Assembly: GCA_007695015.1 (NCBI GenBank)
Contig: REEN01000039.1
Span: forward strand, 1 to 41,517
DNA length: 41,517 nucleotides
Direction: 5' to 3'
Source of the DNA: Marinilabiliales bacterium
Lineage (GTDB): Bacteria > Bacteroidota > Bacteroidia > Bacteroidales > PUMT01
The stretch's first letter is position 1, and the number at the start of each line of letters is the position of its first letter. Shown piece after piece: positions 1 to 41,517 of this stretch. Both the position numbers and the translations under genes were made by a program. The notes under the pieces were generated by a model. That model saw only the letters and a program-made list of their open reading frames with translations, was not told the origin of the DNA and did not search any database.

Positions 1-35
1 AACCGGTTCTTCCCCGGAAATAATCGAGTAACTCT

Positions 36-884
36 ATGAGAACGCCTTATCTGTCATTAAATATAATCTTTATTATCCTGCTGTCGGCCGTTATCTTCCC
101 CCGGAAGGGAGTATCCCAGGCAAATGAACCTGAAGAGAGCAGGAGAGTAAGAGATGCAATCTATTATAATATTGACCAGGGCTTCTCATGGGGATTGCTG
201 ACCGATGACAGGATGTCAAACCTGCATTACCAGGGACCCGGTGCAATACTGAATTTTGCGCGACGGGCTCACAGGCCGCGGTATATTGCCGAGTGGAGTT
301 TTGCCAGATTAAGGTATAACTACTCAACACCCTCTCATAAAGGCACTGTGGTAGAAAATCCTGCTGCCGGAATAAGATATATGCACCTCCGGAAAATATA
401 TACGCCAGAAAGCTATAACATCTATATCGGGGGGCAGGTTAATGTGTTCGGCAATTTCAGGCTTGCCGGAAGGCTGGGTAATTCATACCTCTATGCAGAT
501 TTGGTTGGTGAGATCAGGCCCCAGGCCGGGTTTCATACCCACAGCCGGTTCTTATGGCGGGACTGGAATATTGAGCTTTCGGCTGCAGCAAGTCTCCTGG
601 GATATACCGTCAGGATACCGGAATACGGGGTAAGCTTTGAACTGGGAGAAGACGGCGGAGTTAAAACACAGGGGTTTGAACAGCAGGTCCTTCTGCCATA
701 CAATTATGTGAATGTAACAACAGGGGTTTTCATCAGGGAAAAATTCGGGGGAGAATCCAATCCCAACTGGTTCAGGGTTGGATATCTATGGGACTATTAC
801 ACTATGAAGGGAAAACATAACCTTAACACAAATAACGCATTGCACCAGCTTGTCCTGGAGTTGTATTTCATGGTCAGGCAGTAG
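36..884 (+). CDS. Putative outer-membrane beta-barrel protein, function unknown
   Basis: This is a 282-residue protein with a hydrophobic N-terminal segment (about residues 8-27) that looks like a Sec signal peptide. The rest has many aromatic residues and short alternating polar/hydrophobic stretches. It ends in a hydrophobic/aromatic strand (LVLELYFMV), which resembles the C-terminal strand of outer-membrane barrels. I recognise no catalytic motif and cannot assign a family. The gene starts a same-strand run, with the S41 peptidase lipoprotein beginning 14 nt after its stop, so the two may be co-transcribed. The class (small outer-membrane barrel) is an inference from composition; a periplasmic beta-rich protein is an alternative. 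Confidence 0.6.
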   Translation: MRTPYLSLNIIFIILLSAVIFPRKGVSQANEPEESRRVRDAIYYNIDQGFSWGLLTDDRMSNLHYQGPGAILNFARRAHRPRYIAEWSFARLRYNYSTPSHKGTVVENPAAGIRYMHLRKIYTPESYNIYIGGQVNVFGNFRLAGRLGNSYLYADLVGEIRPQAGFHTHSRFLWRDWNIELSAAASLLGYTVRIPEYGVSFELGEDGGVKTQGFEQQVLLPYNYVNVTTGVFIREKFGGESNPNWFRVGYLWDYYTMKGKHNLNTNNALHQLVLELYFMVRQ

Positions 885-898
885 CGGAGAATTTACCA

Positions 899-1951
899 AT
901 GATGGATATAAAACCGGAAAAAGTGCCAAAACAGCGGCAAATCACAATGAGCATCGGGATCACCAGCCTGCTGGTAACGCTGCTGATGGCATCATGTGAA
1001 AAGATCCTTATCAGACCTGATGCAGGGGACGATCCTGTATCGGTATTTGAAGAGATATGGACCTTTACTGACAGGCACTACTCCTTCTTTGAATACAAGG
1101 GAGTGGACTGGAGAAGCATATACAGCAGTTACCGGCCGCGAGTGCGCGATGACATGGGACCGGTAGAGCTTTTCGATCTCTGTGCAGCAATGCTTTATGA
1201 ACTGAAAGACGGCCATGTTAACCTGGTTAGCTCATTTGACAGGTCACGTTACTGGGAGTGGTATCTCGACAGTCCCGAAAATTTCAGCTATGACCTGATT
1301 GAGAGAAACTATTTCAGGGGCAGGCAGAGATATATCGGTCCGTTTCATTTCGTTCCCATAGGTGATGTGGTATATATGTATTATCCAAGCTTTGCCAGCG
1401 GAATAAGTGATAACAGCATTGACATAATCCTGGCTAACCTTAAAAACAAAAAAGGACTTATCATTGATGTGAGAAATAACGGTGGGGGAAGTATCGAGAA
1501 TGCCAGGAAGCTGGTTTCCAGGTTTACTGATGAAAAGAGGCTTGTCGGATACAACCATGTAAAGACCGGGCCCGGCCATGAGGATTTCAGGAAACAGGAA
1601 ATCTATATAGAGCCACATGAAGGAGAAAGGTACACGGGCAATGTAGTTGTGCTGACCAACCGCCGGAGTTACAGCGCAACTACCTATTTTACACAGTATA
1701 TGAAGGCACTGCCAAATGTTACGGTTATTGGCGATACTACAGGCGGGGGCGGCGGCATGCCTGCCTTTCACGATCTTCCAAACGGCTGGCTCCTGAGAGT
1801 TTCAAGCTCCAGGTTCTACGGCCCTGGAAATATAAGTATCGAATCGGGTGTGGCTCCGCACATAAAGGTTGACATGACCGAAGATTCCATATCCGAAGGA
1901 AAGGATGACGTAATTGAAAGAGCTGTCAGCCTGCTTAACGGGAGAACCTGA
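899..1951 (+). CDS. S41-family (C-terminal processing) peptidase, lipoprotein
   Basis: This 350-residue protein has a hydrophobic segment ending in MASC, so Cys33 is a likely lipobox cysteine and the protein is probably membrane-anchored outside the cytoplasm. The C-terminal half has the S41/tail-specific protease fold signatures: GLIIDVRNNGGGS (about 186-198), VVVLTNRRSYSATTYF (about 249-264) with Ser259 (less likely Ser257) as the probable nucleophile, and GDTTGGGGG (278-286). No clear PDZ domain precedes it, as in short Bacteroidetes S41 lipoproteins. ATG codons lie at both 899 and 902 and either could start. The substrate is unknown. The next gene starts 13 nt downstream, consistent with an operon. 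Confidence 0.85.
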   Translation: MMDIKPEKVPKQRQITMSIGITSLLVTLLMASCEKILIRPDAGDDPVSVFEEIWTFTDRHYSFFEYKGVDWRSIYSSYRPRVRDDMGPVELFDLCAAMLYELKDGHVNLVSSFDRSRYWEWYLDSPENFSYDLIERNYFRGRQRYIGPFHFVPIGDVVYMYYPSFASGISDNSIDIILANLKNKKGLIIDVRNNGGGSIENARKLVSRFTDEKRLVGYNHVKTGPGHEDFRKQEIYIEPHEGERYTGNVVVLTNRRSYSATTYFTQYMKALPNVTVIGDTTGGGGGMPAFHDLPNGWLLRVSSSRFYGPGNISIESGVAPHIKVDMTEDSISEGKDDVIERAVSLLNGRT

Positions 1952-1964
1952 AAAACACAAAAAA

Positions 1965-2816
1965 ATGGATAACCTTTTGGAAGCTGCCGTTATCTTAAGG
2001 AGGATCTTTCTTCTGGTTATCACAGTTTACCTCATAATAGCTGCTTTACTCTACTTTTTCCAGGAGAGCCTCATCTTCTTCAGGCAGCCGCTCAATGCCG
2101 GCCGTCAACAGTATATTGAACAGAATTACAAACAAGTTGAAGAGGTGGGGCTTAAAACCCATGATGGAAAGGATCTGCATGGCTGGCTGGTAAAAAGCGA
2201 CGGCAATGGTCCGTCACCTTTGCTAATATACTTTGGCGGAAACGCCGAAGAAGTATCATGGATGATCGAAGAGGCTGGCGGACTCAAGGGATGGTCGGTG
2301 CTTCTGATGAATTACAGGGGTTATGGCAAGAGCACCGGGAGGCCGGGAGAAACTGCCCTGCTTGGTGATGCCCTGCTTCTTTACGATGTTTTCTCAAACC
2401 GGGATGACATTGACAGAAATAACATAGCGGTCATGGGCAGGAGCCTGGGAACAGCAATGGCGGTTCACCTTTCTGCTAGGCGTGATGTGTCAAAAACAGT
2501 TCTTGTCTCACCTTTTGGCAGCATGGCCAATATTGCAAGGGAGAACTTCCCTTTCATACCCGTAAGAATACTCATGCGGCAAAAATTTCATGTACTTCCC
2601 TTTGCACAGGAGGCTTATAATCCGATGCTGACGCTTGTTGCATCAAACGACAATATTGTGCCGGCAAGACACTCAAAAATGCTTTATGAAGCATGGCAGG
2701 GTGCAAAATCCTATCATGTTATCCGGAATACCAATCACAACACTATATCGGCAAACCCTGCATTCTGGGAATATGTAACTGCTTTTCTGGAGAGAGCCGG
2801 CAGTCCGGATTTATAA
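1965..2816 (+). CDS. Membrane-anchored alpha/beta hydrolase (BEM46-like)
   Basis: This 283-residue serine hydrolase of the alpha/beta fold resembles the BEM46/ABHD13 group. One N-terminal membrane segment (about 13-32) anchors it, and the hydrolase domain follows. The nucleophile elbow is GRSLG with Ser160. The likely acid is Asp229 (ASNDNIVP) and the catalytic His is His258 (NTNHNTI). An oxyanion-hole-like FGGN lies at 90-93. I chose the ATG at 1965, 13 nt after the S41 stop, because a longer reading from a TTG at 1914 would overlap that gene and add a non-family leader. The substrate is unknown. It lies in a same-strand run with a peptidase upstream and an oxidoreductase downstream. Confidence 0.85.
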   Translation: MDNLLEAAVILRRIFLLVITVYLIIAALLYFFQESLIFFRQPLNAGRQQYIEQNYKQVEEVGLKTHDGKDLHGWLVKSDGNGPSPLLIYFGGNAEEVSWMIEEAGGLKGWSVLLMNYRGYGKSTGRPGETALLGDALLLYDVFSNRDDIDRNNIAVMGRSLGTAMAVHLSARRDVSKTVLVSPFGSMANIARENFPFIPVRILMRQKFHVLPFAQEAYNPMLTLVASNDNIVPARHSKMLYEAWQGAKSYHVIRNTNHNTISANPAFWEYVTAFLERAGSPDL

Positions 2817-2836
2817 ATATTAAAAACCAAACGAAA

Positions 2837-4195
2837 ATGAAGCCAAAACAAACAAAAACAATCAGCAGGAGAAGCTTTATCGGGAAAACATCTGCTGCCA
2901 TAGCGGGACTGACCTTTGTCCCTTCACATGTAGTATCAGGACTTGGCCATACTGCACCTTCCGACAAACTCAATATTGCCGCTATCGGAATAGGCGGGAT
3001 GGGAAGGAGTGTGCTGAGCCATGTGGCCGGATCAGAAAATATTGTTGCGCTTTGTGACGTGGACTGGAACGAGGCAACAATAAGGGTTTTTGAGACATAC
3101 CCCGGAGCAAGGCGTTACAGGGATTACCGGGTCATGCTGGACGAAATGAAAGAGATTGATGCGGTTATTGTGGCAACTCCCGACCACACTCACGCAGTGG
3201 CAACCATGGAAGCAATAAAACGAGGCAAGCATGTCTACACGGAAAAACCCCTGACAAAAACAATATACGAAGCAAGGATGCTGACAGAAGCAGCAAGAAA
3301 GCACAATGTCGCCACACAGATGGGCAACCAGGGACAGGCAGGCGACTGGCCGAGAAGACTTCGTGAAATGATAAGCGATGGTGTCATAGGCGATATTCGT
3401 GAGGTTCATGTATGGACCGACCGCCCGAACAGGGGACTATCCGACACCTACTGGCCACAGGGTGTATCACGCCCATACGAGACTCCCCCGGAGCCGGCAA
3501 GCCTTGACTGGGACCTGTTCGTAGGGCCGGCGCCCATGCGTCCTTACCACCGGGCTTATCACCCGTTCCGCTGGAGAGGCTGGTGGGACTTCGGGACAGG
3601 TGCACTTGGCGACATAGGTTGCCACTCATTTGACCCCGTTTTCCGGGCACTGAGGCTGAGATACCCAACCTCTGTACAGGCTGTTTCAACACTGGTGAAT
3701 GATGAAACTTTTCCGCTCGGGTCAATAGTCACCTACGACTTTCCCGGACGGGAACAAATGCCTGCCCTGAGGCTGACCTGGTATGACGGGGGAATCAGGC
3801 CTCCCCGTATCCCCGGGATTGATCCGGGCATACAGATGGGTGCAGGCGGAGTCCTCTACGTCGGCGATCAGGGTTTGATCCTTGGAAACCGTATTTTACC
3901 GGAATCACTGGATGAGTCTTATAATAGGCCTGAGCCATGGATCCCCTCATCCCCTGGCCACCACAAGGAGTGGACAGATGCCTGTAAGGGCGGGGCGCCT
4001 GCTGGTTCGAATTTTGATTGGGCGGGGCCCCTTACCGAAACCGTGTTGCTTGGCAACATAGCGCTCAGGCCCGAGTTGAGGGAAACACTCAGCTACCGCC
4101 CACTGGAGTTCGACCCGGTAAACATGCGTTTTACCAATCTGCCGGAAGCTGACCGGTTCCTGCACTATGAATACAGGGAGGGATGGGAACTATAA
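2837..4195 (+). CDS. Gfo/Idh/MocA-family oxidoreductase with Tat signal
   Basis: This 452-residue protein starts with a twin-arginine signal (SRRSFIGK, Arg11-Arg12) followed by a hydrophobic stretch, so it is probably exported folded. A Rossmann nucleotide-binding domain follows (AAIGIGGMGRS, about 48-58), then the family motif EKPLT (136-140) that closes the NAD(P) site. The C-terminal half has the alpha/beta substrate domain (WWDFGTGALGDIGCHSFD). Exported members of this family in Bacteroidetes are commonly linked to carbohydrate metabolism, but the substrate cannot be read from sequence. The ATG at 2837, 21 nt after the hydrolase stop, is preferred because it puts the Tat motif at the N-terminus; an upstream extension would overlap the hydrolase. 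Confidence 0.9.
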   Translation: MKPKQTKTISRRSFIGKTSAAIAGLTFVPSHVVSGLGHTAPSDKLNIAAIGIGGMGRSVLSHVAGSENIVALCDVDWNEATIRVFETYPGARRYRDYRVMLDEMKEIDAVIVATPDHTHAVATMEAIKRGKHVYTEKPLTKTIYEARMLTEAARKHNVATQMGNQGQAGDWPRRLREMISDGVIGDIREVHVWTDRPNRGLSDTYWPQGVSRPYETPPEPASLDWDLFVGPAPMRPYHRAYHPFRWRGWWDFGTGALGDIGCHSFDPVFRALRLRYPTSVQAVSTLVNDETFPLGSIVTYDFPGREQMPALRLTWYDGGIRPPRIPGIDPGIQMGAGGVLYVGDQGLILGNRILPESLDESYNRPEPWIPSSPGHHKEWTDACKGGAPAGSNFDWAGPLTETVLLGNIALRPELRETLSYRPLEFDPVNMRFTNLPEADRFLHYEYREGWEL

Positions 4196-4228
4196 TACCG
4201 GTGGATTCAGGTGCCTGATTAACATAGG

Positions 4229-4735
4229 TTAGGTGCGGATAATGTATCTCCGCACCAATCCGCTCAGTATGAGGATAACTGCAAATGCAACCATTGACCA
4301 CTTTAGCGTGGTGAAGATGCTTGTTGCAATTGCCAGTCCGCTATTCCATTCAGGCCATGCTGAAAGCATCATAAGAATACCTGTATTTTCCAGATAGTCT
4401 GCAGCTATTATCAATAAAGGCTGCAGTGAAAGGCGGGGATTGCGCCACAACAGATAAATTCCAAAGCCAAGCAGCAGAGAATATATTACCGGATAGGCAA
4501 AATCGATCAGCAGCAGTCCCCTGATATAGTTTTGCCTGGTCTGTTCACTGTAGGAAGCTATCATCTCATAAGCTTCGGCTGGACTGTAGGCAAACATAAC
4601 ATCAAGGGGCTTCACCCCCTGCCCCGCCGGCATCAGGAGCGGGAAAAGCAGGAAATTTACGATCAACACAATTGCAAACAGCAATGTCAGGATGTAAGGG
4701 CGCGCATACTTCCTGAGAATAGTCTCCGTCTTCAT
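4229..4735 (-). CDS. Four-helix membrane protein, function unknown
   Basis: This 168-residue protein has about four hydrophobic segments (roughly residues 14-36, 72-95, 105-125 and 135-160) and basic ends. No catalytic or binding motif is recognisable. The loop after helix 1 contains an acidic/aromatic stretch (YSPAEAYEMIASY). It is convergent with the Gfo/Idh/MocA gene and lies 97 nt downstream of the tocopherol-cyclase-like gene on the same strand, so the two may be co-transcribed. It is probably an inner-membrane protein of a conserved hypothetical family; I do not assign a function. Confidence 0.65.
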   Translation of the reverse strand: MKTETILRKYARPYILTLLFAIVLIVNFLLFPLLMPAGQGVKPLDVMFAYSPAEAYEMIASYSEQTRQNYIRGLLLIDFAYPVIYSLLLGFGIYLLWRNPRLSLQPLLIIAADYLENTGILMMLSAWPEWNSGLAIATSIFTTLKWSMVAFAVILILSGLVRRYIIRT

Positions 4736-4832
4736 TTTCAGTTAATATTAAAACCCGTACCCCGGTTAAAGCCTGATCTGATTTCTACCATATGGCACAA
4801 AAAAATGGCGCGTAATGTTTAATCCTGCAGTA

Positions 4833-5807
4833 TCATAACAGGATCTCCCCAACATTTCCTGCAACCTCGACAGCCACGTTCCGGCCCTTTCCAGAAAAGA
4901 TCACCTTCCCCGATTTCCTCTCCGTCAGGGAAACGTCCATTTCTGACGACATGCTTTCTTCAATCCTGCCGTCCATATGGCCGCTTAAAGGTGATGCAAG
5001 AGCTGTTGCTGTATCGCGAAAAACAACCATCTCCAGCAGGTAAGTTTTGTTCTGCAAAACAATTTCCACCATACCTTCTTCAACAGCTACTTTTTTTAAT
5101 GATGAGCCGTTGTATGTTGTAAACCTTATAAGCCTGTCATGCAGCCATACGCCGGATATAAACCCTGTGAAAGAACCGCTCAGCCAGGGTATCTTGGCAA
5201 TTGAGGTTTTTAGGGAAACCCCGGGTTCAGAAAAGTGATTGGACTGAATCCATATATAGCCTTCAGGGAAAGAGCTGCCCCAATCCTTCTCAATATATCC
5301 CCTGCCACCTGTAAAATCAATCTTTTTTCCGGAGTATTCAAGCACGCCATCAATTGAGTGATCCATGCTTACAATCCCATGATAACACTGCATGAAGGGT
5401 GCAAATGTATATGGGCCCATAATACCCGGCGAATACCATGGTTTGGGCCAGGGAACATTTCCTGAAAAGTTAAGCTCCCCCCTTAGTCCCGGCAAGTCGA
5501 GTGATGCAGATCCCGCCGAGAAATGATTGCTGCCGATAACTACACTGAAATTTTCTGAGGATGGGATAAACTCAGAGAAATCAAACCTGTGATAATCTGC
5601 TTTTTTTCTGAATCCATCAAGGACCTGGACAAATGCATGACGGTTTCCGTCTTTATCCATTGCCACCCCGGGAATAATTGCAAAGGCGCTTTTCTCATCA
5701 GAGCTCAACACCTTGAAATACCAGCCTTCAAAATATGACCGGTTCCTTCCCCACCCCTGGTAAATTTCAGGATTGAAGAGAGACCTTAGCCTTCTGAATA
5801 CAGTCAT
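4833..5807 (-). CDS. Tocopherol cyclase-like family protein
   Basis: This 324-residue protein matches the tocopherol_cycl family seen in Bacteroidetes and Firmicutes. The N-terminal NPEIYQGWGRNRSYFEGWYF motif (about 12-31) and the later RGYIEKDWGSSFPEGYIW stretch are the family's hallmark regions. Plant tocopherol cyclase closes the chromanol ring, but bacterial relatives without a tocopherol pathway have no established reaction, so the name describes fold only. The start is supported by a strong AGGAGG at 5815-5820, 7 nt before the ATG, which is unusual for this phylum. The upstream region (5808-6253) is shared with the divergent DJ-1-like gene. Confidence 0.8.
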   Translation of the reverse strand: MTVFRRLRSLFNPEIYQGWGRNRSYFEGWYFKVLSSDEKSAFAIIPGVAMDKDGNRHAFVQVLDGFRKKADYHRFDFSEFIPSSENFSVVIGSNHFSAGSASLDLPGLRGELNFSGNVPWPKPWYSPGIMGPYTFAPFMQCYHGIVSMDHSIDGVLEYSGKKIDFTGGRGYIEKDWGSSFPEGYIWIQSNHFSEPGVSLKTSIAKIPWLSGSFTGFISGVWLHDRLIRFTTYNGSSLKKVAVEEGMVEIVLQNKTYLLEMVVFRDTATALASPLSGHMDGRIEESMSSEMDVSLTERKSGKVIFSGKGRNVAVEVAGNVGEILL

Positions 5808-5814
5808 CCTTCGC

Positions 5815-5820
5815 CCTCCT
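5815..5820 (-). promoter_or_regulatory. Strong Shine-Dalgarno of the tocopherol cyclase-like gene
   Basis: Read on the minus strand, AGGAGG lies 7 nt before the ATG at 5807. Most other genes here have no comparable site, so this one supports the chosen start and suggests efficient initiation. Confidence 0.65.
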
Positions 5821-6000
5821 TTCTGAACCAGTGGCCTTTGCTCGTGCCTGAAGTTATAAATACTTGCTCGCTCATATGATTATTTTTAAAATTACCAGTC
5901 CACACAAAGTTATTCTAAAATTATGTAATTGTCTTCATTAATAACTGCCCATGGAAGCTGCATCGGGATCTGATCAGCGAAAGGAAAAATTCAGCCAGGC

Positions 6001-6017
6001 TGTGGAATTATTCCACA
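6001..6017. promoter_or_regulatory. 17-bp perfect palindrome, possible operator
   Basis: The sequence TGTGGAATTATTCCACA has 8-bp arms around a single central T. It sits about 194 bp upstream of one divergent gene and 237 bp upstream of the other. Its form suits a homodimeric repressor or activator site. The cognate regulator is not evident in the window. Confidence 0.4.
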
Positions 6018-6253
6018 ATTCAGATTACAATCCCGCATATACATAATAGTTGCGGCTTCAATGCCAGGTGCCAAATATTTATACAAGACTCCTATAAGAC
6101 TGTACAATAACCTTTTAAGTACATGCGTTATCATATAGAAGTTACAAGTCTTATTTTTTGGCACAATTATTTACCCTTATAAATGGCAATATCCACCAGT
6201 AAATTATAAAAAGTCGCATCACAATCTAATATTAACCCTAAAACCGGAGTATT

Positions 6254-6919
6254 ATGAAGAAAATGATGATGAAATTCTTTCCCTTTCTGGGAATAATGCT
6301 TCTGCTTACCGGTTGTCCCGGAACAGTAGAAGAGATCGCTGAGGTAACGGAGCCTCTGCCGAGGCCCAATGTTGCAGTTCTGGTGGCCGAAGGCTTTCAT
6401 GACGGTGAAGCTTACATGCCTATTGGCTACCTGACTAACCAGGGGATGGATATTACGGTTATCGGACCGGAAACAGGTGTGGTAAAGGCTTATAACAGTG
6501 ACTTTACCATCGGCATTGAAAGAGCTGTTGCAGATGTTTCTGTCGACCAGTTCGATGCACTTGTACTACCCGGAGGAACAGCACCATCTGTCCTCAGAGA
6601 GATCCCTGAAGTTGTTGAGTTTGCCAGGGAATTCTTCGAAACCGGCAGGCCAGTGGCAGCAATATGCCATGGGCCCCAGGTCCTTGTCACCGCCGGAGTG
6701 CTTGACGGACTCACCTGTACCGCGGTTGGCGGGATCCAGGATGAGATCGAGGGAGCAGGTGCAACCTATGTTGACGAGGCCCTTGTGATTGACGGTCACC
6801 TGATCACCTCGCGAACCCCGCCTGATCTGGCAGTTTTCAGCCAGGCAATAGCAGAAGCAATAAACGAATCTTTTGATCCGACCGTGCCACGGGCAATTCC
6901 GCCCTATCCGGGAATGTAA
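6254..6919 (+). CDS. DJ-1/PfpI-family lipoprotein
   Basis: This 221-residue protein has a lipoprotein signal (LLLTGC, Cys21) followed by a DJ-1/PfpI domain from about residue 38. The domain shows the conserved acidic residue (GFHDGE, Glu52) and the nucleophile elbow AAICHGP with Cys138-His139. Family members act as deglycases, hydrolases, chaperones or proteases, and the exact activity cannot be chosen from sequence. Most relatives are cytoplasmic, so the lipobox, which predicts anchoring outside the cytoplasm, is the unusual point. The ATG at 6254 is the first in frame and gives a clean signal peptide. A tandem repeat and a terminator hairpin follow the stop. Confidence 0.88.
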   Translation: MKKMMMKFFPFLGIMLLLTGCPGTVEEIAEVTEPLPRPNVAVLVAEGFHDGEAYMPIGYLTNQGMDITVIGPETGVVKAYNSDFTIGIERAVADVSVDQFDALVLPGGTAPSVLREIPEVVEFAREFFETGRPVAAICHGPQVLVTAGVLDGLTCTAVGGIQDEIEGAGATYVDEALVIDGHLITSRTPPDLAVFSQAIAEAINESFDPTVPRAIPPYPGM

Positions 6920-6940
6920 GACAAGTCTGTTTGCATCCTG

Positions 6941-7120
6941 ACCGGCAGACCCAAATCGCCCCGGGCAGGCCCGGGTCCTGTCCGGCTGACCGTAGTCCTG
7001 TCTGGCAGACCCAAATCGCCCCGGGCAGGTCCGGGTCCCGTCTGGCAGACCGTAGTCCTGTCTGGCAGACCCAAATCGCCCCGGGCAGGTCCGGGTCCCG
7101 TCTGGCAGGCCCGATGCCCG
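6941..7120. repeat. GC-rich tandem repeat, 60-bp unit, three copies
   Basis: Three consecutive 60-bp units occupy 6941-7000, 7001-7060 and 7061-7120. The central unit and the first 48 bases of the third are identical; the first has a few substitutions and the last 12 bases of the third diverge. The 11-bp dyad GTCTGGCAGAC (5-bp arms, one-base centre) recurs at 7000-7010, 7040-7050 and 7060-7070. The array is much richer in GC than its flanks. A period of 60 keeps all frames open by chance, so I do not call a gene here. Confidence 0.92.
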
Positions 7121-7163
7121 TCAGGGCACACCGGAACCAGGAGTACCGCACTAACAAAACTAT

Positions 7164-7200
7164 AAACCGGAACCTCTTAAAAGGGGGCTTCCGGTTTTTT
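7164..7200 (+). terminator. Rho-independent terminator
   Basis: AAACCGGAA and TTCCGGTTT form an inverted repeat around a short purine-rich loop and run directly into a T tract (TTTTTT at 7195-7200, then more T-rich sequence). It would end the transcript of the DJ-1-like gene and the repeat array before glgX. Confidence 0.75.
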
Positions 7201-7238
7201 ATTTTTATTTCGCTTAATTTTACATAAAATTATGACAT

Positions 7239-9371
7239 ATGGATAAAACGGAAACCTGGCCAGGAAGGCCCTATCCTTTGGGTGCCAGGTACGACGGCAA
7301 AGGTGTCAACTTCGCACTGTTTGCCGAAAACGCATGGGGAGTTGAGCTTTGCCTGTACGACAATGACGGAGCTGAGACAAACCGCATTAAAGTGGTGGAG
7401 CGGACCCATAACAGCTGGCATGTATATATACCCGGACTGAGACCGGGCCAGCAGTACGGCTATAGGGTGCACGGTCCCTATGAGCCGGAAAAAGGCCTGA
7501 GGTTCAACCCTAACAAGCTTCTTATCGACCCCTATGCCAAAGCACTTAACGGAACAGGTAAGTGGAATAACGCCCTGTTCGGATATGAGATCGGGCATGA
7601 AAAGGGAGATCTGTCATTCAGCAAGACCGACAGCGCCCCTTACGTGCCCAAATGCGTTGTGATTGACGACCATTTTGACTGGGAAGGCGACACCCTGCTT
7701 AAGATACCCCTGAATAAAACAGTTATTTACGAGCTGCATGTTAAGGGGTTTACCAGGCTTCATAAAGCCATACCCGAAGAGTTGCGGGGCACGTATGCCG
7801 GACTTGCACACCCCGAAACGATATCCTATCTGCAGAAACTGGGCGTAAATGCAGTTGAGCTGATGCCGGTTCACCAGTTTGTCAACGACAGGCATCTGAT
7901 TGACAATAACCTGACCAACTACTGGGGATACAACAGCATCAATTTCTTCGCCCCCCATCCTGCCTACAGCGCCAGCGGCGGCGGCGGACAGGAGCAGGTG
8001 AGCGAATTCAAGGATATGGTCAGGGAACTGCACAAGGCAGGGATTGAAGTGATCATAGATGTGGTGTACAATCATACAGGAGAAGGCAACCACCTGGGTC
8101 CCACAATAAGCTTTCGCGGAATTGACAATATGTCATACTACAGGCTTATGGAGGATGACCGCAGGCACTACATGGACTATACAGGAACAGGAAATACCCT
8201 CAACACCGTTCACCCTACAATTCTGAGGCTTATCATGGACAGCCTGCGATACTGGGTAACCGAGATGCATGTCGACGGTTTCAGGTTTGATCTTGCAACA
8301 GCGCTGGCCAGGGAGTTCAGCGACGTGGACAAGTGGGGTTCATTTTTTGACGTGCTTCACCAGGATCCCGTGCTGTCGCAGGTTAAGCTCATAGCTGAAC
8401 CCTGGGATATAGGCGAGAACGGTTACCAGGTTGGCAACTTCCCTGCCGGCTGGCTGGAGTGGAACGGCAGGTACAGGGACAGCATGCGCGAATTCTGGAG
8501 GGGTGAGAATGAGATGCTACCCGAATTTGCAAACCGCATAACGGGAAGCTCGGACCTCTATTTCGATGACTGGCGCAGGCCGGTGGCCAGCATCAACTTC
8601 ATTACCGCACATGACGGGTTTACACTGCGGGACCTGGTATCATACAACAACAAACACAACGATGCCAACAAGGAAGAGAGCAAAGACGGCGAGGACCATA
8701 ACCGTTCGTGGAACTGCGGGGTGGAAGGTGAAACCGGTGATGAAAAGATCATCAGCCTCCGGAAAAAACAGGTAAGGAACTTCCTGGCAACCCTGTTTCT
8801 CTCACAGGGCATTCCCATGCTGCTTGCCGGCGACGAAATGTGGCGCACCCAGAAAGGGAACAATAATGCCTATTGCCAGGATAACGAAATATCGTGGGTG
8901 GATTGGGACCAAACCGATGGGCAGATGGTTAAGTTTGTGTCCGGACTAATACGTTTAAGGCTCGAACATCCCGTCTTCTGCCGTACCAGGTGGTTCAGGA
9001 GCGAACCTGTAAACGGTGCAAGGGTTAAGGATATTGAATGGTTCCTTCCGGAGGGCAATACCATGAGCCTTGAGCACTGGAACACCTCATTTGCCAAATC
9101 GATAGGTGTGTTCCTTTCGGGCGAGGGGATCATAAGCCGCGACCCGAGGGGGAACAGGATAGTGGATGACAGTTTTTACCTGATGTTCAACGCTCATGAC
9201 GACACCGTCATATTCAGGCTGCCCACTGAGGAATACGGAAACTCCTGGCAAAAAGTGATCGATACGCACGATTGTTTTGTTTCGGAGGAGGGAGGCCCGG
9301 AATATGGATCCGGAAACGAGATTTATCTTGACGGGCGTTCGGTGGTGCTGCTGATGTGCAAAAAGAAGTAA
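7239..9371 (+). CDS. glgX: Glycogen debranching enzyme (isoamylase type, GlgX)
   Basis: This 710-residue GH13 enzyme hydrolyses alpha-1,6 branch points of glycogen or limit dextrins. The N-terminal CBM48-like domain (PYPLGARYDGKGVNFALFAE, from about residue 11) is followed by the catalytic barrel. Conserved regions include DVVYNHTGEG, VDGFRFDLATALARE with nucleophile Asp351, IAEPWDIG with acid/base Glu387, and FITAHDGFTLRDL with the transition-state Asp. The length fits GlgX. It is first in a glgX-treZ-treY/malQ run, where debranching would supply linear maltodextrins to TreY. A terminator just upstream separates it from the DJ-1-like gene, so its promoter should lie within about 7200-7238, though none is clear. 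Confidence 0.95.
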   Translation: MDKTETWPGRPYPLGARYDGKGVNFALFAENAWGVELCLYDNDGAETNRIKVVERTHNSWHVYIPGLRPGQQYGYRVHGPYEPEKGLRFNPNKLLIDPYAKALNGTGKWNNALFGYEIGHEKGDLSFSKTDSAPYVPKCVVIDDHFDWEGDTLLKIPLNKTVIYELHVKGFTRLHKAIPEELRGTYAGLAHPETISYLQKLGVNAVELMPVHQFVNDRHLIDNNLTNYWGYNSINFFAPHPAYSASGGGGQEQVSEFKDMVRELHKAGIEVIIDVVYNHTGEGNHLGPTISFRGIDNMSYYRLMEDDRRHYMDYTGTGNTLNTVHPTILRLIMDSLRYWVTEMHVDGFRFDLATALAREFSDVDKWGSFFDVLHQDPVLSQVKLIAEPWDIGENGYQVGNFPAGWLEWNGRYRDSMREFWRGENEMLPEFANRITGSSDLYFDDWRRPVASINFITAHDGFTLRDLVSYNNKHNDANKEESKDGEDHNRSWNCGVEGETGDEKIISLRKKQVRNFLATLFLSQGIPMLLAGDEMWRTQKGNNNAYCQDNEISWVDWDQTDGQMVKFVSGLIRLRLEHPVFCRTRWFRSEPVNGARVKDIEWFLPEGNTMSLEHWNTSFAKSIGVFLSGEGIISRDPRGNRIVDDSFYLMFNAHDDTVIFRLPTEEYGNSWQKVIDTHDCFVSEEGGPEYGSGNEIYLDGRSVVLLMCKKK

Positions 9372-9443
9372 AACACCATGACATTGAAATGATCAGCCTT
9401 TTAAGGATTACTCAACGGCACAGTTATTTTAAACCCCAAGATA

Positions 9444-11273
9444 ATGCTTAAAGCCCCCCTGGAAAATAGAGAGCTTGGGATGACCCTCCTGCCTGAAGGA
9501 GGCGCCAGTTTCCTGTTCTGGTCGCCGGCAGCATCCAAAGCTGCCATTGAGGTAGAGAACAAGGGCCTGTTCCAGCTTGACAGTAAGGAGCATGGTTATC
9601 ATGAAGGCCTGCTTGCCGGCATAGAGGCGGGCGACAGGTACATGGTTGTGATTGACGGTAAAACAAAAATACCCGATCCGGTTTCACTTTATCAGCCCGA
9701 GGGGGTGCATTCACAATCGGAGGTGGTTGACCTGTCCCGGATAACACGGTCTGTTGCTGCCGGACCGGGTAGAGAGGTTGGGGGACTGGTAATTTATGAG
9801 TTGCATACAGGGACATTTACCCCGGAAGGCTCCTTCGAAGGCATTATTAAAAAGCTGGACTACCTGTCCGCTTTGGGCATAAACGCCATAGAGCTGATGC
9901 CGGTGGCACAGTTTCCGGGAACCCGTAACTGGGGATATGACGGAGTGTATCCCTTCGCAGTACAGAACTCTTACGGGGGGCCGGAAAAATTGGCCCGGTT
10001 AGTGAATGAGTGCCACAAAAAGGATATTGCAGTAATACTTGATGTGGTTTACAACCACCTGGGTCCCGAAGGAAATTATCTTCCGGCCGCAGGACCCTAT
10101 TTTACCGGAAAATACACAACCCCTTGGGGCAGCGCTCTCAACTTTGACGACAGGTGGTCTCACGGGGTGCGGAGATACTTCATAGAGAATGCTCTTATGT
10201 GGCTGAGGGATTATGGTGTGGACGGACTGCGCCTTGATGCCGTGCACGCCATATGGGATTTCGGGGCCAGGCATTTCCTTGCCGAGCTTTCTGATCATGT
10301 TGCCGGACTGAACCGGTTAACCGGCAGAAATCACTTCCTTATAGGCGAGTGCGACCTTAACGATTCAAGATATATCACTTCCGCCGGGGAAGGCGGAATG
10401 GGCCTGGACTGCCAGTGGTGCGACGAGTTTCACCACGCCCTCCATGCCAGGCTTACCGGTGAACGGCAAGGCTATTATTCCGATTTCGGCACAACATCAC
10501 ACCTGGTTGATGCATATAACAACGCATATGTCTATGACGGCCGGTATTCGGAATACCGCAAAAGGATCTTTGGCAGTTCAGCAAAAGGAATACCGGGTGA
10601 CAGGTTTGTAGTTTTTACCCAGAACCATGACCAGGCGGGCAACAGGATGCTGGGTGAGAGGACCGGCACATTGCTCGGTTTTGAATCCCTCAAGCTGGCA
10701 GCCGGTGTAATGTTTGTAAGTCCGTTCATACCAATGTTGTTCATGGGCGAGGAGTACGGCGAGAAAAACCCTTTTCTCTATTTTACCAGCCACGGCGACA
10801 AGGATCTGATCACGGCCGTAAGGGAGGGACGGAAAAGGGAGTTTGCCGATTTTATTGGCAAGGGCGAACCACCCGATCCGCAGTCCCCGCAAACATTCAA
10901 AAGATCACTGCTATCATGGGATATTGACGGTGATGATAAAAAACAGAAACTTCTGGCGTTTTACAAAAAGATGATTGAACTGAAAAAGACCCACCCTGAC
11001 CTTAAACCGGGAGGCCGTGATCATGTAAGGGCTGCCGAAGCTGCCAATGGTGATATGGTGGTTATCAGGAGTGCAGGGCTGACAGTGCTTATAAACTTTT
11101 CTGTGAAGTCCGGCAATCTGCCGGTAGCCGGGGGTCCTTCAGGTTCGTGCAATATTTTGCTCTATTCGGCACACCAAAGGTGGGGAGGACCTGTAAGTGA
11201 GTTCGCCTCGCTGCTCGACGAAAAGGGTTCACTTATGATTGAACCACAGTCAATAATGATATTGTCGGATTAA
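9444..11273 (+). CDS. treZ: Malto-oligosyltrehalose trehalohydrolase (TreZ)
   Basis: This 609-residue GH13 enzyme releases trehalose from the end of maltooligosyltrehalose made by TreY. It has an N-terminal carbohydrate-module-like domain, then the barrel with DVVYNHLGPEGNYL, DGLRLDAVHAIWD (nucleophile Asp265), IGECDLND (acid/base Glu302) and QNHDQAGNRMLGER. The DAVHAIxD and ECDLND patterns separate TreZ from the branching enzyme GlgB, its nearest lookalike. It starts 72 nt after glgX and ends 39 nt before the treY-malQ fusion, as expected for an operon. The ATG at 9444 is the first plausible start. Confidence 0.94.
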   Translation: MLKAPLENRELGMTLLPEGGASFLFWSPAASKAAIEVENKGLFQLDSKEHGYHEGLLAGIEAGDRYMVVIDGKTKIPDPVSLYQPEGVHSQSEVVDLSRITRSVAAGPGREVGGLVIYELHTGTFTPEGSFEGIIKKLDYLSALGINAIELMPVAQFPGTRNWGYDGVYPFAVQNSYGGPEKLARLVNECHKKDIAVILDVVYNHLGPEGNYLPAAGPYFTGKYTTPWGSALNFDDRWSHGVRRYFIENALMWLRDYGVDGLRLDAVHAIWDFGARHFLAELSDHVAGLNRLTGRNHFLIGECDLNDSRYITSAGEGGMGLDCQWCDEFHHALHARLTGERQGYYSDFGTTSHLVDAYNNAYVYDGRYSEYRKRIFGSSAKGIPGDRFVVFTQNHDQAGNRMLGERTGTLLGFESLKLAAGVMFVSPFIPMLFMGEEYGEKNPFLYFTSHGDKDLITAVREGRKREFADFIGKGEPPDPQSPQTFKRSLLSWDIDGDDKKQKLLAFYKKMIELKKTHPDLKPGGRDHVRAAEAANGDMVVIRSAGLTVLINFSVKSGNLPVAGGPSGSCNILLYSAHQRWGGPVSEFASLLDEKGSLMIEPQSIMILSD

Positions 11274-11312
11274 TAAACTGCCCCGCCGTCTTTAACAAAA
11301 AAAACCTATACA

Positions 11313-14300
11313 ATGTACAATCCGGTCTCAAGCTACAGGATACAGTTCAACAGTTCATTCACCCTGGATGACCTTGAGCATTATCTGGCATACCTGGTCA
11401 GGCTGGGCGTAAAAAGCATTTATGCCTCCCCGGTATTCAGGGCCACACCCGGCAGCAGCCACGGATATGACGTCACAGATCCGCTGTCGGTCAATCCTGA
11501 AACAGGTACTGATGATGAGCTGCAGCGGTTGTCACTTATGCTCAAAGAAAATGGCATGGGCTGGATCCAGGATATTGTCCCCAACCACATGGCCTATCAT
11601 CCTGACAATCGCTGGATATGGGACCTTCTTGAAAAGGGGCCTGCCTCTGAATACGCCGGAATGTTTGATGTTGAACCGGAAGTGGCCGGAGGAAAAGAAA
11701 AATTAATGCTGCCATTCCTGGGAAGCACAGCCGACAGGGCGATCCACAAACTCGAACTGCAGGTGGTCCTGCACCGGGGGAGTATCGCTGTAAAATACTT
11801 TGACAACCTCTACCCCGCAAGTTTCGAATCATTCCGGTCACTCCTCACATCTGGCCTCAAAGAGGCACCCGACTGCCTGAAGCTTGTATGGAACAGGTAC
11901 AGGCTGCAGGAAATGGAGGCCGACAGAGATTTCCTTAACGGAGATTGGGAGGTCATCAAAGATGAGATCGCGGGTTTTTGCGAGTCCGATCCTGAAATGC
12001 AGGCCTGGGCCGCCAGGATACTCAAGAAGATAAACAGCAGTCCCCCTTCAATAATCACATTCCTTGATCAGCAGCACTACGAGCCCTGTTACTGGAAAGA
12101 GACCTCTGACCGCATCAACTACAGGAGGTTCTTCACAGTCAACGGCCTGATCTGCCTCCGGAGCGACAATAGAGAGATGGTGGAAAAACACCACGCCCTT
12201 ATCCGTGAGCTGGCGGGACGGGGAGTTATTGACGGGTTGAGGGTGGATCATGTCGACGGACTTGCCGGTCCCGCCCAATACCTGCACACCCTGAGGGAAA
12301 TAGCCGGCAGTAACAAGTATATCGTGGTTGAAAAGATTCTGGAACGGGGTGAAAAGATTCCCGGTAAATGGCAGGTGGAGGGGACCAGCGGGTACGACTT
12401 CCTGGCCCTGGTGAACAACCTCATGGTAAACAGGAGAGGCTACACCTGGATGAAAAAGTTTTACCGCAGATTCACCGGTGAAAAGGCAGACCCGGGCGAC
12501 ATTATTTACGAATGCAAAAAGCTTATCCTGGAAACTCACATGAATGGAGAAACCCGGAATATCTTCAAAATGTTCGAAGAGCTTTCCGGCTGTGCGAAAG
12601 AGATGGGTGTAGGAGACTGGCACGGCAGAAAGGATATCACCCCCGGTTCAATGAAAGAGGCCTTGTGCGAATTCATGCTGGCGTACCCGGTTTACCGGCT
12701 GTACCCGGAAGAGTATCCCCTGCCCCGGGAAATCCGGCAACCGGCAGCACAGATCTTCAGCATGGCCCTGAAAAGAAACAGGCATCTTAAGAATGAGTTA
12801 CATATACTGGAAAAGATGATGCTGGCTGAAAAAGCCGGCGAACGTTACTTCAGCCTCCTGAATGAGTTCTTCACGCGCCTCAACCAGTATACCGGTCCCC
12901 TCTCGGCCAAGGGGGTGGAAGACACCGCCATGTACCGTTACAGCTGCTTTATTGCCGGTAACGAGGTCGGCGACCACCTGTATGACAGGGGCATGGCGGC
13001 AGAAGATTTTCACAAGGCAATGTCGGAAAAGCTTGAAGAAAACCCCCTTGCAATGAACTGCACCTCGACCCACGACACAAAACGTGGTGAGGATGTGCGG
13101 GCCAGGCTTAACGCGCTGGGTGATCTGTACAGAGAATGGAAAAAACTGGTTGCAAAATGGGAAAGACACAACCGCAAGCTCAAAAAGGAGGTCCCTGCAA
13201 GATCATCCGATGCTCAAGGCAGCAGCACTAAAGCGATGGCAAGGCCGGGTATGGGAAAGATCGAAATGATTAAGCAGCAGACTGAAAAAGAGATCCACTC
13301 CGGTAAGGAGCCTGCAATGATTACTGCTCCGTCGGCCGTCGAGGAGTATTTCATATACCAGACCATCGCCGGCACATTACCGTTTGACGGAAACCCCGAT
13401 AATGATTATAAAAAACGGATTGACGAATACATAATGAAGGCCCTGCGGGAGGCAAAACAGAACAGCTCATGGGAGGAGCCCGACGAACAGTACGAAAGGG
13501 CGGTATGCAGCTTCGCCGGTTCGCTGCTGAAACCCGGCAGCACTTTCTTTAAAACCCTGCTGCCTTTCCACGGGAAGCTGGCCGCCGCGGGAATTGTAAA
13601 TTCCCTGTCACAGCTATCACTTAAATGCTGTTCGCCCGGCATACCCGACATTTACCGTGGCACCGAATTGTGGGATCTCAGCCTCGTTGATCCCGACAAC
13701 AGGAGGCCTGCAGACCTGGGAATGCTTGATGAAATGCTCACCCGGATAACCGGTGCATGGCACCGCGATAAAAAGAAGACAACAACGAAACTCCTTTCAA
13801 AGGCGGGTGACGGCCGGATAAAATTATTACTCACATCACTACTTCTGAATATCAGGAAGCAGGACCCGGACCTGTTCACCGCCGGCGACTATATACCGCT
13901 TGCAACAGCCGGGAGGCTGGCCAACAGGATATTGGCATTCGCCCGCAAACGGGGTAACAGGTGGCTGCTCTGCATAGTCCCCATTCACGCCGGTGCGCAG
14001 CCAATATTGAAAGGGAAGGGCAATATCAGGCCATCCGCATGGAAAGACACCCGCATTATACTTCCGGCAGGAGCGCCTGTGAAGTGGGAAAACCGTTTCA
14101 CCGGACAGGAGACCGAAACCGTGGAAAACACTGATGACCGGCTGCAGGGCTTTATCCCTGTAAAGGAGCTGTTCAGCGACCTTCCCGTGGCGGTACTCAG
14201 CGGCAGCACCCTCGTTTCCGGGCGCAGTGCAGGCATCCTGCTTCATATATCCTCCCTTCCGGGGAGATACGGGACAGGAGACTTCGGCAGGGAGGCCCGC

Positions 14301-15740
14301 CGGTTCGTTGATTTTCTCTCCAGGGCATCGCAGACTTACTGGCAGACCCTGCCACTTTCGCCGGTTACGGCCATGCAGGCCTGGTCACCCTACTCATCGC
14401 CCTCAGCCTTTGCGCTCAACACCCTGCTTATTGACCCCGAGCAATTGTACTTCGGGGGACTTATCAGGGAGTCTGACCTGGAAGCGGGAGCTTTCAGGAA
14501 AAGTGACAAGGTCAACCACAAGAGAGCCGGTGAATTCAGGGCCGCGCTTCTTGAAAAGGCCTGGGAAAATGCGAGGGAAACACCGGAAAGTGAACTTTAC
14601 ATCCAGTTTGAAGAATTTTGCCGCAAGGAGGCCTACTGGCTCGACGATTACAGCCTGTTCACCGCTATCAGCGCTAACAGGGGCGGCAACCCCTGGTACA
14701 GGTGGCCCGCCCCGCTGAGGGACCGTCATGAAAAAGCTATGAAGACCCTTCGGTACGAGCTGGCAGACAAGATCATGCCGGTCAGGTTCAGCCAGTTCAT
14801 AGCATACCGCCAGTGGATGAGCCTGAAACAATATGCCAACGCAAAGGGTATCCGCATCTTCGGCGACATCCCGTTCTACGTAAGCTACAACAGCGCCGAC
14901 GTGTGGGCAAACAGGCCGCTCTTCAACCTCCGCGAAAGCGGTAAAATGAAAACCGTGGCCGGAGTGCCACCCGACTATTTCGACAGTAACGGGCAACTGT
15001 GGAACATGCCGGTATATGACTGGCAACGGCTGAAGGATACCGGCTACGAATGGTGGCTCAGCAGGCTTGCGAAGAACCTTGAGCTGTTCGACCTGCTGCG
15101 CCTCGACCACTTCAGGGCTTTCTCGGCTTTCTGGGAGGTGCCGGCTGGAAGCAGAACGGCTGCAGGTGGAAAATGGACCAGGGGACCCGGCGCCGGGTTC
15201 CTGGAAGCTGTAAAGGATAAGTTCCCGTCAATGCCCTTTGTGGCGGAAGACCTTGGAGACATAGACAGCGATGTGTATGAGCTGAGGGACATGTTCGGAC
15301 TGCCGGGCATGCAGGTATTGCAGTTCAGCTTCGGCCGCGACATGGCATCCAGTATCCATACACCCCATAACCATAAGGTTAATTCACTGGTCTATACGGG
15401 TACGCACGATAACAACACCATCCGGGGCTGGTTTGATAGTGAGCTCGACAAGGCAGGAAAAGCGAGGCTTGCAGATTATGCGGGCCGGAGAGTGAAAGGC
15501 GCTGATGTCCATCACGTGCTCACCAGGATGGCCCATGCCTCTGCAGCTGCCACCGCCATCGTACCGTTCCAGGATTATATGGGACTGGGACGCCGGGCGC
15601 GGATAAACACCCCTGCAACAGCCCGCGGCAACTGGCAGTGGAAACTGAAGGACCTCTCGCCCTGCAACGATCTGGAGGATACCGTCAGCAGGCTTACAGT
15701 CTTATATAACAGGGGCATGAACGACCTCGCGGAAACATAA
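11313..15740 (+). CDS. Fused malto-oligosyltrehalose synthase / 4-alpha-glucanotransferase (TreY-MalQ)
   Basis: This single 1475-residue frame joins two enzymes. Residues 1 to about 965 are TreY: YRIQF near the start, IQDIVPNHMAYH, GLRVDHVDGL, VVEKIL, the TreY hallmark STHDTKRGEDVRARL, and GIPDIYRGTELWDLSLVDPDNRR. From about residue 970 a complete MalQ (GH77) begins with AGILLHISSLPGRYGTGDFG and continues through FGDIPFYVSYNSADVWANR, PPDYFDSNGQLWNMP, LLRLDHFRAF, VAEDLGD and YTGTHDNNTIRGW. TreY isomerises the reducing end of maltodextrin into a trehalose unit; MalQ disproportionates short maltooligosaccharides. TreY and MalQ are usually separate genes of about 700-900 and 500-700 residues. About 45 residues of low-complexity sequence (about 626-672) interrupt the TreY part. 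No stop or frameshift separates the halves. Confidence 0.93.
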   Translation: MYNPVSSYRIQFNSSFTLDDLEHYLAYLVRLGVKSIYASPVFRATPGSSHGYDVTDPLSVNPETGTDDELQRLSLMLKENGMGWIQDIVPNHMAYHPDNRWIWDLLEKGPASEYAGMFDVEPEVAGGKEKLMLPFLGSTADRAIHKLELQVVLHRGSIAVKYFDNLYPASFESFRSLLTSGLKEAPDCLKLVWNRYRLQEMEADRDFLNGDWEVIKDEIAGFCESDPEMQAWAARILKKINSSPPSIITFLDQQHYEPCYWKETSDRINYRRFFTVNGLICLRSDNREMVEKHHALIRELAGRGVIDGLRVDHVDGLAGPAQYLHTLREIAGSNKYIVVEKILERGEKIPGKWQVEGTSGYDFLALVNNLMVNRRGYTWMKKFYRRFTGEKADPGDIIYECKKLILETHMNGETRNIFKMFEELSGCAKEMGVGDWHGRKDITPGSMKEALCEFMLAYPVYRLYPEEYPLPREIRQPAAQIFSMALKRNRHLKNELHILEKMMLAEKAGERYFSLLNEFFTRLNQYTGPLSAKGVEDTAMYRYSCFIAGNEVGDHLYDRGMAAEDFHKAMSEKLEENPLAMNCTSTHDTKRGEDVRARLNALGDLYREWKKLVAKWERHNRKLKKEVPARSSDAQGSSTKAMARPGMGKIEMIKQQTEKEIHSGKEPAMITAPSAVEEYFIYQTIAGTLPFDGNPDNDYKKRIDEYIMKALREAKQNSSWEEPDEQYERAVCSFAGSLLKPGSTFFKTLLPFHGKLAAAGIVNSLSQLSLKCCSPGIPDIYRGTELWDLSLVDPDNRRPADLGMLDEMLTRITGAWHRDKKKTTTKLLSKAGDGRIKLLLTSLLLNIRKQDPDLFTAGDYIPLATAGRLANRILAFARKRGNRWLLCIVPIHAGAQPILKGKGNIRPSAWKDTRIILPAGAPVKWENRFTGQETETVENTDDRLQGFIPVKELFSDLPVAVLSGSTLVSGRSAGILLHISSLPGRYGTGDFGREARRFVDFLSRASQTYWQTLPLSPVTAMQAWSPYSSPSAFALNTLLIDPEQLYFGGLIRESDLEAGAFRKSDKVNHKRAGEFRAALLEKAWENARETPESELYIQFEEFCRKEAYWLDDYSLFTAISANRGGNPWYRWPAPLRDRHEKAMKTLRYELADKIMPVRFSQFIAYRQWMSLKQYANAKGIRIFGDIPFYVSYNSADVWANRPLFNLRESGKMKTVAGVPPDYFDSNGQLWNMPVYDWQRLKDTGYEWWLSRLAKNLELFDLLRLDHFRAFSAFWEVPAGSRTAAGGKWTRGPGAGFLEAVKDKFPSMPFVAEDLGDIDSDVYELRDMFGLPGMQVLQFSFGRDMASSIHTPHNHKVNSLVYTGTHDNNTIRGWFDSELDKAGKARLADYAGRRVKGADVHHVLTRMAHASAAATAIVPFQDYMGLGRRARINTPATARGNWQWKLKDLSPCNDLEDTVSRLTVLYNRGMNDLAET

Positions 15741-15877
15741 AACACGCGGCCGACAGCATCTTTGAGCAGACAGGGACAGCCGCCATATACTTGTCGGGAG
15801 CTGAAAGTTGCGGCACATATAAAAAGTTTTCATACATTCGCAAATCTAAAGCTGTTGGCAGAAAAACATTGTGAAAA

Positions 15878-16720
15878 ATGGCCCCCGATAACAATACCAA
15901 AGGTAGAAGAAACCTGAAGCCATGGCAGAAGAAGATGCATGAGGTCATTTTCGAGGCCGAAACCTTCTACGGACGCCTGTTTGACGAGATACTGCTCGGG
16001 ATGATCCTGCTCAGTATCGTAGTCGTGATGATGGAGAGCATTGCAGATTTAAGGGCTGCATACGGCCGGGAGCTGAATGCCGCAGAATGGTTTTTCACCC
16101 TTGCCTTTACCATTGAATATGGCCTGCGAATATCCTGTTCCGCCAACCCGAAGAAGTATATCTTCAGCTTCCTTGGCGTTGTCGACCTTCTTGCCATAAT
16201 ACCCACATATATTGCAGTCATCCTTCCCGAGGCACAGCCCTTTATTGTAATACGGGGCATCAGGCTGCTGAGGATCTACCGTATCCTTAAGCTATACAGG
16301 TTTATGCGTGCCGGGCACCTGCTGCTGCTGGCCATCCGGAACAGCTTTCGCAAGGTGTTGATATTCATGATGTTTATCCTTATACTGGTGATAATGCTCG
16401 GAAGCATCATGTACGTGGTAGAGCATGGAGACAATGGTTTCTTCAGTATACCGCTGAGCATTTACTGGGCTGTGATCACCCTGACCACCGTAGGCTATGG
16501 TGACATTGTACCGGTAACTGACCTGGGAAAGTTCATCGCAACGTTCATCATGCTTCTGGGTTACAGCATAATAGCCATCCCTACAGGTATTGTTTCCGTC
16601 GAGATATCCCGCTCATTCGGCGACCGCTACAGGAAAAGAACCGTCTGCAAATATTGTGACGAGCCCAACCACGAGCCCGAGGCCAATTTCTGCAAGATTT
16701 GTGGAGCAAGAATGGAATAG
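15878..16720 (+). CDS. Voltage-gated-type potassium channel with C-terminal zinc ribbon
   Basis: This 280-residue ion transporter has six likely membrane segments. A Kv-like S4 carries arginines about every third residue (IRGIRLLRIYRILKLYRF, about 125-142). The pore loop has the K+ filter TVGYGD (204-209), followed by S6. The last 25 residues hold CKYC and CKIC pairs (Cys257, 260, 272, 275), a compact zinc ribbon in place of the usual RCK/TrkA domain. It should conduct K+ across the inner membrane in response to voltage. It starts 137 nt after the treY-malQ fusion on the same strand and may be read through from that operon, giving a possible osmotic link. It is convergent with the amidotransferase-like gene, 5 nt away. 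Confidence 0.88.
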   Translation: MAPDNNTKGRRNLKPWQKKMHEVIFEAETFYGRLFDEILLGMILLSIVVVMMESIADLRAAYGRELNAAEWFFTLAFTIEYGLRISCSANPKKYIFSFLGVVDLLAIIPTYIAVILPEAQPFIVIRGIRLLRIYRILKLYRFMRAGHLLLLAIRNSFRKVLIFMMFILILVIMLGSIMYVVEHGDNGFFSIPLSIYWAVITLTTVGYGDIVPVTDLGKFIATFIMLLGYSIIAIPTGIVSVEISRSFGDRYRKRTVCKYCDEPNHEPEANFCKICGARME

Positions 16721-16725
16721 GCTGA

Positions 16726-17841
16726 TCACCTGTCAAGCAAAGAACCGAAATATCTCCAGAAGCTGCGGTGGAAATCCTCTCCGAGATCTCCCGGATACAG
16801 GTCAAGGAATGAATGCTCTGCCTCCTCCCCCGGCCTGAAGGTGATCCTGCTCTCCCTGTCGTACAGGCTGGTAACCTCGGGATGAAACTGGATACCTATC
16901 ACATTGGGGTACCTGGAATGCTCGATCGCCTCAACCACCTTGTTGTCCATGCACCAGGCGGTAACCCGGTAACCTTTGCCGATCAGATCGAGCGCCTGGT
17001 GATGCGAGCTGAGGATAAAAGGGGTGTTGCCATTCCCGCCGGCCACCGCTTCCATATGACTCTCCGGTTCAATTCTTATCCTGTGGAATGTGCGCGCCGC
17101 CACATCAGGATCGGTACGGTAGGCTGACCAGTAGTTCCTGTGCTGGAGGTCACCATCCATCGCAAGCACCTGCTCGACCGTGGTCCTGCCGTATATATCA
17201 AAGGGTATGTCTTGTATCATGGTGCCGCCGGCAGCCACGTTCATTGTCTGCATCCCCAGGCATATTCCCAGAACAGGCATTCCGGGATCATCCTCCAGGA
17301 ACGGGACAAAATCCTCATCCTGGTATCCCCCGGTAAGGTGGAAAAGGAATGAGAGTTCCAGGTAATGCCTGTGCGGGTCGGTAACCACCGTAAGCAGGCT
17401 CATTTCATGTCCGTATACGGCGGGCGGGATATCCGGCCCGCCGAAAAACACAATCCCCCCGGCCATGTTAAATATCTTCCTGAACACCCCGCTGTTCACA
17501 TTTTCTGCAAACAGGAATTGAGGGTCAAGCTGAGCCTCTATCTCCATCAGCCTGACATGGCCGAGTCCCTCCTCCCTGATATACCGTTCAGTAAGTGAAT
17601 AGTCATAATTGCCCTGGCCGCTGTAGACGCCCAGAACAGGCGTTTCAGAACAAACAGGCAGGATGCCCTCAGATGTCAGGTATTGCCAGGTGCCGATATT
17701 GGCCACTGTCGGGTGCATTATTACAACATATTTACCAGGAGAGTTTCCCGCTTCCGCGGAAAGAGCCGCTCCCGGGATTGCGATAACCTGGATAAATAAT
17801 ACAAGAACAAGCAAAAAGAAGTGCCTCTTTGACATAATCAT
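16726..17841 (-). CDS. Exported class I glutamine amidotransferase-like protein (peptidase C26 family)
   Basis: This 371-residue protein has a signal peptide (hydrophobic about 8-28, ALSA cleavage region) and a gamma-glutamyl hydrolase-type GATase1 domain. The nucleophile elbow is LGICLGMQ with Cys194, and the His/Glu pair is in QFHPEV (His320, Glu322), so the triad looks complete. An FFGGPDIPP stretch (about 132-140) matches the PuuD/C26 family. Cytoplasmic PuuD cleaves gamma-Glu-GABA, but an exported version may act on peptides or cell-wall fragments; that is inference. It lies 114 nt downstream of a LytTR gene on the same strand, so that regulator may share or control its transcript. Confidence 0.85.
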   Translation of the reverse strand: MIMSKRHFFLLVLVLFIQVIAIPGAALSAEAGNSPGKYVVIMHPTVANIGTWQYLTSEGILPVCSETPVLGVYSGQGNYDYSLTERYIREEGLGHVRLMEIEAQLDPQFLFAENVNSGVFRKIFNMAGGIVFFGGPDIPPAVYGHEMSLLTVVTDPHRHYLELSFLFHLTGGYQDEDFVPFLEDDPGMPVLGICLGMQTMNVAAGGTMIQDIPFDIYGRTTVEQVLAMDGDLQHRNYWSAYRTDPDVAARTFHRIRIEPESHMEAVAGGNGNTPFILSSHHQALDLIGKGYRVTAWCMDNKVVEAIEHSRYPNVIGIQFHPEVTSLYDRESRITFRPGEEAEHSFLDLYPGDLGEDFHRSFWRYFGSLLDR

Positions 17842-17955
17842 GGTTTTTAATTTAATATACTACGACAGGGAGCAGGGCGGGAGCCCCCCCTTTTGTTAGA
17901 CGCAATATAGTCATAAATTCCTTTACCATGCTGCTGCCCGACAAGCCACAACAGA

Positions 17956-18273
17956 TCAAAGCTGATCGAGGCTGGACAGAAGATCCCTGCCGTACCTCCG
18001 GGAAACGGGTATCCTGTAATCCCTTATTACCGCAAGAAGCTGGGTCCTGTAGTACCTGAAGGCCGCAACCTCTTCCATATTGACAAGGTAACTGCGGTGC
18101 ACCCTTCTGAATCTCCCGGGCGGAAGCAACTGTTCGATACTTTTCAGGGGGAGGTAGATGACCTCCTGGTGACGGTTATCCATAATCATCAGTGAATAAC
18201 CGCAATCACTCTGGAAGTAAAGGGTGCTTCGAAGAACACCGGGGCGCAAAAACCACTCACTGTTATTATTCAT
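17956..18273 (-). CDS. Stand-alone LytTR DNA-binding protein
   Basis: This 105-residue protein is essentially only a LytTR domain. The core FRRVHRSYLVNMEEVAAF (about 55-72) and the terminal IPVSRRYGRDLLSSL (about 88-102) are diagnostic. There is no receiver domain, so it is not a classical two-component regulator; control may come through expression or a partner. LytTR proteins bind short direct repeats. It is followed on the same strand by the amidotransferase-like gene and preceded by a region with a duplicated 41-nt element. A second LytTR gene lies 366 bp upstream in the same orientation. Confidence 0.85.
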   Translation of the reverse strand: MNNNSEWFLRPGVLRSTLYFQSDCGYSLMIMDNRHQEVIYLPLKSIEQLLPPGRFRRVHRSYLVNMEEVAAFRYYRTQLLAVIRDYRIPVSRRYGRDLLSSLDQL

Positions 18274-18398
18274 AATGAATGAGCTTTTTATGCCAGGTTC
18301 GCTGCCAGGCCTGTTACAATTTTATTTCCTGGAAAACATTTCTCTATTAAATTTAAATGAAAATTCACAATTACCGGAACTAAATCACAAATAAATTG

Positions 18399-18578
18399 AT
18401 GAACGGTCAGAATATGCACCTGAGCGGTAAAGAGAAGATTATCCCGGCTGGTAACATAACGACCACTGAGGGCCTAACGGGCCAGTATATGCACCTGAGC
18501 GGTAATGAGAATATTATCCCTTCAGCAACACTTTCCGGCAATAGTGAACCGCAACATTTTACCGGGCTACCTGTATAG
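18399..18578 (+). CDS. Possible small repeated peptide, 59 residues
   Basis: An ATG at 18399 opens a 59-residue frame whose peptide contains the motif MHLSG-(K/N)-E-(K/N)-IIP twice, 25 residues apart. It has no signal peptide, membrane segment or known domain. Of the four differences between the DNA copies, one is silent and three change residues in this frame, which does not argue for selection on the peptide. The opposite strand is also open across the repeat. I list it because a short peptide beside two LytTR regulators would be interesting, but a non-coding element is at least as likely. Confidence 0.22.
   Translation: MNGQNMHLSGKEKIIPAGNITTTEGLTGQYMHLSGNENIIPSATLSGNSEPQHFTGLPV
18405..18520. 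repeat. Direct repeat of a 41-nt element, 75-bp period
   Basis: The copies are 18405-18445 and 18480-18520 and differ at 4 of 41 positions. The core ATATGCACCTGAGCGGTAA is identical in both. The period of 75 is a multiple of three, so the repeat is in phase in any frame. It lies between two LytTR genes and upstream of the 105-residue one, so it may be a regulator binding site or an RNA element. Confidence 0.85.
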
Positions 18579-18639
18579 AACATGTTCTGCAACCAGCTCT
18601 GCTTTCTCAAGGGAACCGGAGCATGCAGGCATTTTTCCT

Positions 18640-19041
18640 TCAGGCCGAAAGGCCGCCATCGCAGGACTTGCTGTCAAGTATTTCCATCAGCATCCCTTTG
18701 CGCCTTCTGGAGACAGGTATCCGGGCGCTTCCCGAAATATCGATGGTATCTTCCGCCGTAAGGCATCTCCCGGCAATTCTCAGGTTCACCAGGTAGTTCC
18801 GGTGGCAGCGGTAAAACTCCCTTTTGCACAGTTTTTGCTCAACCTTGTTAAGCGGTACCTGCGCCCTGGTATGGCGGCCACCGGAATAGACTATCTCTGT
18901 TACGTCATTGTTGTGATAACAGTATATTATCTCATCCCGGTCAATCCTTACGGCACCTGAAGAATCAAACAGCCACAGGCCGGGTACTCCAGGGTTCCGG
19001 AATGGCTGCCGCCTGTTACGGTTGGCTGATCTCTTTCTCAT
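18640..19041 (-). CDS. Stand-alone LytTR DNA-binding protein
   Basis: From the ATG at 19041 this is a 133-residue protein with a basic N-terminus (MRKRSANRNRRQ) and a LytTR domain from about residue 30. The core FYRCHRNYLVNL and the terminal ARIPVSRRRKGMLMEIL are diagnostic. The frame stays open upstream to 19257, and that longer form could encode one membrane helix, but the extra part has no family similarity I recognise, so the short start is preferred. It lacks a receiver domain, like the LytTR gene downstream in the same orientation. Its partner and targets are unknown. Confidence 0.75.
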   Translation of the reverse strand: MRKRSANRNRRQPFRNPGVPGLWLFDSSGAVRIDRDEIIYCYHNNDVTEIVYSGGRHTRAQVPLNKVEQKLCKREFYRCHRNYLVNLRIAGRCLTAEDTIDISGSARIPVSRRRKGMLMEILDSKSCDGGLSA

Positions 19042-19476
19042 TACCTGTAGTTTTTGCAAAACAGTTAATAATATACCGGCCATGCAGATAATTCCGGTCA
19101 ACGGGCCTGATTGATTTAAGCAACACCTTCCTGTTATAAGGTGCATCCTTTTCTGAAATGTGACACCGGTTTTCACTTGATAACTATGCCTGTTACTATC
19201 AACAGTGTTTAATATCCGGGCATATCTATGTGTATATCTGTACCATAACTTTGACAACAGTTGTTATTAACCGGTTTAAACCCTGTTGATAAATTATCTT
19301 CCGGCCTGCATGAAAATGGAGCGGGTTTCCCGGCTGGTTGCCGCTCTTTAAGGGTAATGGAAACGGCCCAAAGAATTGCCCGGATCTGGAACTTGTCAGG
19401 TACCCCGGCAAAACAAAAATTATGTATCTTGGTGCAGTCAAAACCATATTATGATTCCCCGGAAAAATCCCTGGTC
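19042..19476. other. 435-bp intergenic region between divergent genes
   Basis: This region separates the LytTR gene (minus) from the beta-lactamase-family gene (plus) and should hold both promoters. A TATCTTGG near 19430 is only an approximate -7 box and has no -33 partner at the right distance. I see no repeat, RNA gene or convincing coding sequence here. Confidence 0.5.
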
Positions 19477-21099
19477 ATGATAACACATAATACGCTGACA
19501 GGAACATATTGGTTCCGGCACCTGACCTGCATCGCAGTCCTGATAACTATAACCCTGGTTATTACAAACATCAGTCTAAATGCACAAAATGCAACTTGCC
19601 TGGAAGGGCTGGATGAATTTATCGAGAAGGGGATGGCGGACTGGGGAATTCCCGGACTTGCAGTTTCGGTGGTAAAGGACGGTGAAATTATCTATGCCAA
19701 AGGATTTGGTGTAAGGAAGCTGGGTGATACCGCACCGGTTGATGAACATACAGTATTCGGGGTAGCATCGACCACAAAGGCGATGACAGTTACTGCGCTG
19801 GGTATGCTGGTTGACGAAGGCAAGGTCAGTTGGGACGACAGGGTTAGGGATCACCTGCCCTGGTTTGAGCTGTCAGATCCCTGGGCCTCAGATGTTGTAA
19901 CGGTAAGGGACCTGCTGTCACACCGTGTCGGGATCGGGCGAATGACTGGGAACAGGCTGGTGTTTATGCCCAACAGGGACAGGAAAACAATCCTTGACCA
20001 TGTCAGGCACCAGCCTTTTGAAATACCTTTCCGGTCAGGTTACCTCTACAGCAATATGATGTATATGGTCGCGGGACTTGTAATTGAGGCCGCAGCAGGG
20101 ATAAGCTGGGATCAGTTTTTGCCCGAAAGGCTTTTTAAGCCGCTTGGCATGAATTCAGCATCTGTGTCAATAACCAGTATATGCGAACACGACAACGCCG
20201 CGTGGCCCCACCAGGAGATCAACGGAACCATTCAGACGATACCCTGGCGCAACTTCGACAATGTGGGACCTGCAGCATCGGTCAATGCATCTGCCATGGA
20301 TATGGCCAGCTGGATGCTGCTGAACCTGGGTGACCAGGGTGAATATAAAGGAGAGAGACTTGTGAGCAGGCAGGTAATGAATGATATCTTTCAGCCGCAA
20401 TATGCTTTTCCATCAGCAGACCCCATGCACAGCAATTTCACTGCCTATGCCCTGGGCTGGAACAGCGGTTTCTATGAGGACCACCGGATATTCCAGCATG
20501 GAGGTGCCACCGACGGTATTAACTCGATAATTGTCCTGGCCCCCTCACTGGATATGGGGATCTTTGTTGCCGGGAATCTTTTTTGCCAGCTGCGTCCGGC
20601 TATAGTCAGCCACATACTGGATAGGGCTCTCGATATTGAAAGGGACCATGACTGGCACGAGTTGTTCCATAAGCAGTATATGGCCGAAAAAGAGACTCTC
20701 TTCGAGGCCAGAAAAAAAATCGAAGAAGCAAGGGTGACCGGCACAGTCCCTTCGCTCAAGCCCGAAGCCTACACCGGTATGTACCACGACCCGGTATATG
20801 ACGATCTCGAAGTGAGGATTAGCAACGACGGCAACCTGGAATTGTGTTTCTGGGGAGATCCTGATATGGTTGCCACCCTGGAGCACTGGCACTTTGACAC
20901 ATTCCTGGCATCATGGCGCAACCCGGCCATGCGTGAAAAGTTCGTCACCTTCGACATTGACCATGAAGGCAGGGCCAGCCGGCTGAATGTTATTTTCACC
21001 CTCAGGCCCGACATGATTGAAGTCGGACTGTTCCCGTCCGGTTATACACGCACGGTCAGCTATGAACGTCAGAGCAACCAGTTACAATACAAACAATGA
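19477..21099 (+). CDS. Beta-lactamase-family (class C-like) serine hydrolase with DUF3471 domain
   Basis: From the ATG at 19477 this is a 540-residue exported protein with a hydrophobic signal segment (about 14-36). The penicillin-binding/beta-lactamase-like domain has Ser98-Thr-Thr-Lys101 (SxxK), Tyr191-Ser-Asn193 (YxN) and His341-Gly-Gly (replacing KTG), a complete active-site set. The C-terminal part (from about 425, YTGMYHDPVYDDLEV) resembles DUF3471. Such proteins are usually esterases or D-amino-acid peptidases rather than true beta-lactamases. A longer in-frame reading from 19261 is rejected because it pushes the signal segment inwards. NhaC follows 49 nt later on the same strand. Confidence 0.9.
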   Translation: MITHNTLTGTYWFRHLTCIAVLITITLVITNISLNAQNATCLEGLDEFIEKGMADWGIPGLAVSVVKDGEIIYAKGFGVRKLGDTAPVDEHTVFGVASTTKAMTVTALGMLVDEGKVSWDDRVRDHLPWFELSDPWASDVVTVRDLLSHRVGIGRMTGNRLVFMPNRDRKTILDHVRHQPFEIPFRSGYLYSNMMYMVAGLVIEAAAGISWDQFLPERLFKPLGMNSASVSITSICEHDNAAWPHQEINGTIQTIPWRNFDNVGPAASVNASAMDMASWMLLNLGDQGEYKGERLVSRQVMNDIFQPQYAFPSADPMHSNFTAYALGWNSGFYEDHRIFQHGGATDGINSIIVLAPSLDMGIFVAGNLFCQLRPAIVSHILDRALDIERDHDWHELFHKQYMAEKETLFEARKKIEEARVTGTVPSLKPEAYTGMYHDPVYDDLEVRISNDGNLELCFWGDPDMVATLEHWHFDTFLASWRNPAMREKFVTFDIDHEGRASRLNVIFTLRPDMIEVGLFPSGYTRTVSYERQSNQLQYKQ

Positions 21100-21148
21100 A
21101 CTTTGAACTACGCTGCATAAACCGCGGCTGAGAATACAGCTATACCTG

Positions 21149-22624
21149 ATGAGCAAAACAACAAGAGACCCGTCATTGATCCAGGCACTTGTCCCTGTCA
21201 TCTTCCTTATATTTTTCCTCACACTCAACGTCTATTTTTTTGGTGATGACACCCTCTCAGGGGCAAACCAGATAGCCCTCCTGCTTGCTGCTGCAATTGG
21301 CGGAGGCATAGCTGTTTACCTGGGTCATGACTGGTATGATGTACGGAAAAAGATTGTTCAGAGTATCGGATCGGCAATGCCCTCTATGCTGATTCTCCTG
21401 CTCATAGGGTCACTGGCGGGAACGTGGCTTCTCAGCGGTGTTGTTCCTGCAATGATCTATTACGGACTGCAGATATTAAACCCCACCATATTCCTGCTTG
21501 CCTGTGTAGTGGTATCTGCACTTGTTTCGGTGGCAACCGGCAGTTCATGGTCAACTGTTGCAACCATAGGGATAGCCCTGCTCGGTATAGGTAATGCAAT
21601 GGGGTTCAATGAGGGTATGGTTGCCGGAGCCATTATATCAGGCGCATATTTCGGCGATAAGATGTCGCCGCTGTCCGATACCACCAACCTTGCCCCGGCA
21701 ATGGCAGGGACCGATCTTTTCACGCACATCCGCTATATGACCCTTACAACCGGGCCCTCAATTATCATCACCCTGATACTGTTTATGGTGATCGGCTTCT
21801 TTTTCAGTCCCCATGGAGATGGTGCCAGTGTCCGGTCCACCCTTGAAGCTATTGAGAGCAGCTTCACCATTACACCGCTTTTGTTCATCGTACCAGCTGT
21901 TCTGGTAACGATAATAGTAAACAAGGTCCCTCCCCTTCCCTCCCTTCTGGCCGGCACGCTTCTGGGTGCAGTTTTTGCGGTCATTTTTCAGCCACAGGTA
22001 GTGGAGCAGATCTCGGGAGTTACCGGCAACTACCTGAACGCCTCATATATTGCGGTAATGAAAAGCATGTTCGGGAGGATCGCGGTAATCACACCCGACC
22101 CGCAGGTTAACGACCTCCTGAGCACAGGAGGCATGGCAGGAATGCTCAATACAATATGGCTGATAATGACTGCCATGGTATTCGGAGGCGTTATGGAAGC
22201 GGCCGGTATGCTCGTAAAGATAACCAACACCCTGATGCAGTTTGCAAGATCCACAGGATCCCTTGTTGCCACAACCGTCAGCACCTGCCTGTTCTTCAAT
22301 GTCACGGCATCCGACCAGTACATCTCGATAGTGGTGCCGGGAAGGATGTTCGCAAAGACGTACAGGGACAGGGGGCTTAAACCCGAGGTCCTTAGCCGTA
22401 CACTGGAAGATTCGGGAACGGTAACATCGGTGCTTATACCATGGAACACCTGCGGCGCCACACAATCGGCCGTTCTCGGTGTCCCCACCCTTGCTTACCT
22501 GCCATGGGCTTTCTTCAATATAATCAGCCCCTTTATGTCAATATTCATGGCTGCCTTCAATATAAAGATCAGGCGGATCGACGCTGAAAGCAGCGGCAGG
22601 AACATTGAGATGGACGATGATTAG
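21149..22624 (+). CDS. NhaC-family Na+/H+ antiporter
   Basis: This 491-residue multi-pass inner-membrane protein matches the NhaC family. The signature region is ATGSSWSTVATIGIALLGIG followed by SGAYFGDKMSPLSDTTNLAPA, the conserved ion-site region of this family. It has 10 or more hydrophobic segments, including a second conserved block near FFNVTASDQYISIVVPGR. It should exchange external protons for internal Na+, or another substrate-coupled ion pair, since some relatives carry malate/lactate. It follows the beta-lactamase-family gene by 49 nt. With the Na+-NQR operon nearby it fits a sodium-using physiology. It is convergent with the E1 fusion gene. Confidence 0.92.
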   Translation: MSKTTRDPSLIQALVPVIFLIFFLTLNVYFFGDDTLSGANQIALLLAAAIGGGIAVYLGHDWYDVRKKIVQSIGSAMPSMLILLLIGSLAGTWLLSGVVPAMIYYGLQILNPTIFLLACVVVSALVSVATGSSWSTVATIGIALLGIGNAMGFNEGMVAGAIISGAYFGDKMSPLSDTTNLAPAMAGTDLFTHIRYMTLTTGPSIIITLILFMVIGFFFSPHGDGASVRSTLEAIESSFTITPLLFIVPAVLVTIIVNKVPPLPSLLAGTLLGAVFAVIFQPQVVEQISGVTGNYLNASYIAVMKSMFGRIAVITPDPQVNDLLSTGGMAGMLNTIWLIMTAMVFGGVMEAAGMLVKITNTLMQFARSTGSLVATTVSTCLFFNVTASDQYISIVVPGRMFAKTYRDRGLKPEVLSRTLEDSGTVTSVLIPWNTCGATQSAVLGVPTLAYLPWAFFNIISPFMSIFMAAFNIKIRRIDAESSGRNIEMDDD

Positions 22625-22659
22625 TCCTGACCTGGATCACGGGGCCGGCTGCGGCATTG

Positions 22660-25095
22660 TCAGAACAAGCGGGGATATTTGACCGGATCGGACCTGTGCA
22701 TCATCGCATAGGCCATTTCAAACAGGTCCTCTGCATTGGGATTGGAAAAGTAATCGCCGTCAGTTGTGTAAGCCGTTCTGTGATCTTTACCCGATAGCGT
22801 TTGCGGTTCCGCATCAAGATAATAAAAGCCTCCCCTCTCTTCAATTATTTGCTGCATCATATATGCAGTGCCGCCTCCGGGAACGTCCTCATCGAAAAAG
22901 ATTATCCTGCCGGTTTTCTTTAATGATTCGAGTATCAAATCCGGCCTGTCAAACGGGAGCAATGTCTGAACATCTATAAGCTCTGCCGAAATATCAAAAT
23001 CCCTGAGCTGGCCAGCCGCCTCAAGGGCAATCCTGACGCAGGAGCCGTAGGTCACTATGGTAATATCTTCGCCATCACACAAGATCTCCGGCACCCCCAG
23101 GGGAATGCTGAATTCGCCTAAATTGTCAGGCCTTCTCTCCCTGAGCCGGTATCCGTTAAGGGGTTCAATGACAATTGCAGGGTCTTCCCCTTTAAGCAGG
23201 GTATTGTAAAAACCCGTGGCCTGGGTCATGTTTCTGGGAACGCACACATATACGCCCCTTATCGAATTAATTATCATGCTTACCGGCGATCCGGCATGCC
23301 AGATACCTTCAAGTCTGTGACCGCGTGTAACAACTATCACCGGGGCCGTTTGCCCCCCTCTTGTCCGGTAATGCGTGGTAGCGAGGTCATCGCTGAAGGT
23401 CTGCAACGCATAAAGCAGGTAATCAAGATACTGTATCTCAGCAACAGGCCTTAGTCCCCTGAGTGCCATGCCAATGCCCTGTCCGAGAATTGTCGTCTCC
23501 CTGATGCCCGTGTCGGCAACACGAAGTCCGCCATACTTTTTCTGCAATCCTTCATATGACTGGTTCACTCCTCCTATATTCCCTGTATCCTCACCAAAAA
23601 TAAAAATCCGGGGATCCTTTGCAAGTGCGGCATCCCAGAAATCCCTCAGCACTTCGCGCCCGGGGAGCTCCGGAGAGCCTTCACTGAAAACGGCAGGGAC
23701 ACCCTCAACATTCAGTGCTGAGAATTGCGACTCATTATAGAGATGTGTGTTGTACCTTTCGGCATTGTCCTCACCGTTCCGCTTCAGCCAGTTGGTCAGG
23801 TCAGCCTGCAACTTTTCCCTGATCTCGCAATCGGCGCATACATGACGCAGAATCTTTCTGGCAGCACTTATATTGTCCTTCCTTATAGGAGCAATTATCT
23901 TTCTCAGTTCACCCGTTATTGTTCCCGGCTTGTCGTAGCTCTCCCGTTTGCACAGGCAACTGCGGTTGTCAATGATCTTTACCAGGGCATCCCTTTCAAC
24001 AAGCATCGGCCTGGTATATTCCTTCCATGCATCCCTTTTTGCATCCCTAACCTCCTCCTGCATTCTGGCATCAATACCGTCAAGTTCCTCTTCTGTTGCA
24101 ATTTCTGACGACACTATCCATTCCCGCATTTTTCTTATCGGATCGAAATTCTTTTCCCATTCAAGCCTTTCGGCAGATTTATACCTTTCATGAGAACCCG
24201 ATGTGGAATGGCCAAGCGGTTGCGTCATCTCATCAATATGGAAGACAACGGGCACATGCTCACGCCTGCAGATATCAACCCCCTCGGCAAAGATCCGGCA
24301 CAGCTCAGGGTAATCCCAGCCCCTGCCCTTCATGATCACTATTCCCTTATCTGACCCTGCACGTTCAAACCCCTTCAGGGCCTCAGATATGCTCCCCCTG
24401 GCGGTCTGGTACTCCCTGGGAACCGATATGCCGTAACCGTCATCCCAGACGGCCAGGGCGACGGGAACCTGCAATACGGCGGCAGCATTGATAGTTTCCC
24501 AGAAATGTCCTTCCGAAGTGCTTGCATCACCAATGGTGCCGAATGCCACCTCGCTGCCTTTGCTAGTCAGACTTGTAAGACGGTGCAGGTCAGTTATGTT
24601 TCTGAAAAGAACTGAAGCATACGCCAGGCCCAGCAGCCTGGGCATTTGTCCGGCTGTGGGCGATATATCGGCCGATGAGTTCTTTTGCTTCATCAGGTTC
24701 CGCCATGTACCATCCTCATTAAGGCTCCGGGTGGCAAAATGATTATTGAATGACCGGCCGGCATTCGAAGGATTAAGCTTCGGATCCGTATCACCGTAAA
24801 GCTGCGAAAAGAACTCCCTGGCAGTAAACAGCCCGGCTGCCATCATGAAGGTCTGGTCACGGTAATAACCCGACCGCCAGTCACCATCACTGAACTGCTT
24901 TGCAAATGCAATCTGGGCAATCTCCTTCCCGTCGCCAAAAATGCCGAACTTGGCCTTTCCGGTCAGCACCTCCTTGCGCCCTGTAATGCTGAGATTACGG
25001 CTAAGTATGGCAAGGCCGTAGTCGTCGAGCACCTCTTTCCTGAAATCGTCGAATGATAATCCGGCGTTGTGGTCATCGGGCTGTTTTTCCATCAT
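22660..25095 (-). CDS. Fused E1 alpha/beta subunit of a 2-oxoacid dehydrogenase complex
   Basis: This 811-residue thiamine-diphosphate enzyme joins E1-alpha (about 15-400) and E1-beta (about 475-811) in one chain. The alpha part has the ThDP/Mg site beginning GDASTSEGHFWETIN (189 on) and the YGIS stretch. The beta part begins REVLRDFWDAALAKDPRIFIFGEDTG and ends with the usual EDVPGGGTAYMM and DAEPQTL region. It decarboxylates a branched-chain 2-oxoacid or a related substrate and passes the acyl group to E2 lipoyl. Such fusions are common in Bacteroidetes. No E2 or E3 gene is in the window. Start codons lie at 25095 and 25092. It is divergent from the small NqrM-like pair, with a 154-bp shared upstream region. 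Confidence 0.92.
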   Translation of the reverse strand: MMEKQPDDHNAGLSFDDFRKEVLDDYGLAILSRNLSITGRKEVLTGKAKFGIFGDGKEIAQIAFAKQFSDGDWRSGYYRDQTFMMAAGLFTAREFFSQLYGDTDPKLNPSNAGRSFNNHFATRSLNEDGTWRNLMKQKNSSADISPTAGQMPRLLGLAYASVLFRNITDLHRLTSLTSKGSEVAFGTIGDASTSEGHFWETINAAAVLQVPVALAVWDDGYGISVPREYQTARGSISEALKGFERAGSDKGIVIMKGRGWDYPELCRIFAEGVDICRREHVPVVFHIDEMTQPLGHSTSGSHERYKSAERLEWEKNFDPIRKMREWIVSSEIATEEELDGIDARMQEEVRDAKRDAWKEYTRPMLVERDALVKIIDNRSCLCKRESYDKPGTITGELRKIIAPIRKDNISAARKILRHVCADCEIREKLQADLTNWLKRNGEDNAERYNTHLYNESQFSALNVEGVPAVFSEGSPELPGREVLRDFWDAALAKDPRIFIFGEDTGNIGGVNQSYEGLQKKYGGLRVADTGIRETTILGQGIGMALRGLRPVAEIQYLDYLLYALQTFSDDLATTHYRTRGGQTAPVIVVTRGHRLEGIWHAGSPVSMIINSIRGVYVCVPRNMTQATGFYNTLLKGEDPAIVIEPLNGYRLRERRPDNLGEFSIPLGVPEILCDGEDITIVTYGSCVRIALEAAGQLRDFDISAELIDVQTLLPFDRPDLILESLKKTGRIIFFDEDVPGGGTAYMMQQIIEERGGFYYLDAEPQTLSGKDHRTAYTTDGDYFSNPNAEDLFEMAYAMMHRSDPVKYPRLF

Positions 25096-25127
25096 CAGTC
25101 ATTTTCGGGTTTTATGTGCATTACCTG

Positions 25128-25135
25128 CAAATTTA
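25128..25135 (-). promoter_or_regulatory. Possible -7 box (TAAATTTG) of the E1 fusion gene
   Basis: On the minus strand TAAATTTG matches the Bacteroidetes TAnnTTTG box and would give a leader of about 28 nt before the ATG at 25095. A TTTG lies only 13 nt upstream, and none sits at the usual 19-21 nt spacing, so support is partial. Confidence 0.4.
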
Positions 25136-25148
25136 ATAAGAATAATTC

Positions 25149-25182
25149 CAAAGGATTGTTTAAAACAACTTGTAATCCTTTG
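25149..25182. promoter_or_regulatory. 9-bp inverted repeat in a divergent promoter region
   Basis: CAAAGGATT (25149-25157) and AATCCTTTG (25174-25182) are perfect reverse complements 16 nt apart. The dyad sits between the E1 and NqrM-like promoters, 14 nt upstream of the E1 -7 box and 16 nt upstream of the rightward -33 element. It may be an operator controlling one or both. Confidence 0.5.
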
Positions 25183-25198
25183 ATAAACGACGGGGTTT

Positions 25199-25229
25199 TT
25201 TGCACAGAACCCCAATTATGTTATATTTG
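25199..25229 (+). promoter_or_regulatory. Bacteroidetes-type promoter of the small NqrM-like gene
   Basis: TTTG (25199-25202) and TATATTTG (25222-25229) are separated by exactly 19 nt, matching the TTTG-N19/21-TAnnTTTG consensus. Transcription would begin near 25235, about 15 nt before the ATG at 25250. A GGGGTT/AACCCC dyad (25192-25197 and 25208-25213) overlaps the -33 element. Confidence 0.75.
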
Positions 25230-25249
25230 CAGATCCAAAGAGCAGGCTT

Positions 25250-25468
25250 ATGACCGAATATATACTCATACTGGCAACGTCCGTCGTTCTGATGGCCATG
25301 GTATTCGCAGGAATGTCCATAAGCATGCTGATCAGAAAGAACGGCAGGTTCCCTGTCATCTCAATTGGCCGGAACAACGAGATGAAAAAGCGTGGCATAA
25401 CCTGTGTGAAACATGATGAGATGTTGTGCCACGGAAACGGTAAGAACAGGGGCTCCTGCTGCTCTTAG
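25250..25468 (+). CDS. Small membrane protein, degenerate NqrM-like paralogue
   Basis: This 72-residue protein has one N-terminal membrane helix (about 4-28) and a short Cys-containing tail. It aligns without gaps over 60 residues with the 68-residue protein encoded at 25611-25817, sharing GRF (32-34) and RGITC (48-52). It keeps Cys52 and Cys60 but has Ile39 and Lys54 where the other has cysteines, and it ends in SCCS. The other copy resembles NqrM, the Na+-NQR maturation factor, so this one is a diverged relative whose role may have changed. A consensus promoter precedes it. Its place across from apbE, at the end of the nqr operon, supports a link to NQR assembly. Confidence 0.7.
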   Translation: MTEYILILATSVVLMAMVFAGMSISMLIRKNGRFPVISIGRNNEMKKRGITCVKHDEMLCHGNGKNRGSCCS

Positions 25469-25610
25469 GGCAGGAAACCGACATCCGCACAACAAAAGGT
25501 GAACCCTCCATAAGTCCGCGCCGGTCAAAATTAAACAATCTGCTCATTAAGCTGTTTAACTCCTGTAAGCCTTAATGGTAATCCTTATCAAATAACTATA
25601 CTTTAAACAC

Positions 25611-25817
25611 ATGCAAGAAATTATTGGATTAGTCCTCATATCTGCCATTCTGGTGGTTTTGGCGGTAGTGCTTATGTCTGTCAGGCTGCTTTTTGTTAAA
25701 GGAGGCCGGTTCTCGGGAGGCTCATGCAGAAGCACCCCTGAGCTGGAAGGCAGGGGCATAACATGCGGATGCGGCAGTGAAGAACCCTGTAGTAAGCCGT
25801 CTGATAACAAAACATGA
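25611..25817 (+). CDS. Small membrane protein resembling NqrM (DUF539), Na+-NQR maturation factor
   Basis: This 68-residue protein has one N-terminal helix (about 4-28), a basic/glycine turn, and a tail with Cys39 (SGGSC), Cys52, Cys54 (TCGC) and Cys60 (EEPC). NqrM proteins have the same size, topology and SGGSC...CxC...PC cysteine layout and are needed to assemble the iron centre between NqrD and NqrE. In Vibrio nqrM lies just after apbE; here it sits on the opposite strand, converging on apbE, 65 nt from that gene's end. I infer the same role. The preceding paralogue (25250-25468) is 142 nt upstream on the same strand. Small size and divergence keep this short of certain. Confidence 0.72.
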   Translation: MQEIIGLVLISAILVVLAVVLMSVRLLFVKGGRFSGGSCRSTPELEGRGITCGCGSEEPCSKPSDNKT

Positions 25818-25882
25818 CCCGGGCAGGCCATGTCAATTATGCCGGCCGGGCCACTTGTTCCCGGCAGGCCCCCTCACCTCCT

Positions 25883-26887
25883 TCACCTGCGCATCATGCC
25901 GGCTATGCCGTCGGTATATGCCACAGCGAAGACACCGTCAAGGTCATAGATAAAATAGGCTTCTATGTCGGGGTGTGAGGATGCAAAGTCCATACTCTCT
26001 TCAAGCCCCATCACCATGAAAGCTGTTGCATATGCATCTGCATCCATGCTCGTAGATGTTACAACCGTGGCGCTAAGGAGGCTATGTCTTGCCGGATAAC
26101 CAGTATGAGGATCTATTGTATGGGCATACCGCTGCCCGTCCTCTACATAGAACCGCCTGTAATTTCCTGAGGTTGCCAGCGATACTCCTGTGAGATGCAA
26201 AATTTCCTGGAGCTCCCGTGAAACGGCTGCAGGATCTTCAACAGGCTTGTCAATGCCTATACGCCAGAGCTGATTGTTTCTGTTGGTACCCTTTACACGT
26301 ATCTCTCCTCCCACCTCTATCATGTAATCGGTTATACCCCGGCTGTCCAGAAACTCCGCCACCACATCGACCGTATATCCCTTGGCAATTGCATTCATAT
26401 CCAGCACAACACCCGGGTGGTCCTTGACAATCATGCCGTCCTCATAGCGAACCTTCTGCCAGCCTACCAGGTTGAGCAAACTATCAATCAGTTGGGGTGT
26501 AATATTTTCTCCTTCGGTAAACCCGAACCCCCATGCGTTGACAAGGGGTCCGACAGTAATATCAAAGGCGCCTCCTGTCTTTTCGGAAATCAGGGCGGCC
26601 CTGTTGAAAACGGTCAAAAAATATTCATCCGGCCGGATATCGGCATCATTTCTGTTAATGGCCGATATAACCGATTGCGGATTGTAAATTGACATCGAAT
26701 AATCAATCTGCCTGAAAAGCTCCTTGATCTCATCATGGTAACACGTTGAATCGGGAGAGTTGTATGCGATCAGGTAGCTGGTTCCCTGGGTGAACCCGTC
26801 GAGATAGATAAACATCCTCTCCTGCCCTGCCTGGCAAGAGCTTAAAACCGTAATTGCAATTATAATATAAACGTACTTTTTCATCAT
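25883..26887 (-). CDS. apbE: FAD:protein FMN transferase (ApbE), lipoprotein
   Basis: This 334-residue lipoprotein has the lipobox LSSC near residue 18. The ApbE domain shows the early FTQGTSY stretch, DITVGPLVNAWGFG (about 100-113), DMNAIAKGYTVD, GGEIRVKG and HTIDPHTGYPA, the last with FAD/Mg-binding residues. ApbE moves FMN from FAD onto threonine of target proteins outside the cytoplasm; here the targets should be NqrC (Thr214) and NqrB (Thr216), encoded in the same operon. Its ATG overlaps the nqrF stop (ATGA), so translation is probably coupled. The first two codons are both ATG. Confidence 0.95.
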   Translation of the reverse strand: MMKKYVYIIIAITVLSSCQAGQERMFIYLDGFTQGTSYLIAYNSPDSTCYHDEIKELFRQIDYSMSIYNPQSVISAINRNDADIRPDEYFLTVFNRAALISEKTGGAFDITVGPLVNAWGFGFTEGENITPQLIDSLLNLVGWQKVRYEDGMIVKDHPGVVLDMNAIAKGYTVDVVAEFLDSRGITDYMIEVGGEIRVKGTNRNNQLWRIGIDKPVEDPAAVSRELQEILHLTGVSLATSGNYRRFYVEDGQRYAHTIDPHTGYPARHSLLSATVVTSTSMDADAYATAFMVMGLEESMDFASSHPDIEAYFIYDLDGVFAVAYTDGIAGMMRR

Positions 26888-28140
26888 CCCCCGAAATCAT
26901 CAAGGTCAACCATCTCATCGGGAACACCGAGGTCATATAGCATTTTCAGCACTGCGTCGTTCATCATCGGAGGGCCACAGAGGTAATATTCAATCTCATC
27001 GGGATCCTCATGCTTGCTCAGGTAGTTGTCGTACACTATTTGGTGAATGAAGCCGGTAAAACCATCCCATTTATCCTCGGGCTTGGGTTCGGACAGTGCT
27101 ATATGAAAATTAAAGTTCGGGAATTCCTTCTCTATTTTCCTGAACTCCTCCTCATAAAACACCTCCCTGAGCGAACGGGCCCCATACCAGTATGATACCT
27201 TACGTCCCGTCTTCACGGTATGGAACAGGTGGAATATGTGTGAACGCAGAGGTGCCATGCCTGCACCACCGCCAATATAAACCATCTCATTATCAGACTC
27301 CTTGATAAAGAAATCGCCATAAGGTCCGGAAATATTAACCTTATCGCCGGGCTTCCTTGAGAATATAAAAGATGAACAAACTCCGGGATTCACATTCATA
27401 AATGCACCCTTTGCCCTGTCCCACGGAGGTGTTGCTATACGGATATTAAGCATGATGATGTTACCCTCTGCCGGATGATTGGCCATTGAATATGCACGGT
27501 AGGTAGGTTCGGGGTTTTTCATTTTGAGGTCCCACATTTTGAACTGGTCCCATTCGTCACGAAACTCTTCCTCCACCTCAATATCGCTGAAGTCCACCTC
27601 GACTTTGGGCACATCAATCTGAATATAACCTCCTGAATTAAAATCGAGCTGCTCACCTTCCGGAAGCTTAACAACAAACTCCTTAATAAATGTCGCAACA
27701 TTCCTGTTGCTGACAACCTCGCATTCCCACTTTTTGATACCAAGCACCTCCTTGGGTACCCTGAGCTGCATATCCTCCCTTATCTTGACCTGGCAGCCAA
27801 GCCTCCACTTCTCGTTCTGCTCACGGCGTGTGAAGAAATCCTTTTCGGTGGGCAGTATGGAACCGCCACCCTCTACAACCTGGCACTTGCACATCCCACA
27901 GGTGCCGCCCCCGGCACAGGCAGAAGGGAGATAGATCCCGCTCCCTGACAAGGTTGAAAGTACTGTCGCCCCGGGCTCGACTGTCAGTTCCTTCTCATCG
28001 TTTATGGTAAGCTTTACCTCACCCGATGGCGTAAGCTTTGATTTTGCAAAAAGGAGGACAGATACAAGTGTCAGGATAACGGCAAAAAATACGGCTATAC
28101 TGATTACAATGACCAACCCCGGCGATGCTGTTAATATCAT
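26884..28140 (-). CDS. nqrF: Na+-NQR subunit F, NADH-oxidising flavoprotein
   Basis: This 418-residue subunit takes electrons from NADH and feeds the Na+ pump. It has an N-terminal membrane anchor (about 8-32), then a plant-type 2Fe-2S ferredoxin domain with Cys75, Cys81, Cys84 and Cys116, then a ferredoxin-reductase FAD/NADH module. RAYSMAN marks the FAD site and IGGGAGMAPLRSH the NAD site, and YYLCGPPMMNDAV follows near the C-terminus. The length is close to the usual 405-410. It lies 36 nt after nqrE and overlaps apbE by 4 nt. Confidence 0.97.
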   Translation of the reverse strand: MILTASPGLVIVISIAVFFAVILTLVSVLLFAKSKLTPSGEVKLTINDEKELTVEPGATVLSTLSGSGIYLPSACAGGGTCGMCKCQVVEGGGSILPTEKDFFTRREQNEKWRLGCQVKIREDMQLRVPKEVLGIKKWECEVVSNRNVATFIKEFVVKLPEGEQLDFNSGGYIQIDVPKVEVDFSDIEVEEEFRDEWDQFKMWDLKMKNPEPTYRAYSMANHPAEGNIIMLNIRIATPPWDRAKGAFMNVNPGVCSSFIFSRKPGDKVNISGPYGDFFIKESDNEMVYIGGGAGMAPLRSHIFHLFHTVKTGRKVSYWYGARSLREVFYEEEFRKIEKEFPNFNFHIALSEPKPEDKWDGFTGFIHQIVYDNYLSKHEDPDEIEYYLCGPPMMNDAVLKMLYDLGVPDEMVDLDDFGG

Positions 28141-28176
28141 TTTGGTTTAATTTTTTGTTGTATTTGCAGGCCGTCC

Positions 28177-28794
28177 TTAAAGCTTTATACCCATAAAACT
28201 CATAAAAGCTATCCCCATAAGACCTGTTACAATAAATGTGATACCAAGTCCCCGCAGCGGACCGGGAACATTTGAATACCTTATCTTCTCACGTATCGCT
28301 GCTATACCCACAATGGCAAGGTAGAAGCCAACCCCCGAACCAAGTCCGAATGCTGAAGCTTCGGCAATATTGGCATACTCCCGCTCCTGCATAAAGAGGG
28401 ACCCCCCAAGAATGGCACAGTTAACAGCAATAAGCGGAAGAAATATACCAAGGGAGGAGTACAGCGCCGGCGCAAACTTTTCAACCATCATCTCCACAAG
28501 CTGAACCATAGATGCAATAACAGCAATGAACATTATAAAACTGAGAAAGCTCAGATCCACATTGGCGAAGCCGGCACCAAGCCAGGCCAGGGCCCCGGAG
28601 CTGAGAAAATAGTTCTCGATAAGATAATTCACAGGTACTGTAATTCCAAGCACAAAGATCACCGCTATACCAAGGCCGTTAGCCGTGCTCACTGTCCGCG
28701 ACACCGCGAGGTATGAACACATGCCAAGGAAATAGGCAAAAACCATGTTATCGATAAATACAGACCTGACAAATATATTGACCAATCCTTCCAT
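28177..28794 (-). CDS. nqrE: Na+-NQR subunit E
   Basis: This integral membrane subunit of about 205 residues has six hydrophobic segments. [10 protein letters not shown] near the N-terminus and AVNCAILGG in the middle hold the cysteines that, with those of NqrD, bind the buried iron centre. The ATG at 28794 gives the family start [14 protein letters not shown] longer reading from a TTG at 28821 would overlap nqrD and is less likely. It lies 13 nt after the nqrD stop. Confidence 0.96.
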
Positions 28795-28807
28795 GATTAT
28801 GGTTTTA

Positions 28808-29461
28808 TTATTTTGATTCAATCAGCTTCCTGTTCCTTGACCTTTGGACCCAGATGATGATACCGACAGTTATAAGGGCCATAGGGGGAAGAATCATAAA
28901 GCCGTTATTCTCATATCCTATGGTGTAGAGTCCGAGCTTTTCCATTACGGGATAGTCCCATACAGTGCCAGATCCCAGAAGCTCCCTGAAAAAAGCAACA
29001 ACTATAAGTATCCAGCCATAGCCGGCCGCATTGCCCACCCCGTCAAGGAACGAGGGCCACACCCTGTTACCCAGTGCAAAAGCCTCAAGCCGGCCCATTA
29101 TGATGCAGTTGGTAATTATGAGGCCGACAAATACCGACAGCTGCCGGCTTACATCATACAGAAATGCTTTTAGTACCTGGTCGACCAGGATAACAAGCGA
29201 GGCAATAACAACAAGCTGCACTATTATCCTTATTCTCTGCGGTATAGTCCTGCGAAGCACAGAAATGATCACATTTGCAGCGCCCATTACCGCAACAACT
29301 GCTACAGCAAGCACTACAGCAGGTTCCAGTTTGACCGTAACCGCAAGAGCCGAGCAGATGCCAAGAACCTGCACCGTGATCGGGTTCTCATCATTAAGCG
29401 GTGTAGTTAAAAGTTTAACATTCTTTGCCGAAAACAACGGCTCTTTATCCATACTGCTCAT
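28808..29461 (-). CDS. nqrD: Na+-NQR subunit D
   Basis: This 217-residue membrane subunit is paralogous to Nqr[11 protein letters not shown] and [14 protein letters not shown] carry the two conserved iron-ligand cysteines, and [10 protein letters not shown] is typical of the NqrD/RnfE family. NqrE next door and an NqrC-type upstream gene favour NQR over Rnf. Its ATG overlaps the nqrC stop (ATGA), so translation is probably coupled. Confidence 0.96.
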
Positions 29462-30189
29462 ATCTCGCTGTTTTTCTGGTTCCTGAAATATGTCCTGTAG
29501 CTGCCAAGAACATCATAGAGCATCTCCTCAACACCCTGGCTGGTAATTGTACCTCCCGAAATACCATCCACATTATGATCTCCCGGGGGAACAGCTCCTG
29601 GCTTATTAATTCTGATTGAGACAAATTCACCGGTCTCGTCAAAAAGCTTCTTGCCCTTGAACTGGCTCTCAAACCTGGGAGTATTTATCTCTGCGCCCAG
29701 TCCGGGAGTCTCACTGTCATGGTCAAAAATCACCCCGAATATGGTATTCATATCACCCATAAGCGCAACATAGCCATATACCGGGCCCCACAAGCCCCTG
29801 CCGTGAACAGGAAATATATAATACTCACTTCCATCATCATCCTGTGCAACGAAAACCGGCAGATTACGTTCTTCAAGGGGTTTGCGCATCTCTTCCCGCA
29901 TATTGACCCCGAATGCATCAATATCATCCCTCCTCTCGCCAAGATGACTTATCACATAGCTGTCAACTATGTACCTGTCATACTCCTCTTCCACATAAGA
30001 GTTCCGGTCGCGCACTTCTTGTGCCTGCTCCGCTTTCTCAACACTCCTCAGAATATCAAGCTTTTTGGCTATCTCAATGTTTAGCTCCTGGTAAGGCCTC
30101 AGAACCGTTGCAACTACAGAAAGAACGGCTGCAACAATTACCACCATCGCCGAGGAGTATAGAAAAATATATGTATTACCCTGCTTCAT
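29458..30189 (-). CDS. nqrC: Na+-NQR subunit C, FMN-bearing
   Basis: This 243-residue subunit has one N-terminal membrane helix (about 10-30) and a large periplasmic FMN-binding domain. FMN should be attached by ApbE to Thr214 in DGISGGTITS. The motif has Gly where SGAT-type sites often have Ala. ETPGLGAEI, another conserved region, is present. It starts 13 nt after the nqrB stop and overlaps nqrD by 4 nt. Confidence 0.96.
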   Translation of the reverse strand: MKQGNTYIFLYSSAMVVIVAAVLSVVATVLRPYQELNIEIAKKLDILRSVEKAEQAQEVRDRNSYVEEEYDRYIVDSYVISHLGERRDDIDAFGVNMREEMRKPLEERNLPVFVAQDDDGSEYYIFPVHGRGLWGPVYGYVALMGDMNTIFGVIFDHDSETPGLGAEINTPRFESQFKGKKLFDETGEFVSIRINKPGAVPPGDHNVDGISGGTITSQGVEEMLYDVLGSYRTYFRNQKNSEI

Positions 30190-30202
30190 CGATCATTCGG
30201 TT

Positions 30203-31372
30203 TTAATTATTTGCATCTGCTGCTGCAGCCCTTCTGAGCCTTCGCCTGATATTGGCCTGCATTACATTATGGTCAATCAGGGGTGCAAAAACGTTCATAA
30301 ACAGAATGGCCAGCATCATTCCCTCGGGATAGGCCGGATTGAGCACTCTTATAAGGATCGCCAGGAACCCTACAAGGAACCCATATATGTACTTTCCTGT
30401 TTCCGTCTGTGATGCCGTGACCGGGTCTGTAGCCATATATACCGCTCCAAATGCAAATCCTCCCATTATCAGCTGCTCCCAGGCCGGTATTTCCATGAAA
30501 GGATTTACGGCAAAAAGATTCAGTATAAATCCCATAACCAGACCCCCTGTAAATACCGACGCCATGATCTTAATGCTTCCGACACCGGTAAACCACAATA
30601 TCAGGGCCCCTATCAAAATAGCAAGAGTCGATGTCTCCCCTATCGATCCGGGTATGGTTCCCAAAAACATCGCCAGGGATGAAGGTATAGCCTCTGCATT
30701 TCCAAGCGTGGCATTTGCAAGGGGAGTGGCCCCGGAGAAACCGTCCACGATCCCTTCACCTTTAAGAAGGCCGCTTATCCAGACAAAATCTCCCGACATA
30801 TAGGTAGGGTATGCAAAGAATAAAAATGCCCTGGCTGTAAGCGCCGGGTTGAGTATGTTCATGCCGGTGCCTCCAAAAGCCTCCTTGCCGATTATGACTG
30901 CAAATATTGTAGCAAGAGATACCATCCACAGGGGAACATCCACGGGAACAATAAGCGGTATAAGCATTCCGGTTACAAGGAACCCTTCATTGACTTCATG
31001 GTCCCTTATCTGGGCAAATGCAAACTCCACTGCAAGACCACTTGCATATGAAACAATTACGATGGGTAATACCCTTACCAGTCCGTGCAGAAATTCATCC
31101 CAGAAACCGGCTTCGGTGCCGGTGGCAATAAAATGCTGGTATCCCACATTCCACATTCCAAACAGAAGTGCAGGCAGCATGGCAACAACAACGATTATCA
31201 TTGTTCTCTTCATATCTATGCTGTCACGAATGTGCGCCCCCTTTGATGTCACCTTGTCAGGTACAAAGAGGAACGTTTCAAAGGCATCAAAAGTGGAATG
31301 AAGCATTTCAAAACGCCCGCCCTTCTGGAAATGAGGCTTAATCTTGTCAATCTGTTTCCTGAGTAACTTCAC
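30203..31372 (-). CDS. nqrB: Na+-NQR subunit B, membrane FMN subunit
   Basis: This 389-residue multi-pass membrane subunit carries part of the Na+ channel, riboflavin and a covalent FMN. The FMN site is DGFSGATPL with Thr216, and the conserved NEGFLVTGMLIPL and NILNPALTARAF stretches are present. The start appears to be a GTG at 31372, giving VKLLRKQ with an initiator Met; it fits the family N-terminus with its KPHFQKGGR block. It is separated from nqrA by 56 nt and followed by nqrC after 13 nt. Confidence 0.96.
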   Translation of the reverse strand: MKLLRKQIDKIKPHFQKGGRFEMLHSTFDAFETFLFVPDKVTSKGAHIRDSIDMKRTMIIVVVAMLPALLFGMWNVGYQHFIATGTEAGFWDEFLHGLVRVLPIVIVSYASGLAVEFAFAQIRDHEVNEGFLVTGMLIPLIVPVDVPLWMVSLATIFAVIIGKEAFGGTGMNILNPALTARAFLFFAYPTYMSGDFVWISGLLKGEGIVDGFSGATPLANATLGNAEAIPSSLAMFLGTIPGSIGETSTLAILIGALILWFTGVGSIKIMASVFTGGLVMGFILNLFAVNPFMEIPAWEQLIMGGFAFGAVYMATDPVTASQTETGKYIYGFLVGFLAILIRVLNPAYPEGMMLAILFMNVFAPLIDHNVMQANIRRRLRRAAAADANN

Positions 31373-31428
31373 TTGCAGTCTGGTTTGTTTGTTTTATCCA
31401 AAATATCTTTGCCTAAACAGTGAGCCGC

Positions 31429-32781
31429 TTAGCTGGTCTCCTTTATCATAAGCTCTATCCCCCGGCGCAAAAGCGTCTGTACCTCGATCTTTGAGGTGCA
31501 GACATATTCACAGAGGGCAAGGTCCTCCTCCACCAACTCATAGATGCCAAGATTCTCCATCTTGTCAATATCCTCTACCATGATCGCCTTTACAAGTTGC
31601 TGTGGAATAATATCCATGGGCAGCACTTTTTCATACTCACCGGTAATCACATATGCACGCTCACCCCCGTTATAGTTGGTGTCATGCCTGTATTTCCTGC
31701 CAGGCATAAGCCATGAAAAGAATGTGCGCGAGGAACTGAAACGGTCAAAACCCGGTTCAGCCCAGCCCATGAACCTGTAGTGGTTACCCTCCGGTATAAC
31801 TGTTACCTGTGAATCGTAAAAGCCGATGAACCCGTCTGACGGGATTCTTGATCCGGTCAGGACGTTTCCGCTAATAAAACGGTTATTACCTTCAATTAAG
31901 TTGTCACGAACAAGAATATCAACAGATGCTCCCATCACAGACCGGAAATACCGGGGCTTCACAACCTCTGAACCGGTTAGTGCCACAATGCGGGAAAAAT
32001 CAACAATACCGTTCATGAAGAGCCTTCCCAGAACAAGCACATCCTGCGGATTTATATACCATACCCTGCCGTTTTTATGAACCGGATCAAGGTGATGAAT
32101 ATGTACACCAACATTACCTGATGGATGCGGCCCGGAAAAATAGTTCACCTCCAGGCCGTCTATACCGGCAAACACATCCGATGGAGGGTAATCTGCATTG
32201 AGGCTTAGATAAACCTTCCCTTCAGTAAGCTTCTTGATTACATCTATTCCCTTCCGGAATTCATTTCCGCTGTCCTGCATCACAAAATCATAATCAGGTG
32301 CAAGGGGTGCCGTATCAAACCCTGAAATAAATATCGAACGGGGTCTATCTCCCGGTCTGGGGATAATTCCGTAAGGCCTCTGCCGGAACATCGGCCACAG
32401 GCCACTCTTTAAAAGTAGTTTGGTAATAGCATCACGATCAAGCGAAGCGGGGTCTGCCTTCTCAAATTCCTCGTGATCCATTGAACCGCTGTGTTTGATA
32501 ACAACCTCCAGAATTTTGCGTCGCTCCCCACGGTTTACGGCAACAACGCGTCCGCTTACCGGAGATGTGAACATCACATCGGGATTGTACTTGTCAAAAA
32601 ACAAAGGTGTACCTGCCTTAACTTCATCATCCGGTTTCACCAGCATCTTGGGCCTGATCCCCGGAAAATCACCAGGCTTGACTGCAAACTTGTCCGGCAG
32701 CCCCGGATTGACAAGAACCTTTTCAGCTTTGCCCTTGAGAGGAATATTCAGACCTTTTCTTAACCTGATTACCTTCGACAT
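31429..32781 (-). CDS. nqrA: Na+-NQR subunit A
   Basis: This 450-residue peripheral subunit has no membrane segment. It begins MSKVIRLRKGLNIPLKGKAEK, as NqrA proteins do, and carries the biotinyl/lipoyl-like fold region (VKPDDEVKAGTPLFFDK), the FISGFDTAPLAPDYDF block and the C-terminal region ending CEYVCTSKIEVQTLLRRG. It is first in the operon. The ATG at 32781 is chosen over a TTG at 32805. The gene is transcribed divergently from the T9SS plug gene. Confidence 0.95.
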   Translation of the reverse strand: MSKVIRLRKGLNIPLKGKAEKVLVNPGLPDKFAVKPGDFPGIRPKMLVKPDDEVKAGTPLFFDKYNPDVMFTSPVSGRVVAVNRGERRKILEVVIKHSGSMDHEEFEKADPASLDRDAITKLLLKSGLWPMFRQRPYGIIPRPGDRPRSIFISGFDTAPLAPDYDFVMQDSGNEFRKGIDVIKKLTEGKVYLSLNADYPPSDVFAGIDGLEVNYFSGPHPSGNVGVHIHHLDPVHKNGRVWYINPQDVLVLGRLFMNGIVDFSRIVALTGSEVVKPRYFRSVMGASVDILVRDNLIEGNNRFISGNVLTGSRIPSDGFIGFYDSQVTVIPEGNHYRFMGWAEPGFDRFSSSRTFFSWLMPGRKYRHDTNYNGGERAYVITGEYEKVLPMDIIPQQLVKAIMVEDIDKMENLGIYELVEEDLALCEYVCTSKIEVQTLLRRGIELMIKETS

Positions 32782-32812
32782 CTTATTCTGTTGATTGTTC
32801 TTCAAAATGGAA

Positions 32813-32820
32813 CAAATTTA
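32813..32820 (-). promoter_or_regulatory. Possible -7 box (TAAATTTG) of the nqr operon
   Basis: TAAATTTG on the minus strand fits TAnnTTTG and would start the transcript about 27 nt before the nqrA ATG. A TTTG occurs only 11 nt upstream instead of 19-21, so the -33 element is not convincing. The same box and leader length occur before the E1 fusion gene. Confidence 0.45.
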
Positions 32821-33027
32821 GTTATTTTGCACAAACCATATCCCGGAATCATGGATTATTTATGCTCATTCCGTTCAACGGTTGCCGCTCATAACAATTT
32901 CAGGAAACAGGAAATGCATTATTGTAAATTTGATCCGGTTTTAAACCGCTCCCAAAACCGGTTGTTAATACTTTCACAATTAACGGGTGCAAAAAACGTT
33001 TACAAATTACCAAAATAACAAGATGCA

Positions 33028-34323
33028 ATGAAAAATGTTCAGCCTGTCAGCAACCTTTTTTCAGGTCTTACTGCTTCTATTATTATAATCTCGTCATCAC
33101 TGCACGCTTATGCTTCTGGTGACAGGTTCTACGAAGATCTGGTCTATAATGAGAATATCAGGACCGTCCGGATGCATGTAAGCGGCTGGGAAATGTCTTA
33201 CCCGGTAATAAGATTGGGCAGCAACGAAAGACTGCACTTCAGCTTTGACGACCTTGACGGCGACGTGAAAAGTTACCAGTACAGGATCATTCACTGCAAT
33301 GCGGACTGGACGCCTTCTACACTTTTTCCGTCAGATTACATGGACGGCTTTTTCGAAAACAACCTGGACAATTTCCGTTACTCCTTCAATACATTCGTAC
33401 GATATACCCATTACTCGCTCGAAATACCCAATCATGATGTAAGCCTGAGGATCCCGGGCAACTATGTGATTAAGGTTTACAAAGATTTTGACGAATCCAG
33501 GACAGTACTGACAAGGAGGTTTATGGTAAGCCAGCCGCAGGTGGACATTGCTGCACGGGTTCACAGGCCGCATATGACACGTTACTATGACACGGGTCAG
33601 CAGGTCACTTTCTCAGTTCGTCACCCGGAACTCAGGATTACTGATCCCAGAACGGAACTGTTTGTGACGGTCATGCAGAACGGCAGGCAGGACAATATGA
33701 CCGGTCCCCTTCAGCCAATGTACGTAAGGGACAGGGAGATCGTCTATGAGCACGAAGAAGAGCTGGTGTTCCCGGCAGGTAACGAATACCGTAACTTTGA
33801 CACCAAAAGCACAAGGTACCTGACTGAATTCATAAGAAGTGTGGAATTCTCCGGGGGAATAAACCATGTTGAACTTCACCCTTCACCATCCCGCCAGTAC
33901 GGGAGATATTTTGCCCATCACGATATCAACGGGCGGTTCCTTATACGAAACGAGGAAGGAAGGTCTCCCTCATATGATGCCGATTACCTGATGGTATGGT
34001 TCACCCTTCCGTGGGAAACACCCTTTGACAATGGCAATGTATATGTGCTTGGTGCACTGAGCGACTGGAACTTCTATCCATGGAACAGAATGCAATACAA
34101 TTTCGATACCCGTGCCTACGAACTTGGCATGTTGCTGAAACAGGGCTACTACAATTACAAGTTCGTGTTCAGGGAATATGGACCCGGCACCGCCGATGCC
34201 ACCCTGTTTGAGGGTAACTTTTTTGAAACCGAAAACGACTACCTGATCATGGTTTACCACCGTCCCCCAGGCAGCCGCTATGACCGCCTGGTGGGGACAA
34301 TGCAGATCAACTCCAGGAACTGA
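33028..34323 (+). CDS. Type IX secretion system plug protein (DUF5103)
   Basis: This 431-residue protein has a signal peptide (about 1-30) and matches the DUF5103 family, renamed T9SS plug after the Flavobacterium johnsoniae protein that closes the periplasmic face of the SprA translocon. Typical stretches are YQYRIIHCNADWTPS (about 87-101), FENNLDNFRYSFNTF and the C-terminal Ig/E-set-like VYVLGALSDWNFYPWNRM. It should act in the periplasm or at the outer membrane. No other T9SS component is in the window, as these genes are usually scattered. It is divergent from nqrA. A weak hairpin (TCACC/GGTGA, 34337-34353) lies beyond the stop. Confidence 0.88.
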   Translation: MKNVQPVSNLFSGLTASIIIISSSLHAYASGDRFYEDLVYNENIRTVRMHVSGWEMSYPVIRLGSNERLHFSFDDLDGDVKSYQYRIIHCNADWTPSTLFPSDYMDGFFENNLDNFRYSFNTFVRYTHYSLEIPNHDVSLRIPGNYVIKVYKDFDESRTVLTRRFMVSQPQVDIAARVHRPHMTRYYDTGQQVTFSVRHPELRITDPRTELFVTVMQNGRQDNMTGPLQPMYVRDREIVYEHEEELVFPAGNEYRNFDTKSTRYLTEFIRSVEFSGGINHVELHPSPSRQYGRYFAHHDINGRFLIRNEEGRSPSYDADYLMVWFTLPWETPFDNGNVYVLGALSDWNFYPWNRMQYNFDTRAYELGMLLKQGYYNYKFVFREYGPGTADATLFEGNFFETENDYLIMVYHRPPGSRYDRLVGTMQINSRN

Positions 34324-34429
34324 CGGCACAGATACCTCACCTTACTTCGGTGACCCTTATGGTTGTTTTTCCTGCAGTTGACTCATGTTTTATGAATGCA
34401 GCCGGCTAAGAAGGGGAGCCCAATTATCG

Positions 34430-34984
34430 CTACAACCCGATATCATCGCTTATCTCTTTCATGGCATTTACAGCCAGTTCGGCAAATTCAGGCAACGGAA
34501 CGCCGATCTTTTCGCACTCCATGATGTGATCACGGTTTACCGAGGCAGCAAAGGCTTTTTCCTTCATTCTTTTTACCACGGACTTTGGTTTGACCGAAGC
34601 TATCTTCCGGTCGGGATAGACCAGAGCAGTGGCATAAACAAGTCCGGTAACCGTCTCTCCTGCTGCAAGGGCATGCTGGAAAAGAGTGCTCCTCTCTTTT
34701 TTTGAAGCCTTCTCGTTATGCATGGTTATCGCATCGATAATTTCAGGATCAAGACTGTAATCTTTGAGGATATTACGGGCCTCAAGTGCATGCCTTTCAG
34801 GGTCGGCATTGGTAACCTCAACATCAATATCATGCAGCAGTCCCGCAAGTCCCCATTTATCTGCATCCTCGCCCAACCTTTGAGCCAGGGCACGCATCAC
34901 CGCTTCCGATGCCAGGCAGTGAATACGCATTTTCTCATCTTTTACATGCTGTTTTAGCAATTCGAATGCACTTTCCCTGTCCAT
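34430..34984 (-). CDS. HD-domain protein (putative phosphohydrolase)
   Basis: This 184-residue soluble protein has the HD metal-site pattern: His22 (RIHCLASE), His51-Asp52 (LLHDIDVE), and a later acidic/His region (AITMHNE). The C-terminal part (KSVVKRMKEKAFAASVNRDHI) is typical of a conserved bacterial subgroup annotated as HDIG-type hydrolases. The substrate is unknown; a nucleotide or phosphate ester is plausible. It is divergent from the M16 peptidase gene. Confidence 0.85.
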   Translation of the reverse strand: MDRESAFELLKQHVKDEKMRIHCLASEAVMRALAQRLGEDADKWGLAGLLHDIDVEVTNADPERHALEARNILKDYSLDPEIIDAITMHNEKASKKERSTLFQHALAAGETVTGLVYATALVYPDRKIASVKPKSVVKRMKEKAFAASVNRDHIMECEKIGVPLPEFAELAVNAMKEISDDIGL

Positions 34985-35091
34985 AATATATTATATAATC
35001 CAACAACAGATGAATTTTAATCACGATAAAAATAGTACGTATGGACCATAAAAAAAAATTGCGTTTCTGCTTGAAGATGCAAAACTGTATA

Positions 35092-35099
35092 TAAATTTG
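35092..35099 (+). promoter_or_regulatory. Possible -7 box (TAAATTTG) just before the M16 peptidase ATG
   Basis: TAAATTTG ends 6 nt before the ATG at 35106. A TTG lies 18 nt upstream of the box, close to the expected spacing. If real, transcription begins at or within a few bases of the start codon, giving a leaderless or nearly leaderless mRNA. Confidence 0.42.
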
Positions 35100-35105
35100 C
35101 GCCTT

Positions 35106-36326
35106 ATGACATTTCATACTCACGAATTTGACAACGGGATCAGGATCATACACTTCAGGGTGCCTTCACAGGTTGCTCATTGCGGACTGTATATCAATGC
35201 GGGGTCGAGGGATGAGGAGCCAGGAGAGCATGGCATTGCACATTTCATTGAGCATCTTTTCTTTAAGGGCACCAAGAAGAGGAGAGCCCACCATATTATA
35301 AGCAGGCTTGAGGCCGTCGGAGGAGAGATAAATGCATATACAGGCAAAGAGGAGACCTGCATATATTCATCTTTTATGCGTGAAGACTTTGAAAGATCCC
35401 TGGAACTTATATGTGACATGACCTTTCATTCGGTCTTTCCTGAAAAAGAGCTTAACAGGGAAAAACAGGTCATCATAGATGAGATACTGTCATATATGGA
35501 TAACCCGGCAGAGCAGATATTTGATGACTTTGAGGAGATCGTATTCTGCAATGACCCTATAGGCCGCAACATACTCGGCACTCCGAAACATCTGATGAAA
35601 TTTAACAGGGATGACATTATCAGGTTTATGAATAATAACTACCGGACCGACCAGATGGTCTTCGCTTCCGTTGGCGACCATGATTTCAACTCTGTTCTCA
35701 GGTATGCCAGAAAACATCTTGAGCCGGTAACCGCAAACAGGAAAGCCAGGATCCGCCAAAAGCACAACACCTATCACCCTGCATCAAGAATACTCAGCAG
35801 GAAAACCCACCAGGTGCACTTCATTACCGGCAAACGGGCATTCAACATGTATGACGGGAAAAGGATGACGATGGTAGTGCTGAATAATATCCTGGGTGGA
35901 CCCGGCATGAGTGCCAGGCTTAACCAGGCCCTCAGGGAGAGGAGCGGATTTGCATATAATGTTGAATCACACTACACCGCATGGTCCGACACTGGCATTT
36001 TCAATGTATACTTCGGATGCGACAGGGATAAAACTGACAGATGCCGGCATCTGTTAAGAAAGGAGTTCTCTGCCCTGAGAAACAAAAGGCTGAGTCCGGT
36101 TCAGCTTAACCGGGCAAAGCGGCAGCTGAAAGGACAACTGGCAATCGGCTGGGAAAGCAGGGAGAATCTTATGATGGCTATAGGCAAGAGCTACCTTCTT
36201 TTCAACCGGGTTGATACGGTGGAGGAGGTATACCGGAAAATTGATGCTGTAACTGCCATGGATATTATGGATGTTGCCAATTATATACTGGACCCGGGAT
36301 CACTCTCTGAACTTGTTTACACCTGA
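35106..36326 (+). CDS. M16-family zinc metallopeptidase
   Basis: This 406-residue protein has the inverted zinc motif HFIEH (His46, Glu49, His50) and the third ligand Glu126 in REKQVIIDEI, so the active site looks complete. An RxxxxY-type C-terminal region (ALRERSGFAYNVES) supports the processing-peptidase-like subgroup found in many bacteria. No signal peptide is seen, so it probably acts in the cytoplasm. The ATG at 35106 is the first; a TTG at 35097 falls in the possible promoter box. The downstream methyltransferase frame touches its stop (TGATG). Confidence 0.9.
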   Translation: MTFHTHEFDNGIRIIHFRVPSQVAHCGLYINAGSRDEEPGEHGIAHFIEHLFFKGTKKRRAHHIISRLEAVGGEINAYTGKEETCIYSSFMREDFERSLELICDMTFHSVFPEKELNREKQVIIDEILSYMDNPAEQIFDDFEEIVFCNDPIGRNILGTPKHLMKFNRDDIIRFMNNNYRTDQMVFASVGDHDFNSVLRYARKHLEPVTANRKARIRQKHNTYHPASRILSRKTHQVHFITGKRAFNMYDGKRMTMVVLNNILGGPGMSARLNQALRERSGFAYNVESHYTAWSDTGIFNVYFGCDRDKTDRCRHLLRKEFSALRNKRLSPVQLNRAKRQLKGQLAIGWESRENLMMAIGKSYLLFNRVDTVEEVYRKIDAVTAMDIMDVANYILDPGSLSELVYT

Positions 36327-36403
36327 TGCCGGCTATTCTGGCAGGATTATGCTGCCACGGTGCAAAACCTGACCAATATTATATAACATTAAAAGCTGTA
36401 ACC

Positions 36404-37048
36404 ATGTCATCAGATCATGAGCAAAACAGAGAAAAATATATCATTGCCCACTCAACACCTGAAGATCCGTTGCTTTCAGGACTTAACAGGGAGACACACC
36501 TGAAGTTGCTTAACCCTGAGATGCTCTCAGGGCACTACCAGGGAAAGCTCCTTGAAATGATCAGCCTTATGATCGCCCCGTCAAGAATTCTGGAAATCGG
36601 CACCTACTCCGGGTACTCAGCCATATGCCTTGCAAGGGGACTTGGTGAAACAGGTGAGCTTCATACTATCGAGAAAAATGATGAGATAAGGGATTTTGCA
36701 TTGAAATACATTAGGGAGACGGGCCTTGAGAACCGTATAATAATGCATACCGGCGACGCACTGGAAATAATTCCGTCGCTGACCGGGCCGTTTGATCTGG
36801 TTTTTATTGACGGTGACAAATCGGAATATATCCGGTATTACGACCTTGCTTTCCCGAAGGTCAGAAAAGGCGGAATAATAATTGCCGACAATGTATTATG
36901 GTACAACAAGGTTTACAAACCCGAATTCATAAATGATGAATTTACACGTTACATGTATGAGTTCAACAGGAAGATTGCAAATGACACCCGAGTTGAGAAC
37001 CTGTTATTGCCTGTCAGGGACGGACTTATGATTATAAGGAAAAAATAG
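36404..37048 (+). CDS. SAM-dependent O-methyltransferase (COMT-like family)
   Basis: This 214-residue protein has the class I methyltransferase motifs: LEIGTYSGYSAICLA (motif I, about 63-77), the acidic motif II in LHTIEKND, and FDLVFIDGDKSEY with metal-binding Asp residues, followed by IIADNVLW. This is the cation-dependent catechol-type O-methyltransferase family. The acceptor is unknown. The ATG at 36404 gives the usual family N-terminus; a frame opening at 36326 overlaps the peptidase stop (TGATG) and would add 26 unrecognised residues, so it stays an alternative. Confidence 0.88.
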   Translation: MSSDHEQNREKYIIAHSTPEDPLLSGLNRETHLKLLNPEMLSGHYQGKLLEMISLMIAPSRILEIGTYSGYSAICLARGLGETGELHTIEKNDEIRDFALKYIRETGLENRIIMHTGDALEIIPSLTGPFDLVFIDGDKSEYIRYYDLAFPKVRKGGIIIADNVLWYNKVYKPEFINDEFTRYMYEFNRKIANDTRVENLLLPVRDGLMIIRKK

Positions 37049-37153
37049 CCCCCGTTACCCCGGCAATAAAACTTTTTTTTGTTTTATTTGTTACTGTTAA
37101 TAGTTATACACGGCGATCTAAAAAAAAACCTTCATATCCAGCCGCTACTTGCC

Positions 37154-37194
37154 CATTTTGTGCGTTCGTAGAACAGATAACGTTCACCCGGAAC
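37154..37194. promoter_or_regulatory. Candidate operator upstream of the CarH-like gene
   Basis: CATTTTGTGC (37154-37163) is followed by two dyads with GTTC/GAAC arms: 37164-37174 (3-nt spacer) and 37182-37194 (5-nt spacer). The same 10-mer recurs at 38405-38414 inside the sigma-factor promoter. These features end 49 bp before the regulator's ATG, fitting self-regulation. The roles are inferred from position. Confidence 0.4.
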
Positions 37195-37242
37195 ATGAAT
37201 ATGTGCATTTTTACAACTAAAAACATTAACAAATAAGAATAT

Positions 37243-38127
37243 ATGGCCAGCTATTCAATAAAAGACCTTGAGGAGCTTTCCGGAATAAAAGCCCATACAA
37301 TAAGAATATGGGAAAAAAGGTATGGTATAGTGGTTCCGGCCCGGACAGATACAAATATCAGGCTGTACAGTGACAATGACCTTAAAAAACTTCTCAACAT
37401 TTCCATACTTAACAGGTACGGATTGAAAATATCACATCTTGCCCGGATGGACGAGGAGGAGCTTAAAGATAAGGTGATTCACATATCAAGGGAATCCACA
37501 GACACCGGATTGCAAATAGAGAACCTGATTATATCAATGCTTGAACTGGATGAGTGGAAGTTCGACAAGATACTGAACGATACTATAATAAAACTAGGCT
37601 TTGAAGATACCCTGGTGCGACTAATGCATCCGTTTTTTGAAAAGATCGGGTTGCTGTGGCAAACCGGATCTATCAATCCCGCCCAGGAACACTTTGTATC
37701 AAATCTTCTCCGCCAGAAACTGATCGTTGCAATTGATGGCCAGGCGCCTGTACAACGCGACAATCCGGTCAACTTCATACTTTTTCTTCACGAAAGTGAA
37801 TTTCATGAGCTGGGGCTCCTTTTCTACTCATATCTGCTGAAAAAGAACGGCATTAAGGTAATATATCTGGGACAGGCCGTTCCCTTTGATGATCTTGAGA
37901 AGATCACAAAGATCCAGAAAGCGGAGTATTTCCTCACATCCTTCACAACAGGAATTACTGAAGGAAACCTTGTAAAATATCTTCAGAACCTGTCATCGTC
38001 CTTCCCGAACCACAGGATTTTGTATACCGGACTGCAAACGGCAAAAATAAACGGGAGCCTTCCCCAAAATCTTGTCAAAATTGAATCGGTAACCCATTTC
38101 AGGCAGTACATAGGCTCAATCCGCTAG
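37243..38127 (+). CDS. MerR-family regulator with B12-binding domain, CarH-like photoreceptor
   Basis: This 294-residue protein has an N-terminal MerR winged helix (YSIKDLEELSGIKAHTIRIWEKRYG, about 4-28; RLYSDNDLKKL), a helical bundle (about 85-165) and a cobalamin-binding Rossmann domain. The bundle carries Trp139 followed by nine residues and Glu149-His150, the Wx9EH pattern of CarH photoreceptors. The B12 domain has ExHxxG with ligand His188 (Glu186 in place of the usual Asp). In CarH, adenosylcobalamin drives tetramer formation and DNA binding in the dark, and light breaks it. Light-sensing here is inferred from conserved residues. The neighbouring ECF sigma gene is the likely target. Confidence 0.88.
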   Translation: MASYSIKDLEELSGIKAHTIRIWEKRYGIVVPARTDTNIRLYSDNDLKKLLNISILNRYGLKISHLARMDEEELKDKVIHISRESTDTGLQIENLIISMLELDEWKFDKILNDTIIKLGFEDTLVRLMHPFFEKIGLLWQTGSINPAQEHFVSNLLRQKLIVAIDGQAPVQRDNPVNFILFLHESEFHELGLLFYSYLLKKNGIKVIYLGQAVPFDDLEKITKIQKAEYFLTSFTTGITEGNLVKYLQNLSSSFPNHRILYTGLQTAKINGSLPQNLVKIESVTHFRQYIGSIR

Positions 38128-38169
38128 AGTATCAGCCCTCCTGGCCACTTACAAGCGCGCATTACCCAT

Positions 38170-38195
38170 CCGGGCAAGATAATATTGCTTGCCGG
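38170..38195 (+). terminator. Weak hairpin after the CarH-like gene
   Basis: CCGGGCAAG and CTTGCCGG pair with one bulge around a 9-nt loop. No T tract follows, so it may be only a weak terminator or an RNA-stabilising hairpin. Confidence 0.3.
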
Positions 38196-38233
38196 TAAAA
38201 CTTATATTGCCCCGGTTTCCCTTTAACAATTAG

Positions 38234-38257
38234 CTGATATAAGGGGCCCCTGATATA
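38234..38257. repeat. CTGATATA direct repeat around a GC palindrome
   Basis: CTGATATA occurs at 38234-38241 and 38250-38257, a 16-bp period, flanking the perfect palindrome AGGGGCCCCT (38242-38251). It sits in otherwise AT-rich DNA about 140 bp before the sigma promoter and could be a binding site. Confidence 0.45.
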
Positions 38258-38391
38258 CGCATGCCCAAACCTTTGTTCATTTTTTCTTGTTTTCTATTAA
38301 TCATATTGTTATTTTAAATCATTCTATTTTACTTTTATGCAGTCATTTACAGCTTATTTAACATTTATTTAGACTTTTTCTTATTAAAACA

Positions 38392-38423
38392 TTTGGACAC
38401 TGTTCATTTTGTGCTTATATTTG
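38392..38423 (+). promoter_or_regulatory. Bacteroidetes-type promoter of the sigma-factor gene
   Basis: TTTG (38392-38395) and TATATTTG (38416-38423) are separated by 20 nt, an excellent consensus match. The spacer contains CATTTTGTGC (38405-38414), also found upstream of the CarH-like gene. MerR-family proteins often bind in promoter spacers, so this is a plausible control point. The leader would be about 28 nt. Confidence 0.75.
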
Positions 38424-38455
38424 TTAAACATTTATAACCTAAAATCTGAACAACA

Positions 38456-38971
38456 ATGACTGCAATAGAATTCAACCATCAGCTCGTAACCCTCGAGAAA
38501 AATCTTGAAAGGTTTGCATACAGCCTTACATCCAACCATGAAGATGCAAGGGACCTTGTTCAGGAAACATTTCTAAAGGCATTAACATACAGGGAACAAT
38601 TTACAGACCAGTCTAATTTAAAAGCCTGGACATTCACTATTTTGAAGAACACTTTCATAAATAATTACAGGAAGGCTGTAAAACAGAATACGACGTTTGA
38701 CAACACAAAAGATTTGTACTTTCTAAATAAAGCCGGCGATTCGGCCGACTCAAAACCTGAAGGTAACATCTCACTCGAAGAGATCAACAGAAAAGTCGAA
38801 GAACTTGATGACGAGTTTAAAATCCCATTCAAAATGCATACTTCAGGCTACAAGTACAAGGAGATCGCCGAAGAGATGGATCTGAACATAGGGACCGTAA
38901 AGAGCAGAATATTCTTCAGCAGGAAAAAGCTGATGAAGGCACTCGAAGATTACAATCCCGTCAATCAATGA
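38456..38971 (+). CDS. ECF-type RNA polymerase sigma-70 factor
   Basis: This 171-residue sigma factor has region 2 (about 18-85, with SNHEDARDLVQETFLKAL and SNLKAWTFTILKNTFINNYR) and region 4 (about 110-165, with YKYKEIAEEMDLNIGTVKSRIFFSRKKL). No anti-sigma gene follows. As I recall, a CarH/LitR-type MerR gene next to such a sigma gene is seen in other Bacteroidetes beside carotenoid genes, where the pair may form a light-response module. Here no crt gene is in the window. Its consensus promoter overlaps a candidate operator. It is convergent with the DUF4783 gene. Confidence 0.93.
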   Translation: MTAIEFNHQLVTLEKNLERFAYSLTSNHEDARDLVQETFLKALTYREQFTDQSNLKAWTFTILKNTFINNYRKAVKQNTTFDNTKDLYFLNKAGDSADSKPEGNISLEEINRKVEELDDEFKIPFKMHTSGYKYKEIAEEMDLNIGTVKSRIFFSRKKLMKALEDYNPVNQ

Positions 38972-39049
38972 ATTAGCATATAACTGAGTTCACTTACTGA
39001 ATAATCAAGGCACATTAGTTTTTGTGCAGACATACCTTCAAGAAGCCTT

Positions 39050-39087
39050 TTAAAAACAGCACCCGTATCCATAAAATGGAGCGGGTG
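39050..39087 (-). terminator. Rho-independent terminator of the DUF4783 gene
   Basis: CACCCG-TA-TCCAT, loop AAA, ATGGA-G-CGGGTG form a strong hairpin at 39060-39087. On the minus strand it is followed by CTGTTTTTAAAA, a T tract, so it should end the transcript of the DUF4783 gene. On the plus strand it may also help end the sigma-factor transcript. Confidence 0.7.
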
Positions 39088-39116
39088 TATGATTTTGTGC
39101 CTGCAGGAAATCCTGT

Positions 39117-39530
39117 TTAAGGAGATTCCTCTGCACGTTCAATCCTGAGGAGATGTATAAGCGGCGTTCCATCGGTAACCTTCAGTAGAAAATATATCCT
39201 GAAATCGCCTTTTTCCGTTTCCAGGCTGCCGATGCCATATCTTGATATTTCCTTGCCGCCCTTGTGGAGATATTCAAATTTAACCGGCTTATGTTCGGAA
39301 AAGAAATCCCTGAGTATAAGTTCGGCCTGAGATTTGCTGTATACATCTTCGTGATCCGGAACAACCAGTTCAATATTATTATTGAAATGACGTGCAAGGT
39401 TCCGCGAATGTCCCTTGCTGAAAGCCTCTGCAATGCCTTCGGGAAGCTCACGCGTTACGGTTGCACCGGTTAGAAATGCAGTCAGCAGAAACAAGGTAAT
39501 AACCAGGGGGGGCCTGTTTAAAGTTGACAT
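39117..39530 (-). CDS. DUF4783 family exported protein
   Basis: This 137-residue protein has a signal peptide (about 9-25) and a compact domain of the NTF2-like DUF4783 type found in Bacteroidetes (LARHFNNNIELVVP, AELILRDFFSEHKPVKFEYLHKGG, and a C-terminal RIYFLLK strand). No catalytic residues are known for the family. Placement near rlmH is typical for the phylum. It is divergent from rlmH with a 155-bp region between them, and a terminator follows its stop. Confidence 0.82.
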   Translation of the reverse strand: MSTLNRPPLVITLFLLTAFLTGATVTRELPEGIAEAFSKGHSRNLARHFNNNIELVVPDHEDVYSKSQAELILRDFFSEHKPVKFEYLHKGGKEISRYGIGSLETEKGDFRIYFLLKVTDGTPLIHLLRIERAEESP

Positions 39531-39685
39531 TTCTCAAGGAATTAATCTGTTAATTAAAAAGTCATCAGACAAAGCTTGTATATTTGTAACCTTTACATAA
39601 CAACAAAAAATAAGCCAATCATTCATTCTGAAATGTTAATGTGAAAAATTATTTGCAATATAATAATTTCAACCTCATTTAGAAA

Positions 39686-40147
39686 ATGAAGATAACCCTT
39701 GTTTTTACGGGCAGGACTGAAGAAAAGTACATCAGCGAGGGTATAGATATTTATATTGACCGTCTAAAGCACTACATTCCGGTCGAAATCAAAATAGCTG
39801 AAACACCCGGCAAAAAGCGCCGCTCACGTAAAGGAAGTCTGATTATGACTGAACCGGTCCGGCAACCGGGTTCATCGTTACTGATGATACTTGACGAAAA
39901 GGGTAAAAAGTTCAACTCTGTCGAATTTTCAAAATTGATAGAATCAGCCATGACTGCGGGTTATAAAGAATTGGTCTTTTACACAGGAGGAGCCTGGGGA
40001 TTTCCGGAAAAAACCTTTGAGAAGGCAGACCGGGTAATATCCCTGTCGGATATGACGTTCACACACCAGATGGTAAGGCTGATCCTGGTTGAACAGATAT
40101 ACAGGGCAATGACAATAATAAGGGGAGAACCCTACCATCATCAGTGA
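39686..40147 (+). CDS. rlmH: 23S rRNA (pseudouridine1915-N3)-methyltransferase RlmH
   Basis: This 153-residue SPOUT methyltransferase methylates pseudouridine 1915 in helix 69 of 23S rRNA, in the assembled 70S ribosome. It shows LDEKGK (69-74), the SAM-binding knot GGAWGFP (101-107) and the C-terminal SLSDMTFTHQMVRLILVEQIYRA region, ending PYHHQ. The length fits the usual 155. A TATATTTG at 39579-39586 could be its -7 box but has no matching -33 element. A large membrane protein gene starts 27 nt after its stop. Confidence 0.97.
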   Translation: MKITLVFTGRTEEKYISEGIDIYIDRLKHYIPVEIKIAETPGKKRRSRKGSLIMTEPVRQPGSSLLMILDEKGKKFNSVEFSKLIESAMTAGYKELVFYTGGAWGFPEKTFEKADRVISLSDMTFTHQMVRLILVEQIYRAMTIIRGEPYHHQ

Positions 40148-40174
40148 CAAAAATCCGGGAAAAGTGCATAACAG

Positions 40175-41517
40175 ATGCAAACAACGGGAAACATATTGCG
40201 AAACTACCGGCTGCTCCTCCTGGCGTTGCTGCTTATTGCCTGTGGTACTGTAATTGATATCAACAGGCACGTCCTGGATGAAAAACGGATCAATTCCAAA
40301 CATTTCCAGTCAGTACTGGATGCCAAATTCAGGACGGCAACAGAAATCCTGGAAACTGCAGGGCAAAGAATGAATTCAGGCAATCCGGACCGGTTTATTA
40401 GCGAATATGCTGAAGAGTATTATGGGGTATACCGTAATGACGGGCTGGTAATACTTGGTTACAGGGAGGGAAATCTTGTTTTCTGGAACAGCAATGTCCT
40501 TCCTGTTGACCTTAACCGGGTACCCGAATGGAAGCAGAATGAGCTGGTTAATCCAGGAAACGGCTGGTATGTGGTGATCAGGCATCAATTGAATGACACC
40601 ATCAATCTCCTGGGGCTGATATTGATCCGGCATGATTATATTTTTGAGAATGAATTCCTTGTAAATGACTTTCATGATGATTTCAGAATTTATCCCGAAG
40701 CTGAACTGAGTAAGAAAAAAGAGGACGGACATCCCGTTTATTCCCCTTCAGGAGATTTTCTGTTCTCCATTTCCCCGCCCTCCTCTCCACCTCATGCCAA
40801 TACATTCGCAATCATCTCATGCTGCCTTTATTCAGCAGGCATCATATTATTATTTCTCTTTCTCCACAAAAGCTTCAGCCGCAGGAGATCAGTTTCAAAT
40901 GCATCAAAAAACTCGTTGCTTTTGCTGACCATAATTGTTTTAGTGACACTGAGACTTGGAATGCTTGAAACGGGATTTCCGCAACTCTTCAGGGAGTTCT
41001 CAATCTTTCAGCCCCACCTGTATGCAAAGTCTTCCCTGTTTCCTTCCCTTGGAGATCTTCTGGTGAATACTGCCCTGATATTTTTTATATCTATTTTCTT
41101 TACTTCTCATTTCAGTATTATTGACAGGGAAACCAGACCATCCAGAGCCAGGAGCCTGACGTGGGTTATTGCCCTCTCCCTGTTTCTTTCAGGATTCATG
41201 TTTCTTTTTCATTACATATTTTCCGGACTTATATTTAATTCAAACATTCAGCTTGAGGTCCATAATTTCTTCTATCTTAACCGTTACAGCCTGGTCGCAT
41301 ACCTTACACTTGCAATGCTTCTGGGTTCATTGGTTTTGTTTACTGACAAGGTCGTTTTTCTTGCATCAACACTTGTAGGATTCAAGACATTCCTGGCAAT
41401 ATTTCTGATGTCATTTGCCGGGGGGTTTGTCGTCTACAGGATGCTTGGCGGGCAGACAAACACATATGCGTTGTCATTTTTTATTGTACTATCCCTCAGC
41501 ATGACAGGCATACGATA
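40175..41517 (+). CDS. Large multi-pass membrane protein, N-terminal part (possible sensor histidine kinase)
   Basis: An open frame from ATG 40175 runs to the window end with no stop, encoding at least 447 residues. A first membrane helix (about 11-27) is followed by a soluble domain (about 30-205) that should be outside the cytoplasm, with FHDDFRIYPEAELS near 166-179. Seven or so further helices follow (first about 210-231). This layout, with an extracytoplasmic domain and several later helices, resembles N-termini of large Bacteroidetes sensor kinases, but no kinase or other catalytic domain is in the visible part. It starts 27 nt after rlmH. The family call is tentative; the existence of the gene is well supported by its long uninterrupted frame. 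Confidence 0.7.
   Translation, partial: MQTTGNILRNYRLLLLALLLIACGTVIDINRHVLDEKRINSKHFQSVLDAKFRTATEILETAGQRMNSGNPDRFISEYAEEYYGVYRNDGLVILGYREGNLVFWNSNVLPVDLNRVPEWKQNELVNPGNGWYVVIRHQLNDTINLLGLILIRHDYIFENEFLVNDFHDDFRIYPEAELSKKKEDGHPVYSPSGDFLFSISPPSSPPHANTFAIISCCLYSAGIILLFLFLHKSFSRRRSVSNASKNSLLLLTIIVLVTLRLGMLETGFPQLFREFSIFQPHLYAKSSLFPSLGDLLVNTALIFFISIFFTSHFSIIDRETRPSRARSLTWVIALSLFLSGFMFLFHYIFSGLIFNSNIQLEVHNFFYLNRYSLVAYLTLAMLLGSLVLFTDKVVFLASTLVGFKTFLAIFLMSFAGGFVVYRMLGGQTNTYALSFFIVLSLSMTGIR

Follow-up and report, generated by a model that had tools for sequence, protein, structure and literature searches.

A CarH-like B12-binding regulator and an adjoining ECF sigma factor gene in a Marinilabiliales bacterium, with a conserved predicted operator and a candidate photoprotection regulon

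The closest described system is that of Streptomyces coelicolor, in which LitR controls litS and the sigma-LitS holoenzyme transcribes crtE, with light-activated LitR promoting litS transcription (PMC12705666); a reference title names LitS as an ECF sigma factor. The Thermus thermophilus CarH protein (TtCarH) binds three tandem 11-bp direct repeats with the operator consensus nAnnTnnACAn (PMC8156234). A light signature of GxxW, EH, GxxH and GxxxP is described for B12 photoreceptors in PMC11796333, where the Gly of GxxH in CtMerR is reported to make a main-chain contact only, the photocobilins carry a biliverdin-binding domain, and CtMerR (Arg) and SasPcob (Gln), neither of which has an equivalent of TtCarH His132, still respond to green light. 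PMC9758184 sets out LitR classes I-V and nowhere mentions 'Bacteroid-' in its main text; light-induced carotenoid is reported for a Chryseobacterium by a mechanism given there as unknown (PMC7064467). Among the titles and abstracts listed for CarH/LitR in Bacteroidota and for ECF sigma factors, no work was recognised on the pair described here or on its operator, promoter or regulon in Bacteroidota. Circuits of this kind are already known from LitR/LitS; what is new lies in the control DNA.

The window is the whole 41,517-nucleotide stretch of DNA that was analysed, contig REEN01000039.1 of a Marinilabiliales bacterium. A sequence-only reading had placed in it a MerR-type regulator gene, an ECF sigma factor gene with its own promoter, and methyltransferase, DUF4783 and rlmH genes as neighbours; both genes lie at the coordinates given for them, the sigma gene has the promoter, and Pfam confirms the neighbours as O-methyltransferase, DUF4783 and RlmH. 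The features of the locus are as follows.

37070..37093, plus strand: block AACTTTTTTTTGTTTTATTTGTTA, 5' of the regulator gene and conserved in the genus; probably the regulator promoter region
37243..38127, plus strand: MerR-type B12-binding regulator, CarH/LitR-like, 294 aa (Pfam/NCBIfam, residue alignment, AlphaFold2, Foldseek)
38274..38303, plus strand: weaker predicted operator O2 (repeat D1), 11/16 to the family consensus, 127 bp 5' of O1
38350..38379, plus strand: block CAGCTTATTTAACATTTATTTAGACTTTTT, between O2 and O1, strongly conserved in the genus
38392..38395, plus strand: TTTG, the -33 element of the promoter of the sigma gene
38401..38430, plus strand: predicted operator O1, TGTTCATT-N14-GTTAAACA, which agrees with the family consensus at 13/16 and covers the spacer and -7 box of the sigma promoter
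38416..38423, plus strand: TATATTTG, the -7 element of the same promoter, separated from TTTG by N20
38456..38971, plus strand: ECF sigma factor, 171 aa (Pfam Sigma70_r2 6.3e-15, Sigma70_r4_2 2.6e-10)

The arrangement, which resembles that of LitR and LitS in having an ECF sigma gene beside the regulator, is common in the family. One scan of genome contigs recovers at least 576 CarH-like relatives in Bacteroidota, and a same-strand sigma gene lies within 1.5 kb downstream of the regulator in 84 of 110 loci, the other 26 possibly including loci cut off by contig ends. In one locus (L080) two CarH-like regulator genes stand in tandem (5023-5937 and 5986-6879) before a single sigma gene. Of the 110 loci, 28 have M16 peptidase and O-methyltransferase genes 5' of the regulator (window 35097-37048), and 21 of these 28 belong to L001-L030, a conserved synteny. 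The genes next after the sigma gene (DUF4783 and rlmH) include no anti-sigma gene, and the amount of sigma factor would thus probably be set by release of the regulator.

The regulator has an N-terminal MerR_1 DNA-binding domain (PF13411, 1.7e-14), as do CarH and class I LitR proteins, and a B12-binding_2 domain (PF02607, 4.3e-09). The marker residues claimed for it, Trp139-x9-Glu149-His150 and Glu186-x-His188-x-x-Gly191, are all present, giving it the Wx9EH motif and the lower axial His (ExHxxG) of CarH and class I LitR. Trp139, Glu149, His150 and His188 align with TtCarH W131, E141, H142 and H177 and are conserved in 110, 107, 108 and 105 of 110 relatives respectively. Two further positions, neither pointed out by the sequence-only reading, depart from the light-sensing pattern. 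Gln140 occupies the place of the TtCarH bis-His switch residue His132, so that the bis-His pair is absent (110 relatives: Q 92, L 12, M 5, H 1), and Ser185 replaces the Gly of GxxH in the published signature (G 44, N 41, S 4, others 21); the signature therefore reads GLLW, EH and GQAVP, but SEFH. The best NCBIfam match is the CarH equivalog NF052513 at 94.6 bits, far below its 400-bit cut-off.

An AlphaFold2 model of the regulator, built on 64 aligned relatives (pLDDT 92.6, pTM 0.85), has the four-helix plus Rossmann B12-binding fold of CarH and class I LitR. Alignment with CarH/LitR structures had been proposed as a check, and the best Foldseek matches are indeed to TtCarH (5c8d, E 7.0e-16), with 22% identity over the fold alignment. 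When the B12 part is compared using VIA-align the top rows are the light-sensing B12 domains of CtMerR (8jbt; Z 18.7, rmsd 3.5, 220 aligned), TtCarH (8c73; Z 17.9, rmsd 2.6, 197 aligned) and photocobilin (8j2w; Z 17.8, rmsd 2.7, 202 aligned), and methionine synthase scores lower than these three (1bmt; Z 15.6, rmsd 3.0, 211 aligned). Two other TtCarH/LitR entries, 3whp (Z 14.5, rmsd 3.9, 189 aligned) and the light-state structure 5c8f (Z 15.2, rmsd 12.2, 267 aligned), lie at or below methionine synthase, and the fold by itself is thus no proof of light sensing.

TtCarH H132A is reported to be mostly tetrameric in light, in a paper that also refers to disassembly as reported earlier (PMC10442372); as the regulator has Gln140 for His132, its switch cannot match that of TtCarH in detail. 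His132 is not universal among light-responsive B12 domains, as Chloracidobacterium CtMerR and the Saccharothrix photocobilin SasPcob illustrate, and its loss is therefore compatible with a photoreceptor, though one predicted to have another light state. SasPcob has the same Gln as the regulator, whereas CtMerR has Arg. Photocobilins are not known to have a MerR DNA-binding domain. With the regulator comes the question of how a B12 photoreceptor can switch when the bis-His ligand is missing.

The gap between the regulator and sigma genes contains a family-wide predicted operator, TGTTTAAC-N14-GTTAAACA, which the sequence-only reading missed. Its half-sites, GTTAAACA/TGTTTAAC, occur in 53 of 81 regulator-sigma gaps compared with 13 of 460 regions upstream of other genes; counted by length, the gaps have 96 such places in 26.9 kb and the sequence elsewhere 61 in 943 kb. 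Operators matching at 14 or more of 16 positions are present at spacing 22 in 50 of 80 regions, falling to 11 at the next-best spacing of 23, and there are 31 spacing-22 pairs with no more than one mismatch compared with none in 200 dinucleotide shuffles. Near-duplicates L031, L050 and L097 are left out of the counts over 81 and 80 regions and of those for the merR promoter below, and one short or ambiguous region is also left out of the spacing count (hence 80 of 81). The nine genus genomes searched contain ten exact matches, eight of which lie in the regulator-sigma gap. In two loci in which no sigma gene was found (L105 and L106) the same operator pair stands immediately before crtI, and the motif is thus tied to the regulator and not to the sigma gene. 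Further MerR operators in the window's genome number 7 compared with 6 for the reversed control, and hence no more direct targets are claimed.

The position of O1 on the spacer and -7 box is that of a repressor and suggests that the regulator would repress the sigma promoter through this conserved predicted operator, unlike light-activated LitR, which promotes litS transcription in S. coelicolor. The best-matching second site lies 126 or 127 bp away at 11 evaluable genus loci (L007 is not evaluable, the called start of its sigma ORF being too far upstream). Among 30 distances between operator pairs (13/16 or better, 28 loci), 13 are 59-64 bp and five are 126-127 bp, and the remaining 12 are scattered over 101-200 bp; whole-turn spacing is therefore a tendency and not a rule. 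Distances of 63 and 126 bp correspond to about 6 and 12 helical turns and would be compatible with DNA looping by a tetramer like that of CarH, although the other distances do not all fit.

Tandem 11-bp direct repeats such as those of CarH had been spotted by eye in the genus as a possible operator, but family-wide their periodicity is weak, and the inverted pair at 22 bp, sometimes doubled, takes their place; GTTAAACA agrees with T5 and A8C9A10 of the CarH consensus. The block upstream of the sigma gene that was read as 11-bp repeats is nonetheless conserved in the genus. The block at 38350-38379 contains TTATTTAACAT/TTATTTAGACT, and its TTATTTAG is present in 34 of 81 regions compared with 5 of 460 in the background and is enriched in other families too; it is possibly the site of another factor. 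A further repeat, ATTTTGTGC, with four copies in the window, three of them near the pair, was set aside, the shorter TTTTGTGC near the pair being common within the genus only to the nearest relative, L002.

The sequence-only reading noted that no carotenoid genes were in view, which holds inside the window only: crtI, crtB, idi and lycopene cyclase genes form an operon on another contig of the same genome, C58 (Pfam Amino_oxidase, SQS_PSY, NUDIX and Lycopene_cyc). Its suggestion that the sigma regulon is unlike pigment synthesis is not supported: a candidate ECF promoter lies 29 nt before this crtI. Of the two kinds of gene it proposed to search for, crt genes are thus found, and the photolyase FAD domain (PF03441) has no match in the window's genome, so that photolyase is rejected as an output there. 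Among the 110 loci crt genes are found in 18 and photolyase genes likewise in 18, many loci being too short to show either (genes were found by clustering and named from representatives), and wherever a locus holds both a crt and a sigma gene (16 of 16) the crt gene follows at -4 to 75 nt. Across 44 order-level genomes a full-length regulator match co-occurs with crtB (12/16 vs 6/28, Fisher p 0.001), counting only PF00494 matches below 1e-35 and leaving out weaker ones in G022 and G037; co-occurrence with photolyase in the order is not significant (8/16 vs 8/28, p 0.20). A close crtI is present in 6 of 13 genus genomes, and six of the 12 with the regulator-sigma pair lack one, several of these assemblies being incomplete.

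The candidate promoter, TGAACAAA-N14-GTTTAA, was seen by eye upstream of crtI in three genomes, its link to the window sigma factor being one that we infer. Allowing one mismatch, there are 114 matches in 13 genus genomes compared with 26 for the reversed pattern, and 11 compared with 2 in the window's genome; the exact core, TGAACAAA-N14-GTTT, has 64 matches in the 13 genomes and its reversed control 3. The exact promoter lies 26-33 nt before crtI in all six genus genomes with a close crtI, of which the G011 contig holds just the start of the gene. In the window's genome seven of the 11 sites lie 25-31 nt before an ORF (crtI, SOUL, DsbD, SDR, Ppx, metallophosphatase and UbiA). The other four are 62-280 nt from theirs (a secreted W-repeat protein and, by reading of their sequences, 5'-nucleotidase-like, Fur-like and RpoD-like genes) and may be chance matches. 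Searching with the exact core extends the set by a fasciclin lipoprotein and, as named from their sequences, a TonB-receptor-like gene and perhaps thioredoxin; two of five exact-core sites examined in this genome fall inside open frames.

Among 1130 genes, leaving out loci fetched by pattern searches (L136-163, L172-173 and L175-224), the exact core lies 18-80 nt upstream of 14: five crtI, one SOUL and eight fasciclin genes. The fasciclin and SOUL searches were themselves prompted by pattern matches, and six of the eight fasciclin genes were absent from the earlier matches with up to one mismatch. Of 12 genomes with fasciclin matches, six have the exact core, and a seventh has it with one mismatch, at the multi-domain fasciclin gene. 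The predicted regulon does look wider than pigment, including fasciclin, SOUL, TonB-like, DsbD and other genes, and suggests that fasciclin and SOUL proteins may take part in photoprotection. In the window itself there is no candidate promoter with 0 or 1 mismatch, and of two with 2 mismatches (25532 and 32941), both away from the pair, neither precedes merR or the sigma gene; with up to 3 mismatches there are 7 sites where 4.75 are expected.

Reading of this promoter by the window sigma factor is the weakest step. The genome has 15 sigma-like matches, 14 besides the window sigma factor, and another ECF sigma factor, of envelope or oxidative stress, could read TGAACAAA-N14-GTTTAA while the window sigma factor serves a different regulon. 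Beyond the genus the exact core only slightly exceeds the control, whether or not the regulator is present: 47 matches compared with 25 in 16 order-level genomes that have it, 64 compared with 57 in 28 that do not, and 7 compared with 4 in three genomes of the same family. We nonetheless consider another sigma factor unlikely, given the crt genes directly 3' of the sigma gene in every locus with both. In relatives, moreover, the candidate promoter precedes merR itself in 13 of 94 cases compared with 6 of 526 other genes, a signal that is partly general composition, as a scrambled -35 still gives 7 of 94 and spacing 18 gives 10 of 94 compared with 10 of 526. A photolyase gene divergent from merR in L038 also has the promoter before it (14/14), as do fasciclin genes of two further Bacteroidota (13/14 in L066; 12/14, at spacing 15, in L067). 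The one genus genome without the regulator and a close sigma gene, G001, also has neither a close crtI nor a fasciclin match (75% complete); it nevertheless has 3 exact-core matches compared with 0 for the control.

That B12 supply or cobalt redox state, and not light, is the signal for the regulator would accord with the replacement of His132 in 109 of 110 relatives and of the GxxH Gly in 66 of 110, but the presence of crt genes in 18 loci and of photolyase genes in 18, together with the green-light responses of CtMerR and SasPcob (PMC11796333), make this quite improbable. Hardest to credit is direct binding of the MerR protein before crtI, fasciclin and SOUL, with the sigma factor incidental: the six-base half-sites TGAACA and TGTTTA do resemble those of the operator, turned outward across a similar gap, and the operator does precede crtI in L105 and L106, but the housekeeping box TAnnTTTG is found in only 2 of 37 aligned sites (hand-picked from the matches), the 25-31 nt distances are promoter-like, and exact operators in the genus sit mostly in the regulator-sigma gap.

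A LitR/LitS-like light circuit with a photoprotection regulon best explains the pair, and we hold it to be probable, if well short of assured. Fold, ligand residues and the placing of an operator over the sigma promoter support the proposal of the sequence-only reading that a CarH-like regulator acts through the ECF sigma factor, and the B12 adenosyltransferase PF01923 present in the same genome is counted in its favor; the imperfect agreement of O1 (13/16) and O2 (11/16) with the consensus and the SxxH in place of GxxH count against it. In the dark the AdoCbl-loaded regulator, as a CarH-like oligomer, would bind O1 and probably also O2, about 12 helical turns away, and would block transcription of the sigma gene from its housekeeping promoter. 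Light would cleave the Co-C bond, the regulator would release the DNA, and sigma factor would be produced; RNA polymerase carrying it would then read TGAACAAA-N14-GTTTAA promoters in trans, at the crt operon and at envelope, haem and thiol protection genes.

This predicted circuit is like that of S. coelicolor in pairing a B12-dependent MerR-type photosensor with an ECF-type sigma factor, and differs in that the crt genes are on another contig, the predicted regulon is wider, and the operator and promoter sequences are derived for this Bacteroidota group. With T. thermophilus CarH the regulator shares domain order, fold, Wx9EH and the lower-ligand His, and differs in having the sigma gene as target and an inverted operator pair in place of three direct repeats. 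More tentatively, and with doubts that outweigh our confidence, we propose that Bacteroidota include a lineage of Gln-type B12 photoreceptors lacking His132 that occupy inverted operators in pairs spaced by whole helical turns (about 63 or 126/127 bp) and loop the DNA over the sigma gene, and that light would free an ECF regulon that guards the whole envelope (fasciclin, SOUL, TonB-like and DsbD) and makes carotenoid, with the switch driving the envelope part alone in genus members that have no close crtI. O1, O2 and the crtI promoter are exact short targets for testing light control in Bacteroidota.

Three genus genomes have a second close sigma copy on another contig, with 69-77% identity (G006:C137:3206-3709, G008:C161:8649-9149 and G011:C266:6404-6910). 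In G000 and G007 a secreted protein composed of near-identical W-rich repeats (e.g. ADWMVDLSTWNVFAFEEATEAEPYL) is encoded behind the candidate ECF promoter; it is found on the minus strand of L173, at about 2629 in reversed coordinates, and in L216/L314.
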